Assembly: GCA_903875575.1 (NCBI GenBank)
Contig: CAIQWJ010000091.1
Span: forward strand, 1-64,000
Source: an uncultured Acidobacteriia bacterium
GTDB lineage: Bacteria > Acidobacteriota > Terriglobia > Bryobacterales > Bryobacteraceae
Direction of reading: 5' to 3'
Length of the DNA: 64,000 nucleotides
The translations under genes and the position numbers were made by a program. Shown in pieces: positions 1-64,000 of the stretch. How positions within the stretch are numbered: position 1 is the first letter of the stretch; each line of letters starts with the position of its first letter. The notes under the pieces are model-generated. The model was not told where the DNA came from, made no database searches, and worked only from the letters and a program-made list of their open reading frames with translations.

Positions 1-140
1 CCGTCGCCTCGGCTTTGGGCTTCCGTTCGGGAGCGACCCCGTTCGGACACGATCACATTAACACGACTTTCCGGCAACCCTCGTCAAAACCGGACATTTC
101 TATGTGGCAGAGAAGCGGACATTTCTATTTGGCGTTGACA
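1..140. mobile_element. terminal end of an IS element (IS21-like), body off the left edge
   Basis: Two near-identical 18-bp direct repeats, CGGACATTTCTATGTGGC (91-108) and CGGACATTTCTATTTGGC (116-133), differ at one base and start 25 bp apart. They are followed by TTGACA ending at 140, so on the minus strand the element would begin TGTCAACGCC. A TG-starting end followed by several internal copies of a short repeat is the arrangement known for IS21-type transposase binding sites. No transposase sequence is visible in the first 90 bases, so family assignment is an inference; an IS481-like end is an alternative. Confidence 0.45.
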
Positions 141-277
141 TGTGAGTGATGCCTGATTGCGAAGGTTTTGAGCACCGCTCCATTACGGTCACGGCTCATA
201 ACGGCTAACAGCCGTGAGGTTTATGGGTAGCCTGTATTCGCTCCCCGCACACTGCCATTCTCAGTCGGCAGATGCCT

Positions 278-1168
278 TCAACCGGCTCGGCGCGGGGTGC
301 TCACGGTGCTGTCCCGCAAAGCAGACGTTGAACGCCACTGGCGGAGCATGGCACGCAGATGGCGATAGTCGAGCGCTCTTACGTGTCCCTCCAGATATTC
401 ATTCGCTTCGAAATGCAGATGACGACCGTGCCCGGGTCGCGCCGCGTTTAACCCGCTGTGTCCAACACTCCCCACTACCTGGCCTGCTGCAACAAGCGTT
501 CCGGCGGATACCTGCACCGCGCTCATGTGGCAGTAGCGATAGAAGCGGTCATGATCGGGATCGAAGACAATTACCGCGTTGCCACCTTTGCGGGAAGTGG
601 TGGAGAAAAGGCTGACAGCGCTCCAGTCCCGCTCAGAGAGAACGACAAGGCCCCGGGAAACGGCGTAGACCGGAGCACCCTCAGGCGCGAACAGGTCGAT
701 GGCATACCGATGGCCTCCGCCTGCCACCGAATACGCTACCGGTAACGCAACCCGCTCAGGGCCCGCCGGACCGGACCGCGCCCAGACTTCGTGGAGCAAT
801 CGCATAAAACGCGCCTTTCGTTCCGGAGGCAACACGTTACTGATCTGCCCGATGATACGCCTCTCGGGGTCGGCAGTGTTGCGGTCTACGGGGAAATCGC
901 TCAGGAAATCATCGTGGTAATAAATCGCGGACACGAGATAGGGGCTGGCGAAAAGGTTCTCTTTATTCAGGTCGTCAAGAATTCGCCTTGCTTTCGCGAC
1001 CTCCGCCGCAACCTGTATTTCGATTTCGGGTGCGGGAAGGACATCAAGGCTCAGGGGCCTGGAAACGGGGTGGCGACGAGTTGTCCGGACCGTCCCGGAT
1101 GAATAGGCGGAGCAGGCGGCCGCGAGGATGAGAAGTGCCAACCGGGCAATCGGAGTTGAGGTCGTCAT
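278..1168 (-). CDS. M23-family (LytM/LasA-type) metallopeptidase, exported
   Basis: Zinc peptidase domain of the M23 family, which cleaves peptidoglycan cross-bridges or acts as a non-enzymatic regulator. Starting at the ATG at 1168 (MTTSTPIARLALL) gives a hydrophobic signal sequence ending LAAAC, so export, possibly as a lipoprotein, is likely. About 120 residues of unassigned, helix-rich sequence follow. The M23 core has the first metal pair in HRYAID (H153, D158), YCHMS (H214) and the HLHFE motif (H252) near the C-terminus. All expected ligands are present, so it should be catalytically competent. A longer TTG-initiated reading frame (to 1246) would put 26 residues before the signal peptide and is less likely. 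It stands alone next to the IS end. Confidence 0.88.
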   Translation of the reverse strand: MTTSTPIARLALLILAAACSAYSSGTVRTTRRHPVSRPLSLDVLPAPEIEIQVAAEVAKARRILDDLNKENLFASPYLVSAIYYHDDFLSDFPVDRNTADPERRIIGQISNVLPPERKARFMRLLHEVWARSGPAGPERVALPVAYSVAGGGHRYAIDLFAPEGAPVYAVSRGLVVLSERDWSAVSLFSTTSRKGGNAVIVFDPDHDRFYRYCHMSAVQVSAGTLVAAGQVVGSVGHSGLNAARPGHGRHLHFEANEYLEGHVRALDYRHLRAMLRQWRSTSALRDSTVSTPRRAG

Positions 1169-1726
1169 GCGTGCGCCCGGAGCGGATGACTGGAATTGCG
1201 GATCGATCCCGCCTGGTTGCGGCTGGAGAATGATTTGGGCGGGCAACTCATTGCGCCCATTCTATCCCCCTATTGATCCCCGTTGAGAGTGTTGTGTCTT
1301 GATATCGCCGGTATTCGTAAACATGACCGTACGGACGGGCATCGTCCTGTCCTTCGCCGCCCAGGGGGTTTTGCCGAATGACCGGATCGCGGGCCTCTCC
1401 TTGTTCGGCGATAGCGACCGCTACGGCTTTGTCTGCAAAGCGCCGGCTGGCACTCGCATCTCCCGCCCCGCACGTCGCATCCACCAGTCTGATCCTGGTC
1501 CGGCAGATCGCGTTGTCAGAACATGTTCGAGCATATTGGGCCAAAGCCAGCGAACAACTGAGAAACCAGCCAGCAGACTGCGCGACTGGTCAGTCCATGG
1601 CCGAATTGACGTGCCGCGAGACGGGCGATCGAATAAAAGCGGTAGCGCCGGTTGGAAACCAGCCCGCAGCTTAGAATGCTGCCCCGCATGATTTTCTGTA
1701 TGCCTGGCCGTCTAGACTGGGGACTG
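1169..1726. other. gene-poor stretch
   Basis: About 560 bases between the M23 peptidase and the pseudouridine synthase. Frames of about 98 codons are open on both strands (1248-1544 minus, 1378-1674 plus), but they overlap each other, have no convincing SD and no recognisable motif. I see no RNA gene or strong hairpin here. Confidence 0.5.
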
Positions 1727-2485
1727 ATGCCTGCAACAGACTGGGGATGGCTGATTACGCCGGAGGAACTGCGCGGCTGGATTCTGGAAGAGACGAGCGA
1801 TCTCATCGTTCTCAACAAGCCGCCGCACGTGGTCTGTCACCGTTCACGATATGGCCCGTGGTCGAGCCTGATCGGGGCGTGCCGTGAGTATCTGGGCGAC
1901 GAGGTTTTGCGCATGCCTTTCCGGCTGGACCGGGAGACCAGCGGAATCCTGGTGCTGGCCCGGACGAAAGAAGCGGGCGTGCGGCTGCAGCGAGCGGTGC
2001 AGTTCAAGGCCTTTCGCAAGACTTACCATGCTGTGCTCACGGGGCATCTGGAAACCGCGGTTCGAGTGACTGCGGCTATCGGTCCCGATGTGGGGGCGGA
2101 GTTTTACTCGCGGCAGACTACTGTGGCCGAGGGCGGCGATGCGGCGGAGACGGAGTTTATTCCGATCGCCAGCGGTGGCGGATATACGCTGGTCAGGGTT
2201 CATCCGCATTCCGGGAGGCGGCATCAGATCCGTGTTCATGCGGCGTCGTTGGGTTTCCCGCTTGTGGGCGACAAACTCTATGGGCCCGATCCGTCACTCA
2301 TGCTCCGGTTTATGCGGGAAGGAATGTCAGCGGAGTTGGCGGAACGGCTGGTGCTGGACCGGCAGGGACTGCATTGCTCACAGGTGGAGTTCGAGACGGA
2401 ACGCGGGACGGAGGTGTTCTCCGCGCCTGCGCCTGAGGATCTGGCTGCGTTTGTGCTGGCGCGTATGGGATGGAGGTGGAAGTGA
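1727..2485 (+). CDS. RluA-family RNA pseudouridine synthase
   Basis: Converts specific uridines in rRNA or tRNA to pseudouridine. Family motifs are clear: FRLDRETSGILVLART carries the catalytic Asp (family HRLDxxTSG, with Phe replacing His here), then HPHSGRRHQIRVH and VGDKLYG. No S4 domain is visible before the catalytic core, as in the short TruC/RluA types rather than RluC/D. The start at 1727 (MPATDWGWL) is preceded by GGGGA. ATGs at 1652 and 1688 are in the same frame, so the N-terminus is uncertain by up to 25 residues. The target nucleotide cannot be read from sequence. It stands alone on the plus strand and converges on the HigA gene. Confidence 0.93.
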   Translation: MPATDWGWLITPEELRGWILEETSDLIVLNKPPHVVCHRSRYGPWSSLIGACREYLGDEVLRMPFRLDRETSGILVLARTKEAGVRLQRAVQFKAFRKTYHAVLTGHLETAVRVTAAIGPDVGAEFYSRQTTVAEGGDAAETEFIPIASGGGYTLVRVHPHSGRRHQIRVHAASLGFPLVGDKLYGPDPSLMLRFMREGMSAELAERLVLDRQGLHCSQVEFETERGTEVFSAPAPEDLAAFVLARMGWRWK

Positions 2486-2505
2486 GGAACGGGAGAGTCG
2501 CGAGA

Positions 2506-2802
2506 CTACGATGCCAATTGCGGCCGGTAGCGCCGGACCTCAATCTCGTTCTCATAGCGGCGGGCTTGTGCGAGGTCGTACGCGGCCTGCATCCTGATCC
2601 AGATGTCAGGCGTGGCACCAAAGGCCCTGGAGAGCCGAATAGCCATATCCGGAGAAACTCCCGCCTGTCCGTTGATCAGTCTGGACAATGTGGTCCGACT
2701 GACTCCCAGGGCACTGGCACCTTCGGTGACTGAGAGGGAAAACGGCTCACGGCAATTGAGACGGACGGACAGGCCTGGGTGTGGTGGATTCTTCATTGGC
2801 AT
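2506..2802 (-). CDS. higA: HigA-family antitoxin (XRE helix-turn-helix)
   Basis: Small DNA-binding antitoxin of the HigBA class, which normally binds the HigB endoribonuclease and represses its own operon. It has 98 residues, typical length. The helix-turn-helix spans about residues 24-62, with ASALGVSRTTLSRLING as the recognition region, and the N-terminus MPMKNPPHPG is characteristic of HigA. The start at 2802 has SD AAGGAG seven bases upstream. In HigBA operons the toxin gene lies immediately upstream; here that position holds only a broken higB (2827-2996). HigA is therefore an orphan, perhaps kept for repression or for protection against HigB from elsewhere. Confidence 0.93.
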   Translation of the reverse strand: MPMKNPPHPGLSVRLNCREPFSLSVTEGASALGVSRTTLSRLINGQAGVSPDMAIRLSRAFGATPDIWIRMQAAYDLAQARRYENEIEVRRYRPQLAS

Positions 2803-2826
2803 TGTGTTCTCCTTTTATCCCGTTTG

Positions 2827-2996
2827 TTAGTGATAGTCGATCAGTTCCGTCATTTGCGTTCCATGAAAGCTGTTAGGCTCATGGCGTCGATGGTTGCCGA
2901 CTCGCCAAGTTGGGCCAGGATCGTTCGCACTTTGTCGTGCAAGTCCGGCCGGATGCCGGATGCCTCGTCCTTTTCGAAGAGCCGCCTTATGTAGCG
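2827..2996 (-). pseudogene. higB: degenerate HigB toxin, internal deletion and lost start
   Basis: Remnant of the RelE-fold HigB mRNA endonuclease. One frame encodes a HigB N-terminal half (about 2854-2996) with RRLFEKDEASGIRPD and KVRTILAQLG. It stops four codons after MSLTAF. A different frame then supplies a typical HigB ending, TELIDYH plus TAA, at 2827. The middle section expected in HigB, HPLKG through the NWRVIF strand and its catalytic basic residues (about 35 residues), is missing. No ATG or GTG sits at the expected start. The spacing to higA and higA's own SD are intact, so the damage is confined to the toxin. Confidence 0.82.
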
Positions 2997-3066
2997 TGAG
3001 GCGGCACGCGCCTCAGCGCAGGAACGTCGGCCCGGAAAGGACAGGGCCAGGTTTCTTTCACTCTGG

Positions 3067-3603
3067 TCAAACCAGGTGACGCAGCAGTCTGAACAGTCCG
3101 GCAATAGCGTTGGGGTCGTCGTAGTACGCGATCCAGCGGCCGGCGGTCAGAATGGCGAGCCAGAGCAGCAGAGAAGTGCCACCGGCCAGCACGGCCTGCA
3201 CGGGTAATTTGCCGTCCTTATCCAGATTCACGTTGTAATAGACGCCGCGGCGGAAGATCAGGCCGTGAAGGCCTGTCAGCACCAGCAGAGACAGCTTGAT
3301 CTGGAAATAGGGATTCGGGTAGTACTTATCCAGATGCGAGCCGGCCAGAAGAATGCCGCAGGCGATCATGATCACGAAGCCGATCCGTTTTGCGGTTCGG
3401 GTGGATTCGATCACGACGCTGGCGGGCGTCTTTTTCAGCGCCAGGCCCAGCAGGCGGAGGTTGGTCATCAGGATCAGGCCGCCGAAGACTGCGATACAGC
3501 AAAGGTGGGTGGCGAGGACCGTCGGGTAGAAGACTTCCGACTGGCGAACGGTGGTGAAGAAGCCGCTCGACTGGATCGCGTGACTGAGGGTTGCGATGGA
3601 CAT
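3067..3603 (-). CDS. small integral membrane protein (DUF6644-like), paralogue of the upstream gene
   Basis: A 178-residue protein with about four hydrophobic helices (around residues 30-50, 68-88, 104-120 and 137-157) and no catalytic motif. It aligns by eye with the product of 3608-4066: YPNPYFQIKLSLLVL here matches YYSPTFRFKMLLMLA there, and both have a RR dipeptide after the next helix. I chose the ATG at 3603, four bases after the upstream stop, which implies translational coupling. An earlier in-frame start at 3633 would overlap that gene. The DUF6644 label is from memory of similar Acidobacteria proteins; function is unknown. Confidence 0.8.
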   Translation of the reverse strand: MSIATLSHAIQSSGFFTTVRQSEVFYPTVLATHLCCIAVFGGLILMTNLRLLGLALKKTPASVVIESTRTAKRIGFVIMIACGILLAGSHLDKYYPNPYFQIKLSLLVLTGLHGLIFRRGVYYNVNLDKDGKLPVQAVLAGGTSLLLWLAILTAGRWIAYYDDPNAIAGLFRLLRHLV

Positions 3604-3607
3604 GTTG

Positions 3608-4066
3608 TCAGTAACCGCCCGCTGTAAAGGCAAAAAACAGGCCGCCGAAGATCACGCTGAGCCAGATGACGAGAGAGAACGTGGCCGTGACTTTCGCGAC
3701 CAGCGGCGTTGAACCCTTGATGGCGACCCTTCTGTGCACGCTGTAGTTGAAGATAATGCCTGCCAGCATCAGCAACATCTTGAAGCGGAAAGTCGGGCTG
3801 TAATAGTAGCGAAGGGGGTCGGACGAGAAAAGTGCAAGGCCGGCGGTGATGACGAGAATAAAACCGGCCGCAGTCCACGTTTCCATGGCCCGTGTTATTT
3901 GCGCTGCGGTTCTGCCTTTGATGCCGATGCCGAGCAGGCTCATGTCCACCATGGCAATGGTGCCGATGGAAAGCGCCATGGCGCCGATGTGCGTACACTC
4001 CATGGCCGCGAAGAGCCATTCGACGGTGTTGAGCGGGTTGGTGGAGGCGTCGTAGGCCTGTATCAC
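3608..4066 (-). CDS. small integral membrane protein (DUF6644-like)
   Basis: A 152-residue protein with four predicted membrane helices (about 14-44, 64-83, 93-111 and 126-148) and short loops. Conserved-looking features are H26 in helix 1 (CTHIGAMALS) and the YYYSPTFRFK loop. It is first of a two-gene unit with its paralogue at 3067-3603 and lies 31 bases downstream of the TIM-barrel gene on the same strand. It may therefore be cotranscribed with the exported sugar-related proteins at 4098-6905. No function can be read; a buried histidine suggests quinone or heme contact but this is only speculation. Confidence 0.82.
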   Translation of the reverse strand: MIQAYDASTNPLNTVEWLFAAMECTHIGAMALSIGTIAMVDMSLLGIGIKGRTAAQITRAMETWTAAGFILVITAGLALFSSDPLRYYYSPTFRFKMLLMLAGIIFNYSVHRRVAIKGSTPLVAKVTATFSLVIWLSVIFGGLFFAFTAGGY

Positions 4067-4097
4067 GTGGTCTTACCCTCGCGGTGCAAACGCTGCG

Positions 4098-5051
4098 TCA
4101 CAGTTCCAAAACCCGTTCCATCCAGTCTATCTGCCGGCGGGTTTCTTCGACGGCGGTGAAGCCGGGGGTGGTGTATGTTCTTTCCAGGATGAATGCGATC
4201 GGGTAGTGCTTGTCCCGGGCGGCGCGCAGCATGTCATAGATGCGGAGGACGCCTTCGCCCAGTTCCGTGGCCGGACCGCCGCCGAGCGACTTCACGTCTT
4301 TCACGTGCACGTGGGTAATGCGGTCGTGGTGCTCGGTGAAGTACTTCATGGGGTCATTGCCGCCATCGGCATAGTGGCCGATGTCGAGATTGACCATGAA
4401 GTATTTCGACATGGCTAACACTTTCGCAAGACTTTCGGGTGAGGCGACTTCGTTCGGGTCATTGACCAGGGCGTGGGTGTGCCAGGCCGGCATGATTTTG
4501 TACTTTTCGGCGTAGGGCACCATGCGGGGACCGGCAGAGACGCGGGTCTGGTTGGTGCAGAAGCGGTCGACACCGAGGGCCTGCATCTGGCGGAAGACTG
4601 CGTCGATTTCCGGTTCGGTGAAATCGTCGCCGATGGTCATGACGAAGGAATAGAGATTGAGACCGGCGGCGTCGAACTTTTTGCGGATTTCGCGGAAGCG
4701 ATCGAGCGGGCCGTTGATGCGCCACTGGCGGAGTTCGTCGCGGAATTTCAGGTATTCGGGGGTCGCGGTGGCAGGTGCCTGGCCACCAATACCGCCGCCG
4801 GTGACGCGGGGTTCGAAAGGCGTGTTGACGAGTTCTACGGTGCCAACCTTGGCGGCGATGCACTGCTGAATGATGAGGTCGGCGACGTCCTGCCCGGGTG
4901 CGGCCGTCGCCGCCCCGAGTGAACCGGTGATGGCACCGAGGCGGACACCTTTATAGACGGCGTCCGGATTCGCGGCGCGCAGGCTGGAAGCTGTGAGGGC
5001 GGACAGGGACAGACCCGCGAGAGTTTTGCCGAATTCGCGTCTGGATGGCAT
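4098..5051 (-). CDS. exported sugar phosphate isomerase/epimerase-type TIM-barrel protein
   Basis: Xylose-isomerase-like/AP-endonuclease-2 fold, which usually isomerises or epimerises sugars with a bound divalent metal. The chosen start (5051) has SD AGGAG eight bases upstream and gives MPSRREFGKTLAGLSLSALT, a Tat-type signal with the RR pair. Metal-site candidates are in LDIGHYADGG, HVHVKDV and the C-terminal FILERTY. At 317 residues it is normal for the family. A frame open further upstream to 5162 would add residues before the signal and is rejected. Neighbouring secreted proteins suggest extracytoplasmic sugar handling; the substrate is unknown. Confidence 0.88.
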   Translation of the reverse strand: MPSRREFGKTLAGLSLSALTASSLRAANPDAVYKGVRLGAITGSLGAATAAPGQDVADLIIQQCIAAKVGTVELVNTPFEPRVTGGGIGGQAPATATPEYLKFRDELRQWRINGPLDRFREIRKKFDAAGLNLYSFVMTIGDDFTEPEIDAVFRQMQALGVDRFCTNQTRVSAGPRMVPYAEKYKIMPAWHTHALVNDPNEVASPESLAKVLAMSKYFMVNLDIGHYADGGNDPMKYFTEHHDRITHVHVKDVKSLGGGPATELGEGVLRIYDMLRAARDKHYPIAFILERTYTTPGFTAVEETRRQIDWMERVLEL

Positions 5052-5064
5052 CGATGGCTCCTGG

Positions 5065-5931
5065 TTATTTCTGCTCGGGGGGAACGATGGACTGGTTCCA
5101 GAGCGGGTCGGTCGCATCGCAGAATGTTTCGAGTGCGTATGCCCCCGGTTCCTGTCGGTCAAAGGTGTATTCGTAGGTGTGGGGCTTCTGGTAGATTTTT
5201 GGATCGATCCATTCGAACACGATACGCAGATGCTTGCCGTCCGCCGAGGGGATGTAGCGCTGGATGACGCGGGTTTCCGCGGTGCGGTAGCCGCCGGCGG
5301 TGACGGTGCCGGGGGTCATGTCGCCGGTTTCCACCACCAGAGTTCCATTCGCTTCGATGTGACCCACTGAGTAGCCGGAGGACGAGGGTGGACGGACGGA
5401 AGCGTCGGGAATGGCGCGGCCATCGAGATAGATGCGGCGGGAGCCGTTGCGCTCCTGCACCACGAGCGCCTCCTGCTTGCCGAGCACCATATGGAAGCCT
5501 TCGGAATCGTACTCCATGGTGAGTTGGCCGCCACCGTTGAACGAGCAGGAACTCTGGCGGACCAGGTAGGCAACGCCCACCGCGTGAGGTGTGGTGTCCG
5601 CAGTCTGCGGAGCGCCGCCACCGGCACCGCCTCGGCCGCCTCCGCGACCGCCGCGTCCGCCCGCCGCCATCAGGGCCGCGCCTTGCGGGGTGAGCGAAGC
5701 GGGAGTGAAGGTTTTCGTGAGAGCGTCCCAACTACCGGAGCCGATGGGGTCCGTGCGGACCCAGTCGCCTTCCACCGTGGGGGGGGCTGGTGCGGCCTGG
5801 CCGCGACCACCGCCCCGCCCTGCCCCGCCGGGTGCCTGTGCAAGCAGGATTGCCGTGGCGGAAAGCCCGACGATCAGGAGTCTGGCGGTCAATGCCGCGC
5901 CGTATGGGGTGGATTTCTTATTGATCGACAT
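5065..5931 (-). CDS. secreted Gly/Arg-tract protein, paralogue of the upstream gene
   Basis: A 288-residue protein with an N-terminal signal (about 1-32, ending LLAQA) and two Gly/Arg-rich tracts at 35-44 and 91-106. A globular C-terminal half carries GHIEANGTLVVETGDM and EWIDPKIYQKPHTYEY. The same pattern, W.DPK plus PHTYE, occurs in the gene at 5961-6905, so the two are tandem duplicates. The start at 5931 is preceded by GGGAGG. The family is widespread in Acidobacteria and Proteobacteria as exported proteins without assigned activity. The two genes are about 30 bases apart and likely cotranscribed with the TIM-barrel gene 13 bases downstream. Confidence 0.86.
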   Translation of the reverse strand: MSINKKSTPYGAALTARLLIVGLSATAILLAQAPGGAGRGGGRGQAAPAPPTVEGDWVRTDPIGSGSWDALTKTFTPASLTPQGAALMAAGGRGGRGGGRGGAGGGAPQTADTTPHAVGVAYLVRQSSCSFNGGGQLTMEYDSEGFHMVLGKQEALVVQERNGSRRIYLDGRAIPDASVRPPSSSGYSVGHIEANGTLVVETGDMTPGTVTAGGYRTAETRVIQRYIPSADGKHLRIVFEWIDPKIYQKPHTYEYTFDRQEPGAYALETFCDATDPLWNQSIVPPEQK

Positions 5932-5960
5932 CAGAGATGCCTCCCTATTTCTCAGTTGGC

Positions 5961-6905
5961 TCATTTTGCCGCTCCTGCTGGCTGTTTTGCGGTCGCAACG
6001 GCCGACTTGGCCGTCGTTTTACCGCCCGTGGCGGCTCCCGCGCCTTTGGCTGCGGCTCGTTTGGCTGCGGCAGCGGCTTTGGCTTCGATGGATGCGGCCT
6101 CGGCAGCAGCCTTTTGCGCGGGGGTGAAGGTTCGGGTGATGAATTCGGTGCGCTCGGCGTCAAAGGGGTCGCAGGGGATACCGACGCGGGGCTCGTAGCC
6201 GGCGGCCGCTTTCGTATAGCGGAATTCGTAGGTATGCGGGGTGCGGAAGACCTTTGGATCAGTCCAGGTGAAGGTCGCGGAAAGCACGGTGCCGTTCTTC
6301 AGCAATTTGTAACGCTCGACCAGGTGCGATTTTTCGGTGCGGAAGCCGCCGCCGGGGATGGCCATCCTGCCATCTTTCGGGTGGAAGCCTACCGTATCGA
6401 CAATCAGAGTGTCGCCTTCCCAGTGGGCGACGGAATCGCCTACGGAGGCGGGATCAAAGATGTTGGAATCGATATGCGGGCGGTCAAAATAGAGATGCCG
6501 GGGCGAGGCGTTGGCTTCCGGGGCGATGAGGATTTCCCACTTGCCCTGCTGGATGTCGAGGGGGCGGCCGTTGTCCATGACGGCGGGCAAGCCGAGGGGG
6601 CGGCACCAGCGGAGGGAGACGGCGTCATCGAGAGCTACTTTGTCGAGGACTGGCTTCGTGACTCCGGGCACGAGTTCGGCGGCCGGAATGCTCTTATTCT
6701 CCGGCCCGAGTTCCCAGTAGCCGGACAGATCATGGGGATCAAAAGCGGGGGCCATGGCGTTGCCGCCGCGGCCTCCGGAGCCGCCGGACGCTCCTGCGGG
6801 ACCGGCGTTCGCGCCACCCCGACCACCTTGCGCCACGATGATTGCTACGGTTGCCACACCAACCAGACCTACCCGGGCAGCACGGCCCACAAGCAAGTGC
6901 TTCAT
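5961..6905 (-). CDS. secreted Gly-rich protein with WEGDTL domain and Ala/Lys-rich tail
   Basis: A 314-residue protein: signal peptide (about 1-26, ending IIVAQ), Gly-rich tract 27-48, then a domain with AHWEGDTLIVDTVGF and TWTDPKVFRTPHTYEF, the signature shared with the product of 5065-5931. The last 55 residues are an unusual Ala/Lys-rich low-complexity tail reminiscent of histone-like tails. That tail is absent from the neighbour, so it is a late addition. It is first in the minus-strand run that continues to the membrane pair at 3067. Function unknown; binding of a carbohydrate or other surface ligand is plausible but unsupported by a motif. Confidence 0.85.
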   Translation of the reverse strand: MKHLLVGRAARVGLVGVATVAIIVAQGGRGGANAGPAGASGGSGGRGGNAMAPAFDPHDLSGYWELGPENKSIPAAELVPGVTKPVLDKVALDDAVSLRWCRPLGLPAVMDNGRPLDIQQGKWEILIAPEANASPRHLYFDRPHIDSNIFDPASVGDSVAHWEGDTLIVDTVGFHPKDGRMAIPGGGFRTEKSHLVERYKLLKNGTVLSATFTWTDPKVFRTPHTYEFRYTKAAAGYEPRVGIPCDPFDAERTEFITRTFTPAQKAAAEAASIEAKAAAAAKRAAAKGAGAATGGKTTAKSAVATAKQPAGAAK

Positions 6906-7226
6906 TCTTTATCCCCGCCTTTTCAAGACCATTGAGGTCAAGTGTGGTGTCAGGAAGCAGCGACGCCGGACGTGCGCCCACTTGGACCCTCAGGATTACC
7001 CTGACACTCGATACATTCTCCGCTCAAGAGAGGCGTGGCGCAAGCTCGGGACCGTCGCAAGCGTTAATCCGTTTTCTTTCAATCAATTAGATGCGATAAT
7101 CCGGGCCGTCCCGGACAGTCCTGGTCGTACAAATGGAGGCCGTGACGGTGTGGATCGCCTGGCCGGAGCGCGGGGCCGAAGCCCCGCGGCAGAGCAGAAG
7201 CTCTGACTCCACATTTTGCGAAGCGG
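6906..7226. other. intergenic stretch with one strong hairpin
   Basis: About 320 bases separating two minus-strand genes. Apart from the palindrome at 7169-7188 (listed separately) I see nothing coding. It presumably contains the promoter of the 6905 gene near its left end, but no convincing -35/-10 pair was found. Confidence 0.5.
7169..7188 (-). terminator. perfect hairpin with TTCG loop on the minus strand
   Basis: An 8-bp perfect stem, CGCGGGGC with GCCCCGCG, closes a four-base loop that reads TTCG on the minus strand, an exceptionally stable tetraloop. It sits about 40 bases after the stop of the minus-strand gene ending at 7227. No T-run follows, so it may protect the 3' end of the message or pause polymerase rather than terminate on its own. 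Confidence 0.55.
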
Positions 7227-7853
7227 TTACTTCGAGACGCCGAAGCCGTCGACCTGGACTTCCAGCAGATGATTCACGCGGATGCCATAGATGCCATCGA
7301 CCTTCGCGGTTGGCCCGGTCTTGGGCTGGGTGTTGACGACTACGCCGTTTACGACGAAGTCGAGCTTATCGGCACCGACGCGAACTTCGAGGGCGTTGGT
7401 GGATTTGCCATCGGCACCGGGCTTTTTCACGGCGTCGTTGGGAGTCTTGGGGGCCACATTGCTGGTGGCGTCGCCGTCGCGGCGCTTGATCAGCCAGGTT
7501 CCGTCCTGCGCCACCAGGAAGTAGGTGTAGGACTGGGTTGCGCCGTCGAGATTGCTGCCGCCGAAGACCAGGCCGTAGTAATTGGTGTGGCCGCTGGGCT
7601 TCATGAGCGTGAAGGTGCCTTTGAGGGTGTAGGCGCTTCCGGCTGTGTTGGCCGGATTCCAGTACACGGCGGCCTGGGGATTGGTGGCATGGAAGCCTGC
7701 ACCGCTGGTGACGAATTTGATATCGCCGGTTCCATCGGGGTCCGAGGCGGAGGTGCTGCGGTCAACGCGCATCTTCCAGCCCTGGGGAGCCTGGGCGATC
7801 AGCGGCGTGAGTGAAAGCAGCGTCATGGCTGCGATTTGAAGGTGACGTCTCAT
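7227..7853 (-). CDS. secreted LamG/DUF1080-like beta-sandwich protein
   Basis: A 208-residue exported protein with signal MRRHLQIAAMTLLSLTPLIAQ. The rest looks like a concanavalin-type beta sandwich: YTLKGTFTLMKPS, YYGLVFGGSNL, YFLVAQDGTWLIKR and DGIYGIRVNH. These match positions in the divergent gene at 8071-8883 (NFTVKATFTEP, YGVFIGGND, DGFYGVRFSH), so the pair arose by duplication and divergent placement. The start at 7853 has SD AGGAG. A glycan-related role is likely by analogy with DUF1080/3-keto-disaccharide hydrolases, but no catalytic residue can be named. Confidence 0.84.
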   Translation of the reverse strand: MRRHLQIAAMTLLSLTPLIAQAPQGWKMRVDRSTSASDPDGTGDIKFVTSGAGFHATNPQAAVYWNPANTAGSAYTLKGTFTLMKPSGHTNYYGLVFGGSNLDGATQSYTYFLVAQDGTWLIKRRDGDATSNVAPKTPNDAVKKPGADGKSTNALEVRVGADKLDFVVNGVVVNTQPKTGPTAKVDGIYGIRVNHLLEVQVDGFGVSK

Positions 7854-8070
7854 TTGGTACTCCTGTTTACTGAATATCGGGGATCGGGCGAGGCCGGATC
7901 CTCCTATCAGGTTACTGTGTGGACTGAGCCAGTGGAGAGCGTACACGACGGGGCTGGATTCGGGGTAAACTCTATGAAGGTCTAACGTGGGGGGAACCCC
8001 GGTGCACAGCCGGACTTGTGGGGTGCGAGGCCGAATGTCCAAAGTGATTTCTCAAAGGAAAGGTAATTCC

Positions 8071-8883
8071 ATGCGTCTCAAGAGCAGTTTTGTAGTTGCC
8101 ATGTTTGTGATCGCGACGTCGATCGGTGTATTTGCCCAGCCCCCGGCTGGTATGGGTCCGGGTGGACCGGGCGGAGCTTCCGGCGGTATGGGTGGCTCGG
8201 GCCGTGGCGGTGGCCGCGGCAGGGGCCCGATGATTGGGGGGCCGGGAAGCCCGACAACGGACGGTTCGCGCGCTGTCACGGACGGCGGTATCAAGATTGC
8301 GGGCTGGATGGGTCAGATTGACGCTTCGGAAGCGAAGGCGGGCATGACGATCAATGACGCGAAGCTGACGCAGGAAGGCGCTTCGATGCACGTGACGACG
8401 GGTCCGGCAACCACGTACTGGAAGAACGATGCGAAGGCGAGCGGGAATTTCACGGTAAAGGCGACCTTCACGGAACCGAAGTACATGAACCTGAACACGC
8501 ATCCGCATCCGTATGGCGTTTTCATTGGCGGCAATGACATGGGCACGGAGAACCAGACGGCATTTTATTGCGCGGCTTATGGCAACGGTACGTTTATTGT
8601 GCGCGGCTTCGGGCCGGCGGCATTCCAGATGAACGGGCGCGGCGGCCCGAACGATGCGGTGCACAAGGCCGCTGCGGTGGGCGAGCCGGTGACGCAGGAA
8701 GTAGCGCTTTCCGTGAAGGGTGACAAGGTTTCGTGCTCCATCAATGGGACGGAAGTGGCCAGCTATGACAAGGCTGCCGTGGTGATGGATGGCAAGCTGA
8801 AGTCAACCGATGGGTTTTATGGGGTGCGGTTCTCCCATAATACGGACGTGATTGTGAGCGGTTTGACCGTTACCAAGAACTAG
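8071..8883 (+). CDS. secreted LamG/DUF1080-like protein with Gly-rich linker
   Basis: A 270-residue protein with signal peptide (about 1-22, ending GVFAQ), a Gly/Pro/Arg-rich tract at 29-60 and a beta-sandwich domain homologous to the divergent neighbour at 7227-7853. The start at 8071 follows SD AAAGGAAAGG. The two genes share a 217-base intergenic region and could be controlled together. The Gly-rich tract is present here but absent from the neighbour, showing the tract was inserted into, or lost from, one copy. Activity unknown; a carbohydrate ligand is inferred from the fold only. Confidence 0.85.
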   Translation: MRLKSSFVVAMFVIATSIGVFAQPPAGMGPGGPGGASGGMGGSGRGGGRGRGPMIGGPGSPTTDGSRAVTDGGIKIAGWMGQIDASEAKAGMTINDAKLTQEGASMHVTTGPATTYWKNDAKASGNFTVKATFTEPKYMNLNTHPHPYGVFIGGNDMGTENQTAFYCAAYGNGTFIVRGFGPAAFQMNGRGGPNDAVHKAAAVGEPVTQEVALSVKGDKVSCSINGTEVASYDKAAVVMDGKLKSTDGFYGVRFSHNTDVIVSGLTVTKN

Positions 8884-8897
8884 TTGTCAGGCTGTCT

Positions 8898-8921
8898 GGC
8901 CAGCCCTGTGAGGGGCTGGCC
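8898..8921. terminator. bidirectional hairpin between convergent genes
   Basis: A 9-bp perfect stem (GGCCAGCCC/GGGCTGGCC) with a six-base loop lies between the plus-strand stop at 8883 and the minus-strand stop at 8933. The position between convergent genes supports a shared terminator. The T-tract is weak. Confidence 0.65.
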
Positions 8922-8932
8922 GGATGGCTCTT

Positions 8933-9349
8933 CTACAGCACACGCCGCTCGGCTTCTGTAATGGCAGCATCATTGATACCGGCCAGACGCCGTCGCATCA
9001 ACCCCGCTTCATCAAACTCCCATAGCTCATTGCCGTAGGACCTGAACCATTGACCGCTTGCGTCGTGCCATTCGTACTCAAAGCTCACGGCCATGCGGTT
9101 GTCGCGAAAGCCCCACAGCGTCTTCTTCAGGCGGTAATCGAGCTCCCGAGCCCACTTCCGTCTGAGAAAGGCCACAATTTCATCGCGGCCTTTCACAAAC
9201 TCGGTCCGATTGCGCCATTCTGAATCGGGCGAATAGGAGAGGGAGACTCTTTCGGGATCCCGCGAATTCCAGGCATCCTCGGCCAGTTGTACCTTCCGCA
9301 TGGCCGTCTCCGTCGTGAACGGAGGCACGATAGGGGTTGGGTCAGGCAT
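8933..9349 (-). CDS. DUF1348-like NTF2-fold protein
   Basis: A 138-residue cytoplasmic protein of the SnoaL/NTF2-like superfamily, best matching DUF1348: [20 protein letters not shown] near the N-terminus, [16 protein letters not shown], and the strand [19 protein letters not shown]. The start at 9349 has SD GAGGAG. The gene begins 11 bases after the AhpD-like gene and is surely cotranscribed with it. Proteins of this family often accompany oxidative or xenobiotic stress genes, but the substrate is unknown. It is likely controlled by the divergent regulator at 10111. Confidence 0.87.
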
Positions 9350-9360
9350 CGTTGCTCCTC

Positions 9361-9924
9361 TTACGCAACCGCCGCAGCTTCCAACTCCACGGCAACGCGC
9401 GGAAAATCCACATCAGTGCGAGCCACATGGTTGAAGTAGTTCGTGAAAATATTCACCGCGACGTTCGCCACGATCTCGGCGATGTCGCCATCACTGAAGC
9501 CAGCCGCCTTCACCTGGGCGAGTGCCTGATCCGACACCACGCCGCGCTGCACAACCAGCAACTGAACAAACTGCAGCCCTGCATCGCGACGGGCGTCAGA
9601 CGAGTGAGCTTCCCGGCTCGAGGTGATCTCTTCCGGCTTCAACCCCACCAGCTTGCCGATGGTCGAGTGGGCTGACAAGCAGTACTCGCAAGAGTTCGCC
9701 TGAGCCACGGCCAGCGCAATCTGTTCACGAAATCTGGCGTCCAGGTGGCCGGTGCCCAGCGCGTTGCCGAAACTCAAATAGGCATCGAGTACGGCTGGGG
9801 CTGCTGCCATCGTCTTCATCATGTTCGGGGTCATTCCCAGCTTTGCCTGGACTCCGTCAAGGAGTTGCTTCGTTTTGCCTGTGGTTTCGGCGGGATTCAC
9901 TGCGGCGATTCTTTGTGTGGTCAT
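9361..9924 (-). CDS. carboxymuconolactone decarboxylase/AhpD-family peroxidase
   Basis: A 187-residue all-helical protein of the CMD/AhpD superfamily. The redox motif CEYCLSAH (C79, C82, H86) is the AhpD-type active site, which reduces peroxides through a disulfide cycle, so peroxidase activity is more likely than lactone decarboxylation. The chosen ATG at 9924 is preceded by the purine-rich AGAGAG; an upstream in-frame start at 9957 adds 11 residues. It is first gene of a two-gene unit with the DUF1348 protein, transcribed away from the GAF-AAA+ regulator. That arrangement suggests regulated detoxification. Confidence 0.9.
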
Positions 9925-10042
9925 GGTTTTCTCTCTTTTGGCGTCGCTTCGTTGCAACGCCGAAGATAATTACACGGCAGGCACCATTCAAAAATATCCC
10001 CTAAGTGGTTGAATTTAATAACACTTTGCAGCTTGCACGTAA

Positions 10043-10095
10043 CATGAAAAGTAGCAATTTCATGATATTCAACACTTCTATCATGAATTTTCACG
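10043..10095. promoter_or_regulatory. inverted-repeat operator cluster in a divergent promoter region
   Basis: Half-sites related to CATGAAA recur: CATGAAAA (10043-10050) and ATTTCATG (10057-10064) form an inverted repeat with a six-base gap, and ATCATGAATT with TTTTCACG (10080-10095) forms a second, tighter imperfect palindrome. ATTTCATGAT and ATCATGAATT also pair with each other. The cluster ends 15 bases before the regulator start at 10111 and is about 120 bases upstream of the divergent AhpD-like start. It is a natural binding site for that regulator. No clear sigma-54 -24/-12 promoter was found. Confidence 0.55.
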
Positions 10096-10110
10096 ATACA
10101 CTCAAAACTG

Positions 10111-11718
10111 ATGGATCTTGAGCCCCTCCCCGAAATCATCCTGGCCCTGGCAGAACAGCGTTCGCTGGCCGCCGTCCTGAAGACCATCATCCAGGCGGTA
10201 GCGCGCCAGCCGGGCGTTGCCCTGGCGCGGCTGTGGCTGGCGGAGCCCGACGCAAGCTGCCCCGTTTGCCAATCGGGCGAGAACAGTCAGGCTCCGGCGC
10301 TGCATCTGCGCGCCAGTGCCGGGCAATCGAGACAGGAAACGGCGGACTGGAACCGCATTGACGGCACATTCCACCGCATACCGCTTTCGCCCGGCCATCT
10401 GAAGATCGCGCACATCGCCACCACGGGCGAATCGATCCTGATTCCGAATCTTGCAGAAGATCACCAGTGGGTCCGATACCCGGACTGGGCGCATGCGGAA
10501 GGGCTCCTCAGCTTTGCAGGGCATGCGCTCCTGTTTCGCGGCGAGCCGCTCGGCGTTCTGGCCGTCTTCCGCCGCAGCCCGGCCGATGACGATTGTTTCC
10601 GCTGGCTGCGAACGATGGCGAACGCCGCCGCGATTGCACTGGCCAATGCGCGGGCCTTTGAGGACAATGAAAACCTGCGCCAGCAACTGGAACAGGAGCG
10701 CGACTATCTCCGCGAAGAGGTTGCGGCTACGGGTTCATTTGGTGAGATCCTGGGCAAGAGCCCGGCACTCGAACGCGTCCTGCAACAGGTGGAACTGGTG
10801 GCGGCCACCGACGCGAACGTACTGGTACTGGGCGAGAGCGGTACGGGCAAAGAGCTCATCGCGCGCGCCATCCACAGGCGGAGCCCGCGTTCCCGTAAGC
10901 CGCTGGTGAAGGTGAACTGCGGGTCGATTCCTCACGAACTGTTCGAAAGCGAATTCTTCGGCCACGTGCGTGGCTCCTTCACCGGGGCCGTTCGCGATCG
11001 CATTGGCCGGTTTCAGCTTGCCGATGGAGGCACGCTGTTTCTCGACGAAGTGGGCGAAATCCCGCTGGACCTGCAATCGAAGCTGCTGCGCGTGCTGCAG
11101 GAAGGCGAATTCGAACGGGTGGGCGACGAGGCCACGCGCCGTGTCAACGTCCGGGTGGTGGCGGCCACGAATCGTGACCTGCGAAAGGAAGTCGACGAAG
11201 GCCGCTTTCGTCTGGACCTTTACTATCGTCTGGGTGTCTTCCCCCTGGAGGTGCCGCCGCTGCGGGACCGTCGCGAAGATATTCCTGCCCTCATCGCTCA
11301 CTTCATTGGGCAGGCCGCGCTGCGCTTTCACGTTCCGGTTCCGGGCATTACCAATCGCGAAGTGGAACGTGCCCAACTCTACGAATGGCCGGGCAATGTA
11401 CGAGAACTCCAAAGCGTAGTGGAACGCGCGGTCATCGTGACTCCCGGCGGCAAGCTCCTGCTGGATCTTCCCGAATCCGGCAAGCTACCGATGCGGCAGA
11501 AGGGCCGAGCCGTGCCGCCCATAGAGCGTGCGGCGGAAACAGTGATTCCCGAGCAGGAGTGGCGAAGGCTGGAGCGCGACAACATTCTGGCTGCTCTGCG
11601 GCGGGCGAACTCTCGTATCTCCGGCAACGGGGGTGCCGCGCAGTTGCTCGGCATCAACCCCGGCACGCTTGCCTCACGTATTAAGGCTCTTGGCATCCAG
11701 AAGCGCAGCTACGAGTGA
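10111..11718 (+). CDS. GAF-AAA+-Fis transcriptional regulator (sigma-54 activator type)
   Basis: A 535-residue FhlA/NorR-like activator. The N-terminal GAF sensor spans about residues 15-180, then a short coiled segment (about 183-203), AAA+ domain with Walker A GESGTGKE (241-248), GSFTGA loop (288-293), Walker B TLFLDE (308-313) and the arginine-finger region. A C-terminal Fis-type helix-turn-helix follows (about 500-532, [13 protein letters not shown]). The sigma-54 contact loop is normally GAFTGA; Ser replaces Ala here, which may weaken or keep sigma-54 contact. The gene is divergent from the AhpD-like/DUF1348 unit, and the CATGAAA repeats between them suggest it regulates that unit and itself. 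The GAF ligand is unknown; a peroxide or an aromatic is a guess from context. Confidence 0.93.
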
Positions 11719-11795
11719 TCGACGGTGCCTATGTCGCGCCGCACCGTACCGCGCGTGCGACCGCCTGCTGGCAAATTTGGGGCACCGCAGTTTGA

Positions 11796-13052
<1,257 letters not shown>

Positions 13053-13105
13053 GGGCGTCGCGCGCGCTGGTTTTCCCGCGGCCCCGACTGCAATACAATT
13101 GACCG

Positions 13106-13747
13106 ATGGCCAGCAGCTTTTCGTCTCAAATCGATGTGATCGTCAATCTGATGATCCGCCTGGCCCCGCGACAGGTATTGGACATTGGAAAGGGATTCGG
13201 CAAGTATGGGTTTCTGCTGCACGAATACTACGGGATCGACAACACGAAGAAGCCGGATCCGACCAGAACGCTCGCAGAGCAGAGCCGGGTTGTGATCGAC
13301 GCCGTGGAGAGCAACCCGGATTATCTGTGGCCACATCTGGCGCAGTTCTACCGGAAGGTGATCCGGGGGCGGATTGAGGAACTTTATTCCGGCCTCAGCG
13401 GATACGACCTTGTGTTGATGCTGGATGTCATTGAACATATCGGAAAGGCGGAGGGGGCGGCCATCATCCGCCATTTTGTGAGTGGCGGGGCGGCCATGAT
13501 CGTCAGTACGCCTTCGGAGTATTTTGATCAGCAGTTGTATGAGAGCTCTGACGAGCACCATGTCAGCTTTTGGGGTGTGAGCGATATTTCCGTGCTGGGA
13601 TTTCCTTTCGATCACCAGACGGTTGGCGCGGGGCGCGTGTTTCTGATTACGCCCGGGCCGATGGATATCCGGGGGTTCGGCAACCATCCAGTGAAGAAGC
13701 TGCGGCGAATTGCGCGGACGCTTCGCAGTGAACTGTTTGGCAGGTAG
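13106..13747 (+). CDS. class I SAM-dependent methyltransferase-like protein
   Basis: A 213-residue cytoplasmic protein. Motif I is QVLDIGKGFGKYGF (near residue 23-36) and the post-I/II region has YDLVLMLDVIEHIGK, with the acidic D/E-H typical of Methyltransf_23-like enzymes. Motif I has Lys where Gly or Cys is usual (DIGKG), so SAM binding is probable but should be viewed with some caution. It sits between secreted hydrolases with no evident pathway link. The acceptor is unknown. The basic C-terminus (KKLRRIARTLR) might bind membrane or nucleic acid. Confidence 0.82.
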   Translation: MASSFSSQIDVIVNLMIRLAPRQVLDIGKGFGKYGFLLHEYYGIDNTKKPDPTRTLAEQSRVVIDAVESNPDYLWPHLAQFYRKVIRGRIEELYSGLSGYDLVLMLDVIEHIGKAEGAAIIRHFVSGGAAMIVSTPSEYFDQQLYESSDEHHVSFWGVSDISVLGFPFDHQTVGAGRVFLITPGPMDIRGFGNHPVKKLRRIARTLRSELFGR

Positions 13748-13762
13748 AAAGCGGGATAAATT

Positions 13763-14509
13763 ATGAAGATGAGATTAGCGTGGTCGACGTTATTGCTCGC
13801 GGGGCTGGCCTTTGGGCAAGCCGCGGCACCGGCTGGAGTTGGTTCGGTGGGCGCTGCGGGTGCATCGGGCGCGGTTCGCACGGCCGCGCCAGTGGACTGG
13901 GCGAACCTGAACCGGTATCGTGACGCGAACGCGAAGCTGGGGGCACCAACGACGGATGAGGATCGCGTGGTCTTCATGGGGGATTCCATCACGGATGCAT
14001 GGGTGAGGTTCAACTTTTTTCCGGGGAAGCCGTATATCGGGCGCGGGATCAGCGGGCAGACGACGCCACAGATGCTGGTACGGTTTCGTCAGGACGTTGT
14101 CGATCTGAAGCCGAAAGTCGTGCTGATTCTGGCTGGGACGAACGACATTGCAGGGAATACTGGTCCATCCACGCCGGAGATGATTGAGGACAATCTGATG
14201 ACGATGGCGGACATTGCGAAGGCGAACGGAATCAAGGTGGTGTTGTGCTCGATCACGCCGGCCTTCGACTATCCGTGGAAGCGCGGGATGGAGCCGGCAC
14301 CGAAGATTCTGGCGCTGAATGCGTGGATGAAAGAGTACGCGGCGAAGGCGGGCCTGATTTATGCGGACTACTATTCGGCTATGGTGGATGAGCGGCCGGG
14401 AATGAAGACGGAACTGTCAACCGACGGGGTGCATCCGAATCAGGCGGGGTATGATCTGATGGCTCCGGTGGCGGAGCGGGCGATTGCGCAGGCGCTGGGA
14501 CGGAAGTAA
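13763..14509 (+). CDS. secreted SGNH/GDSL-family esterase
   Basis: A 248-residue exported hydrolase of the SGNH class, commonly a carbohydrate deacetylase or lipase. Signal peptide at about 1-21, then the four blocks: GDSITD with catalytic Ser75, GRGISGQTT with the block II Gly, LAGTNDI with the Asn, and DGVHPNQAG with the Asp/His pair. All catalytic and oxyanion residues are present. The start at 13763 is 15 bases after the methyltransferase stop, and its own stop lies 12 bases before the DUF1080 gene, so cotranscription is likely. Similar GDSL proteins frequently accompany DUF1080 genes in polysaccharide-degradation loci. Confidence 0.93.
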   Translation: MKMRLAWSTLLLAGLAFGQAAAPAGVGSVGAAGASGAVRTAAPVDWANLNRYRDANAKLGAPTTDEDRVVFMGDSITDAWVRFNFFPGKPYIGRGISGQTTPQMLVRFRQDVVDLKPKVVLILAGTNDIAGNTGPSTPEMIEDNLMTMADIAKANGIKVVLCSITPAFDYPWKRGMEPAPKILALNAWMKEYAAKAGLIYADYYSAMVDERPGMKTELSTDGVHPNQAGYDLMAPVAERAIAQALGRK

Positions 14510-14521
14510 CGGAGAAAAGAG

Positions 14522-15226
14522 ATGAGCTTATTCCAATCGAGATTGCCGCTGGTTTGTCTTCTGCTGGCGGGCGCGGGGGCGATGTCCGCGCAGACAGGGA
14601 AGATCCCTGAAGGGTTCACGCCGATCTTTGACGGCAAGACGCTGAAGGGTTGGCACCTGAGCCGCACGGTACACCACGGGTCCACCGGCAACGTGTTTGT
14701 GGAGAACGGAGAGATCACGCTGAAGCAGCGCCCGTATGGGCAGGGTGGGCTGCTGCTGACCGATAAGCGTTATCACAATTTCGAGTTTTACGTGGAAGTG
14801 AAGGCGGCGTGGGGCTGCAACAGCGGGCTGTTTTTGCGGTCGTCGGAGGGCGGGTCGGCCTACCAGATTGAGTTGGACCAATCGCGAGGGACGGGCAACC
14901 TGCTGGGCGAGAACATGCGAGTGACGAAGACCGCGCAGGCGACGGAACTGCCGAAGATCTGGAAGAACGACGACTGGAATTCGTTTCGCATCCGAATGGA
15001 GGGCGATGCTCCGCACATTACGTTGTGGGTGAATGATGTTCTGATGTGGGATGTGGAAGAGCCTGTGAACGACAAGATCGCGGATGAAGTGGACGGGATG
15101 ATCGGACTGCAACTGCATTGGGGTTCTACTTACGCGCCTGCTGAGGGTGCGTTTAGTATGTCGGGTAACTGGAAGCCGGATGCGGCTTATAAGTTCCGTG
15201 CGATTGGCATTAAGGAGTTGAAGTAA
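14522..15226 (+). CDS. DUF1080 (3-keto-disaccharide hydrolase-type) exported protein
   Basis: A 234-residue protein with signal peptide (about 1-24, ending AMSAQ) and one DUF1080 domain, a concanavalin-like beta sandwich. Diagnostic motifs are FTPIFDGKTLKGWH at the start, NFEFYVEVKAAWGCNSGLF, YQIELDQ and the C-terminal FRAIGIKELK. Members of this family include hydrolases acting on 3-ketoglycosides. The SD GGAGAAAAGAG lies just upstream. The 3' end overlaps the untranslated leader of the FGE-like gene, and the SD of that gene lies within the last codons here. Confidence 0.93.
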   Translation: MSLFQSRLPLVCLLLAGAGAMSAQTGKIPEGFTPIFDGKTLKGWHLSRTVHHGSTGNVFVENGEITLKQRPYGQGGLLLTDKRYHNFEFYVEVKAAWGCNSGLFLRSSEGGSAYQIELDQSRGTGNLLGENMRVTKTAQATELPKIWKNDDWNSFRIRMEGDAPHITLWVNDVLMWDVEEPVNDKIADEVDGMIGLQLHWGSTYAPAEGAFSMSGNWKPDAAYKFRAIGIKELK

Positions 15227-15249
15227 CGCGACGGGCGGCGGCGGTTGCG

Positions 15250-16188
15250 ATGTTGTTGGGCGCAGGTGCGGTGGCGGTGTGGGCGCAGGCACCGACGATG
15301 AAGGATGCGGCGGGCATTGAGTATGTGTTGATCCAGCCAGGGTCGATGCAGGTGGGCGTGTTTCAGCCGGCGTGTCCGGATCCGAATGCCCCGGCTGCGG
15401 GGCGGGGTGGCGGCGCACCAGGCGGGAGTGGCGGCGCGGGGCGAGGTGGCGCAGCGTTTGGCGGACCGGGCGGTTCGGGGCCTGCTCGCGGTGGCAGTGG
15501 CCGAGGCGGCGGCGGTGGGCGCGCGCCGGCGGATCCACGCACGGCGTGGACGGATCAGGACTATCGAACTTGCCAGGAACTGGTGCAGCGGGATTCGTCG
15601 CCCGGCTTTACCGTGAAGATCATGAAGCCGTTTTACATCGGCAAGTACGAAGTGACGCAGGCACAGTGGAAGAAGGTCATGGGGAGCAACCCGTCCGTAT
15701 TTCAAGGCAGCAAGGTGAAGGACGACGCGGATCAACACCCGGTGGACAGCGTGACCTGGGCCGATACGCAGGCCTTTCTGAAGAAGCTGAACGCGATGGA
15801 GAAGTCTAAGCTTTATCGGCTGCCGACGGAGTTCGAATGGGAGTATGCGGGACGCGCGGGAGAGCCTGGGCAGACCGGCTGGACAGAGATTCGTCAGGTA
15901 GCGGTAGAGCAGTTAGGTGCGCAAAAGGGTACGACCCAGCCGGTGGGCTCCAAGAAGGCGAATGCCTGGGGACTTTACGACATGCTGGGCAATGTGTGGG
16001 AATGGGTATCGGATTACTACAATGAAAAGCTTTTCGCCGATCCGGTGCCGCAGAAGACGGGAACGGTACATGTGCTGAAGGGCGGCGGTTTTGTGTCGGA
16101 TGTGAAGAACGTGATTTATGCGACTCACGCGGGTGGTCCGGGCGATGGCTGGGACGTTGGTTTTCGTGTGGTGAGGGATGTGAAGTAA
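15250..16188 (+). CDS. FGE-sulfatase (SUMF1) domain protein with Gly/Arg insertion and missing standard start
   Basis: The SUMF1/FGE-like fold is shown by FYIGKYEVTQAQWKKVMG, VDSVTWADTQAF, RLPTEFEWEYAGRAG and YDMLGNVWEWVSDYY. The catalytic cysteines of true formylglycine-generating enzymes are not seen near the C-terminus (GGGFVSDVKN), so it is probably a binding or scaffold member. A 43-residue Gly/Arg-rich tract (about 50-92) interrupts the domain between its first strand and the FYIGKYEVT block. From ATG 15250 the signal peptide lacks its basic end (MLLGAGAVAVWAQ). In frame just upstream lies TRRAAAVA, with SD GGAG at the right distance from an ACG codon but no ATG, GTG or TTG. Either ACG is used or the start has been lost. 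Confidence 0.83.
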   Translation: MLLGAGAVAVWAQAPTMKDAAGIEYVLIQPGSMQVGVFQPACPDPNAPAAGRGGGAPGGSGGAGRGGAAFGGPGGSGPARGGSGRGGGGGRAPADPRTAWTDQDYRTCQELVQRDSSPGFTVKIMKPFYIGKYEVTQAQWKKVMGSNPSVFQGSKVKDDADQHPVDSVTWADTQAFLKKLNAMEKSKLYRLPTEFEWEYAGRAGEPGQTGWTEIRQVAVEQLGAQKGTTQPVGSKKANAWGLYDMLGNVWEWVSDYYNEKLFADPVPQKTGTVHVLKGGGFVSDVKNVIYATHAGGPGDGWDVGFRVVRDVK

Positions 16189-16191
16189 GCG

Positions 16192-18072
16192 ATGACGCGA
16201 CTGAACCGAGTATTGACAGTGATGTTTGTGTTGGCAGGTATCGCGCTGGCTGCCGCGCCTGCGCGTTATAAAATTCAGAGCCTGAGTACGCCGTTCCCGG
16301 AATTCGTGGATAACGGCACTTCGGTGAACGTGCGCATCACCGTGCCCGCCGCCAGTTTGGTTCGGGGAATGGTGTTGCGGCTGAACGGTAAGGATGCGGA
16401 GCTGGCATTGAAGCCGGAAGCCGCGCCCACTTCTCTGACGGCCGCTGTTACCGGGTTGAAAGCTGGGCGTAATGTCGTTGCGGTCTTCGCGAAGAAATCG
16501 GATGCGAAGCCTGTGGCGCAGATGACGGTTTCGACCGCGATTTCTCCGAAGCTGCAATGTGCAGAATTGGCGGGGATCACGATTCCGGCTAATGCATTGG
16601 GCTCGCCAACCGATAAGGTGGTGATCACGTCGGCTCAGCCTGGCGCGGCCACAGCTTCCCTGCCCGGCCACTGCATTGTGCGCGGCAACGCGAATCCACA
16701 TGACGGCGCGAATGGTTCGCATTTCGCGATCGGCTTTGAAGTGCGGCTGCCGGACCGGTGGAGCGGGCGTTTCCTGTTTCAGGGCGGCGGAGGGAATGAC
16801 GGGAATGTGGGGCAGGCGACGGGCGCGAATACGGGTAGCGGGTCGCCGCCGGCGTTGGCACATGGATTTGCGGTGGCCAGCACGGATGGCGGTCACAATG
16901 GCAGGACAGCGGCGGATTTCGGTTTCGACCAGCAGGCTCGCATTGACCATGCGTACAACGCGTATGACAAGACGGTGGTGATTGCGAAGGCGTTGATGAA
17001 GCTGTATTACGGGCAGGGGCCGGATCGGTCGTACGTGATTGGCTGCTCGGGTGGCGGTCGGCAGGCGATGATGTTCAGCCAGCGCTTCCCGGAATATTTC
17101 GATGGTGTGGTGGCTTGCGCGCCGGCGATGCGCGTGGCTTCCGGGGCGACGATTTCCGCGGCGTGGGAATCGAAACTCTATCAGGCGATTGCGCCGGTGG
17201 TTGGTGGTGGGCCGGTGATCAGCCAGGCATTTACGAACGACGATCTGCAGTTGCTTTCGAAGGCCATTCTGAGTGCCTGCGACGCGCGCGATGGCGCGGT
17301 GGATGGCGCGATCGACGATTATCAGGGTTGCACGTTTGAGCCGAAAACACTGCTTTGCGCGGGCGCAAAGACGGCGGCGTGCCTGAGCGCGGCGCAGGTG
17401 AATGCGCTGGCGCAGGGGTTCGGCGGTCCGCACGATTCGGCGGGCAAGGCGTTGTATGCGAAATGGCCGTGGGATGCGGGCGTGGGGTCACAGGGCTGGC
17501 GGAGCTGGAAGATCGGGTCGAGTCCAAATGAGAAACCGAACTCCGCGTTTGTGTCGCTGATGCAAGATGCGCTGGAGAACGAGTTCTTCACGCCAGCCGA
17601 CCCGAAGTTCAGCATTTTCGATTTCAACTTCGATAAAGATCCGGCGCGAATGGAAGCGGAATCGGCGATTTACGATACGTATCGCGACGACAGGCTGACG
17701 GCGTTCCACGCGCGCGGCGGGAAGCTGCTGTTTATTCACGGGCTGAGCGATCCGATTTTTTCGCCGCTCGATACGATCGACTATTACAACCGGTTGGCGA
17801 AGAATAACGGCGGCATGGCTGCAACGCAAACCTGGGCGCGCGCGTTCTTCGTGCCCGGGATGACGCATTGCTCGGGCGGCCCGGCGACGGATACGTTTGA
17901 CGGTCTGGCCGCGATCATCGCGTGGGTGGAAAACAATCAGGCGCCGGAGCGGATTGTGGCGACCGGCCGGTCGCTGCCAGGACGGTCGCGACCTTTGTGC
18001 GCTTACCCGTCACAGGCGCATTACCTGGGTTCGGGTAACATTCAAAGCGCGGAAAGTTTCGCCTGCCGCTGA
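16192..18072 (+). CDS. tannase/feruloyl esterase family hydrolase with N-terminal Ig-like domain
   Basis: A 626-residue secreted ester hydrolase (PF07519 type), which cleaves galloyl or feruloyl esters of plant phenolics. Signal peptide about 1-22; an N-terminal domain of about 100 residues (VNVRITVPAASLV, GRNVVAVFAKK) resembles an Ig-like module. The catalytic domain has the classical CS-D-HC arrangement: GCSGGG with C285-S286, D520 in GLSDP, and THC with H559-C560, the disulfide joining nucleophile and His neighbours. Several other cysteines fit the lid disulfides. The ATG at 16192 follows the FGE-like stop by three bases, so it is coupled. Confidence 0.92.
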   Translation: MTRLNRVLTVMFVLAGIALAAAPARYKIQSLSTPFPEFVDNGTSVNVRITVPAASLVRGMVLRLNGKDAELALKPEAAPTSLTAAVTGLKAGRNVVAVFAKKSDAKPVAQMTVSTAISPKLQCAELAGITIPANALGSPTDKVVITSAQPGAATASLPGHCIVRGNANPHDGANGSHFAIGFEVRLPDRWSGRFLFQGGGGNDGNVGQATGANTGSGSPPALAHGFAVASTDGGHNGRTAADFGFDQQARIDHAYNAYDKTVVIAKALMKLYYGQGPDRSYVIGCSGGGRQAMMFSQRFPEYFDGVVACAPAMRVASGATISAAWESKLYQAIAPVVGGGPVISQAFTNDDLQLLSKAILSACDARDGAVDGAIDDYQGCTFEPKTLLCAGAKTAACLSAAQVNALAQGFGGPHDSAGKALYAKWPWDAGVGSQGWRSWKIGSSPNEKPNSAFVSLMQDALENEFFTPADPKFSIFDFNFDKDPARMEAESAIYDTYRDDRLTAFHARGGKLLFIHGLSDPIFSPLDTIDYYNRLAKNNGGMAATQTWARAFFVPGMTHCSGGPATDTFDGLAAIIAWVENNQAPERIVATGRSLPGRSRPLCAYPSQAHYLGSGNIQSAESFACR

Positions 18073-18106
18073 TATATCAGTTCGCCATATTTAAGGAGCA
18101 GTTCAC

Positions 18107-19993
18107 ATGAAGATGACCCCGATCGCGCTGACCGTGCTGGTTTGCGCCAGTGCCGCCGCGCAGGCGCAGACTGCCGCGAAACCTCCGGCAGCCCCCAAGG
18201 TAATTACGGAGGCGGATTGCACTGCCGAGAAGCTGGGAACAAGTATTCCTGTGGCGTCGATAGGTTTGCCTGTTTCCGGAGTGACGCTGAACGCGCCACA
18301 GTGGCACGCGGAGGCCAATGGCAACCCGGCTTATTGCGGCATTGACGGGGCGATGGCTCCGATGGATAAGAGCGCCACGGCGAAGTCCATCCGGTTCGCG
18401 GTGGCGATGCCTGCCTCATGGACTTATCGCGGGATGCAATTGGGCGGAGGCGGGAATAATGGAGTGATCCCTGTTTTGACCGGGGGCCCGGGGCGTGGAA
18501 ATGCATCGTATCTGTCGCGCGGGCTGGCGACGTATGGCAGCGACTCCGGGCACCAGAATCCCCCGGGTGGCTTCGGCGGACCGGGTGGACCGGGTGCCGG
18601 CCGGGGCGGGCCTGGCGGAGGATCTTTGGCAGGCCGGGGACCGCAGGGTCCGCCGAACGCGGGTGCAGTTGCGGGTGGCGCGCCTGCGGCGGCTGCAGGC
18701 GCTGGCCGGGCGGGTGGCCCGCCCCCGATGTCGGCTGCGGCTTCGGCAGCGGCCAACGACTGGACTTTGAATGAAGAAGCCATCGCGAACCTGGGCTACA
18801 TGCAGATGAAGAAGACACACGACGCAGCCATGGTGTTGATGGAGCGGCTTTACGGCGCGCGTCCGCGCTTCAACTACTTCTTCGGAACGTCACAGGGCGG
18901 GCGTGAGTCGCTCACGGTGGTGCAGCGTTTTCCGAACGACTATGACGGGGTAGCGGCCGAGGTGCCGATCGTGAATTTCTCTTCGCTGATGCTGGCACCT
19001 GAGCTGATCCGCATTCAGGAGAAGCCCATTGCGAATTGGGTAACGCCGGCGAAAGTGAACGCAATCCGCGGCGAAGTGATGCGGCAGTGCGACAAGCTGG
19101 ACGGGCTGGTGGATGGCGTCGTCAACAACTACATGGCGTGCCGCGCGATCTTCGACGTGAAGCAGGGCGATAAGAATCGCAATCCGTGGGCCGCGAAGCG
19201 CTGCCCGGATAATATCGACCCGAATCCGCAGGATACGAGCGCTGCGGCGTGCCTGACGGACGGCCAGATTTCGACGCTGAAGATGGTCTATTCGCCGTAT
19301 AACTTCGCCACGCCGCTGGCGAACGGCGTGAAGTCATTCGGGATGTGGTTCCCGAATACCGATCCATCCGGCAGCGGGCTGATTCTGCCGATTCGGTATC
19401 GCGGCCAGGAAGGCGCGGCGGCGGATGCGCCGATGCACACGCATCTGGGGGTGGCCGGCGTGACCGGCATGTTGATGAAGGATCTGAGCGCGAATCCGCT
19501 GGACTACGTGGAAGGCGGCGCTTTGAATGCACGCCGACTGGAACTCTCGCCGATTCTGGATGCGACGAATCCCGATCTGAGCGCTTTTTATAAGAAGGGC
19601 GGGAAGTTGATTGTGGTGATCGGAACGGACGATACGCTGGCATCGCCCGGTGCGCAGGTGGCTTACTATCAGTCGGTCATCGACAAGATGGGGCAGACGA
19701 CGGTGGACGCGTTTGCGCGCTTCTTTGTGTTGCCACAGACGGGTCACGGGCTGACGGGTCGTTCGTATGCGACGGACGGCGAGGGCAAGGCGGTTCAGTC
19801 GCAGGCGATTCCGAGCACGTACGACCGGTTTGGAATTATCACGGATTGGGTGGAGAACGGGAAGGCACCGGGGAAGTCGGCTGTGGCAACAGCGGGCGAC
19901 CGGAGTCTGCCGATGTGTTCGTATCCGGCGTATCCGAAGTATGTCAGCGGACCGGTGGGGGACGCGGCTTCGTACAACTGTTCGGCGAAGTAA
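18107..19993 (+). CDS. tannase/feruloyl esterase family protein lacking the CS-HC disulfide
   Basis: A 628-residue paralogue of the previous gene with signal peptide (about 1-20, ending AAAQA) but no N-terminal Ig-like domain. The nucleophile elbow is GTSQGG (S262), with Thr where Cys normally stands. The catalytic His sits in QTGHGLTG (H547) with Gly where the partner Cys stands. Both halves of the characteristic disulfide have thus been lost together. A Gly/Pro-rich tract of about 55 residues (153-208) is inserted before the nucleophile. Probable acid is D508 or D509 (GTDDT). Ser and His are intact, so it is likely still active. The 34-base gap contains SD AAGGAG. Confidence 0.9.
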   Translation: MKMTPIALTVLVCASAAAQAQTAAKPPAAPKVITEADCTAEKLGTSIPVASIGLPVSGVTLNAPQWHAEANGNPAYCGIDGAMAPMDKSATAKSIRFAVAMPASWTYRGMQLGGGGNNGVIPVLTGGPGRGNASYLSRGLATYGSDSGHQNPPGGFGGPGGPGAGRGGPGGGSLAGRGPQGPPNAGAVAGGAPAAAAGAGRAGGPPPMSAAASAAANDWTLNEEAIANLGYMQMKKTHDAAMVLMERLYGARPRFNYFFGTSQGGRESLTVVQRFPNDYDGVAAEVPIVNFSSLMLAPELIRIQEKPIANWVTPAKVNAIRGEVMRQCDKLDGLVDGVVNNYMACRAIFDVKQGDKNRNPWAAKRCPDNIDPNPQDTSAAACLTDGQISTLKMVYSPYNFATPLANGVKSFGMWFPNTDPSGSGLILPIRYRGQEGAAADAPMHTHLGVAGVTGMLMKDLSANPLDYVEGGALNARRLELSPILDATNPDLSAFYKKGGKLIVVIGTDDTLASPGAQVAYYQSVIDKMGQTTVDAFARFFVLPQTGHGLTGRSYATDGEGKAVQSQAIPSTYDRFGIITDWVENGKAPGKSAVATAGDRSLPMCSYPAYPKYVSGPVGDAASYNCSAK

Positions 19994-19994
19994 G

Positions 19995-20447
19995 GTGGAA
20001 CAAAAGCCCGGCGAGATAAGTGCGTGGGGGCAATTGCGGCGGAGGAGAAATGCCGCGTGGGCGGTGCCACTGGCACTGGTATTTGCCACTTGTATAGTGA
20101 TGGCGAACGGTGGCTCGCAGATGTTGCTCCGATGCGGCATGGGCCTTGCAGCGACGGCGTACGCGGTTTTGTATTTCAGATTCATTCAGTGGCCGTGTCC
20201 GAGATGTGGAAAGGGGTTCATTTTGCCCAGGCGCAGCGCGTTTACCATTTCCGAACGATGCCAGAACTGTGGCCTTCCATTTGGGCGTGACCCTGGTGAC
20301 GTGAACCGGTTCCGTGAGAAGCAGCAAAGAGGCGACGCAATAACAGCCGCCTACGACGCGGAAATGAAGCAGAGGAATCGAGACGCTTTCCGACGCATGA
20401 TCAGGCGGCTAAGTAAGAAGCGACCGCCAACGGGATTTCGCAGGTGA
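19995..20447 (+). CDS. small membrane protein with zinc ribbon
   Basis: About 150 residues if begun at the GTG at 19995, one base after the tannase stop; an ATG at 20100 would remove the first membrane helix. Two hydrophobic helices (WAVPLALVFATCIVMANG and GMGLAATAYAVLYF) are followed by a four-Cys zinc ribbon, CPRCGKGF and CQNCGLPF, and a charged Arg/Lys-rich C-terminus. The design, two membrane segments plus a cytoplasmic zinc ribbon, recurs in uncharacterised bacterial proteins. It overlaps the next gene by a few bases depending on start choice. No function assigned. Confidence 0.7.
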   Translation: MEQKPGEISAWGQLRRRRNAAWAVPLALVFATCIVMANGGSQMLLRCGMGLAATAYAVLYFRFIQWPCPRCGKGFILPRRSAFTISERCQNCGLPFGRDPGDVNRFREKQQRGDAITAAYDAEMKQRNRDAFRRMIRRLSKKRPPTGFRR

Positions 20448-20449
20448 GT

Positions 20450-21220
20450 ATGTCAGCGGACTGCAGGGCGATGCGGTTTCAGTGCCTGGCTGCGATGACC
20501 CCCCTTTGCATCGTCGCTGTTTCGCTGGCGTGCGGTGGACGACATGACAATACCCGTGTGTCGCCTGATGTGCTGCTGTTCAATGGAACCGGGACGTCTC
20601 CGAATGACGTGGCAGCCATTGAAAAGCTCCTTGAGGGCAGTCGGATTGGTTATTCGACGGCGGACTCAGCGCAACTGAATGCGATGAGCGGGCCAAAGAT
20701 GCGGGGCTACCGGCTGCTCATCATGCCGGGTGGGAACTTCATCGACATGGGCAACAGCCTTACTGCGGGTGCGACCGCCAACGTTCGCAGCGCGGTGCGG
20801 GGCGGTTTGAATTATCTCGGAATTTGCGCCGGTGGTTTTCTTGCTGGGAAGTACAACCAGAACAGTCTGGATCTGGCGGGCGGTGTGAAGTTCGGATTCT
20901 ATGCAGCCGAGAGCCGGGGGATTCGAAATGCGGCGGTGGCGATTGAGTCGCCTGGTTCGCCGACGCTCGATCAGTACTGGGAAGATGGCCCGGAGTTTAG
21001 CGGTTGGGGCGCGGTGGTCGCGATGTATCCGGACAAGACGCCGGCGATTGTGGAAGGAACGTTCGGGAAGGGCTTGATCATCCTGAGCGGGATTCACGCG
21101 GAAGCACCGGAGACCTGGCGGCGCGGCATGACGTTTCGCACGCCGGCAGAGGTGGATAACGGATATGCGGCGACGCTGATTAGCGCTGCGTTGAACAGGA
21201 CGCCACTACCACATTACTGA
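20450..21220 (+). CDS. lipoprotein with biotin-protein-ligase N-terminal (BPL_N) glutamine amidotransferase-like fold
   Basis: About 256 residues. A lipobox VSLAC indicates a lipoprotein anchored at the membrane. The rest resembles the BPL_N/class I amidotransferase-like fold: LLFNGTGTSPND, YRLLIMPGGNF, LNYLGICAGGFLAG with a Cys in the nucleophile-elbow position, and GLIILSGIHAEAPETW near the end. Such domains are found fused to biotin ligases or as stand-alone exported proteins. Alternative starts are the GTG at 20444, overlapping the upstream stop, and the ATG at 20471 (MRFQCLAAM). It closes the 11844-21220 run. Substrate unknown. Confidence 0.82.
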   Translation: MSADCRAMRFQCLAAMTPLCIVAVSLACGGRHDNTRVSPDVLLFNGTGTSPNDVAAIEKLLEGSRIGYSTADSAQLNAMSGPKMRGYRLLIMPGGNFIDMGNSLTAGATANVRSAVRGGLNYLGICAGGFLAGKYNQNSLDLAGGVKFGFYAAESRGIRNAAVAIESPGSPTLDQYWEDGPEFSGWGAVVAMYPDKTPAIVEGTFGKGLIILSGIHAEAPETWRRGMTFRTPAEVDNGYAATLISAALNRTPLPHY

Positions 21221-21233
21221 TTTCTCGCTACGT

Positions 21234-21836
21234 CTAGTGCGCGTGGGAGCGGCCGGTGAATTCGATTCCGTACTTCTTGAGCTCTTCCGCATAGTACTTC
21301 TTCTGCAGAATCTCGAATTCTTCGCTGCCCTCGGCCACTTCCTTCTTGAGGGAGCGGACCTTGTCGCGGGAGGCGCGGTCGGCCTTTTCTTCCACCAGAA
21401 GAATATCGGTAAAAGCTTTGACGATTTCGAGCCGGGCCTCATTCTGGTCCTTCTTCAAACGCAGATCGCGGGACTTGCGCATCAGGGCCACCAGTTTGTG
21501 CGAAATATCCGTGATCTTGTCGCGCGAAAGCTTCATGCCGTCGCCGGTATCGCGGCCGGAGGCGCGCACGATCTTATTCTTCTGCACCAGGGTGTTCTTG
21601 ATCTTGCGGAACATGTCCTGGTAGCCGATGCCTTCTCGGCGCATGTAATCGCTGTAGTCTTCGAGGATGTCGCGCACTTCGTCGTTGAGCTTGTCTTCAG
21701 CGGCAAGTTCGTCGTTAATGAGGGTGTCGACAATCTCGATGACGCGCTCAGGGGATTGTGTTTCCAGGGCGGTTCCGGTGATCCGCTGGACAATCTGGCG
21801 CGAGAGATAGGTTACAAATTCTCTGGGAAGAAGCAT
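21234..21836 (-). CDS. DUF507 family protein
   Basis: A 200-residue, strongly charged, mostly helical cytoplasmic protein matching DUF507: MLLPREFVTYLSRQIV at the N-terminus, INDELAAEDKLNDEVR, YQDMFRKIKNTLVQK, and the second repeat-like part RDKITDISHKLVALM. Two similar halves (about 1-95 and 96-185) suggest internal duplication. The ATG at 21836 matches the family N-terminus; longer frames extend into the divergent MFS leader and are rejected. The gene is common in Acidobacteria and delta-proteobacterial lineages with no known role. It is convergent with the BPL_N gene (13-base gap). Confidence 0.9.
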   Translation of the reverse strand: MLLPREFVTYLSRQIVQRITGTALETQSPERVIEIVDTLINDELAAEDKLNDEVRDILEDYSDYMRREGIGYQDMFRKIKNTLVQKNKIVRASGRDTGDGMKLSRDKITDISHKLVALMRKSRDLRLKKDQNEARLEIVKAFTDILLVEEKADRASRDKVRSLKKEVAEGSEEFEILQKKYYAEELKKYGIEFTGRSHAH

Positions 21837-21922
21837 CGTCTGGAGACTATTTTTCGTTAGAAGAGGACAGGGCCAGTGTATCATCGTGAGGTATTTCCAC
21901 TCGGAACCCAAGCAAAAGACCC

Positions 21923-23197
21923 ATGGCCGCGGCACCTGAAACCGAAGCATCACGCACGGACGCCGCAGCCGCGAATTACACGTGGCTGCCCGCGGCGAGC
22001 ATGCTGCTGGTTTCGCTGCTGAGCTATATCGACCGCAACGCCCTGGCCATTCTGGCACCCACGATTCTCCGCGAAACGCACCTTTCGGGCGAGCAGTATG
22101 GCATCATCATCGCCTGTTTTTCCTATGCCTACATGCTGGGGAACCCGCTGTGGGGGCATTTGCTGGACAGGATTGGGGTACGGAAGGGGATGTCGGTGGC
22201 GGTCGGGCTGTGGACTGTAGCATCCGCGGCGCATGCCTGGGCGAGTGGTTTCTGGAGCTTCGCGATCATGCGGGCGCTGCTGGGGGCTGGCGAGGGCGCT
22301 ACCTTCCCCGGAGGGCTGCGCACGGTGGCGCAGACGCTGCCGCCTTCGAAGCGCGGGAGGGGGCTGGCCGTGGCCTACAGCGGCGGATCGCTGGGGGCGA
22401 TGATTGCGCCTCTGATCGTGACTCCGCTGGCGCTCTGGTTCGGGTGGCATGGGGTATTCCTGGCCACCGGGCTGTTTGGCGCTCTTTGGCTGGTGCTGTG
22501 GCGGGTGGTGGGCGCGGGGGTGGACCGCAAGCGGGTGTTCGCGGAGGAACAGGCTGCACCGGCAGCACAGCCTTTGGAGTGGCGCAGCCGGCCTTTGTGG
22601 GCCTACATCCTGCTTTACGGTGTGGGAGCGCTGCCGCTCGCGTTCATTCTGTACGATTCCTCGCTCTATCTGCATACGCGGTTTGGCTGGAGCCAGGCGA
22701 CTCTGGGTAAAGTGCTTTGGATTCCGCCCTCGGCCTGGGAGATCGGCTATTTCGCGTGGGGCGCCATTCTGGACCGGACAGGGCCCCGGTATCGTGGACT
22801 GATTCTGGCAGCGACAGCTTGTGGAACGCCGTTCTTTTTTGCGCATTCACTCACGAGTGGCGCGGCGGTGCTGGGATTCATGTGGCTGGAAATGTTCTCT
22901 TGCGCGGGTTTGGTGGTGTTGTCGGTGTCCTATGTGACGCGTGAGTTCCCGGGGAGGCAGGCCGGCCTGCTGGCCGGCCTGGGAGCGGGCGCATGGGGGG
23001 CGTCCGTGGCCCTAATGATGCCGTGGTTTGGACGGATGTTCGATCATTCGCAATACGAACTGGCATTTCGCCTGGCGGCATTGTTTCCCTGGGCCGGGTA
23101 TCTGCTGTGGCGGGGGCTGAGTGGCGGGGTGAAGTCAAGGCCGGGCAGGCCGGACCTCCCGAATGACGGTGCGACCTCCGCTTCCGGCGAATTATAG
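21923..23197 (+). CDS. MFS transporter, anion:cation symporter type
   Basis: A 424-residue inner-membrane transporter with 12 predicted helices. The loop 2-3 signature GHLLDRIGVRKG (family GxxxDRxGRR) and YIDRNALAILAP in helix 1 resemble hexuronate/phthalate-type (ExuT-like) symporters, which take up organic anions such as sugar acids. The first 20 residues are cytoplasmic and Ala-rich. It is divergent from DUF507 across 86 bases. Given the upstream esterases and glycosidase-like proteins, uptake of a released aromatic or sugar acid is a reasonable inference, but specificity cannot be read. Confidence 0.92.
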   Translation: MAAAPETEASRTDAAAANYTWLPAASMLLVSLLSYIDRNALAILAPTILRETHLSGEQYGIIIACFSYAYMLGNPLWGHLLDRIGVRKGMSVAVGLWTVASAAHAWASGFWSFAIMRALLGAGEGATFPGGLRTVAQTLPPSKRGRGLAVAYSGGSLGAMIAPLIVTPLALWFGWHGVFLATGLFGALWLVLWRVVGAGVDRKRVFAEEQAAPAAQPLEWRSRPLWAYILLYGVGALPLAFILYDSSLYLHTRFGWSQATLGKVLWIPPSAWEIGYFAWGAILDRTGPRYRGLILAATACGTPFFFAHSLTSGAAVLGFMWLEMFSCAGLVVLSVSYVTREFPGRQAGLLAGLGAGAWGASVALMMPWFGRMFDHSQYELAFRLAALFPWAGYLLWRGLSGGVKSRPGRPDLPNDGATSASGEL

Positions 23198-23240
23198 TTT
23201 TCGCGCGTTGTTGCCGATCAGACTGGGGAGGCGTGGGTAT

Positions 23241-23966
23241 GTGCCCGCGAAACCCATGGTCACAAGGCTCCCCGGCAACAGACAGATAACCAAAGCACGA
23301 AGCACGAAGACTGTGCTGATCTATTCACGGCACGCGGTAACGGCGGCGGGGTTCCGCACGCTGGCTGCTGAAGATTTTGGATTCATCTACTCGGAGTGCG
23401 ACAACACCCCGGAATTGCCGGGGCAGGCGGCACTCGGAAAACCGGATCTCCTCATGGTGGATATGGACCGATCTGTCACTCTGGAACTGTTGGGTGAACT
23501 TCGGCACGTGACACCACGGACCGCAATCATCCTTTGGATTGAAGAGGTTTCCCCGGAGTTTGTGCGCCATGCCATCGAACTGGGAATCCACGGAGTCATC
23601 GGGAAGGATGCCTCTCTGGCGACTTGCACCGCGTGTCTCGCCGGGGTGGCGAGGGGCCAGGTCTGGATAGAAGAAGAACTGAGCCGGAAGCTCTTATGCA
23701 CCCGAACAGTGAAGTTAACCCCGCGTGAAGGCCAGATCGTCAGCCTCCTCACACAGGGCCTGAAAAACAAAGAGATAGCCTGGCGCATGAAGATCACGGA
23801 GGGAACAGCGAAAGCCTACCTGACGCGACTCTTTCAGAAGACCGGAGCGAACGACCGGTTTGAGCTGGCGATGTACGCGGTGCGCAATCTGGCGGCGGAG
23901 TCCGGGGAGTTCCGGCCCATGAGTCTTGGGAGTCTGAAGCGCGAAGGCCCGGCGGGCGACCGCTGA
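23241..23966 (+). CDS. LuxR-type response regulator with degenerate receiver
   Basis: About 241 residues from the GTG at 23241, which has SD GGGGAGG nine bases upstream; the ATG at 23256 is the alternative. The receiver-like domain (about 20-150) keeps the central Asp (LLMVDMD) and Lys (GVIGKD), but the acidic pair that binds Mg is replaced (TVLIYSRH). It may therefore be phosphorylation-independent. The C-terminal LuxR helix-turn-helix is intact: LTPREGQIVSLLTQGLKNKE and TAKAYLTRLFQKTGA. The 5' part overlaps or closely follows the MFS gene. No cognate kinase is nearby. Target genes unknown. Confidence 0.85.
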   Translation: MPAKPMVTRLPGNRQITKARSTKTVLIYSRHAVTAAGFRTLAAEDFGFIYSECDNTPELPGQAALGKPDLLMVDMDRSVTLELLGELRHVTPRTAIILWIEEVSPEFVRHAIELGIHGVIGKDASLATCTACLAGVARGQVWIEEELSRKLLCTRTVKLTPREGQIVSLLTQGLKNKEIAWRMKITEGTAKAYLTRLFQKTGANDRFELAMYAVRNLAAESGEFRPMSLGSLKREGPAGDR

Positions 23967-23986
23967 AATCAGCCGCGCCGAAGAGA

Positions 23987-24949
23987 CTATTTCTCAAAGA
24001 TTTGCTTGGTGATGAACTCTTCGAGCCGCGTAATCACGTCTTCCACTGCGTTGGTCTCGAGTGAGATCAAATCACAGGAAAGCGAGATCGCGACGATAGC
24101 CTCGCGATTTCGCATGGTGACAGACTGTTCGAGGCGCATGCCGGCAACGCGCTTCACTTCGGCAGTCATGAGAGGCTGGGGAAGCCGCTTCTCCATGATG
24201 CAGAGGATGCAGGGGCCGCGCCAGCGGAACAGGAGGTAGTCTCTGCCGAAGTACTCGGCAAGGTGCTGGCTGACGACGCGCATCACATCGTCGCCCGCAT
24301 GGAAGCCGAATCTGGCGTTGATGGCGTCCAGTCGCCTGACGCCGAATACGAAAGCGCAGTACTTCTTCCGGTGTTTCCAGGCGGCGGAAAGGGCGTCGAG
24401 CGCCTGTCGTGCGTCCGGCAAACCGGTGACGGAGTCGATTTCGGTGGGATTGTAGTGCTGCGAGGGTGCCAGGACGTCGTCTTCTTTCCGCAGGATCTGG
24501 AGGCGGATACCGTCCAGGCACACGGAGAGCCGGGCTGCTGCGGCAGCGATCTCTTCACCCGTGCGAGCGGTAGTCACGTCGTGCTGGCTCTGCCGCAGGG
24601 CCATGGCCTGCGCTTCGGGAGATCGTGCAACGGACAGCAGCGATTCGGAAATCATCGAAATGGCAGCCTGGAGATCCTTTTCACGGGGGGTCAGTTCACG
24701 TTCAGAACCTTCGCCCCGATCCACCGCGCGGGCGGTGGAGCCAACTACCAGAAGGCCGCTGTCTTCGTCGTCTATCCGCGCGATCTCCTCGCGCAGCCGC
24801 CGAACCTTATTCTGAAAGGCCTGGAATTCGTCGTCATCCTGACAGTAGGACTGGAGTGCCAGCCCTTGTAAGAGCATAGACAGCACGCGGTTCAGAGCTT
24901 TGGTTTGCTCCTCCTGCGGCGATTTGGAAGACTGCATGGTGTTTTGCAT
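23987..24949 (-). CDS. GGDEF-like protein with degenerate active site
   Basis: A 320-residue cytoplasmic protein. The C-terminal part has the diguanylate cyclase landmarks DSVTGLPDARQAL and FGFHAGDDVMRVVSQHLAEY, but the signature loop is FRWRGPCIL instead of GGDEF. Cyclase activity is therefore not expected. It may bind c-di-GMP or GTP, or be purely structural. The N-terminal 150 residues are helical with coiled-coil character (FQNKVRRLREEIARI) and no recognisable sensor. It is convergent with the LuxR-type gene (20-base gap). The N-terminus has an alternative Met four codons downstream. Confidence 0.82.
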   Translation of the reverse strand: MQNTMQSSKSPQEEQTKALNRVLSMLLQGLALQSYCQDDDEFQAFQNKVRRLREEIARIDDEDSGLLVVGSTARAVDRGEGSERELTPREKDLQAAISMISESLLSVARSPEAQAMALRQSQHDVTTARTGEEIAAAAARLSVCLDGIRLQILRKEDDVLAPSQHYNPTEIDSVTGLPDARQALDALSAAWKHRKKYCAFVFGVRRLDAINARFGFHAGDDVMRVVSQHLAEYFGRDYLLFRWRGPCILCIMEKRLPQPLMTAEVKRVAGMRLEQSVTMRNREAIVAISLSCDLISLETNAVEDVITRLEEFITKQIFEK

Positions 24950-25069
24950 GGCCTGACGCTGATGGACTTATCGGCAGGCCGGCAACTAAATATGAGAAAT
25001 AAAAGAGAACGTGGCACGTCTAAACGGCGCGTGGCTGCACGGAAAGGTACCGGACAGGCGCTGGGCGGC

Positions 25070-27496
25070 TCAGAACTGCCGGCCCACCATCTGCTGAATG
25101 GGTTGCATCAACTCGGGCGAGCCCGAGAAGATCGCGTTGGGAAACTGCCGGGAACTGATGATCTGCTGGAAGATCTCCGGGCCCGCATTCACGTTCAGCC
25201 CCAAACCCGCCAGGTATTGTAACCGCAGGTTACGGTCGCGATTGATCTGCGCGGTCCGCATCCACTGCCGAAGGTCGGATGAATTCGCGGCATAGGTGGA
25301 GAGCAGATTCAAAACGGAGGGGAAGCCGACCTCGGTCAGCGAGTTCCGCACGGCTTCGTACTTCGGCTGCGCCAGTTTGGCCTGAAGGGCGTTCACGTCA
25401 ATCGGGAGTTTCTCGACCTGGCCCATTAGAACCACATCGTAGCCGGTGCCGTCCGTGTTGAGATTACCCCAAATGGTGCCGTTGGGAAATGACTCAAAGA
25501 ACGTCGCGATTTCGCTTTGCACGGTTTCAAAGGAACTCTCGTAAAGCGGCACCCATTGGGTGACGATGCCACCTGGATTGAGATGCTTCTTGCAGAGTTC
25601 GAAGTACTCGGTGGTGTAGAGCGAGGCCATGCCTTTCACCCAGGGATGAATGGGGTCTGACGTGATGATATCGAACTTCTGGTCCGCCGTCAGGACGAAA
25701 TGCCGGGCATCATCGAAAACGATGTGCGTGCGGGGATCCTTCATCACGTTGTGGTTGGCATCGGCGAAATACTTCGCGGTGGCAGGCGGGATGCGGGGTT
25801 CAATCTCACAGATGGTAATGTGCTCCACTTCCGGATGCACGACGAACGATCCGGCCGTGACGCCGGCGCCGCAGCCCACAATCAGAATGGAGCGTGGATT
25901 GGTGTGCAGAATGGCCGGCAGGTGGCCGAGCATGCGCTGGAGGCTCATATCCTGCGGCTCGGTGGAGGCTTCCACTTTGCCGGTCACGTGGAAGTAGGTG
26001 GTGTTGTCTTCCCACTTCGAATACGCGATGGAAGAGTTCATGCCGTCCGTGGTGTAGAGCAGCTTCCAGTTGCCCGTGGTGGAGGGCAGGCGGCGGCCAA
26101 AGCCGATCAGCTTCCATGGCGTACCGGGCAAAGCCACCGCGAGCAGAAGAGCGACAGCGAAGGCACCGATCATCTTCTGACTAAGCGATTTGAACGACAG
26201 GCCCACCAGCGCCGCCGCGCCCACCAGGCTGATCACCATGAGGATCTGCTCCGAACCGTGGAGGCTCAGAGCCGGGATCAGGACCAGGCTGAACAGAACA
26301 GCGCCGATAATGGCACCCACGGTGTTGGCACCGTAGATTTCGCCCACCACGCGGCCGGATTCGGCATCGCCCGCGCTTTCCGCGGCGCAGGCCAGCGCAA
26401 TGGGAAAGCTGGCGCCCCAAAGAATGGCAGCCGGGAAGATGGGCAGGATGGAACGCCAGATGTCATTGAGGAAGCCCATCCACGGGCCAGCTGTGGAATT
26501 GAGATTGCCTTCCCAATACGGAAGCCAGTCAGCCAACAGGATGCCCGCCCAGGCGATGGCCAGAGCAAGGAACACCTGGCAGTAAACGAGGAGAAGGCGG
26601 GGATTTCCCTTTTTCGCGGCGTAACGCGCACCGGCGGTGCTGCCAATGCCCAGGCCAGCGAGGAAGACGCCGAGAATGATGGAGAACGTGTAGGTGGTGG
26701 GGCCGAGCATCAGTGACAGGAGTCGGGTCCAGACGACTTCGGCACCGAGGGCTGTGAGTCCGGAGATGCCGATGGAGAAATAAACGTCCCAGGGGCGAAC
26801 ACCGGCGGTCACAAGGCTGGTCGCAGGAGCAGCCTGTGATGGGGCCAAACGCGCCTGATCTTCGGATGAACCCAGAATCAGAAACGACGCGAAACCGATT
26901 ACAAGATTGATGGCGGCTGCAATATAGCTCGCTACAGACATGTCATAAACGCGCAGCAGATAGAAACCGGCGGAGAAACAGCCGAGCACACCACCGGCAA
27001 TATTCGCACCGTAGAAATAGCCCCACCACGCGGCAGCCGAGGGCGAAGCTTGCACCCAGCGGGCAATCAGGGGCAGCGTGGCACCCATCAGAATGGTGGG
27101 CGGCAGCAGGCAGATGGCGCAGCAGATACTGCGCAGCGCGGCATTTGGCAGGCCGCTGGCGAGTCCGGCAACATAGACATTCTGGAGCAGGGGCAGACCG
27201 AACAGCACCGCAATGCCGCAGATGCCGGTGCCGATTTCGAGCAGGGCATAGATGCGGAGAGGGTTCTGAGTTGCAGGAATCACGCGTGGCAGCAGCAGGC
27301 TGCCGATGCACATGCCGCCCATCCAGGTGCCGAGCAGCACGGCGATCGACATGGCGTTGGAGCCAATCACCAGTTGCAGGAGCTGGAGCCAGACAATTTC
27401 ATAGATCAGCGCCGCGCAACCGCTGGCGGCGAAGAGTACAAGCAGCACAGGCAAGAGCCGGGCCGACCGGGGGGAGATAGAAGTTTCAGGTGTCAC
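25070..27496 (-). CDS. fused multi-helix membrane protein with spermidine-synthase-like domain
   Basis: An 808-residue protein. The N-terminal two-thirds hold about 14 hydrophobic helices of the MFS-like spermidine synthase fusion family. The C-terminal third is an aminopropyltransferase/methyltransferase-like domain: YFHVTGKVEAST, the nucleotide site ILIVGCGAGVTAG (about 535-547), ITICEIEP and the catalytic-loop equivalent IITSDPIHPW. The polyamine-synthase Asp lies in DPIHP rather than DSTDP, so a different substrate is possible. About 80 helical residues extend the C-terminus. These fusions are common in Acidobacteria and their activity is unproven. The gene is divergent from the methyltransferase at 27625. 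Confidence 0.9.
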   Translation of the reverse strand: MTPETSISPRSARLLPVLLVLFAASGCAALIYEIVWLQLLQLVIGSNAMSIAVLLGTWMGGMCIGSLLLPRVIPATQNPLRIYALLEIGTGICGIAVLFGLPLLQNVYVAGLASGLPNAALRSICCAICLLPPTILMGATLPLIARWVQASPSAAAWWGYFYGANIAGGVLGCFSAGFYLLRVYDMSVASYIAAAINLVIGFASFLILGSSEDQARLAPSQAAPATSLVTAGVRPWDVYFSIGISGLTALGAEVVWTRLLSLMLGPTTYTFSIILGVFLAGLGIGSTAGARYAAKKGNPRLLLVYCQVFLALAIAWAGILLADWLPYWEGNLNSTAGPWMGFLNDIWRSILPIFPAAILWGASFPIALACAAESAGDAESGRVVGEIYGANTVGAIIGAVLFSLVLIPALSLHGSEQILMVISLVGAAALVGLSFKSLSQKMIGAFAVALLLAVALPGTPWKLIGFGRRLPSTTGNWKLLYTTDGMNSSIAYSKWEDNTTYFHVTGKVEASTEPQDMSLQRMLGHLPAILHTNPRSILIVGCGAGVTAGSFVVHPEVEHITICEIEPRIPPATAKYFADANHNVMKDPRTHIVFDDARHFVLTADQKFDIITSDPIHPWVKGMASLYTTEYFELCKKHLNPGGIVTQWVPLYESSFETVQSEIATFFESFPNGTIWGNLNTDGTGYDVVLMGQVEKLPIDVNALQAKLAQPKYEAVRNSLTEVGFPSVLNLLSTYAANSSDLRQWMRTAQINRDRNLRLQYLAGLGLNVNAGPEIFQQIISSRQFPNAIFSGSPELMQPIQQMVGRQF

Positions 27497-27624
27497 GCGA
27501 ATTCATAATGATACTGTGCCGGGTTTCGCGGTTTGTGCGGAAGTAACCGGGCGGCGACGACTCCAGGGATCGGATACGCTAATCACAAGGTATAAGTGCA
27601 CCCACGGGCGGGTGACCACTTCTT

Positions 27625-28332
27625 ATGGCCCAACATGACGCGGGACTGGAAAGGGAGATCGCGAATTGCTTTCGCCGGATCGGCGACAGCGGCTGGTTTC
27701 CGGATGAAGTGGGAGCGGAATCGCGGCAATTGGCTCTCGTGTTCGAAACCCTGAAGCCGGGGCCGGGCATGCGCATTCTGGATGCGGGTTGCGCGCGTGG
27801 TCGCTTCCTGCGACGTTTAGAGACCTCCGGAGCCAGACTATTCGGGGTGGACCTGACGGAGGTTTTTCTGCATTCCGCGCATGCGAATGTGCAGGGCGCG
27901 GCGTTTGCAGGCGGAAGTCTCAGTTCCCTGCCCTTCGCAGATGGGGCCTTCGACGCAGTGTATTGCATCGAGACCCTGGAGCATTTACCGGATACCGAAA
28001 CCGCGCTCGCGGAGATGGCGCGGGTGTTGCGGCCGGGCGGCCCACTGTTGGTCATCGATAAGAGCATGATGGGACTGCACCCCAGGTCTGCGATGCCCAA
28101 CGCAGTCTGGAAGCCCTGGATGGAGAGGCGCGGCAGATGGATGTACCCGGTTGAATTCGGATTCCGCGAAAAATGGTTTTGGCCGCGGGAACTGGCCAGA
28201 ATGATGGAGCGGCATTTCGATGACGTCAGCATTCGGTTCCAAACAGAGGGATTTGGGAAGGCGACGCGGCTGTATCGGGCTCTGCCGTTTCTGGCCTTTG
28301 AGGCGGCATGGTCCGGGAAAAGAAGACTATGA
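27625..28332 (+). CDS. SAM-dependent methyltransferase (Methyltransf_11 type)
   Basis: A 235-residue cytoplasmic enzyme. Motif I ILDAGCARGRF (51-61), acidic post-I residue in RLFGVDLTEVF, motif II AFDAVYCIETLEHL and motif III VLRPGGPLLVIDK are all present, so it should bind SAM. The acceptor is unknown; the UbiE/Methyltransf_11 grouping covers quinones, lipids and sugars. No strong SD precedes the ATG at 27625. The stop overlaps the first ATGs of the Uma2 pseudogene, so the two were coupled. It may belong functionally to the polysaccharide locus that begins at 28908. Confidence 0.9.
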   Translation: MAQHDAGLEREIANCFRRIGDSGWFPDEVGAESRQLALVFETLKPGPGMRILDAGCARGRFLRRLETSGARLFGVDLTEVFLHSAHANVQGAAFAGGSLSSLPFADGAFDAVYCIETLEHLPDTETALAEMARVLRPGGPLLVIDKSMMGLHPRSAMPNAVWKPWMERRGRWMYPVEFGFREKWFWPRELARMMERHFDDVSIRFQTEGFGKATRLYRALPFLAFEAAWSGKRRL

Positions 28333-28340
28333 TGGGTGAG

Positions 28341-28850
28341 ATGAGCGTTGCCACGCTGATTTCGCTTGACGAGTACCTGCGAACCAGCTTCGAACCCGAC
28401 TGCGATTACGTCGATGGCGAAGTGGTGGAGAGAAATGTGGGGAAGCGAAGGCACGGTCGCGCGCAAGCGCGGATTACGATCTGGTTTGGACAGCAAGAGC
28501 AGACATTGCGGCTGGAAACAATCACAGAATTGCGCGTGCAGGTTGGGCGCGGCAAAGTCCGGATTCCGGATGTTGTTGTCGCCGAAATCCCCATTCCAGA
28601 CGAGGAAGTCATCACCACCCTCCCCTATCTCTGCATTGAAATCATGTCGCCGGACGACACCATGGCTGACATGCAGGACCGCATTGATGATTATTTGGAA
28701 TTCGGCGTGCCGAATGTCTGGGTGATCGACCCATAGAAGCATCGCGGCTGGCGGGTGAGCGCGGCAGGCTGGGCAACCGCCACCGACGGGACCATGCGAA
28801 CAGACGATGGACGAGTCGCCATGCCGCTTGCTGACGTCCTGCTGCCGTAA
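28341..28850 (+). pseudogene. Uma2-family endonuclease gene with premature amber stop
   Basis: DUF820/Uma2 protein of the restriction-endonuclease-like fold. The frame encodes the family core (SLDEYLRTSF, DYVDGEVVERN, RIPDVVVAEIP, LCIEIMSPDDT, VWVIDP). It meets TAG at 28734-28736, exactly where the family continues from the WVIDP strand. After the TAG the same frame continues for 37 codons of typical Uma2 tail, including HRGWRVSA and GRVAMPLADVLLP, to TAA at 28848-28850. A single nonsense change thus removes the last quarter. The catalytic core remains, so the shortened product might be made, but the terminal strand is lost. An intact homologue is at 63115-63627. Confidence 0.85.
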
Positions 28851-28907
28851 CCCAGCTAGTACTCCTGACAGGCGGATTTCGCACTTTCGGTGCTAGGATC
28901 GGAACAG

Positions 28908-29669
28908 ATGCAGCCGTTTGGCACACGCCCGCGCAGAACCCTGGTACCAACAGGGCTGGCTGCTATTGCTTTTTTCATCCTGGCTCTTGCCGCCAATGCG
29001 GCGACAAACCCCGTCCTTGGCGTCGTCACGAGCACTCGAACCTATTCCATCGGCCCGGTAGACGCAAAACCGGAGGCCGGTCCGATGATCGTTGTCGACG
29101 GAGACAAGATCGCGGCGGACACTGCAGTGGTCATGTTCCGGCTCACCGGCCAAAACCGTGCCATCCTGGGAACGAAGTCCGAAGCCACGGTTCGACCGAT
29201 TCCGCCGCAGCGCGACGCACCGGAGGTGGGCCAGTTCTTCTACCTGAGTAAGGGGTCCATTCAGTACGACGCATTGAAGGAACCGCTGGCGATCTGTGCG
29301 CGGGATCGTCTGTACCTGCCTTCGATTCCGGGTTCAGGGGAAGTGGTCATTGTGAACGATAAGCCGCAGGTCCGGCTCATCACCGGGACGATGGTGCGCT
29401 CAGGTTCCGATGTTTGTAACAATAAGGGCGCGGCGTGGCTGCTGTCGAACGGCGCTGGGTCCCCCGGGACGGTTACAGGAACAGCTGGTGCGGCGGGCAT
29501 TGGGAGTCCTGGTGCCGTTACCGCCACAGCCGCCGGGGCCGGTATACAGGCAGGGGTGCCTGTCGCAGTCAGCATTGGCGTGTCCACGGGAACCGTGGCG
29601 GGAATGATTGGGACAGCGGCGCTATCCCAGTCGCCACCGTCCGCGAGTCCAACCCTGCCCGGCCAGTAG
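28908..29669 (+). CDS. exported hypothetical protein, possible FecR-like domain
   Basis: About 253 residues from the ATG at 28908 (MQPFGTRPRR), with a hydrophobic export segment at about 10-30 (GLAAIAFFILALAANA). The middle (MIVVDGDKIAADTAVVMFRL to GSIQYDAL) has the rhythm of FecR-like beta-helical ligand domains, which is a weak similarity. The last 80 residues are Gly/Ala/Thr/Val-rich with a hydrophobic stretch (IQAGVPVAVSIGVSTGTV) that could reinsert into the membrane. It is the first gene before the polysaccharide export genes on the same strand. No function is claimed. Confidence 0.68.
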   Translation: MQPFGTRPRRTLVPTGLAAIAFFILALAANAATNPVLGVVTSTRTYSIGPVDAKPEAGPMIVVDGDKIAADTAVVMFRLTGQNRAILGTKSEATVRPIPPQRDAPEVGQFFYLSKGSIQYDALKEPLAICARDRLYLPSIPGSGEVVIVNDKPQVRLITGTMVRSGSDVCNNKGAAWLLSNGAGSPGTVTGTAGAAGIGSPGAVTATAAGAGIQAGVPVAVSIGVSTGTVAGMIGTAALSQSPPSASPTLPGQ

Positions 29670-29808
29670 CACGTTCGTATCCGAACCTCATGGGGGGTAA
29701 GTTTTCCTCCCTACCCCGTCCCACTCGGCTAAGTTGAGTGATATTATACAGATAGTAGGGGCGGAACGAGGACTTCACCGTACCGCGACAGGACACCGAG
29801 AACTTTTC
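29670..29808 (+). promoter_or_regulatory. leader region of the exopolysaccharide operon with small hairpin
   Basis: A 139-base gap before the long plus-strand locus. It contains GGGGTA and TACCCC arms (about 29694-29717) separated by a pyrimidine-rich loop, and an AT-rich TATTATACA about 70 bases before the chosen start, which could serve as a -10 region. No matching -35 was found, so promoter placement is tentative. Confidence 0.3.
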
Positions 29809-31014
29809 ATGAACTGGCAGGGACTTCAGCGCCGCGTGCCGCTCCCGCTTATCGGTTGTGTTCTTGGTACCTGCAGCTATCTGGTGGGAGTGGGAAACTC
29901 CTCAGAACGGTCTGTTGCCAACGCCGGTGCTGCCGTTTGGGAGGAGCGCACCGACGAAGCCACCAACTCAGCTCTTCAGGCCCTGCGGCTGGATGCAGGC
30001 TCACCGGAAAGATGGACTGATCTGGCAGATGTCATGGCTGAAACGAACCGCGGGGATGACGCACGGTATTGCGTGGAACAGGCAATGGCCAGGGCTCCCC
30101 ATTTACCGCACACGGCAATGCGCGCCGCCGGAATTTATTATCGGCTGGGCGACCCCGAATCCGCACTGCGCATGACGCACCGGGTGGTTGCCGAAACCCG
30201 CGAGTACGATCCCAACGTATTCCAGTTCTGGCAACGTCTCGGTGGCACGGCTGAGCGGGTTTTCCAGTTGGGGATTGGCTCCAACACCGGCCTGGGCCGC
30301 ACCTACTTTCAGTTCCTGGCGCGGGCCGCCGATAGCGCCGCCGTCGATTCCGCATGGACCGCGTTACGCGAACGTCAGATGGCCGGGAACAAGGAAACGC
30401 TCGAATATGCAGGGGCACTCACTGCGGAGCATCGCTATGACGCGGCTGCCGCCGCCGAATCAGGAGCCCTGCCGAATGGACTTCTGAATAGCGGTTTTGA
30501 AAGCAATTGGACAGACCAGGGCCCGGGCGGGGGCGAATCAGGTTGGCGGGTGGAGTCAATTTCCGGCGTCGAAGTCCGTCGCGACGAGACGGTTCGGTTC
30601 GCAGGAGTGGCCTCATTGCGAGTGAGTTTTGTGAACGACAACGGAAGTGAGTTCAGTCCCGTGTCCCAGGAGCGACCGTTGGCTCCGGGAACATGGCAAC
30701 TGAGGGCGATGCTGCGCACTGATCTGAAGAACGCCTACGTGTCCGGCTCAGCAGGCGGGGTGGACCCCGAAGCCATGGCGGGGATTGGCTTGCGTGCGGT
30801 TGACGCTGCAACCGGTAAGATTCTTGGCAGCACCCCGCGACTAAGCGTTTCCCGTGACTGGACGCCCGAGTCAGCCCGCTTCACTTTGACCGGATCTCAT
30901 GCACGCCTGGTGCGCATCGAAGTGGTCCGCCCCGCAAAATCCGATCTCGCTCTGAGCATGTCCGGTTCCGCGTGGGTGGACGACGTCTCGCTGACCCCGG
31001 AGGCCACCCGATGA
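29809..31014 (+). CDS. exported TPR-like protein with C-terminal carbohydrate-binding-type domain
   Basis: About 401 residues from ATG 29809 (MNWQGLQRRVPLPL); an upstream in-frame start at 29734 is possible. The hydrophobic segment PLIGCVLGTCSYLVGVG follows a basic stretch, suggesting an anchor. TPR-like helices span about 40-215 (WTDLADVMAETNRGDDARYC, LPHTAMRAAGIYYRLGD). The C-terminal 165 residues (LLNSGFESNW, VRFAGVASLRVSF, FTLTGSHARLVRIEV, AWVDDVSL) look like a galactose-binding/CBM-type beta sandwich. The stop overlaps the Wza-like start. TPR plus carbohydrate-binding proteins at this position often assist capsule assembly; that role is inferred. Confidence 0.82.
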   Translation: MNWQGLQRRVPLPLIGCVLGTCSYLVGVGNSSERSVANAGAAVWEERTDEATNSALQALRLDAGSPERWTDLADVMAETNRGDDARYCVEQAMARAPHLPHTAMRAAGIYYRLGDPESALRMTHRVVAETREYDPNVFQFWQRLGGTAERVFQLGIGSNTGLGRTYFQFLARAADSAAVDSAWTALRERQMAGNKETLEYAGALTAEHRYDAAAAAESGALPNGLLNSGFESNWTDQGPGGGESGWRVESISGVEVRRDETVRFAGVASLRVSFVNDNGSEFSPVSQERPLAPGTWQLRAMLRTDLKNAYVSGSAGGVDPEAMAGIGLRAVDAATGKILGSTPRLSVSRDWTPESARFTLTGSHARLVRIEVVRPAKSDLALSMSGSAWVDDVSLTPEATR

Positions 31015-31967
31015 GCGGACTTCGTTTCACGCGCCGGATTCCATGGCTCGCCATGCTGGGTCTGGCATTCACCGCCGCGTGGGGGCAACAGGAGTCTACA
31101 ACCGAAAAGACTTACGTGACGGGGCCGGGTGACCAGTTGATGGTGCAGGTGGCGGATGTGGAAGAGTTCAAGGGAGGCAAGGCCGTCCGCATTGACGATT
31201 CCGGAAGCTTCACACTGCCCTTCATCGGACGCGTGGATGCTGCAGGAATCACGCTGCGCAAGCTGGAATCCAATATATCGACGGCGCTCAGCAGGTACAT
31301 TGTTGCCCCCCAGGTGAGCGTCACCATCGCGGAGCGCCGGTCGCAGCCTGTGACCGTGGCTGGCGCGGTGCGGAACCCGGGCGTGCTGAATATCGCCGGC
31401 GGCAGGACCCTTTTCGAAGTGCTGGCAATGGCTGGCGGGGTGCTGCCGGAAGCCGGCTACAGGATCCGTCTCACGCGACGAGTATCGCAGGGGGAGATCC
31501 CGGTTGCGGGAGCGCTGAGGGATTCGGCCGGACAGTATTATGTAGCGGATATTCCTCTGCGGGATCTGGATTCGGGCGGATCAGCGGCCAACATTCCCAT
31601 CCTCGCCAACGATTTCGTGTCTGTGCCGCGGGCGGAGGTGATTTTCGTGATCGGGGACGTGAAGAAAACCGGCTCGTTCGCGCTCGCTGACGGCCAGACT
31701 GTCTCTGTTTTACAGGCCCTGGGGATGGCCGAAGGGCCGCTCAAGACGGCGGCCACGTCGAAGGCCTCCATCAAGCGGAGGGTTGGGGACGACAAGATTA
31801 CCGACATTCCAGTAGATCTGGATAAGATCATGGCTGGCAAAGCGCCGGACGAAAAGATGCAGGCAAAAGATATTCTGGTGGTACCGGGGAGCGCATCGAA
31901 AAGTGCTTTGGAGCGCACGATTTCGACCATCCTGACTATTGGGGCGGGAGCGGCACTACGGTTTTAG
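31011..31967 (+). CDS. Wza/GumB-like polysaccharide export outer-membrane protein
   Basis: A 318-residue secretin-like exporter of the OPX family, which forms the outer-membrane/periplasmic channel for capsule or exopolysaccharide. Signal peptide about 1-26 (ending AAWGQ), no lipobox Cys, then the Poly_export domain (YVTGPGDQLMVQVADV, GSFTLPFIGRVDA, YIVAPQVSVTI). Two SLBB domains follow (VAGAVRNPGVLNIAGG and VIGDVKKTGSFALADG). The start overlaps the previous stop as ATGA and has SD GGAGG. It pairs with the Wzc-like kinase that follows one base after its stop, the classical export core. Confidence 0.94.
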   Translation: MSGLRFTRRIPWLAMLGLAFTAAWGQQESTTEKTYVTGPGDQLMVQVADVEEFKGGKAVRIDDSGSFTLPFIGRVDAAGITLRKLESNISTALSRYIVAPQVSVTIAERRSQPVTVAGAVRNPGVLNIAGGRTLFEVLAMAGGVLPEAGYRIRLTRRVSQGEIPVAGALRDSAGQYYVADIPLRDLDSGGSAANIPILANDFVSVPRAEVIFVIGDVKKTGSFALADGQTVSVLQALGMAEGPLKTAATSKASIKRRVGDDKITDIPVDLDKIMAGKAPDEKMQAKDILVVPGSASKSALERTISTILTIGAGAALRF

Positions 31968-31968
31968 T

Positions 31969-34530
31969 ATGAGCGAACACGCCCGGCACGCACCACAATC
32001 ACCTGCCAACAGCCATGCTCCCTCCACCACGGAACGGGTTCTGGAACTGAGCCGTCGGCTGGAGGCTGGACTCGATCCGATACCCACAAGGCAGGAGTGG
32101 GAAGCCCAAACGGTGGAAGCCCCGCACGTGGAAGCACGACAACCGGCGGCGGATATTCCGGCGGCCCCAAAGGTACCACCCGCCGGGCATGAGAATCTTC
32201 CCGCGATGGGGCGCCGGGTGACGGACCGTGCCATCGCCGGTTATCAGACACCCCACCTGCAACTCCCCCATCCGCTGGCACCGTTTTCCACGCTGCCTGG
32301 ATCTCAATCGGTCACCTCGCCGCAGACGGCGCATCCCGGAGGGTTGCTGGAGTATTGGCAGATGCTTCGACGACGGAAATGGCTGCTGGTGCTGACGGTC
32401 ATCCTGGGCGGCATCGTGGGTTTGCTTGTACTCCTGCCACAGACTCCGGTTTTTCGCGCGAGCACCACGATTGAAGTTCTGGATATGAATTCCGGCATCA
32501 CCGGCCTGAAGGACGGTTCGACAGGACCCAACCCAACGGAGGCGACCAATCTGCAGACACAGGTGGATATTATCGGCAGCGCGACGCTGCAGCAGCGCGT
32601 TGTCGCCAGACTGATCGCGTCGGAAAAGACGATCGAGCAGCCGGTGGATCGCCTGGAGAAATGGCGCCGCGTTCTGAACCTGCCGGCGAAACCTCTGCTG
32701 TCCAAACAAGATATTCTCAACGGCACGGCGGGGGGCATCACGGCCAATGCATCTTCCAGCAGCCGGATCATCCGGGTCGACTGCGAATCGTCCAACCCAA
32801 AAGTCGCCGCCGACTATGTCAATACCCTCGCGGAGGAGTTTATCAGCGAGCGACTGGAATCACACTGGCAGGCGACACAGCGAACCAGCGAGTATCTGAC
32901 AAAACAGCTGGAAGAACTGAAGGTCCGGCTGATGGCGTCCGAAGACGCGCTCCAGAATTACGCAAAGGCGACAGGTCTTCAGTTCATCGGCGATCAGGGG
33001 AACCAGAGCGTGATGGACCAGAAACTGGGGCATCTCGACTCTGAACTTTCCACCGCGCAGGCGGATCGAATTGCCAAGCAATCCAGGTACGAACTGGCGG
33101 ACAATGCGCCCATCGATACGCTGCCGGAAGTACTGGACGATCCGTCTCTGAAACTGGATCACCAGAAGCTGGCCGATGCGAAGCGGGCGCTGGCGGAACT
33201 CACTGTCACCTACACAGCGGAAGCGCCCGAGGTAAAGAAACTGCAGAGTCAGATTTCCGCCATTGAGACGGATATGGGCAAGATCCGCAGCCGGATCCTC
33301 GATCATATCCGCGGCGAACTCGAGGTGGCGAAGACGAGAGAGAAACTGCTGACGGATGCCGCCACCCAGCAGGCAGGTCTGGTTTCGGCCGAAGCTTCCA
33401 AGGCAATCCATTACAACATTCTGAAGCGAGAAGTCGACACCAATCGCGAAGTCTGGGAATCGCTGCTGCAGAGAGTCAAAGAGGCCGGAATTTCCGCCGC
33501 CATGAGGTCCAGCAATTTCCGCGTCGTGGACCCCGCGATGCCACCGACAATTCCAGTCAAGCCGATTTTCCGCCAGGGGATTATGGCCGGCATGGTGCTT
33601 GGCCTGTTCGCCGGTATTGGCCTGGTGTTCCTGCGGGAGAACATGGATCACAGCATCGCTCTGCCCGGAGAAACCGCTTACTATCTTGGTTCGCCGGAAC
33701 TCGCGGTAGTGCCGTCAAAAGCCCTTGAGGGCGGCCGCTGGAAGATGTTCGGCACAGGGGGAAGACTCGGCCAGAAACTTCTTGCCGGCAGCGAAGGCAT
33801 GGTCGAGCGCAGTGCTTTCAATCAGACCGATTCCCTGGTGGCCGAGTCATTTCGTGTCGCGCTGACCTCATTGCTGTTTGCCAACCGGAGCGGCAATCCG
33901 CCAAGAGCAATCGCTGTCAGCAGTCCGGGGCCGGCGGAAGGCAAGACGACTGTCGCATGCAACCTGGCCATCAGTTATGCGGAAATCAACTGGCGAGTCC
34001 TGCTGATTGACGCCGACATGCGGCGCCCCCGCCTTCACAACATTTTCGGTGTTGACAATGAAACAGGCCTGGCGACGCTGCTGGAAGGGACAGAGCCAAC
34101 GGAACCGGAAGACGTTGCCGCCGTTGTGCAGGCCACGGCAATTCCAAATCTCTCCGTCATGACGCGCGGCAGGCTACGGGGCACAGTCATTAACATGTTG
34201 TATTCGCCGCGCTTTTCGGAAGTCCTTCAACTGGCGCGGGAAGAGTTCGACGTGGTTGTGCTGGACACGCCACCCATGCTGCATCTGCCGGACGCGCGCG
34301 CCATCGCGCACATGACTGATGGGGTGGTCTTTGTGGTACGCTCCGGCAAGACGCTGCGCGATACGGTCATCACCGCGCGAGATCGCTTCCGCCAGGATGG
34401 CATTCCGGTTCTGGGCTCGATTCTGAATGACTGGAATCCAAAAGACATCGGCTATTACGGCCATGCCAACTACGAGGCCTACCGCACTTCTTACTATGGG
34501 ACAGGTCCATCTGAAGATCCCGAAGCGTAG
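31969..34530 (+). CDS. Wzc-like chain-length determinant/tyrosine autokinase
   Basis: An 853-residue inner-membrane co-polymerase that controls polysaccharide chain length with the OPX channel. A 130-residue Pro-rich cytoplasmic N-terminal region precedes the usual architecture and is unusual. TM1 is near 137-157 (KWLLVLTVILGGIVGLL), then the periplasmic Wzz domain and coiled coils (about 300-500), and TM2 near 536-556. The BY-kinase domain has Walker A SSPGPAEGKTT (about 651), Walker A' LLIDADMRRPR (about 677) and Walker B VVVLDTPP (about 761). The C-terminus carries a Tyr cluster (YYGHANYEAYRTSYYG), the expected autophosphorylation sites. It starts two bases after the Wza-like stop. Confidence 0.95.
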   Translation: MSEHARHAPQSPANSHAPSTTERVLELSRRLEAGLDPIPTRQEWEAQTVEAPHVEARQPAADIPAAPKVPPAGHENLPAMGRRVTDRAIAGYQTPHLQLPHPLAPFSTLPGSQSVTSPQTAHPGGLLEYWQMLRRRKWLLVLTVILGGIVGLLVLLPQTPVFRASTTIEVLDMNSGITGLKDGSTGPNPTEATNLQTQVDIIGSATLQQRVVARLIASEKTIEQPVDRLEKWRRVLNLPAKPLLSKQDILNGTAGGITANASSSSRIIRVDCESSNPKVAADYVNTLAEEFISERLESHWQATQRTSEYLTKQLEELKVRLMASEDALQNYAKATGLQFIGDQGNQSVMDQKLGHLDSELSTAQADRIAKQSRYELADNAPIDTLPEVLDDPSLKLDHQKLADAKRALAELTVTYTAEAPEVKKLQSQISAIETDMGKIRSRILDHIRGELEVAKTREKLLTDAATQQAGLVSAEASKAIHYNILKREVDTNREVWESLLQRVKEAGISAAMRSSNFRVVDPAMPPTIPVKPIFRQGIMAGMVLGLFAGIGLVFLRENMDHSIALPGETAYYLGSPELAVVPSKALEGGRWKMFGTGGRLGQKLLAGSEGMVERSAFNQTDSLVAESFRVALTSLLFANRSGNPPRAIAVSSPGPAEGKTTVACNLAISYAEINWRVLLIDADMRRPRLHNIFGVDNETGLATLLEGTEPTEPEDVAAVVQATAIPNLSVMTRGRLRGTVINMLYSPRFSEVLQLAREEFDVVVLDTPPMLHLPDARAIAHMTDGVVFVVRSGKTLRDTVITARDRFRQDGIPVLGSILNDWNPKDIGYYGHANYEAYRTSYYGTGPSEDPEA

Positions 34531-34552
34531 CTGAGCCGGCGACACATCAAAC

Positions 34553-36403
34553 ATGTGCGGCATCGCTGGAATCTTTCATCCCGCCGGCAGTCTCTCACCC
34601 GCTGACATCGCGGCGGCAGCGCACATGACACAGGCGCAGACGCACCGCGGCCCCGACGACAGCGGAACTTTCCACGACGCGTTTGCCGCTCTCGGCCACC
34701 GGCGCCTCTCCATCATTGACCTTTCCGCAGCAGGCCGGCAGCCGCTGGCCAACGAAGACGCCACTGTACAGGTAGTCTGCAACGGGGAAATCTACAACTA
34801 TCGCGACCTCACCCGGGAACTGGAGGCCGCAGGCCATCGGTTCCGTTCCTCGTCCGATTGCGAGGTCCTTGTGCATGGCTACGAACAGTGGGGGATGGAG
34901 GGCCTGCTGCGGCGACTGCGCGGCATGTTCGCTTTTCTGCTGTACGATGCCGGCCACTCCGCGCTTTACGCGGCGCGGGATCGCCTGGGAATCAAGCCGC
35001 TTTACTACGCAGTCGCGCCGGATGGCCGATGGGTGTTCGCTTCCGAAGTGAAGGCCCTCATGCAGTGCGGCCTGGCAGACGACACGGTGGATAGCGATGC
35101 CATAGCGGGGTTCCTGCTGCTTGGCTCGGTGCCGCATCCGAAAACGTGGCACCGGGAAGTTCGATGTCTGGAGCCGGGGAGTTATCTGGAGGTCTCCGCG
35201 AAAGCGGCGGAAGACACGCCAACCCGCATGAAGCGCTACTGGGTGCCTGGAATGGACACAGGAGGTGAGGAGAGTCCATCGGGCGTTCTGACCACCGCGG
35301 TCGGACAACACCTCATTTCCGATGCGCCGCTGGGCGTATTCCTGAGCAGTGGCGTCGATTCCACCGGGCTGGTGGCGCTTGCACGCCGCGCCGGCCTGCG
35401 TGTCCGAACGCTCACCGTAGTCTTCGATGAAGCGGAATTCAACGAAGAGACAAAAGAGATCGCGCTACGCTACGGGACTGATCACAGTGAAGTCCGCGTA
35501 ACCTCTGATGATTTCCTGCGGGAACTGCCGCACGTACTTTCAGCCATGGACCAGCCGACTGCCGACGGACTGAATACGTTTTTCGTTTCCCGTGCGGCGC
35601 ATCTGACCGGGCTGAAAACGGCTCTCTCCGGCCTTGGTGGCGATGAAATCTTTCGTGGTTACCGGCACTACCGTTGGCTGGAGAAATACCGCCAGGAATT
35701 AAACCTATTCGGCCATTTGCCCGGCGTTGCCCGCAGCGCGCTTGCGTCTGCGGCAGCCAGTGCCGGAACCCTTGCAGGCCGCGAACGCTGGACGAGTCTT
35801 CGCGGCCTTGCCGAAGCCACGCCGGAAGCACTTTACCGCACGATACGAAGTTTCTTCTCACCCGAGGTGGTGGGCCGGCTCACCGGAAGAGGAACGGACG
35901 CGATACTGAAATGCATGCCCCTGCTTTATGGAGCCACAAGCGGAACGGAAGGACGCAGCCTGGCCGACCCGAAGGCGCTCCAGCTCGTGGAGATGAACAG
36001 GTACCTGCACGATCAACTGCTGCGGGATGCCGACGTATTCGGCATGGCGTGGTCACTCGAAATCCGCGTTCCTTATCTGGATCATGAGGTGGTGGAGCAG
36101 GCGCTGGCAGTGCCGGATAGTAAACACTCGCGGCCGGGCGTCAACAAGCCAATGCTCGTGGATGCCATCGGAGACGAGGGCGTGCTGACCGCCGCGCGGC
36201 GACCGAAATCGGGCTTCGTCTTTCCCCTGGATATATGGATGCGTCGCCACTCCGGCGAACTGCGCGAAAGGGCAATGCAGGCCGATCTGGACCGCACCGA
36301 AATCGCAAATTTGTGGGCCGCCTTTGATCAGGGCCGTATGAGCGCCACGCGGGCGTGGGCACTTGTCGTCATGGGTTCGATGAACAGCAGAGGGCGAACC
36401 TAA
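34553..36403 (+). CDS. asnB: glutamine-hydrolysing asparagine synthetase (AsnB type)
   Basis: A 616-residue two-domain enzyme: N-terminal class II glutaminase with nucleophile Cys2 (MCGIAGIFHPAG), RGPDDSG and GEIYNY, then the C-terminal synthetase with the PP-loop SSGVDST (about 264-270). Inside capsule and O-antigen loci, AsnB-like proteins usually amidate a sugar acid or transfer an amino group to the polymer precursor rather than supply free asparagine; that local role is inferred. It follows the Wzc-like gene after 22 bases, and the FkbM gene starts one base after its stop. Confidence 0.93.
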   Translation: MCGIAGIFHPAGSLSPADIAAAAHMTQAQTHRGPDDSGTFHDAFAALGHRRLSIIDLSAAGRQPLANEDATVQVVCNGEIYNYRDLTRELEAAGHRFRSSSDCEVLVHGYEQWGMEGLLRRLRGMFAFLLYDAGHSALYAARDRLGIKPLYYAVAPDGRWVFASEVKALMQCGLADDTVDSDAIAGFLLLGSVPHPKTWHREVRCLEPGSYLEVSAKAAEDTPTRMKRYWVPGMDTGGEESPSGVLTTAVGQHLISDAPLGVFLSSGVDSTGLVALARRAGLRVRTLTVVFDEAEFNEETKEIALRYGTDHSEVRVTSDDFLRELPHVLSAMDQPTADGLNTFFVSRAAHLTGLKTALSGLGGDEIFRGYRHYRWLEKYRQELNLFGHLPGVARSALASAAASAGTLAGRERWTSLRGLAEATPEALYRTIRSFFSPEVVGRLTGRGTDAILKCMPLLYGATSGTEGRSLADPKALQLVEMNRYLHDQLLRDADVFGMAWSLEIRVPYLDHEVVEQALAVPDSKHSRPGVNKPMLVDAIGDEGVLTAARRPKSGFVFPLDIWMRRHSGELRERAMQADLDRTEIANLWAAFDQGRMSATRAWALVVMGSMNSRGRT

Positions 36404-36404
36404 G

Positions 36405-37187
36405 ATGTCACTGGGAAGTACAGTCGCCCGCCTCGGCAAGTCAGAGACTGCGCGGCCGCTGCGCCGTCTGCTGCGGCCAATACTCTCCCACTGGTCAAGG
36501 CCGATTGCCGCGAAACTCCGTACAGGCCACACGTGTTATGTGGATCTGCGATCCGTGGTTGGCCAGGGGCTGCTGGTGACCGGCAGAATGGATCCGAAGC
36601 TGGGCGACTGGATTTCGGACGCGGTGGCCGGTCGCGATGGCATCTTCATCGACGCAGGGGCAAACGTGGGGTACTTCTCTTTGCTGGCCCTGTCAAAGAT
36701 GCGCAACGGCACGGCGCACGCTTTTGAGATAGACCCCCGTACCCTGCGCTGTCTGCATTTGACCCAATCGCGGGGAAATGTGACCAACCTTGTGATTCAC
36801 GAATGCGGGCTCGGTGCGGCAACCGCAACCGCCGGCCTGGTGTCAGAGGAAGAGCTGGTCTGGACGCACGTCGATTTTTCGGCCACAAGAGGCCCGCGTT
36901 TCACTATTCAGCCTTTGGACTCGTTTGCACCTGAATTTGCCGGGCAAGCCGTGGTCGCGATGAAAATAGACATTGAGGGCATGGAACTGGCAGCGGTGCA
37001 GGGAGCAAGGGAAATATTAGCGAAACACAGACCACTGGTGGTCAGCGAGGCGATTGATGTCAACATGGCCCGCTACGGCTCCAGTGTTCGTGAATACAAG
37101 GAATTCATGGCAACGCTTGGATACGCCCACCGCGAGTTGCAGGGTACTGACGATAACACGCTGGTCTTCACTCCGGAAGCGATATGA
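36405..37187 (+). CDS. FkbM-family methyltransferase
   Basis: A 260-residue SAM-dependent O-methyltransferase of the FkbM family, which methylates sugar hydroxyls in polysaccharides and secondary metabolites. The binding motif is DGIFIDAGANVGYFSLLAL, followed by AHAFEIDPRTLRCL and the family-typical VVAMKIDIEGMELAAVQGA. It begins one base after the asparagine synthetase stop and overlaps the next methyltransferase by four bases. It likely methylates a sugar residue of the repeating unit. Confidence 0.92.
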   Translation: MSLGSTVARLGKSETARPLRRLLRPILSHWSRPIAAKLRTGHTCYVDLRSVVGQGLLVTGRMDPKLGDWISDAVAGRDGIFIDAGANVGYFSLLALSKMRNGTAHAFEIDPRTLRCLHLTQSRGNVTNLVIHECGLGAATATAGLVSEEELVWTHVDFSATRGPRFTIQPLDSFAPEFAGQAVVAMKIDIEGMELAAVQGAREILAKHRPLVVSEAIDVNMARYGSSVREYKEFMATLGYAHRELQGTDDNTLVFTPEAI

Positions 37188-37882
37188 GCCTGCTCCATCG
37201 AATTGTCGATTCCGTTTACGAACTACGCCGCAAGGTGGATTCGGAAGAGACATTTGTCCGTCGCACCCTGCGAACGCATCGACAGGATGGCGGCGCGCGC
37301 CTGCTCGACGTCGGCTGCGGCTTCGGCAGATTTCACGATTTTGTGGTGAATGCGGGCTGGAGGTACACGGGCGTGGACCTGAGTCCCCGGGCGGTGGAGC
37401 GGGGCCGCGCAGCCGGGCGCGACATTCGCGCTGCCGGAGATCCTCTGGCCAGTCAGTTCCAGTCCGACGAGAAATTCGCCGCCATTCTGTTCGCGCACGT
37501 GATAGAACACTTCGACACAGATTCCCTGATTCCTTTTTTGGCCGGTTATCTCGAAATGCTGGAACCAGGCGGCATCGTAGTGATTCTGACACCGTTGATG
37601 CACCGGGGATTCTATGACGATTTCGACCACGTAAAGCCGTACAACCCGGAAGCCATCCGTCAGATGTTCTGCCGTTCCACTCTGCAGACACGGCCATTCG
37701 AGCTGCCCGGCGAATATGCCGAGATCGACCTCTGGATCAAGCGCGACCCGTTCTGGCATTCCTACCGGACGCGACGAATCAATCACGTGCTGGGTATTCC
37801 CCTGACCATCGCATGCGTCGCGTCGTTTGGGTTGATTGCAAAGACTACAGGCTACGGTATGGTGCTGAGGAGAACACGGTGA
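37184..37882 (+). CDS. SAM-dependent methyltransferase
   Basis: A 232-residue class I methyltransferase with motif I ARLLDVGCGFGRFHDFV, acidic GVDLSPRAVERG, motif II KFAAILFAHVIEHFD and motif III LEPGGIVVILTP. A hydrophobic C-terminal stretch (VLGIPLTIACVASFGLIAKT) may contact the membrane. The start overlaps the FkbM stop as ATGA. Together with FkbM it gives the locus two methyl donors. A cap that ends chain growth at the non-reducing end, as WbdD does, is one possibility, not demonstrated. Confidence 0.9.
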   Translation: MSLLHRIVDSVYELRRKVDSEETFVRRTLRTHRQDGGARLLDVGCGFGRFHDFVVNAGWRYTGVDLSPRAVERGRAAGRDIRAAGDPLASQFQSDEKFAAILFAHVIEHFDTDSLIPFLAGYLEMLEPGGIVVILTPLMHRGFYDDFDHVKPYNPEAIRQMFCRSTLQTRPFELPGEYAEIDLWIKRDPFWHSYRTRRINHVLGIPLTIACVASFGLIAKTTGYGMVLRRTR

Positions 37883-39165
37883 AACGGAAGCGGGACAGCT
37901 TCGACAGGATCAGGATCTGTGTGGCTACCAGCTACGCTGCAACGGCTGAACCGCGGGCACCGCGGTATACCGCCGAACTGGCCCGTTTGGATCCGCGTTT
38001 TGAGATTACTTTCGTGGACTGCGTTCCGCGCGGCCAGCGTGCCGTTACGCCCATTGAATTTGACGGTCTTGCCAATGTAACGCACCGCACCTGGTATTTT
38101 CCCTGGCGCCAGGCTGGCCAGCTCAGTCTTCTTGCGGAGAAAATCCGCCAGTATTCGGCGCGGCTGGCGTTTCAATGGTTTGGAACGCCGAAGAAGGAAG
38201 GGCTTTCCACCCGCTCGATCGGGCTCGAAGAAATATTGAAGGCGGAAGGGGCGGATCTCTATTTCGGATTCAATATTGATGCATTGCTGCCTGTTTACAG
38301 GGCGGCGCAGGCGAACGGAGCGCCGTTTCTGTTCGATTGCCAGGAGGTTTACGCCGAGATGGCGCACCCTCAGACGAAAATAGAGCGGGAAATGATACGC
38401 GCGATTCAGCGCCAGTGCCTGCCTTCGTGCGCGCTGGTGCTGGCGGCGAGTCCGCAGGCGGCCGATTTTATTGAACGCGAGTACGCGATCCGCAACGTGC
38501 TGTCGTTGTTCAACGCACCCCCCACCGAGGAATTGCCGGTGCCGGATGCAAAGGACGAATTCAGTTTGTATTGGCGGAACGGGACCATCGATCTGGGGCC
38601 CCGCGGCCTGGACGACGCACTTCGCGCGATGGCGCTGTTACCTGCCGGAATCGTGCTTTATCTCCAGGGGAGACCCGCTATGGACAGCGGGAAACGCGTG
38701 GAGCAACTCATCCATGAACTGGGAATTCAGGAGCGTGTGATTGTCCTTCCGCCCTACCGCTCCCAGGATGCCGTGCGGGTTGCCGCACCCTACAGCGTCG
38801 GGCTGTCACTGGAATCTCCGGCGCGGATCAACCTGGACCTCACAGCGTCCAACAAGTTCTTTGACTATGCCATGGCCGGGCTCGCTATTGTCAGCACACG
38901 CACGGAAGGGCTGCGCCACCTGATCGAATCTGAACAACTGGGCCTTGTATACGATCCGGGTGACCACGCGGATCTGGCCCGCCAGATTCTTCACCTCTAC
39001 AACGACCGCCCGCTGCTTCACGCTATGCGCCGCAACGCCCGCGCATACGCGCTTCGCGAGGGCAATCTGGAGTTTCAGATGAATCGTTTTCGCGAGGTCT
39101 TTTGTCAAAGGGTGCTTCAGCTGCCGGGCCTCGGCCACAACGACGCGGAGGGAGTTCCGAAGTGA
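37879..39165 (+). CDS. glycosyltransferase, GT4-like
   Basis: A 428-residue GT-B fold enzyme. The start is the GTG at 37879, overlapping the previous stop as GTGA, with SD GAGGAG. The N-terminal Rossmann half has CVATSYAATAEPRAPRYTAEL; the C-terminal nucleotide-sugar half shows VLYLQGRPAMDSGKR, VIVLPPYRSQDAV and the acceptor-side LTASNKFFDYAMAGLAIV with EGLRHLIE. The E-x7-E pair is modified, so the exact family is uncertain. It is part of the coupled series and presumably adds one sugar to the lipid-linked repeat. Confidence 0.88.
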   Translation: MKRKRDSFDRIRICVATSYAATAEPRAPRYTAELARLDPRFEITFVDCVPRGQRAVTPIEFDGLANVTHRTWYFPWRQAGQLSLLAEKIRQYSARLAFQWFGTPKKEGLSTRSIGLEEILKAEGADLYFGFNIDALLPVYRAAQANGAPFLFDCQEVYAEMAHPQTKIEREMIRAIQRQCLPSCALVLAASPQAADFIEREYAIRNVLSLFNAPPTEELPVPDAKDEFSLYWRNGTIDLGPRGLDDALRAMALLPAGIVLYLQGRPAMDSGKRVEQLIHELGIQERVIVLPPYRSQDAVRVAAPYSVGLSLESPARINLDLTASNKFFDYAMAGLAIVSTRTEGLRHLIESEQLGLVYDPGDHADLARQILHLYNDRPLLHAMRRNARAYALREGNLEFQMNRFREVFCQRVLQLPGLGHNDAEGVPK

Positions 39166-40475
39166 CGCGCGCCGGACGAACGGTCGCGATTTTATCACCG
39201 GATTTTTCGCCATCCAGTCTGCCGTCTTCCATCCGGGCACGGCTGTTCGCAACCCACCTCCCGGAATTCGGATGGCGTCCCGTTGTCATCACGACGGCAC
39301 CCAAATTCTACACCTGCCCTCTCGACACGGATAACAACCGTCTGCTTCCCGAGGATCTGGAAGTGATTCGAACCGGCGCCCTTCCCGCCCGCCAAATGCG
39401 GCGCTTCGGAATAGGCGATGTCGGCATGCGGAGCCTCTGGCACCACTGGACCGAGATTGGCCGGCTCTGCCGTGCCCGCGCGATTGATGTACTCCTGGTC
39501 ACGGTACCTCCCAGCGTGCCGATGATCCTCGGCCGTTTCGCATGGGAACGTTTTGGTCTGCCCTACGTGATCGACTATCAGGATCCGTGGATCACCGAAG
39601 TCTACTGGAACAAACCCCGCTCGGAGCGCCCGCCCAAATGGCCGCTGACGTACGCGCTCTCCAGGCTTCTGGAGCCGCCGTCCATTCGCCGTGCCAGTTA
39701 CATCACCGGCGTCTCCGCCGGCACTGTGGACGGCGTTCTCGAACGTTACCCTCAATGGCAGGGGCTTGGCTCCTCCGCCATTCCATTCGGTGCGGAGCCT
39801 GCCGATTTTAACTTTCTCCGCCAGCACCCACGCCGAAATCCCTGCTTCGAAAAGTCAGACGGTTTTGTGCACCTGGTCTATGCCGGAGTCTGTATTCCGG
39901 GCATGTATCCCGCACTGCGCTGCCTCTTCGGCGGGCTTCGCCTGCTGCGGGAAAAACATCCGCAACTGGCCGCTCGTATGCGTCTGCACTTCGTCGGAAC
40001 GAACTACGCCGCTTCGGGCGGCGCAAAGAGGGCGGAACCGATCGCCAAAGAGTTTGGCGTCGCCGACCTGATGAATGAAACACCAGGCAGGGTGAGCTAT
40101 CTGGACGCCATGCAGCTGATGCTCGATGCCACGGGACTGCTCATCGTCGGCACCGATGAACCGCACTACGTGGCATCCAAGGTTTATCCATATGCACTGT
40201 CCGGCAGACCCATCTTCGCCATTTTTCATGAACGCAGCAGCGCGGTGGAAGCCTTGTCCTCGATAGCGCCGGCGCGCATAATGACGTTTGGCGAAACGCG
40301 GCCCGCGGAGCAACAGACCGAAGCTGCCGCAACGCATCTGGAGTCACTGGCCAATTCCGCGGGCGTACCGGCCTATACGGCAAATATCCCCGGACATACG
40401 GCGCGCGACATGACCGGTCGGCTCGCGCATGCGCTGGATCGGGTATTTGCGTCGAAAGTCGGGCGGCAGGAATGA
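39162..40475 (+). CDS. glycosyltransferase, GT-B fold
   Basis: A 437-residue enzyme starting at GTG 39162, overlapping the upstream stop as GTGA, with SD GGAGG. The N-terminal domain reads VAILSPDFSPSSLPSSIRAR, typical of GT4 relatives; PYVIDYQDPWITE follows the central sheet. The C-terminal half has VHLVYAGVCIPGMYPAL and YVASKVYPYALSGRPIFAI. The donor and linkage are unknown. It is coupled on both sides (the next gene starts in ATGA overlap). Confidence 0.88.
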   Translation: MTRAGRTVAILSPDFSPSSLPSSIRARLFATHLPEFGWRPVVITTAPKFYTCPLDTDNNRLLPEDLEVIRTGALPARQMRRFGIGDVGMRSLWHHWTEIGRLCRARAIDVLLVTVPPSVPMILGRFAWERFGLPYVIDYQDPWITEVYWNKPRSERPPKWPLTYALSRLLEPPSIRRASYITGVSAGTVDGVLERYPQWQGLGSSAIPFGAEPADFNFLRQHPRRNPCFEKSDGFVHLVYAGVCIPGMYPALRCLFGGLRLLREKHPQLAARMRLHFVGTNYAASGGAKRAEPIAKEFGVADLMNETPGRVSYLDAMQLMLDATGLLIVGTDEPHYVASKVYPYALSGRPIFAIFHERSSAVEALSSIAPARIMTFGETRPAEQQTEAAATHLESLANSAGVPAYTANIPGHTARDMTGRLAHALDRVFASKVGRQE

Positions 40476-41653
40476 AGTGGCGGATTGCCATCGTCGCCTC
40501 ACATCCCATCCAGTACCACGCGCACTGGTATCGGCAACTGGCGCTTTCGGAACAATTGGAAGTGGAAGTTTTGTACTGCCACAGGGCCACCCAGGAAGAT
40601 CAGGCGCAGGCGGGATTTGGGGTGGCCTTCGACTGGGATCTGCCCTTGCTCGAAGGCTATCGCCACCGATTCCTGGAGAACGTTTCGGCGCGGCCTGGCG
40701 TTACGGAGTTTGCGGGTACGGATTCGCCTCAATTGCGCGGCCTCATCATTCAGGAACGCTACGATGCGGTGGTGGTTTCCGGCTGGCACACGAAGGGCCT
40801 GTGCCAGGCCATACGAGCGTGCTGGCAGTCCGGCACCCCGGTCATGGTTCGCGGCGATTCCCATCTTCATGACGAACGAAGCCTGCTGAAACGCACTGTG
40901 AAGTGGCTGCCGTACCGGTATTTCATTCCACGCTTCGATGCCTGTCTTGCAGCCGGCGCATGGTCGCGCGACTACTTCCTCCACTATGGCGCGCAACCGG
41001 AGAAAGTGTTCATCGTGCCTCACGCCGCGCCCGAACCAACCGGGCCATCAGACCCCGCGGGCACCAGCGAGATCCACGATTCACGCCGGCGCTGGGGCGT
41101 TCCGGAAGGGTCATCCGTATTCCTGTTCGCCGGAAAATTCATCGCCCTCAAGCGCCCGCTGGATTTCATCCGGGCGTTGGCGCAGGCGCGGGCGGCCGGA
41201 GCCAGGGTGTACGGCCTGATGGCTGGTGACGGCCCCATGAGAAGCGAAATCGAGACTCTGATCGCCAGCCTGAACGCGCCCGTTTCACTCCTCGGCTTCC
41301 TGAACCAGCCGGCCATGTCAGGAGCCTATCGGACCTCTGACGCATTGGTGCTGGCCTCGGATCGGGAAACATGGGGAATGGTAGTGAACGAAGCGATGAC
41401 GTGCGGCCGCGCCTGCATCGTCACCGACCGGGTGGGATGTGGACCGGATCTGATCCAGCCCGGTCGCACCGGTTTCATCTTCCCTGTCGGAGATGTGGAA
41501 GCACTCTCCGCCAGGATACGGCAGATCGCCGATAGCCCCATACTCGCGGCCACCATGGGTGTCGCGGCCCGTGAGCTCATTACCCGCCATTCCGTGCGGG
41601 CCGCTGCTGAAGGCCTGACGCGTGCCATAACCGCCATTGCGGAGGATCGATGA
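40472..41653 (+). CDS. glycosyltransferase family 4
   Basis: A 393-residue GT4-like enzyme, ATGA-coupled to the preceding gene. N-terminal acceptor domain: VASHPIQYHAHWYRQL. The C-terminal donor domain has LFAGKFIALKRPLDFIRAL, VYGLMAGDGPMRSEIE and the family E-x7-E region DRETWGMVVNEAMTCG. Two E residues in the right places support a retaining enzyme. It sits immediately before the polymerase gene, to which it is also coupled. Confidence 0.92.
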   Translation: MKWRIAIVASHPIQYHAHWYRQLALSEQLEVEVLYCHRATQEDQAQAGFGVAFDWDLPLLEGYRHRFLENVSARPGVTEFAGTDSPQLRGLIIQERYDAVVVSGWHTKGLCQAIRACWQSGTPVMVRGDSHLHDERSLLKRTVKWLPYRYFIPRFDACLAAGAWSRDYFLHYGAQPEKVFIVPHAAPEPTGPSDPAGTSEIHDSRRRWGVPEGSSVFLFAGKFIALKRPLDFIRALAQARAAGARVYGLMAGDGPMRSEIETLIASLNAPVSLLGFLNQPAMSGAYRTSDALVLASDRETWGMVVNEAMTCGRACIVTDRVGCGPDLIQPGRTGFIFPVGDVEALSARIRQIADSPILAATMGVAARELITRHSVRAAAEGLTRAITAIAEDR

Positions 41654-43131
41654 GCGGCAACCCCTACCGCCCGTCCGCAGCCCGGGGTTTCAAAGAATGG
41701 TTCGCGCCCCTGGCCATCTCCGCCGCCCTTTGGTGGCTCAGTTCCAACGATATTTCATTTCGCGAGGGAATGCTCGCAGCCCTGCTGTTGCTCATTCCCT
41801 GGCAGGCTTACTGCCGTTGGCAGAGAGGCGGCACTACCCGGCTGCCTCTTTTTTCCATGATCGGCATCGCTTACTGGGCCGCATTTGCCATGCCGCTCTT
41901 TCTGGCGAGCCCCCCGACCGATCCCCGGACGAACAAACTCTTCAGCGAATCCATCGTATTTCAGGTGCTCGTGATGACCGTCCTCGGCGTCGCCGCGCTG
42001 GGCGCCGGTATGAAGACCCCCTTCAGCCCGCTCAATCCCGCCCGGATGCCGGATATCTCCGATTCCAATCGCGCCTGGCGTTATCTTTTCTGCGTACTGG
42101 CCCTGGGGACTCTTCTTTCCACCGGATCCGACGCTACGGTCTATGCGCTCGGCGGCGGAGGTCGCCAGTTGATTCTGCAACTGGCAAGTATTGTCCCTGT
42201 CACGATCTGCGCCATTCTGGCGACCAAACAGGCGGATGGCACCGCCGCGCGCTCACAGCGCTACGCCCTTGCGGTCTTCGTCGCGGCTCGCGCGATCATC
42301 GGCATCAGCAGCGGCTGGCTCGGTGCCACTATCGGAGTTGGCGTCATTCTGGGCCTCGTCTACATCTACCGTTTTCGAAAGCTTCCGATGCGCACCGTCC
42401 TGATCCTCATCCCTATTGTCCTTTTCCTGCAGACCGGCAAGAGCGCCTTTCGCGAGATGTACTGGACGGGCAAACAAACCGGGGGGATCGTGGACAAAGC
42501 CCGGTTCTGGATGCAGGCTTCCTGGGACCAGTGGAGTGCCGTCTTCGGCGCAAAACACCAAACCGGGAGCTACACGGGAAATTCCAGGTCGGCGCTTTTT
42601 TCGGAATCCATTGATCGACTTGCACTCCTGCCGCAGGCGGCCAACGTTTTGGCGCGAACCCCTCGCGACGTGCCCTGGCAGAACGGTGCATCCTACAGTT
42701 TCCTGATCGCAAGTCTGGTCCCCCGCGCCGTCTGGCCTGATAAACCCAGCGTAAACGAGGCGAATCGTTTCTACCAGGTCGCCTATGGACTGACAGAGAA
42801 GGACAATCTGGATGCTGTATCGATTTCCGTCGGCTGCCTGGTCGAGTCGTTCATGAACTTCGGCTGGCCCGGCGTTATCCTCATTATGTTTGCCATCGGG
42901 GTGATTCTTGGTTTCATGGAGCGGACATTAATGGGCCCTGAGTCCGGCCTGTTGTTCTTCGGTGTCGGCCTGGCGCTGACGAACGGCCTGCTCACGGTGG
43001 AAGCGCAGGCTGCGCAGTATCTTGGAGGTCAGTTGCAGCAGATCGCCCTGGTATTCGTGGTTTTCCTCCCGGTCATTCGCCGAAGAAAGAGGCGGCCGGT
43101 CGCATTCATCCGCCCCGGAGATAGTTTGTGA
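41650..43131 (+). CDS. Wzy-like O-antigen/exopolysaccharide polymerase
   Basis: A 493-residue integral membrane protein with about 11-12 hydrophobic helices and a larger central loop (about residues 265-370, from FREMYWTGKQTGGI through RTPRDVPWQNGASY), the pattern of Wzy polymerases. The arginines in this loop are candidate substrate-binding residues. It would join lipid-linked repeat units at the periplasmic face before export by the Wza/Wzc pair. ATGA overlap upstream and GTGA overlap downstream show it is within the operon. An O-antigen-ligase-like protein is encoded separately at 49323. Confidence 0.85.
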   Translation: MSGNPYRPSAARGFKEWFAPLAISAALWWLSSNDISFREGMLAALLLLIPWQAYCRWQRGGTTRLPLFSMIGIAYWAAFAMPLFLASPPTDPRTNKLFSESIVFQVLVMTVLGVAALGAGMKTPFSPLNPARMPDISDSNRAWRYLFCVLALGTLLSTGSDATVYALGGGGRQLILQLASIVPVTICAILATKQADGTAARSQRYALAVFVAARAIIGISSGWLGATIGVGVILGLVYIYRFRKLPMRTVLILIPIVLFLQTGKSAFREMYWTGKQTGGIVDKARFWMQASWDQWSAVFGAKHQTGSYTGNSRSALFSESIDRLALLPQAANVLARTPRDVPWQNGASYSFLIASLVPRAVWPDKPSVNEANRFYQVAYGLTEKDNLDAVSISVGCLVESFMNFGWPGVILIMFAIGVILGFMERTLMGPESGLLFFGVGLALTNGLLTVEAQAAQYLGGQLQQIALVFVVFLPVIRRRKRRPVAFIRPGDSL

Positions 43132-44210
43132 CGAAGCTGTCAGGCGGAGTGCTCGGGGTGTTCTCGTCCATGGGCGAACTGGGCGGCGTGGAGCGCAGCG
43201 CGCTCGAAGCCTGGCGTGCCATCGCCGAGGCCTCCGCCGGGCCCAATCATGTTCTGAGTTTCGGCCCGCCCATCCCCTCCGGTGTTGCCTCCCTCGTGCG
43301 GGCCGCCGGCGGATCGCTGTTGGAATCGCAGAGCCACCTGACCGCGGCCCTGCATGCGGCATCCCGGCGGTGGCCTGTCCGGCTGGTCCTCTTCTGGCAT
43401 ATCGGTCTGGTCAAGCTGCTCCCCTGCCTGCGGACAACCGGTGCCCGAAACGTGCTCTTCATCCACGGCGTGGAAGCATGGCGGAAACCTTCGCCTGCCG
43501 TGGCAAGACTGCTGCGTCAGGTGGATTTGTTTCTGACCAATTCGAATTTCACCTGGGAGACATTCCTCAGGCATCATCCCGACCTTCGCGCCGCCGCGCA
43601 TTGCACTGTACCGCTCGGGCTGGATGTGCCGCTGGAGCCAAACAGCGCCGGGGAGCCAGATGATCCACCCTCCGCGCTGATGATTGGCCGCATCGCAGGA
43701 AGCGAATCCTACAAAGGCCATGACGCCGTAATTGCCGCCTGGCCGCTGGTAACGAAACAAATTCCCGGCGCAAGGTTACGGATGATCGGCCCCAGCGATG
43801 TGACACCCGAACTGAGGGCACTGGCTGTCCACCACGGCGTCGCCGATGTCATCGAAATATCCGGCTCCGTTTCGGATGCCGAAAAACAGAGGGCATTGGC
43901 GGCGTGCCGCTGCATGGCCCTCCCCAGCCTTGCCGAGGGCTTCGGCCTTGTTTATGTGGAAAGCATGCGAATGGGCAGACCGTGTATCGTCAGCACTCAC
44001 GATGCGGGTCGGGAGGTTGTTTGTCCCGATGCGGGTCTCGCGGTCGACCCCGCCAACCCTTCGGAACTCGCAGCCGCACTGGTCCGATTGATGACCCCGG
44101 GTGCCGCATGGGACAACTGGTCCGCCGCCGCCACCCGGCGCTATAACGAACACTATACGGCGCAGCACTTCCGCGAAAGACTCATCGCGGCGCTCGCAGG
44201 ATCGCTATGA
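43128..44210 (+). CDS. glycosyltransferase family 4
   Basis: A 360-residue GT4 enzyme; start GTG 43128 overlaps the polymerase stop. N-terminal domain: GVLGVFSSMGELGGVERSA. C-terminal donor site: ALMIGRIAGSESYKGHDAV and the E-x7-E motif LAEGFGLVYVESMRMG. Both Glu residues present. NSNFTWETFLRHHPD is the hinge typical of GT4. It is followed by another GT4 gene in ATGA overlap. Confidence 0.93.
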   Translation: MTKLSGGVLGVFSSMGELGGVERSALEAWRAIAEASAGPNHVLSFGPPIPSGVASLVRAAGGSLLESQSHLTAALHAASRRWPVRLVLFWHIGLVKLLPCLRTTGARNVLFIHGVEAWRKPSPAVARLLRQVDLFLTNSNFTWETFLRHHPDLRAAAHCTVPLGLDVPLEPNSAGEPDDPPSALMIGRIAGSESYKGHDAVIAAWPLVTKQIPGARLRMIGPSDVTPELRALAVHHGVADVIEISGSVSDAEKQRALAACRCMALPSLAEGFGLVYVESMRMGRPCIVSTHDAGREVVCPDAGLAVDPANPSELAAALVRLMTPGAAWDNWSAAATRRYNEHYTAQHFRERLIAALAGSL

Positions 44211-45370
44211 GGATTCTGCATGTCATTCCGTCCCTCAGCATGGCGCGCGGCGGCCCTTCCATCGTCCTCCGTCAACTCATGTCCGGCTTAGCGGCCCAGG
44301 GCCATACGGTTCACGCCGTGGCCACGGACGACGATGGCCCTGGGTCGCGCCTGGCGGTGTCCCACGGCACGGCTATCGACGATTTCGGCGGTACCTGCTT
44401 CTATTTTCCCCGCCAGACCCGCTTCTACTCCTTCTCCTGGCCCCTCACGAATTGGCTCAGACATCATATTGCCGAATACGACGTGGTCCACATCCACGCG
44501 CTGTTCAGCTACCCTTCCACGGTCGCCGCCTGGTTCGCACGCCGCAAACGCGTTCCGTATCTGTTGCGGCCCCTCGGCACGCTCGCGCAATGGGGCCTTT
44601 CCTCACGCCGCCCCTGGCTCAAGCAATTGTCCCTGATGTGCATCGAGCGCCCGATGTTGCGTGGAGCCGCCGCCGTCCAGACAACCAGTGAACAGGAGAA
44701 GGCGGAAACGCTTGCCGCCTGCCCGGAATGCCTCGCGATCGTGATCCCCAACCCCGTCGCCGCGCCCGCCGAACCATTGGCGCGGCCCGAGCCCCCGCCC
44801 GAAACTATCCTCTTCCTCTCCCGTATTGACCCGAAGAAGGGACTCGAACTTCTGCTCAACGCCTTCAACCTCGTCGCGGCCAACGCCCCCCGGCTCCGGC
44901 TGGTCATCGCCGGCGACGGCGAGCCCTCTTACGTCGCGCAGATACATCGTCTGGCCGGCGAACTCCCGGTCCAGAACAGAATCATATTCATGGGCAATGT
45001 GAACGCAGAGCAGAAGCGGCAACTCTTCGCCGAGGCCGATCTTTTCGTTCTGCCCTCATACTCTGAAAACTTCGGAGTCGCGGTGGCGGAGGCTATGGCG
45101 CACGGGGTGCCCGTGCTGATATCGCCCCATGTAGGCATCCACCATGATGTCGTTGCGGCTGGCGCTGGCAGAACTGCGGAATGCGCGGTAGAGCCGCTGG
45201 CGCGCGCGCTGAGCGAGTTGTTGATCTCTCCCGAACAAACCTCGCTCGAACAACTGCGGCGAATGGGACAGAACGGCCGTCGGCTTGCTCTGGCGCTCTA
45301 TTCGCCGGAGGCCGTTGCCCGGCAACTCATTGCCGCTTACACATCTGCCACGGAAAGAGGTAAACCATGA
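44207..45370 (+). CDS. glycosyltransferase family 4
   Basis: A 387-residue retaining GT4 enzyme with LHVIPSLSMARGGPSIVLRQ at the N-terminus (Gly-rich acceptor loop), FLSRIDPKKGLELLLNAFNL in the donor half and YSENFGVAVAEAMAHG as the E-x7-E motif. ATGA-coupled to the upstream gene and overlapped by the GT2 gene downstream. It is of typical family length. Donor not predictable. Confidence 0.94.
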   Translation: MRILHVIPSLSMARGGPSIVLRQLMSGLAAQGHTVHAVATDDDGPGSRLAVSHGTAIDDFGGTCFYFPRQTRFYSFSWPLTNWLRHHIAEYDVVHIHALFSYPSTVAAWFARRKRVPYLLRPLGTLAQWGLSSRRPWLKQLSLMCIERPMLRGAAAVQTTSEQEKAETLAACPECLAIVIPNPVAAPAEPLARPEPPPETILFLSRIDPKKGLELLLNAFNLVAANAPRLRLVIAGDGEPSYVAQIHRLAGELPVQNRIIFMGNVNAEQKRQLFAEADLFVLPSYSENFGVAVAEAMAHGVPVLISPHVGIHHDVVAAGAGRTAECAVEPLARALSELLISPEQTSLEQLRRMGQNGRRLALALYSPEAVARQLIAAYTSATERGKP

Positions 45371-46224
45371 CAACCGGGGCAAGACTGACCACCGTTATTC
45401 TGACCCTCAATGAGCAGGCCAACCTCCCGGATTGCCTGCAAAGCATCGCGCCGCTGGCGAGCGGACTGGTCGTGGTGGATTCCGGCAGCACGGACGAAAC
45501 TGTTGCCATCGCGCACGCCACCGGCGCTCACACGCTGGAGCATCCGTTTGAAGGCTATGGGAAGCAACGCAACTGGGCGCTGCAGAATTTGCCGGTCCAG
45601 ACGGAATGGATACTGAATCTGGATGCCGATGAACGCCTCACTCCCGAACTTGCCGAAGAGATTCGGGCGGTCATCGAAGATCCGCCAATCGATATCGCCG
45701 GCTACATGCTGCGCCGACGCACCGTCTTTCGCGGCCAGTGGATACGCCACGGCGGACACTATCCCAATCATCAGCTGCGCCTCTTCCGCCAGGGCAGCGG
45801 GGTCTGCGAGGATCGTCTCTATGACCAGCACTTCGTCGTGACCGGCCGCGTGGAAACGCTGCATCACGATTACATTGACATCGCCGCCGGCGATCTCTCT
45901 TCCTGGAGCCGCCGACACTTTCGCTGGGCCGCCGCGGAAGTCGAAGAGCAGTTGCGGAACGAAACCGTATATAACGCGCGCGTACCCGCCAGCCTCACCC
46001 GCGGCCCTATTGCACGCCGCCGCTGGCTGCGCGAAAAACTCTACGGGCGCGCGCCTTTGTTCCTCCGCCCGATAGCATATTTCCTCTACCGCTACTTTCT
46101 CCGTCTCGGCTTCCTCGATGGCAAAGAGGGCTTTGTCTTCCACTGCCTTCAGGGATTCTGGTATCGCTTCCTGGTGGATGCGATGCTGTGGGAGAAGAGA
46201 CTCGCGCGCCGGAATCACAACTGA
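45367..46224 (+). CDS. glycosyltransferase family 2 (WaaE/KdtX-like)
   Basis: A 285-residue inverting GT-A enzyme. TTVILTLNEQANLPDCL opens the fold, VDSGSTDET (37-45) is the first nucleotide-binding motif and NLDADER (84-90) provides the DxD-type metal site. The C-terminal part has RHFRWAAAEVEEQL and a hydrophobic PIAYFLYRYFLRLGFLDG, resembling WaaE-like LPS core transferases that associate with the membrane. It is the last of the tightly overlapped series; the carbamoyltransferase begins 14 bases later. Confidence 0.93.
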   Translation: MTTGARLTTVILTLNEQANLPDCLQSIAPLASGLVVVDSGSTDETVAIAHATGAHTLEHPFEGYGKQRNWALQNLPVQTEWILNLDADERLTPELAEEIRAVIEDPPIDIAGYMLRRRTVFRGQWIRHGGHYPNHQLRLFRQGSGVCEDRLYDQHFVVTGRVETLHHDYIDIAAGDLSSWSRRHFRWAAAEVEEQLRNETVYNARVPASLTRGPIARRRWLREKLYGRAPLFLRPIAYFLYRYFLRLGFLDGKEGFVFHCLQGFWYRFLVDAMLWEKRLARRNHN

Positions 46225-46238
46225 ACGACCGCAAATTC

Positions 46239-48020
46239 ATGAACATTCTCGGCCTCAACGCATTTCATGGCGATTCCGCCGCCGCTCTGCTCCGGGATGG
46301 CTGCTTTGCCTTCGCCGTAGAAGAAGAGCGCATCAACCGCATCAAGCACTGGGCTGGCTTCCCCGCCCTCGCCTGCGAAGCCTGCCTCGCATCCGTGGAG
46401 CATGCGCCAGTCGAACACGTCGCCATCGGGCGCGATACCAATGCCAACCTCGGGCGGAAACTGGCCTGGGTGGCACAGCATCCTTCTTCGCTCAGGCATG
46501 CCATCGGCCGCTACCGAAATCGCGCTGCCGTCACCGGACTCCCCGAACATCTCGCCAAACTCGGACTTGGCAGTGCCCGGCTGCATTACGTGGAACACCA
46601 TCGTGCACACCTGGCCAGCGCGTTCTTCGTTTCGCCATTTGAAGAAGCCGCGGTCGTTTCCATCGACGGCTTTGGCGATTTCAGCAGTGCGATGTGGGGC
46701 GTGGGTCGCGGCAACAAAATCGAAGTTCGCGGCGCCGTGCGCTTCCCGCATTCTCTCGGAATCTTCTATTCCGCGTTCACCCAGTTGCTCGGCTTCCCGC
46801 ACTATGGCGATGAGTACAAAATGATGGGCCTGGCCGCCTATGGTTCACCCGTTTTTGCTCCCGCCATTCGAAAGGTCGTCTCGGTCTCGGGAGACCAGAT
46901 TCGCCTGAACCTGGATTACTTCATCCACCACTCTTGCGGCTCCGAGATGACCTGGAACGATGGCGCGCCCGTCATCACGCCTCTTTATTCGCGGCTCATG
47001 GCCGAAGAGTTCGGTCCCGTTCGCGATTCCACCACGCCGCCTGGCCCCAGCCATGCCGATTTGGCAGCGTCGGTCCAGTTCGTCTTCGAGGAAGTCTGCT
47101 TCGCCTTTCTCCGCCACGTGCACTTCGAAACCGGCATGAAAAATCTCGCCTACGCCGGGGGCGTTGCTTTGAACTGTGCAGCGAATGGCAAATTATTCGA
47201 CAATACGCCCTTCACGGGCCTGTATATACCGCCCGCGGCCAATGACGCGGGTATATCCATGGGTGCCGCCCTCCATGTCGCTCACGAAACGCTGGGGCAG
47301 CCCCGACGCGAAGTCATGAACCATGCCTACTACGGCGCCGGATTCAATGATGACCAAATTCGCAATGCAATTTACGCAGTAAGCAGCAGATCATCAGACT
47401 TCAGTGTCCGTGAGTTTACCGAAGAAGGCGACTTACTCCGCGAAACCACCGCACAAATCGCGGCAGGTAAAATTACCGGCTGGTTCCAGGGTCGAATGGA
47501 ATTCGGCCCGCGCGCGCTCGGGAACCGCAGCATACTGGCTGACCCGCGGCGCGCCGAAATGAAGGACATTCTCAACCACCGCATCAAACGCCGCGAATCG
47601 TTCCGTCCCTTCTGCCCTTCTATCGCCTCCGAATCTACAGGCCGTTATTTCACACGCACCGAGCCATCTCCGTTCATGGTGCAGGCATACCACTTTCATC
47701 CGGATGTAAGAGATTCGGTCCCCGCCGTCGTACATGCCGATGGAACGGGCCGTTTGCAGACAGTCGAACGCAATGCTAACGAAAGATACTGGAACCTGAT
47801 TGCCGAGTTTAATAAAGTTACAGGAGTACCCGTACTACTAAACACCTCTTTTAATGAAAATGAGCCAATAGTGAATACTCCGGACGAAGCTTTGAGTTGC
47901 TTTTTGAGGACAAATATGGATCTACTGGTATTAGGCAGATTTGTATTGCTGAAATCGGCATCAACGACCGACGGAGAAAGTGTTGAAGATACTCCTTCTC
48001 AACCAGACGTTTTACCCTGA
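46239..48020 (+). CDS. NodU/CmcH-family carbamoyltransferase
   Basis: A 593-residue O-carbamoyltransferase, which transfers carbamoyl from carbamoyl phosphate to a sugar hydroxyl through an adenylate. ILGLNAFHGDSAAALL at the N-terminus, EHHRAHLASAFF (119-130) and SIDGFGDF (141-148) form the Kae1-like metal/nucleotide half. The C-terminal YrdC-like half has GRMEFGPRALGNRSILADPR (about 417-436) and NTSFNENEPIVNTPDEAL. I chose ATG 46239 because it gives the conserved N-terminus. The last 220 bases are visibly more AT-rich than the rest, with rare codons, possibly a recombination patch. It would decorate the polymer. Confidence 0.94.
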   Translation: MNILGLNAFHGDSAAALLRDGCFAFAVEEERINRIKHWAGFPALACEACLASVEHAPVEHVAIGRDTNANLGRKLAWVAQHPSSLRHAIGRYRNRAAVTGLPEHLAKLGLGSARLHYVEHHRAHLASAFFVSPFEEAAVVSIDGFGDFSSAMWGVGRGNKIEVRGAVRFPHSLGIFYSAFTQLLGFPHYGDEYKMMGLAAYGSPVFAPAIRKVVSVSGDQIRLNLDYFIHHSCGSEMTWNDGAPVITPLYSRLMAEEFGPVRDSTTPPGPSHADLAASVQFVFEEVCFAFLRHVHFETGMKNLAYAGGVALNCAANGKLFDNTPFTGLYIPPAANDAGISMGAALHVAHETLGQPRREVMNHAYYGAGFNDDQIRNAIYAVSSRSSDFSVREFTEEGDLLRETTAQIAAGKITGWFQGRMEFGPRALGNRSILADPRRAEMKDILNHRIKRRESFRPFCPSIASESTGRYFTRTEPSPFMVQAYHFHPDVRDSVPAVVHADGTGRLQTVERNANERYWNLIAEFNKVTGVPVLLNTSFNENEPIVNTPDEALSCFLRTNMDLLVLGRFVLLKSASTTDGESVEDTPSQPDVLP

Positions 48021-49242
48021 TTGCGTCTCCAGCGGGCAATACGCGGGCGACCTGGCGACGGCGCTGGCTGCCGCGGGACATGAAGTCACGGTACTGACCG
48101 GGCAACGCGCCTATGACCGTCCGTGGGTGCGGTTCCGTTCCCGGGAAGTACATAACGGCGTCAACGTCGTTCGCATTCCTTACACTGGTTTCGGCAAGGC
48201 TGCACCCTGGCGGCGCGCACTTGATTTTGGCAGTTTTTTACTGAGTTGCATCTTCTATCTCCTCACTATCAGGGGGCACGACGTTGTCGTGGCAATGACC
48301 TCGCCACCGCTCCTCTCCACCCTTGCCGCCGCCATGGTCAGACTTCGTGGCGGCAGACTCGTCTGCTGGGTGCTGGATCTCAATCCCGATGAAGCCATCG
48401 CCGCTGGCTGGTTGAAACCGGAATCCTTATTCACTGGTTTTCTTCGCAAAGCCAGCGCGTTTGCGTATGCCACAGCCAGCCAGATCATTGTGATGGACCG
48501 TTTCATGGCGGGCCGCGTGGCCGCTTACGGCGTGGCCGCAGACAAGATTACCGTCATACCTCCGTGGGCCAACAATGAGTCGGTCACGTACGATCCCGCC
48601 GGTCGCGAGGCATTCCGTCACGAAAACGGCCTCGATGGTCGCTTCGTCGTGATGTATTCCGGGAACCACAGTCCCTGCCACCCCCTCGATACGCTGCTCG
48701 AAACCGCGCGTCGCATGAAGAACGATCCGCGAGTCGCATTTTGCTTCATCGGCGGCGGCAGCGAATTCGCGCGCGTGAAGGCTTACGCTGCGGGCCATCG
48801 CCTCGGTAACATTCTTTGCCTCCCCTACGTGCCCATGAGCCGCCTCTCGGCCTCGCTTTCTTCCGCCGACCTGCACACCGTCGTGATGGGCGAACCCTAC
48901 GTCGGCATCGTCCACACGTGCAAGGTCTACAACATCCTGGCGCTCGGGATTCCGTTCCTGTACCTGGGGCCCGAATCGAGCCACATTGCCGATCTCAGGG
49001 CCGCTGCCGCTCGCGCTTCCCACGGCGATTCCTCCGCTGTGGTGAGAATGATTCGCGATGCCATAGCGGCGAAAGTACCGGTGCCCAACGAAAAGGAACG
49101 GGCGCTCGCCCTTCGCTTCGCGCAGCAGGCACTGCTGTTGCGGATGTTTGAAGTGCTCCATCGCGCGGCCGGAATTCCTCTGCCTCAGGAACCCTTTCCA
49201 ACCCCGGAAACGCTGCCCGCCGATGCACCCGCCCTCCGGTAA
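47983..49242 (+). CDS. glycosyltransferase, GT4 (WbuB-like)
   Basis: About 419 residues. The TTG at 47983 gives the typical start MKILLLNQTFYPD and has SD GGAG six bases upstream; a GTG three bases earlier is the alternative. The gene overlaps the carbamoyltransferase by about 38 bases. SGQYAGDLATALAAAGHEVTV is the acceptor loop; VMYSGNHSPCHPLDTLLE and FIGGGSEFARVKA form the donor half. The last E-x7-E region is altered (VVMGEPYVGIVHTCKVYN). It is similar in order to fucosamine transferases of the WbuB type, but the sugar is not predictable. Confidence 0.91.
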   Translation: MKILLLNQTFYPDCVSSGQYAGDLATALAAAGHEVTVLTGQRAYDRPWVRFRSREVHNGVNVVRIPYTGFGKAAPWRRALDFGSFLLSCIFYLLTIRGHDVVVAMTSPPLLSTLAAAMVRLRGGRLVCWVLDLNPDEAIAAGWLKPESLFTGFLRKASAFAYATASQIIVMDRFMAGRVAAYGVAADKITVIPPWANNESVTYDPAGREAFRHENGLDGRFVVMYSGNHSPCHPLDTLLETARRMKNDPRVAFCFIGGGSEFARVKAYAAGHRLGNILCLPYVPMSRLSASLSSADLHTVVMGEPYVGIVHTCKVYNILALGIPFLYLGPESSHIADLRAAAARASHGDSSAVVRMIRDAIAAKVPVPNEKERALALRFAQQALLLRMFEVLHRAAGIPLPQEPFPTPETLPADAPALR

Positions 49243-49322
49243 TCGCGGACGCGGCGCATGTAGCTGATCGCCCGCAAGGCACTCCAACGTCTGCGTTGCG
49301 GTAGTGTTATTCAAGAGGAGTC

Positions 49323-50639
49323 TTGATCAGAGCCGCGTTCCTCCTGCTGACCGCCGGATTGATTCTTGCCTTCGCATCTCTTCGCTATGGCGCGGTGCTG
49401 CAGGCGGACTGGTATCCGTGCGAATTAGCGCTGGGAGTCATCCTGCTGCTGGGTTACCACCCCTTTGGCGAGTCCGGCGAATCGGCACCTGTCAATCCCG
49501 TGCTGTGCGTCTGTCTGTTGGCCATTCCCGCGCTGGCACTGTTGCAGGCCGTTCCCGTGCCCGCATCGTGGGTTGGGGCTCTGTCGCCCGGGCGGATGGC
49601 GCTGGCGAACCCGCTGCTCCGTTTCGCCCCCGCGCCCACCAGACTCCCGCTCAGCATCCGGCCCGACGAAACGCTGCGCTACGCCCTTCGGTATCTGGCC
49701 TTCGCCGCCACTTTCCTGATGACCCGGGATCTCATGTGGCGACTGCCCGGACGGCAGTGGCTCATTGCCCTGCCTCCGCTCTGTATCGCACTGTTCGAAG
49801 CCGGCATCGGAGTTCTGCAGAATTCCGCGGGCGTGGCCACAAACATGGTCTCCGGCACCTTCATGAATCGCAATCACTTCAGCGCGATGCTGGAAATGTG
49901 CCTGCCGTTTGCCCTGTGTGGCGTCTTTGATTTCGCACCGGAAGCCAGACGTGCTTTGATAGCATGTGGCGGTGCCGTGACGGCAACTCTGCTGCTCACC
50001 GGCATCGGACTATCCCTCTCCCGCACCGGCTACTTCATCGCGCTTCTGGTGGTGCTGTTGATGGTATGGCTCCACGCCATGACGCGCCTGCGGGGAGCCG
50101 TCCGCGTTTTCGCCGTCATTGCCGGACTGTTGACAGTCGTCGCATCTGGAATAGCGCTCGCCTCCGGGATGTTGCTGGAGCGAATGGCCTCTCCGGCAAA
50201 CACAACACATAGCGACGTGCCTTTCACCGACCGGTTGCTCTTCTGGAAGGAAACGATGCATGTGATGGCCGCTTACCCGATATTCGGATGTGGCTTCGGT
50301 GCCTTCGTGTCGGCCGTCACGCCGTGGCGCGCCGCCGCCGTCACGCGCACGCTCGATTACGCGCATAACGACTACCTGCAGTTCGTCGCCGAAGGCGGCA
50401 TCCTGGCGGCGCTCTTCGCCATACCGATCGCCGTGATTGTCACGCGCTCCATCTGGCGTGGCGTCTTCCGGCAACGCCGTGCGGAGCGCCGTGGTTTTGC
50501 CATCGCCTGTGGCGTGGCTGTCGTCGCGGGGGCACTGCACAGCGCCGTCGATCTGATTACTTACGTGCCCGCCACCGGCATGCTGCTGTGCTGGTTCGTC
50601 GGCATGGCAGCGGGTCTCGAATTCGATCAGACGCCGTGA
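49323..50639 (+). CDS. O-antigen ligase/polymerase family membrane protein (WaaL-like)
   Basis: A 438-residue protein with about 11 predicted helices and a periplasmic loop near residues 280-350 (ERMASPANTTHSDVPFTDRL, then FGCGFGAFVSAV and RTLDYAHNDYLQFVAEGG), which matches the PF04932 ligase domain. The AHNDYLQ motif, with its His, is conserved in WaaL/Wzy relatives. The start is TTG 49323, with GAGGAG directly upstream at unusually short spacing, and an in-frame stop precedes it. It could ligate the polymer to a lipid or protein, or be a second polymerase. It is the last gene of the locus, separated by 80 bases. Confidence 0.87.
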   Translation: MIRAAFLLLTAGLILAFASLRYGAVLQADWYPCELALGVILLLGYHPFGESGESAPVNPVLCVCLLAIPALALLQAVPVPASWVGALSPGRMALANPLLRFAPAPTRLPLSIRPDETLRYALRYLAFAATFLMTRDLMWRLPGRQWLIALPPLCIALFEAGIGVLQNSAGVATNMVSGTFMNRNHFSAMLEMCLPFALCGVFDFAPEARRALIACGGAVTATLLLTGIGLSLSRTGYFIALLVVLLMVWLHAMTRLRGAVRVFAVIAGLLTVVASGIALASGMLLERMASPANTTHSDVPFTDRLLFWKETMHVMAAYPIFGCGFGAFVSAVTPWRAAAVTRTLDYAHNDYLQFVAEGGILAALFAIPIAVIVTRSIWRGVFRQRRAERRGFAIACGVAVVAGALHSAVDLITYVPATGMLLCWFVGMAAGLEFDQTP

Positions 50640-51589
50640 CGGGGTAAACGTGCCAGGCGCGCGTGCAACCGCCGGGCCAAACGAACGTCTCGCAGGATCT
50701 GGGCCCGCAGCGTCTCCGGGCTCCCGAACTTCCGCTCTTCCCGCACGAACTTCAGGAATTGCACTTCAATTCGTTGCGGCGCGTTGCCATCGAAAGGATC
50801 CAGCAGGAACGTCTCAAAACTGAGTTCCTGCCCGTCAAAGGTGGGCCGATGCCCCACATTTGTGATCGACCGCCATTCCCTCGCCGCAACCGGATCCAGA
50901 TCACGCGTCCTTGTAACGTAGACCCCGTTCGCCGGCAGCAAATCATTCTCCGGTGCCAGATTCAGCGTGGGCACCGTCTGCTTCGAACCAATGCCATGCC
51001 CCTTCACAACCGGACCTTCCAGCGCGAATGGCTCGCCCATCGTACGGCAGGCCAGCGACGCGCGCCCGGCCTCCACCATCGCCCGTATCCCGGTGCTGCT
51101 CACTCGCTCGCCGCGGCGCAGGATGGCACCGGCGGACTCCACTTCAAAGCCATACTTCACGCCCAGTGCCCGCAGAGTTGTCAGGTCCCCCGCCTGCCTG
51201 TGCCCGAAGCGAAAGTCCGCGCCTACCAGCACCAGGGCCACGTGCAGCGTCTCCACCAGCACGCTGCGAACAAATTCCTCCGGCGTGAGTTGCGCCAGTT
51301 CCAGCGAAAACGGCAGCAGAAGGGTTTCCGTGATGCCCTCCGCAGCAATACGCCGCAGTCGCTGCGCCACGGTTGTGATCAACCTGGGTGCCTTTGCCGG
51401 AGCCAGCACGCGCGCCGGATGCGGATCGAAAGTCAGCACGACCGGCACCAACCCGCGCTCGCGCCCAATCTCGGCCACGCGCCGCAGTATCTCCCGATGC
51501 CCTGCGTGAACACCATCGAAGTTGCCTATCGTGACTACGGAACGCCCCAGATCCGCGGGGACCTCCGCCAGAGAACGAAAAGCCCTCAT
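50627..51589 (-). CDS. ribF: bifunctional riboflavin kinase/FAD synthetase
   Basis: Makes FMN from riboflavin and then FAD from FMN, in the cytoplasm. A 320-residue protein of normal length. The FAD synthetase N-terminal half has VVTIGNFDGVHAGHREIL (the nucleotidyltransferase GxFDGxHxGH motif). The C-terminal flavokinase has GPVVKGHGIGSKQTVPTLNL and SITNVGHRPTF. The 3' end overlaps the convergent ligase-like gene by 13 bases. The start overlaps the stop of the MBL-fold gene (51586), so the two are translated together. Confidence 0.96.
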   Translation of the reverse strand: MRAFRSLAEVPADLGRSVVTIGNFDGVHAGHREILRRVAEIGRERGLVPVVLTFDPHPARVLAPAKAPRLITTVAQRLRRIAAEGITETLLLPFSLELAQLTPEEFVRSVLVETLHVALVLVGADFRFGHRQAGDLTTLRALGVKYGFEVESAGAILRRGERVSSTGIRAMVEAGRASLACRTMGEPFALEGPVVKGHGIGSKQTVPTLNLAPENDLLPANGVYVTRTRDLDPVAAREWRSITNVGHRPTFDGQELSFETFLLDPFDGNAPQRIEVQFLKFVREERKFGSPETLRAQILRDVRLARRLHARLARLPRHGV

Positions 51590-52395
51590 GCGCGTTCGCC
51601 CACCTCAATCTCCAGTCCGTCATAGGCGAGGAACATCCCGGGCGGCAATATCGCTTCCGTGGCCGCATGTCCCAGGTCGTGGCACATGTGAGTAAAAAAC
51701 GTTCGCTTCGCTCCGATCCGCCGCGCGGTTTCAATCGAAGTCTCCAGCGTCGAATGCGTGGGATGCGGCTTGTGCCGCAGGGCGTCCAGAAATACCACGT
51801 CCAGACCGCACAGCTTCGCCAGAGAGGACTCCGGTACTTCGCTGTGGTCCGTCAGGTACGCTGCGCGCCCAAAACGGAAGCCGTAAATCTTCTCTTTCCC
51901 GTGCATCACAGGTATCGGCTCGAACAGTAAACCGTGAACTTCGAACGGGGCGTCGCCGATCAGATTCACTTCCAGCTGCGGAATGTGCGTCTTGCGTTCA
52001 CGAGGCTCGAAGGCATAGGAAAAAACACGCCGGATGACTTCAAACGTGTCGGGCGCGGCATAAAGCGGAATGATTCCCTGCCGGTAATTAAAAGGGCGAA
52101 CGTCGTCAAGCCCCAGAATATGATCGGCGTGCCCGTGGGTATAAACGATGGCATCCAGGCGATCCACAGGCCGGGTAGCCCGCATCGCCAGCATCTGGGC
52201 GCGAAAATCAGGCGTCGTATCCACCAGGATATTACGTATGCCACCTCCCGGTTCCCGATCCGCGGCCCGGATCAGAATCGAAGGACGCTGCCGTGTGTCG
52301 CGTGGGTCGATGGACAGGCAAACCTCACACGAGCAGCCAATCGTGGGTACGCCGGAACTGGTCCCTGAACCAAGGACCCTGATCGAAAGAGGCAT
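51586..52395 (-). CDS. MBL-fold metallo-hydrolase, PhnP-like
   Basis: A 269-residue metallo-beta-lactamase-fold protein. The dinuclear metal motif THGHADH (86-92) is present, with later ligands in VMHGKE and YLTDHSE. A Cys cluster near the N-terminus (C21, C23, C26 in IGCSCEVC) matches the extra zinc site of PhnP-like cyclic phosphodiesterases. It may hydrolyse cyclic ribose phosphates. Its stop overlaps the ribF start, and its own start lies two bases after the DUF1844 stop: a three-gene unit DUF1844-MBL-ribF. Confidence 0.92.
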   Translation of the reverse strand: MPLSIRVLGSGTSSGVPTIGCSCEVCLSIDPRDTRQRPSILIRAADREPGGGIRNILVDTTPDFRAQMLAMRATRPVDRLDAIVYTHGHADHILGLDDVRPFNYRQGIIPLYAAPDTFEVIRRVFSYAFEPRERKTHIPQLEVNLIGDAPFEVHGLLFEPIPVMHGKEKIYGFRFGRAAYLTDHSEVPESSLAKLCGLDVVFLDALRHKPHPTHSTLETSIETARRIGAKRTFFTHMCHDLGHAATEAILPPGMFLAYDGLEIEVGERA

Positions 52396-52397
52396 TT

Positions 52398-52745
52398 TTA
52401 CGCGATTTCTGAGTCGACTTTCGCAGGATTGCTCTGGTCGTGCGCCGCCTTCGCCTGCACAAACCGGAAGCGCAGTTCCGTCACAGAATTATCCAGGCTG
52501 CGCTGCTCTTCGGCGGAAAGGTTACCCTTCGTCTTTTCCTGGAGCATGGCCAGCAGATCGATATTGTGACCGCCCAGCTCAAAATCCGGCTTGCGCTGTT
52601 CCCCGAACGGCAGCAACCCAAGGTTCAATTCAGCCTGCAGCCGCAGCGAGTAAACAAGGAAATCGAAATCGGCAGGTGGCAACTCCGGGCGCGCGTCTTC
52701 CACGTCGTCGGTGTCCGGCAACAGCTTCTCGTCTGCTTCACTCAT
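52398..52745 (-). CDS. DUF1844 protein
   Basis: A 115-residue acidic, helical cytoplasmic protein. The family core is DFDFLVYSLRLQAELNLGLL then LGGHNIDLLAMLQEKTKGNL and VTELRFRFVQ. The start at 52745 (MSEADEKLLP) gives a normal family length; the frame is open much further but that upstream part is antisense to mazG. First gene of the DUF1844-MBL-ribF unit. DUF1844 genes are common in Acidobacteria and related phyla; function unknown. Confidence 0.88.
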   Translation of the reverse strand: MSEADEKLLPDTDDVEDARPELPPADFDFLVYSLRLQAELNLGLLPFGEQRKPDFELGGHNIDLLAMLQEKTKGNLSAEEQRSLDNSVTELRFRFVQAKAAHDQSNPAKVDSEIA

Positions 52746-52847
52746 GCAATTCAGTTTACTCCCCTGGACTTCCGCGCTCCGCCAGCCCGTCACCTGAACC
52801 TGCGCCGCGAGTCTGCCTCTTTGAGTCTGCAATGCTACGCTCGTTCC

Positions 52848-53660
52848 ATGGACCCCGCAGCAACGCCCGAAAGCCCCGAGAGCGCAGGCCCCAAACTCCA
52901 GCGCCTCGTCGAAATCATGGCGCGCCTTCGCGCACCCGATGGCTGCCCCTGGGACCGCGAACAGAACTTCGACACCATCAGAAAGTACACCGTCGAAGAA
53001 ACCTACGAAGTGCTGGACGCCATTGACCGCCGCGACTGGGCCGATCTCCGCGAAGAACTCGGCGACTACATTCTGCAGGCCGTTTTTTATGCTCAGATGG
53101 CCTCCGAAGAGAAGCATTTCGTCCTTGGCGATTGCCTCGACGCGATCAATGAAAAACTGATCCGGCGCCATCCGCACATCTTCGGCGAAGAAACCGCCCA
53201 CACCGGTGACGAAGTTCTCAAACTCTGGGACGCAGTCAAAGCGGAAGAGAAGCGCGGCAAGTCAGAAACGCCCGCAGGCCTTCTCGACGGCATTCCGCGC
53301 TCCCAGCCAGCGCTGCTCGAAGCCCAGCAGATTTCCTCCCGCGCCGCGCGTTCCGGTTTCGACTGGCCGCACATTGATGACGTGCTGGCGAAGCTTCAGG
53401 AAGAGATCGGCGAATTCCGCACGGCCCATGCGGCCGCCTCCAGAGATCAGATGGAAGACGAACTGGGCGATATTCTTTTCACCATTGTCAACCTCGCGCG
53501 CTTCGCCAAAGTCGACCCCGAACAGGCGCTGCGCCACACCAACGCCAAATTCCGGCAACGTTTCACGCATGTGGAAAGACGACTCTCGGCTACTGGCGAG
53601 GCAGTGAGCGGCACGCCGATCGATCGTCTGGAGTCACTGTGGCAGGAGGCCAAGCTCTGA
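52848..53660 (+). CDS. mazG: nucleoside triphosphate pyrophosphohydrolase MazG
   Basis: Hydrolyses NTPs to NMP and PPi, limiting aberrant nucleotides and, in E. coli, ppGpp levels. A 270-residue protein with two MazG domains. The first has CPWDREQNFDTIRKYTVEE (33-51) and the metal-binding EELGD; the second repeats LQEEIGEFR and MEDELGDILFTIVNLARF. The ATG at 52848 gives the standard family N-terminus. It is divergent from DUF1844 across 102 bases. The GNAT gene starts inside its 3' end. Confidence 0.96.
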   Translation: MDPAATPESPESAGPKLQRLVEIMARLRAPDGCPWDREQNFDTIRKYTVEETYEVLDAIDRRDWADLREELGDYILQAVFYAQMASEEKHFVLGDCLDAINEKLIRRHPHIFGEETAHTGDEVLKLWDAVKAEEKRGKSETPAGLLDGIPRSQPALLEAQQISSRAARSGFDWPHIDDVLAKLQEEIGEFRTAHAAASRDQMEDELGDILFTIVNLARFAKVDPEQALRHTNAKFRQRFTHVERRLSATGEAVSGTPIDRLESLWQEAKL

Positions 53661-54361
53661 CCATCCGCAGCCTCACAACGCAGGAAGAGTTCGCCGAGGC
53701 CGTCGCACTCCAGAAGACCATCTGGGGCTTTGACGACCTCGACCTTCTGCCCGTGCGACTCTTCGTTGTCGCATCGAAAATCGGCGGCCAGGTTTTCGGC
53801 GCTTACGATGACGATCGCATGGTCGCGTTCCTTCTTGCCATTCCGGGTCTCAAGCAAGGCCCTCAGCCTTATTTGCACAGCCACATGCTCGGCGTGTTGC
53901 CGGAGTATCGCAACAGCGGCCTTGGCCGAAGCCTCAAACTCCATCAGCGGGAAGAAGCCCTCGCCCGCGGCATTCGCCTGATTGAGTGGACGTTTGATCC
54001 GCTCGAAATCAAGAACGCCTGGTTTAATATTGCCCGCCTTGGCGCCATCGTGCGGCGGTACACGCGGAATCAGTACGGCATCACCAGCAGCGCCCTCAAC
54101 GCGGGTCTGCCCACGGACCGCTGCGTCGCAGAATGGTGGATCCAGTCGCCGCTCCGTAAGACGCCTGTCGAAGAAGGTATCCGTCTGCCTATCGACATTG
54201 CGTCCATCCGGACCACAGACACGGACCGTGCACGCGACATACAGACCGAACTCGCCAACCAGTTTGAAGCGGCCTTTGGACGCGGTCTCGCCGTGATAGG
54301 CGTGGAACGCGACGATGCCTGCTTTACTTACCTGCTTGGATGCACGGAAGAACCTGCATGA
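53639..54361 (+). CDS. GNAT-family acyltransferase
   Basis: A 240-residue N-acyltransferase related to COG3375. The acetyl-CoA site is seen in HSHMLGVLPEYRNSGLGRSL (the Q/RxxGxG/A loop as RNSGLG), preceded by MVAFLLAIPG. A long C-terminal part (EWTFDPLEIKNAWFNIARLG, ALNAGLPTDRCVAEWW) is typical of this subgroup. The start is GTG 53639 within mazG. It overlaps the MenC-like gene by four bases (ATGA). In Geobacillus a GNAT N-succinyltransferase is paired with an N-succinylamino acid racemase; the same pairing here suggests the acyl product feeds the neighbouring enzyme. Confidence 0.87.
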   Translation: MAGGQALTIRSLTTQEEFAEAVALQKTIWGFDDLDLLPVRLFVVASKIGGQVFGAYDDDRMVAFLLAIPGLKQGPQPYLHSHMLGVLPEYRNSGLGRSLKLHQREEALARGIRLIEWTFDPLEIKNAWFNIARLGAIVRRYTRNQYGITSSALNAGLPTDRCVAEWWIQSPLRKTPVEEGIRLPIDIASIRTTDTDRARDIQTELANQFEAAFGRGLAVIGVERDDACFTYLLGCTEEPA

Positions 54362-55476
54362 AAATCGAACGCATTGTCCTGCGCCAGTTGCGGATGCCGC
54401 TGGTCCACTTCTTCGAAACCAGCTTCAGTCGCACTTATGAGCGCAACATCATCGTCATCGAAGTGGTGAGCGACGGCCTTTCCGGCTGGGGCGAAATCAC
54501 CGCGGGCGAGCACCCGTTCTACAACGAAGAGTGGACCGCCGCCGCCTGGCTGATTGCCAAAGACTACGTCGCCCCGCGCTTACTCAACCGAGAGATTGCC
54601 CACGCGAATGACGTCTATGCGCTGACGAAACATATTCGCGGCCACAACATGGCGCGCGGGGGTGTGGAAGCGGCCGTGTGGGATCTCCAGGCCCGCCGCA
54701 ACGGCAATCCCCTCTGGAAGGAGATCGGCGGGGGCGCGCGCCGCGAGATCCCCTGCGGCGTTTCCATCGGCATTCAGGACAGCGTCGAGCAACTTATCGG
54801 CAAGATCGAAACCGAACTCGCGGCTGGCTACCAGCGCATCAAGATGAAGATCAAGCCCGGCTGGGATGTCGATGTTCTCCGCCGTATCCGCGAGCGCTTC
54901 CCGGAAACCGCGCTCACCGCCGACGCCAATTCCGCCTACACACTGGCCGATACACTACTTCTCAAACAACTCGACGCCTTCCGCCTGACCATGATCGAGC
55001 AGCCGCTCGCGCATGACGACATCATCGACCACGCGCAGCTGCAGGCGCAACTCGAAACCCCTGTCTGCCTCGATGAATGCATCCGAACCGCCCACCATGC
55101 CGAGCAAGCCATTCACTTGAAAGCAGGCCGCATCGTGAATATCAAGCTCGGGCGCATTGGCGGCTTCGGCGAAGCGAAACGTCTGCATGATGTTTGCGAG
55201 GCGGCGGGCATCCCGGTCTGGTGCGGCGGGATGCTGGAAGCCGGAATTGGCCGCGCTCACAACATCGCACTCGCCACCCTGCCAAACTTCACGCTGCCGG
55301 GTGATGTCTCAGCCGCCAAACGCTACTGGAAGCGCGACATCGTAACGCCGGAAATCGCCACCACGCCCCACGGCACCATCGTCGTGACCGACGAACCCGG
55401 TTTCGGCTACGCCATCGATCACGATTTCCTGCGTCACGTCACGGTTCACGAAGAAACCATCACTCCGTCGTCGTAG
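54358..55476 (+). CDS. menC: o-succinylbenzoate synthase/N-acylamino acid racemase
   Basis: Enolase-superfamily enzyme of 372 residues. The KxK motif is in RIKMKIKPGWD; metal ligands lie in ADANSAY (Asp), IEQPL (Glu) and LDECI (Asp), and the far-side Lys in VNIKLGRIGG. The N-terminal capping domain has HFFETSFSRTYERN. Members of this family make o-succinylbenzoate for menaquinone or racemise N-succinylamino acids, and many do both. No other menaquinone gene is nearby, and the GNAT partner favours the racemase role. The ATGA overlap with the GNAT gene shows cotranslation. Confidence 0.88.
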   Translation: MKIERIVLRQLRMPLVHFFETSFSRTYERNIIVIEVVSDGLSGWGEITAGEHPFYNEEWTAAAWLIAKDYVAPRLLNREIAHANDVYALTKHIRGHNMARGGVEAAVWDLQARRNGNPLWKEIGGGARREIPCGVSIGIQDSVEQLIGKIETELAAGYQRIKMKIKPGWDVDVLRRIRERFPETALTADANSAYTLADTLLLKQLDAFRLTMIEQPLAHDDIIDHAQLQAQLETPVCLDECIRTAHHAEQAIHLKAGRIVNIKLGRIGGFGEAKRLHDVCEAAGIPVWCGGMLEAGIGRAHNIALATLPNFTLPGDVSAAKRYWKRDIVTPEIATTPHGTIVVTDEPGFGYAIDHDFLRHVTVHEETITPSS

Positions 55477-55543
55477 CAACAGGCACGTGAGAAAGCCGCG
55501 ACCGCAAGGGAGCGACTTACGAACGCAGACGGCATGAACAACC

Positions 55544-56524
55544 TCATGGTAAAGGCCGCCCCACAAACGGCATCTTCGGGTTATACAGCCGGTTATTCAA
55601 CGTCAGCAACCACGCCGCTACCCCCGGAATCAGGCGTCGCACGCCCATCGCGACGGCAGTTTGCCGGACCTGCGCAAACCGTCCCGCCAGCAAACAGCGC
55701 ATCAGGTAATTAGTGTCGAACACATTCTGTTTTCGCCATGTATAGCGACGTGCCCGCCCACGAATCTCCGCCGGAAGCAGTGGTATGAGCTTCTCCACCA
55801 CCCGCCGGTTTTCCCGCACGAACTTCACCCCGGAAAACGGCGCTTCACTCAGGCGTCCCTTATGCCCCCGCAACCGGACCAGCTTGTGATATCGCTCGGC
55901 CACCGGACCCAGCAGGCAAACCCGCACCCACATTTCGTAGTCGCCCGCCACCTCGTAGGTTTCATCGAACGGCCCCGCACGTTCCAGCACGTCACGGCGC
56001 ACACAAACGGTGGAGAGGTTACCTGCAATGCAGCCTTCGTACATCAGCTTCTGGAGACACCAGGCCGTGTCGAACACCTCCGGCACGTCGCCGGTCGTCC
56101 ACTCGCCCACCACTCTTCCCTGTTCATCCACCTCGTCGACCGAGCAGATCGACATGACGACCTCCCCGTTGTCGCGAAAGTACTCCACGTCCTCCGCAAT
56201 GCAGCCGGAGGCGAGCGCATCGTCCTGACACAGAAATCGCACCAGCGGTGCCGCCGCCCGCGCTACCAGCAGATTCAGATTCCCAAACAGCCCGACATTC
56301 TTCTCATTCAGAAGAACCTTCAGCCGCGGATCGCGGTACCGTGCCAGAATCGCGCGCGAACCGTCGGAAGACCCATCGTCCGCAATCAGCAATTCGAAAT
56401 CGCCTTCGGTCTGCGCCAGCACAGAGTCCACGCACTCCGCCAGAAAGGCCTCCCCGTTGTAAACCGGCAGGATGATCGAGATCTTCGGCACGCGCTTCCA
56501 CTTTCGCACGCCCCCCTTACTCAT
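55544..56524 (-). CDS. glycosyltransferase family 2
   Basis: A 326-residue GT-A enzyme: ISIILPVYNGEAFLAECVDS at the N-terminus, LIADDGSSDGSRAIL as the first nucleotide motif and FLCQDDALASG as the DxD-type metal site. The C-terminal region has the hydrophobic RRLIPGVAAWLLTLNN. It lies 5 kb from the exopolysaccharide locus on the other strand, isolated between the menC-like gene (67-base convergent gap) and the MFS gene (divergent). It may serve a different glycan. Confidence 0.93.
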   Translation of the reverse strand: MSKGGVRKWKRVPKISIILPVYNGEAFLAECVDSVLAQTEGDFELLIADDGSSDGSRAILARYRDPRLKVLLNEKNVGLFGNLNLLVARAAAPLVRFLCQDDALASGCIAEDVEYFRDNGEVVMSICSVDEVDEQGRVVGEWTTGDVPEVFDTAWCLQKLMYEGCIAGNLSTVCVRRDVLERAGPFDETYEVAGDYEMWVRVCLLGPVAERYHKLVRLRGHKGRLSEAPFSGVKFVRENRRVVEKLIPLLPAEIRGRARRYTWRKQNVFDTNYLMRCLLAGRFAQVRQTAVAMGVRRLIPGVAAWLLTLNNRLYNPKMPFVGRPLP

Positions 56525-56595
56525 GGCCAGCGCCAGCCGACCGCTATTCTGGAATCAGCACCCGCCACACGCCGAGCCGTACCTTTTCATCGGGA

Positions 56596-57891
56596 ATGAG
56601 CGCTTTTACACAACTTCTTCGCACCAACCGGAACTACCGCTACACGTGGGCAGGCCAGGTTGTCAGCGAGGTGGGCGACCACTTTAACAACATCGCGGTC
56701 CTCAGCCTGGCGATGACCCACAAAGACCCCGGTCTGGTGGTAACGTTCGTCTTCCTCTCCCGCGCCGTTTCTATGCTCGGCGCAGGCCCTATCGCCGGTG
56801 TTCTGCTGGACCGTCTGAACCGCAAACACGTCATGATGGCCAGCGATGCCGTGCGCGCCATTATCGCCCTCGGCTTCATCTTCTGCATCCAGCACCCGAA
56901 CGACTGGCTGATGTACGGCCTCAGCGCGCTGCTGATGTTCGCATCACCGTTCTTCACGAGCGGGCGAGCGTCCATTCTTCCCGCCATCGCCACGCCGGAA
57001 GAACTACACACGGCCAACACGGTCACGCAAACCACGTCGTGGGCCAGTCTGACCATCGGCGCGTTTCTGGGAGCGGAAGGCGTGGCGAAAGCCGGCTACG
57101 AGTGGGCTTTCGTCTACAACGCACTCTCGTTCGTCATCTCACTTCTCTGCATTTCACAACTGCGACGAGTCGGTGGCTTCCGCCCGCCGGACAGCCGAAA
57201 GAAGCAGACCAAGACCGGCTTCGCACAGTATCGCGATGGCCTGAACTACATGCGTGCCACGCCGCTGGTGGCGGCTGTTGCGATGATCAGCCTCGGCTGG
57301 GCCAGCGGTGGCGGTGCGGCGCAGATCCTCTTCAGCCTGTTCGGCGAAAAGGTCTTCCATGCGGGTGCGTCGGGCATCGGCATCATCTGGGGCTTCGCCG
57401 GCATCGGCCTGCTGATCGGCGGCACCATCGCACACTGGCTGGGTCCACGCCTCAGTTTCAAAGGCTATAAGCGCACCATCCCGATCGTCTATGTGATCCA
57501 CGGCGGCTCTTACGTTCTGTTCAGTCAGATGCCGACCATCGAGTGGGCCTGCGTCTTCATCGCCATCTCCCGCGCCGCCGTCGCCATCAGCGCGGTGCTC
57601 AACTTCTCGCAGTTGCTTCACCACGTGGAGGACCGTTTCCGCGGTCGCGTCTTCGCCACGCTGGAATCGCTCACGTGGTCGATGATGATGATTTCCATGA
57701 TGAGCGCCGGCACCGCGACCCTGCGCTACAGCCCGCGCACCATCGGAGCGGTCTCCGGGATCATCAGTTCGACGACCGCCTTATTCTGGTGGTGGGCCGA
57801 CTGGAGAGGCAAGCTTCCGGAGCCGCCCATGCAAGCCGTAACGGCTGGCGAAGATGAGGAGGTCAAGGCCGAACCGCCTTTAGCGTCATGA
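56596..57891 (+). CDS. MFS transporter, MFS_3 (efflux) type
   Basis: A 431-residue inner-membrane protein with 12 predicted helices. FTQLLRTNRNYRYTWAGQVVS at the N-terminus and GVLLDRLNRKHVMM in loop 2-3 are typical of the enterobactin-exporter/macrolide efflux-like MFS_3 group. A large acidic C-terminal tail (EDEEVKAEPP) is cytoplasmic. It overlaps the SDR gene by four bases, so an exported product of that enzyme or unrelated bicistronic expression is possible. Confidence 0.92.
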   Translation: MSAFTQLLRTNRNYRYTWAGQVVSEVGDHFNNIAVLSLAMTHKDPGLVVTFVFLSRAVSMLGAGPIAGVLLDRLNRKHVMMASDAVRAIIALGFIFCIQHPNDWLMYGLSALLMFASPFFTSGRASILPAIATPEELHTANTVTQTTSWASLTIGAFLGAEGVAKAGYEWAFVYNALSFVISLLCISQLRRVGGFRPPDSRKKQTKTGFAQYRDGLNYMRATPLVAAVAMISLGWASGGGAAQILFSLFGEKVFHAGASGIGIIWGFAGIGLLIGGTIAHWLGPRLSFKGYKRTIPIVYVIHGGSYVLFSQMPTIEWACVFIAISRAAVAISAVLNFSQLLHHVEDRFRGRVFATLESLTWSMMMISMMSAGTATLRYSPRTIGAVSGIISSTTALFWWWADWRGKLPEPPMQAVTAGEDEEVKAEPPLAS

Positions 57892-58598
57892 AGAATAAGG
57901 TCATCCTGGTCACGGGCGGTTCGAAGCGCATCGGACGCTCCATCGCGTTGGCGCTGGCGGCGCAAGGCGCGCTCGTGGCGATCCACTACAACAACTCGGA
58001 GATTGCAGCCCGCGCCACAGCGGCAGAATGCGGTAACGCCCCGATCTTCCGCGCCAACCTCGAAAGCGTCGCCGAAATCCGACAGATGTTCGACGAAGTT
58101 GCCGCGCATTTCGGTCAACTCGACGGGCTGGTCAACAACGCCGCCCGCTTCACTAAGTTCGACCCTTTGGAAATCGAAGAGCGCGACTGGGACTTCATCC
58201 ACAACGTGAATCTGAAGTCAGTCTTCTTCTGCTCGCAGGCGGCAGCGCGGATTATGCTGGCGGGTGAGGGTGGACACATCGTGAATATCAGTTCGCTCGG
58301 TGCGCTGCGACCCTGGCAGGAGCACGCCCACTACTGCGCGTCGAAGGCAGGAGTCGTGATGTTGACGAAGTGCCTTGCGAAAGCGTGGGCACCCAAGATT
58401 GCAGTGAACACGATAGCCCCGGGAGTCATCCCCTTCGATAAGACCGACGACCGCATTGAACGACTCATCGCTGCAACGCCGGCGAAGCGGCCAGGCACCG
58501 GCGACGAAATCGCCGAGGCAGTACTCTTCTTCCTGAAAAGCACGCGCTTCGTGACGGGACAACTCATAGCCGTAGACGGCGGCCTGAGCCTGAAGTAG
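57888..58598 (+). CDS. short-chain dehydrogenase/reductase, pteridine-reductase-like
   Basis: A 236-residue NAD(P)H oxidoreductase. The coenzyme motif is TGGSKRIG (9-16), with the Arg that favours NADPH as in FolM/PTR1-type pteridine reductases. NNA is at 84-86, catalytic Ser137, Tyr150 and Lys154 (YCASK). The C-terminus FVTGQLIAVDGGLSL is the family signature. ATGA overlap with the upstream MFS gene. Reduction of dihydropterins is likely but another small ketone is possible. Confidence 0.92.
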   Translation: MKNKVILVTGGSKRIGRSIALALAAQGALVAIHYNNSEIAARATAAECGNAPIFRANLESVAEIRQMFDEVAAHFGQLDGLVNNAARFTKFDPLEIEERDWDFIHNVNLKSVFFCSQAAARIMLAGEGGHIVNISSLGALRPWQEHAHYCASKAGVVMLTKCLAKAWAPKIAVNTIAPGVIPFDKTDDRIERLIAATPAKRPGTGDEIAEAVLFFLKSTRFVTGQLIAVDGGLSLK

Positions 58599-58640
58599 GA
58601 AGCTCCTCACTTCTTATTCAGGAAAAACCGTAGAATCAAT

Positions 58641-59348
58641 TTACCAGTCGAGGCACATCGGAAGCCGGTGCCTAACGGATACCTCGGCCAGTTCTGAAAA
58701 GACGCTGAGCGCGAACTTCGCCCCGACCTCCATAGGAGAGTCATGCTCGACTCCGGCGTTTCGCGAACGATGCAGTAATTCAGTATCCATTTGCCAGGTG
58801 CGCGCGTTCAACTCCTGGAGTTGCTTGAGCAGGCGTTCGCTCGAACCGATGCAAACTTCCGTTCCTCCCACATCCTCCGCCTTAAAGACGAATCCAGGAT
58901 TGCACGGAAGCCAGAGCCCGACATCGAACAGATCGGAGTAACGGCTGGCCAGACCCGGAACTGAAGCAAGTCGGTACGCAGGATCCGTCGTCCAGTCATC
59001 AATGTGCTCAATCGGTCGGCAAAGGTCCCTGTGCTCGTTATACGCTGCCCACAAGATGAGATCGGAGTAGCAGTCCCATGTAGGTTTGTCTGTGAAATAT
59101 GGTGCCGTGGGGCCCTCGTCCCAATCCAGCGGTGGCACCCCATGATCCGCCAACGAAGCCGATAAGCCGTCGCGCCAGGCAATGACGATAGGACGGATCT
59201 GGTCAGGGTCTCGAATGGCGTCGGAGGGATCGTTCTGACGCACGACTTGAACGGGGATACCCATTTCATGAGCCAACTTTTGGCTTACGAGTTCCCAGTC
59301 TCCAGCGTAGTAGCGCGTTAACGAGCCGACATAGATGTCCAGTCCCAC
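58641..59348 (-). CDS. hypothetical protein with MGLDIYVGSLTRYYAGDWE N-terminus
   Basis: A 235-residue soluble protein of no family I recognise. The GTG at 59348 gives MGLDIYVGSLTRYYAGDWE, which has the look of a genuine conserved N-terminus. Aromatic and acidic residues are frequent (DCYSDLILWAAYNEHRDL, FDVGLWLPCNPGFVF), and there is no signal peptide or membrane segment. The frame remains open to 59615, but that upstream part has no conserved appearance. It is convergent with the SDR gene (42-base gap). Its upstream region is the structured element at 59549-59773. Confidence 0.72.
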   Translation of the reverse strand: MGLDIYVGSLTRYYAGDWELVSQKLAHEMGIPVQVVRQNDPSDAIRDPDQIRPIVIAWRDGLSASLADHGVPPLDWDEGPTAPYFTDKPTWDCYSDLILWAAYNEHRDLCRPIEHIDDWTTDPAYRLASVPGLASRYSDLFDVGLWLPCNPGFVFKAEDVGGTEVCIGSSERLLKQLQELNARTWQMDTELLHRSRNAGVEHDSPMEVGAKFALSVFSELAEVSVRHRLPMCLDW

Positions 59349-59548
59349 GGCAAATACGATCCCATGTATTCCATTGCCGATTATCCCTGTGGCAACTCTG
59401 TGACCGCAATAGCACCATTCCCTAATGATCTGCCGCGCGTTCCCTCGTTGACTCCCACATCCGGCACCCCGCCCCTCTGTAAACTTCAGAGCTATTCCAG
59501 CCGAATATCCGACTTCTACCCCGGAGTATGCAGAGACGCAGTTTGCGC

Positions 59549-59773
59549 GGAGACCTTGCTTCGGCAAGGAGGACTCCAAAAATGCAAAACCCCGCTTCAC
59601 GGGCGGGGTCTGCATGCTTTCTATGGGGTAGAAAGGAGGTGTTCTTTAATGCGCCTTCTTACGCTGGCAGCGTTCCTGAATCCGTTCAGGAAACGACGGT
59701 TCAAAATGGAATTTCGATTCTACATCGAATTCTAAATGAACCAATGGGGGCGGACATTGCGTTGTCCGCTCCC
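59549..59773 (+). ncRNA. candidate structured RNA with six consecutive hairpins and an internal small ORF
   Basis: Successive stems on the plus strand: H1 CCTTGC-TTCG-GCAAGG (59554-59569), extended by GGAG/CTCC (59549-52/59574-77). H2 ACCCCGC/GCGGGGT (59589-95/59603-09) with outer ATGCA/TGCAT (59582-86/59611-15). H3 CTTTCTA/TAGAAAG (59617-23/59629-35). H4 TTCCTGAA-TCCG-TTCAGGAA (59673-59692). H5 GAATT-CGAT/ATCG-AATTC with one bulged T (59709-59732). H6 GGG-GCGGACA/TGTCCGC-CCC (59746-59773). H1 has a UUCG loop only on the plus strand, and a T-rich stretch follows H6 on the plus strand, both favouring this orientation. H3 pairs with the first part of the small ORF's SD. It sits between two minus-strand genes. 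Confidence 0.55.
59649..59735 (+). CDS. 28-codon small ORF with a perfect extended Shine-Dalgarno
   Basis: Encodes MRLLTLAAFLNPFRKRR followed by FKMEFRFYIEF: a short hydrophobic start, a basic middle and six Phe in 28 residues. TAGAAAGGAGGTG (59629-59641) is complementary over 13 bases to a 16S 3' tail of the Bacillus type (CACCTCCTTTCTA), with GGAGG nine bases before the ATG. Hairpin H3 sequesters the TAGAAAG part, so translation could be gated by structure. H4 and H5 lie inside the coding sequence. A leader peptide, small membrane-active peptide or chance frame are all possible. No plus-strand gene follows within range of classical attenuation. Confidence 0.45.
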   Translation: MRLLTLAAFLNPFRKRRFKMEFRFYIEF

Positions 59774-59785
59774 ACTGTTTTGAAT
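59746..59785 (+). terminator. intrinsic terminator-like hairpin
   Basis: An 11-bp stem including one G-T pair (GGG-G-GCGGACA with TGTCCGC-T-CCC, loop TTGCGT) is followed by CACTGTTTTGAATTT. It would end the plus-strand transcript of the small ORF and, read in reverse, could also serve the minus-strand purB gene, whose stop is at 59841. Confidence 0.6.
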
Positions 59786-59840
59786 TTATCACAAACGCCG
59801 CGCCCACGCGCCCATTATTTCGCCTGCGCGGAATCCGGCT

Positions 59841-61151
59841 CTACTCCCCGAACACGCGAGCAAAGATCGCATCCACATTCCGCAACTGCCGCTCCACCGA
59901 GAACGTCTCCGCCAGCTTCTCCCGGCTCACCAGCTTCGCAATCTCCGGATCCGCCAAAATCACGGCCTTGAAATCGCCCTCGTTCTCCCAGGCTTCCATT
60001 GCATGCTTCTGCACAATCGCATACGCCTGCTCGCGCAGCATCCCTGCCGCCGCCAGATCCAGCAGCAACTGCCCGGAAAACACCAGGCCCTTTGTGCTCT
60101 CCAGATTGCGCCGCATACGCTCCGGAAACACCAGCATGTTCGCCATCAGATTTGTGGTCTTCTCCAGCAGATAATCCGTCAGAATCGTCGAATCCGGCAG
60201 AATCACGCGCTCCACCGACGAATGCGAAATATCGCGCTCATGCCACAGGGCAATATCTTCAAACCCTGCCTGCGCGTTCGACCGCACCACCCGCGCCAGC
60301 CCGCAAATCTGCTCGCACGTCACGGGATTTCGCTTATGCGGCATCGCCGACGAGCCTTTCTGCCCACGTCCGAAAGACTCCTCTGCTTCACGCACTTCCG
60401 TGCGCTGCAGATGCCGAACTTCGAGCGCAATTTTCTCGCACAAAGCCGCCGTTGTCGCCAGCACCGCCACAAAATGTGCATGACGATCGCGCTGCACTAC
60501 CTGCGTCGCCACCGGAGCCGGCTCCAGATCGAGTCGCTTGCAAATCGCGGCCTCCACCTCAGGCCCGATGTGCGCAAAAGTTCCCACCGCGCCCGAGAGC
60601 TTCGCCACGCGGAGATCTTCCGCCGCAGCCTCCAGCCGCTTCAGATTCCGGCCAGCCTCGCCATACCAAAGCGCCAGCTTCATCCCGAACGTCACGGGCT
60701 CGGCGTGCACACCATGCGTACGCCCAATCTGCACCGTATGCTTGAACTCGATCGCGCGGCGCTTCAGCACCTCGCGCAGTTTCTCCAGATCGGCCTTCAA
60801 AATGTTGGAAGCCTGCCGCAACTGCAGCGCCTGCGCGGTATCCACCACGTCGGTCGACGTCAGCCCGTAGTGGAACCAGCGCGACGCTTCCGGATGCCCG
60901 GCCGCCGCCATCGATTCCGCCACCGCGGTGGTAAACGCGATCACGTCATGCCGCGTGACCTTCTCAATCTCATCGATGCGGGCGACATCAAAACCAGCGT
61001 GCATCCGCAGCAGAGCGGCATCGGCGGCGGGAACCGTGCCAAGACCCGCCAGGATCTCCGACGCGGCCAGTTCCACCTCAAGCCACTGCTGAAATTTGTT
61101 TTGGTCGCTCCAGACGGCACCCATTTCCGGGCGTGTATAACGGGGAATCAA
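59841..61151 (-). CDS. purB: adenylosuccinate lyase
   Basis: Catalyses two steps of purine synthesis: SAICAR to AICAR and adenylosuccinate to AMP. A 436-residue protein of normal length. The fumarase/aspartase superfamily signature GSSAMPHKRNPVTCEQI carries the mobile catalytic Ser loop; the other active-site motifs are FHYGLTSTDVVDTAQAL and GRTHGVHAEP. It starts at TTG 61151 (MIPRYTRPEMG), overlapping the stop of the upstream YycJ-like gene, so it is coupled. A long frame antisense to it is a codon-bias shadow. Confidence 0.97.
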   Translation of the reverse strand: MIPRYTRPEMGAVWSDQNKFQQWLEVELAASEILAGLGTVPAADAALLRMHAGFDVARIDEIEKVTRHDVIAFTTAVAESMAAAGHPEASRWFHYGLTSTDVVDTAQALQLRQASNILKADLEKLREVLKRRAIEFKHTVQIGRTHGVHAEPVTFGMKLALWYGEAGRNLKRLEAAAEDLRVAKLSGAVGTFAHIGPEVEAAICKRLDLEPAPVATQVVQRDRHAHFVAVLATTAALCEKIALEVRHLQRTEVREAEESFGRGQKGSSAMPHKRNPVTCEQICGLARVVRSNAQAGFEDIALWHERDISHSSVERVILPDSTILTDYLLEKTTNLMANMLVFPERMRRNLESTKGLVFSGQLLLDLAAAGMLREQAYAIVQKHAMEAWENEGDFKAVILADPEIAKLVSREKLAETFSVERQLRNVDAIFARVFGE

Positions 61152-61930
61152 TACGTAAAGACCTCAGTTTGCTTTTTCTGTTCCGCAATCACAAGACGCG
61201 GGGTAATGCCACGACGTAACAACGAACTTTCCGCACCCTGTCGCACCAGGACCGGGTGATTGTTCTGCTCGCTCAAATGCCCCAGAATCAGCGCCTGGAC
61301 CTCGCCGTTCAGGTCGTTCTCAATAAAGTCGCAGGTCGTATCGTTCGAAAGATGACCCTTACGGCTCATCACCCGCTGCTTCACGCTCCACGGATATGGC
61401 CCCACCTTCAGCATCTCGATCGCGTGGTTCGATTCAAACAGCAGGAAATGCACGCCCCGCAGATGATACTTGATCGAATCCGGCACATATCCCAGATCCG
61501 TCGCCACGCCGATCTTGACCCCTTCGGCCTCCAGACAAAACCCGACCGGATCCTCGGCATCGTGCGGAATTCCGAAACTCTGCACCTGAATATCGCCCAC
61601 CATCCAGCCCGAACCCGCCTGAAAATGCTCCACCGGTGGCGGCGCCACGCCCTCCGCCTCGTCCCAGTCGATCAGCGGAGCCGCCAGCCGTGAAATGAAC
61701 ACAGGCACCGGCTTCTTCGCCTTGGCGCGCGAACGCACCAAACGCGGTAAACCGGAAACGTGATCGGAATGCTCGTGGGTAATGAGAATCGCGTCCAGAT
61801 CTTCCGGTTTCTCGCCAATCTCAGCCAGACGGCGCGTCAATTCCTTCACGCTCAGCCCCGCATCGATCAGGACCCGCGTCCTTGATGTGGAAATAAACGT
61901 CGAATTGCCCGCACTGCCACTGGCCAGCAC
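61148..61930 (-). CDS. MBL-fold hydrolase, YycJ/WalJ-like
   Basis: A 260-residue metallo-beta-lactamase-fold protein, the family linked in Firmicutes to cell-wall/DNA-replication coordination and 5'-3' exonuclease activity. The metal motif is THEHSDH (51-57) with later ligands in IPHDAED, ATDLGY and LGHLSEQNNH. The GTG at 61930 gives MLASGSAGNS, but family members have about six more residues. In frame upstream lie the codons for RFCV, preceded by IV and by SD AAGGAG seven bases before an ATC. That ATC may be the true, non-AUG start. It overlaps purB and lies downstream of mdh. Confidence 0.88.
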   Translation of the reverse strand: MLASGSAGNSTFISTSRTRVLIDAGLSVKELTRRLAEIGEKPEDLDAILITHEHSDHVSGLPRLVRSRAKAKKPVPVFISRLAAPLIDWDEAEGVAPPPVEHFQAGSGWMVGDIQVQSFGIPHDAEDPVGFCLEAEGVKIGVATDLGYVPDSIKYHLRGVHFLLFESNHAIEMLKVGPYPWSVKQRVMSRKGHLSNDTTCDFIENDLNGEVQALILGHLSEQNNHPVLVRQGAESSLLRRGITPRLVIAEQKKQTEVFTY

Positions 61931-62030
61931 GCAGAACCTGACGATGACGATTCTCCTTACTACTCTGTTTTAGCAGTTACGCCTGCCATACACAATAGCC
62001 AGGGCAATGTCTTTTCGGGACACAACCTGT

Positions 62031-62062
62031 CCGGGGGCAGTGGAAAATCCCACCACCCCCGG
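62031..62062. terminator. stable hairpin downstream of mdh
   Basis: CCGGGGG (62031-62037) pairs with CCCCCGG (62056-62062), and GTGG with CCAC inside, around a 2x2 internal loop and an AAAATC loop. It lies 43 bases past the mdh stop in the gap before the YycJ-like gene. No T-run follows on the minus strand, so it may attenuate rather than fully separate the two genes. Confidence 0.5.
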
Positions 62063-62104
62063 TCAGGCACCACTGGAAGCCTTATCGGCCCGAAACCGAC
62101 TTCC

Positions 62105-63112
<1,008 letters not shown>

Positions 63113-63114
63113 TC

Positions 63115-63627
63115 ATGGCGTCAGTTGCAACGGTCCCCATCTCCGAATACGTCAGGGCAAGCTACCGCCCGGACCGGGATTACATCGACGGCGAAGTGCT
63201 GGAGCGAAATTCAGGCGAATTTGAACACAGCAGCGCGCAACGTGAAATCCTGCTGTTTCTGGCGACAAATTACCCTGAACTCCGCAAGCGTATTCTGCCG
63301 GAACAGCGCGTGCAAGTGAGTGCAACCCGCTTTCGAATTCCCGACGTGTGCATTCTCGCCGCTGGCGCGGCCCGGCAGAACATCATCCTGACGCCTCCGG
63401 ATTTGTGTATCGAGATTTTGTCGCCTGAGGACACTCTGAAGAAGACACTGGACCGCATTCGCGATTACTTCGCTATGGGAGTGCCCCTTTGCTGGATCAT
63501 CGACCCTGTCGGTCGTGTAGGTTGGATCACAACCCAGGCGGCCAACCAGGTCCGGCTCGAAGAAGCCACCGACGGCATTCTCCGCGCGGATGGCATCGTG
63601 ATGCCGCTGGCTGCAGTGTTTGAATGA
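63115..63627 (+). CDS. Uma2-family (DUF820) endonuclease-like protein
   Basis: A 170-residue protein with the restriction-endonuclease-like core: VPISEYVRASY, DYIDGEVLERN, FRIPDVCILA (catalytic Asp), LCIEILSPEDT (Glu) and CWIIDPVGR. The full tail after the IIDP strand is present (GIVMPLAAVFE). This is the intact counterpart of the pseudogene at 28341-28850. Uma2 genes are abundant in cyanobacteria and some Acidobacteria; a role in mobile-element or plasmid defence is speculative. The start at 63115 leaves 74 bases to the divergent mdh start. Confidence 0.9.
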   Translation: MASVATVPISEYVRASYRPDRDYIDGEVLERNSGEFEHSSAQREILLFLATNYPELRKRILPEQRVQVSATRFRIPDVCILAAGAARQNIILTPPDLCIEILSPEDTLKKTLDRIRDYFAMGVPLCWIIDPVGRVGWITTQAANQVRLEEATDGILRADGIVMPLAAVFE

Positions 63628-63900
63628 TTCCGTTCTGCCGTGGCATATACCGAGTCAGCGCGGTCTTCGGGGGTGAACACCCTGCAGCGGCGATTCGCAA
63701 GCGAGCGGCTATTACTGTTGGCTGTCGAATGATAAGCGGCCACGCAATGCAAGATGTTGGTGAGAGGCCGACCAGGTGAGCGCAGACTAATTACGACCAC
63801 GGGGCGCTTTCGTTCGGTGTCGTGTCGGCGACAGGTTGGATTCTGCGCCCCACGGGGAACCGAAAAGGCTGACGACATTAGAACTGCTTCAGTCCGTTGG

Positions 63901-64000
63901 CTAGTAACAGGAAGCGTCGAAGTTGGCATAAGAATCCATATCGCCAGTGTGGAAGTAGCTTGTAGTTCCATCAAGGTTGACAGTACAGTTTGCAAAGCCA
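63901..64000 (-). CDS. C-terminal fragment of an unidentified, probably exported protein
   Basis: The last 32 codons of a minus-strand gene that runs off the right edge: NCTVNLDGTTSYFHTGDMDS then YANFDASCY and TAG at 63901. The Asn/Asp/Thr/Tyr-rich composition with two Cys is unlike the Arg-rich shadow frames and fits a secreted domain. Too short to identify; the low confidence reflects the lack of a visible start. Confidence 0.4.
   Translation of the reverse strand, partial: GFANCTVNLDGTTSYFHTGDMDSYANFDASCY

Follow-up and report, generated by a model that had tools for sequence, protein, structure and literature searches.

A primary toxin transcript that cannot be translated is a major hallmark of type I toxin-antitoxin loci (PMC6733600). 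In the aapA/IsoA systems, the Shine-Dalgarno (SD) sequence is masked by an upstream anti-SD, by an anti-SD internal to the open reading frame (ORF) and by a long-distance interaction (PMC6733600). According to a paper from 2025, type I systems were known only in Proteobacteria, Firmicutes and Tenericutes, to which that paper adds Cyanobacteria, and this narrow range of phyla is thought to be due to searches that relied on similarity to known loci (PMC12390103). Our literature search, with most subscription papers outside its reach, found no report of a type I toxin-antitoxin system from Acidobacteriota, and where a survey of toxin-antitoxin genes from marine environments deals with Acidobacteriota, it gives numbers of orphan toxins and antitoxins and no element of the kind presented here.

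We analysed a 64,000-nucleotide stretch of DNA (the window), in which a preliminary description had drawn attention to a structured intergenic element with a small ORF. The anatomy of this element comes closest to that of aapA/IsoA and hok/Sok, with no detectable sequence relation to known toxins; the resemblance to type I systems is one on paper. The element probably represents a so far undescribed module of Bryobacteraceae that resembles type I toxin-antitoxin systems and of which the window holds one copy.

RESULTS

Extent and parts of the element

The preliminary description reported a set of stems at 59549-59773 on the plus strand, between two minus-strand genes. Both flanking genes are indeed oriented opposite to the element, and the stems fold as described: the fold of these bases has an energy of -99.5 kcal/mol (z -7.3), far more stable than shuffled sequences, none of which (0/200) was equally stable. 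When the 5' end was included, z was -8.7, and 59515-59533 paired with 59610-59619 and 59624-59632. The stems stand, but the main SD-masking arm lies 5' of the interval given for them, and the element starts at about 59503 (+). A GGAG/CTCC hairpin at 59549-59577 (+) contains an inner UUCG-capped stem found in the window copy only.

The SD of the window copy, TAGAAAGGAGGTG (59629-59641, +), is extended: the claimed match to 16S rRNA was borne out as an exact 13-nt complement of the 16S tail ..GGATCACCTCCTTTCTA. Since neither the window's own assembly nor the same-genus assemblies searched contained a 16S gene, the tail was read in seven other relatives: three belong to the family, another three to the rest of the order and one to a different part of the class. 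The small ORF MRLLTLAAFLNPFRKRRFKMEFRFYIEF likewise stays open from its ATG at 59649 to its stop at 59735 (+), spanning 28 codons, and encodes a diverged member of the peptide family described below. The proposed terminator-like 3' end did not hold: the 3' hairpin of the mRNA (59745-59774, present on both strands) has no U run on the plus strand, and what resembles a terminator is a GC hairpin further upstream, read on the minus strand.

The layout had been called unlike that of any known family, in agreement with the family libraries. No hit at the gathering score was obtained when the window and a typical copy were compared with Rfam 15, including Acido-1 and Acido-Lenti-1, and a tRNA/tmRNA search gave no match. 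On the minus strand, a 324-aa ORF (58641-59615) extends into the element in its longest reading; it had no Pfam match and no homologue among the loci fetched, and translation of it probably begins at a more downstream start.

A patchy multicopy family of Bryobacteraceae

The preliminary description overlooked that the element is multicopy. A DNA search of its own genome found 13 copies besides the one in the window, at 73-84% identity, and a covariance model recovered the same 14 copies, two of which sit at contig ends. Across the order, covariance model R3 detected more than 110 copies in 33 of 257 genomes, representing 15 genera, with strong conservation of the element. The distribution is patchy, with 0-14 copies per genome (at most 12 in the filtered R3 search), and all carriers in the order belong, going by named relatives, to a single family, Bryobacteraceae. 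Named contigs with the element are Bryobacterales, Bryobacteraceae and Terriglobia MAGs. A class-wide sample yielded one match outside the family, and a phylum-wide sample contained no carrier besides the window's own genome. Comparison of these copies establishes a conserved unit of about 290 nt, in which the shared parts follow the order promoter-like start, TTCTACTTCGG, GGAG/CTCC hairpin, TGCAAAACCCCGC..GCGGGGTCTGCA, SD, ORF of 25-28 codons, long 3' hairpin and short tail.

Candidates from wider searches were rejected. A pattern search of named genomes returned terminator-like hairpins in unrelated bacteria, the best of which scored 26.6 bits (E 0.0075) with the covariance model, against 56-126 bits for the family. 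Two viral contigs matched the pattern and had no covariance-model match, the plasmid matches were 60-nt hairpin matches in Klebsiella, and a phage search gave no match.

The genes next to the element change from copy to copy (COX1, FtsK, Nramp, RecO, FAA hydrolase, DUF3738 and purB, in both orientations), which leaves the element with no constant target. A small ORF with a strong SD, surrounded by alternative stems, is what a leader peptide, an attenuator or a ribosome-sensing cis-regulator of a neighbouring gene would look like, and a ribosome-sensing role had been suggested for the window copy. Because no downstream gene is common to the copies, and with the two flanking genes in the window on the opposite strand, we reject this explanation as highly improbable.

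At the purB locus, the element is present in the window genome and absent from all 16 same-genus relatives (0/16), so the window copy probably arrived there recently. Several other arrangements were observed. One contig of the same genome (C72) has two copies, C72a and C72b, both with an AAA_14/DUF4143 ATPase gene behind them. This looks like a duplication of the module, after which only C72a has its 5' half. Several genomes have tandem copies separated by a few hundred bases (L019 1234-1921; L040; L068; L203; L197; L201), and a tandem pair in the window's own genome (C28) adjoins an integrase-core (rve) ORF. In one genome (G015), two copies (L051 from ~1620 and L064 from ~930) have in common some 60 inserted nt straight after the SD (CTTGGCCAGTG..TTATCCGGGGACAA..); the insertion puts distance between SD and ORF and looks like either an independent small repeat or the mark of an inactivated lineage.

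Three covarying pairings around the translation start

Three pairings, referred to here as locks, recur among the copies. The first joins the mRNA 5' end (TTCTACTTCGG) to the sequence immediately 5' of the SD and shows heavy compensatory change; in the window, its 5' arm lies at 59515-59533 (+) and its two 3' arms at 59610-59619 and 59624-59632 (within 59610-59632, +). The second joins the SD to codons 2-4 (hairpin 59633-59660, +), and the third joins the early codons to the 3' tail. In a typical copy, all three are closed at once in the MFE structure. Besides the MFE, the first lock is supported by covariation of both its sides and, for the 5'-end arm, by the partner-swap test described below, and the second by covariation of helix 5.

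Counted on alignments that were themselves fitted to the structure, two-sided changes occurred at 24 of 30 pairs among 54 copies, with a covariation score of 0.309 compared with 0.153 for shuffled alignments and at most 0.09 for slid partners, and at 27 of 30 pairs among 41 rows from other genera (0.518 compared with 0.184 shuffled). In an alignment-free test, partners were exchanged between copies in 5000 permutations, with phylogeny uncorrected. Cognate partners paired better than exchanged ones in both sets for the 5' end with the SD and, equally, for the ORF start with the tail (0/5000 permutations in each case). Three control pairings showed no cognate advantage in the first set. In the second set, the control pairing of 5' end and tail was likewise low (4/5000), and part of the partner-swap signal may for this reason reflect shared ancestry. 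Covariation between ORF and tail can be read directly from individual copies, such as GATGTTG/CAACATC, GATGCTG/CAGCATC, TTACTGA/TCAGTAA and GTACTGA/TCAGTAC.

The SD had been thought to be masked by a local hairpin, H3. Masking is supported, but its predicted main partner is the mRNA 5' end, and H3, which overlaps the 3' arms of the first lock, is the alternative. Since many copies have this alternative too (TCTACGGAGTAGA, TCCACTCGGAGTGGA), the RNA may switch between two states, H3 and the 5'-end lock, while it is being transcribed.

A small peptide under purifying selection

The ORF has 25-28 codons, within the limit of 60 aa for the small protein of a type I system, and its length changes in whole codons, with the SD and start conserved. 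The median pN/pS of the peptide was 0.37 over 142 moderately diverged pairs, 98% of which had values below 1. By this comparison the peptide is under purifying selection, in line with the earlier view of a self-contained plus-strand unit that combines a structured RNA with a coded peptide. Copies from the genus follow the rough pattern M-x-LLML-hydrophobic-(R/K)x(R/K)R-xxKI(E/D)(I/F)x(L/F), and peptides from other genera, such as MILLLVKFRSVVGRLTALIVWTRKGRR, MLTLWLKIVTMFMTVRLKLTIRKGR and VIHLIIPKGYRLTIKVSPDGFVEITLKP, stand on the same RNA frame.

Most first-set copies encode a strongly hydrophobic 13-aa segment: its hydrophobicity had a median of 2.84 and was 3.75 in C72a. The window copy scored much lower, at 1.23, and certain distant copies had values of 0.26-0.84; some distant peptides (VIHLIIPKGYRLTIKVSPDGFVEITLKP, MRLQIAIPKGYRLRVRF..) are not hydrophobic. 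The peptide is presumably membrane-active. Among 21 representative peptides compared with library profiles (Hok, Ldr, Fst, TisB and others), no type I toxin match was found, and no family was recognised in Pfam or NCBIfam. In one of two tandem copies in another genome (G018, contig C8, L068 781-1331), the frame is apparently shifted past the hydrophobic segment (MVFLMLVSILARFRKPNQ..); its peptide frame has decayed and its RNA frame is otherwise intact.

These data bear on two further explanations. Strong RNA covariation would also be expected of a purely structural non-coding RNA whose ORF is untranslated, possibly the Solibacter-1 motif, a candidate structured RNA for which Solibacter usitatus, of the same order, is the only reported source, and which is listed without an Rfam accession in the table of that paper (Weinberg 2010, PMC2864571). 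Solibacter-1 might be the same RNA as the element. The pN/pS of 0.37, the whole-codon length changes, the conserved SD and start and the conserved pattern hydrophobic-RKRR-KIEIDL argue strongly for a coding function, and we give a non-coding element very little credence. A selfish or mobile MITE-like repeat of RNA or DNA, with an incidental ORF, would account for the many dispersed copies, the tandem pairs and the insertion at purB that 16 relatives lack. However, copies that are only about 73-84% identical within a genome have kept their reading frame and SD, their pairing through compensatory changes, and the promoter and terminator signals on the opposing strand, the peptide is constrained to the same pN/pS, and a non-exhaustive look revealed neither terminal repeats nor a transposase shared by the copies; such a repeat is very unlikely.

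Signals for an antisense RNA

The minus strand carries conserved promoter and terminator signals of its own, which the preliminary description had passed over. Within 28 nt past the 3' hairpin, the extended -10 motif TGn?TAnnnT was present on this strand in 40 of 42 copies; the following 28 nt contained it in 2/42, and the sense strand in 0/42. In the window it is TGATAAATT (59783-59791, -). In other genera, TAnnnT occurred in 31/35 copies against 5/35 in the control, and a sequence near TATAAT in 21/35 against 1/35. At the opposite end, TTT stands right after the GC hairpin on the antisense strand in 45/49 and 29/38 copies, and on the sense strand in 2/49 and 1/38; the U tract of the antisense terminator is shorter in other genera. 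In the window this hairpin (59589-59609, both strands) is an mRNA-internal stem on the sense strand and, followed by TTTTGCATTTTT on the minus strand, the predicted antisense terminator. The conserved signals predict an antisense RNA over the ORF and SD. Measured on four copies, it would be 189-192 nt long and span 3' hairpin, ORF and SD; it would have about 190-195 nt in the window (59582-59776, -), where the 3' hairpin of the mRNA would double as its 5' hairpin and the RNA itself is a candidate antitoxin. At the position of the sense -10, TAnnnT stands at a set offset in 65% of first-set copies, compared with 0-2% at neighbouring offsets.

The window copy is an atypical member

The window copy retains the 5' lock, the SD, the SD-codon stem, the GC hairpin and the antisense -10 (TGATAAATT). 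Its ORF-tail pairing is lost (-4.5 kcal/mol, compared with -9 to -13 in most copies), as is its sense -10, a degenerate GAATAT (59503-59508, +) in place of TAnnnT, and its peptide (MRLLTLAAFLNPFRKRR..) has Asn-Pro inside the hydrophobic segment. The hydrophobicity of this peptide is also much lower than that of C72a. The window copy is probably impaired, either decaying or specialised, and the family was thus first met through an atypical member.

DISCUSSION

Taken together, the multicopy nature of the element, its upstream arm and its minus-strand signals speak for a module of the type I toxin-antitoxin kind. According to the model that we propose, the sense gene would encode a peptide of 25-28 residues, usually hydrophobic and cationic, and the full-length mRNA would be kept untranslatable by the three locks, which join 5' end and pre-SD sequence, SD and codons 2-4, and early codons and 3' tail. 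A convergent promoter just 3' of the gene would yield the antisense RNA of about 190 nt, covering ORF and SD and ending at the GC hairpin, which would block translation of any opened mRNA or trigger its decay. Upon loss of the antisense RNA or trimming of the mRNA, the SD, with its anti-SD match of up to 13 nt, would be freed and the peptide made. What sequence comparison itself shows are the copies, the pairings, the peptide constraint and the antisense -10 and terminator signals; that both strands are transcribed, that the peptide is toxic and that it is repressed and activated in this way is what we infer.

The main rival is a small membrane or signalling peptide with a physiological or stress function, placed under the same sense/antisense control. 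Purifying selection on the peptide fits this explanation as well, the toxin role being a prediction, and some family members are not hydrophobic. Variable copy number, patchiness, lineage-specific insertion sites and the extreme translation silencing that is predicted suit a toxin better than a housekeeping regulator, and we regard a non-toxin peptide as rather unlikely.

Returning to the toxin-antitoxin-like module, we tentatively raise the idea that a conserved RNA chassis, made up of the three locks and the antisense RNA, carries several apparently unrelated peptides through Bryobacteraceae (the types hydrophobic-RKRR-KIEIDL, LIVWTRKGRR, WLKIVT..LTIRKGR and PKGYRL..EITLKP share the RNA frame). 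The toxin might then be an exchangeable cassette, and Acidobacteriota could have in this family their first of type I. In this Bryobacteraceae family, conservation is higher for the RNA control than for the peptide, and the predicted SD masking has been maintained through many compensatory changes. The family was reached via RNA covariation, more than 110 natural variants are open to testing, and the covariance models can be used to seek such modules elsewhere.

Like MsoT1/MsoA1 of Microcystis, which was also reached by a de novo search, the element lies outside Proteobacteria, Firmicutes and Tenericutes (PMC12390103); it comes from another phylum, and MsoT1/MsoA1 was characterised experimentally, whereas our element was characterised on paper from its sequence. 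With Fst/RNAI-RNAII (par) it shares convergent overlapping genes, a common structured region and an SD in a stem-loop (PMC8309996), but it has no PXXXGC/APXXXG motif, and its predicted antisense RNA covers the whole ORF and SD. An inert full-length mRNA with 5'/3' fold-back and an antisense RNA, both predicted here, are features of hok/Sok (PMC6733600); unlike in hok/Sok, no overlapping mok-type leader frame was noted, the peptide has no similarity to Hok and it is half the size. The aapA/IsoA loci belong to another phylum, and our element has no Rfam, Pfam or NCBIfam match of any kind. The arrangement of the masks also differs, in that the SD region is here masked at long range by the mRNA 5' end, whereas the 3' tail has the early codons, not the SD, as its partner. 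As in aapA/IsoA of Helicobacter pylori and its relatives, there are several chromosomal copies with a short, in our case usually cationic and hydrophobic, peptide and with, as predicted in our case, a masked SD and an antisense RNA over the gene (PMC6733600).
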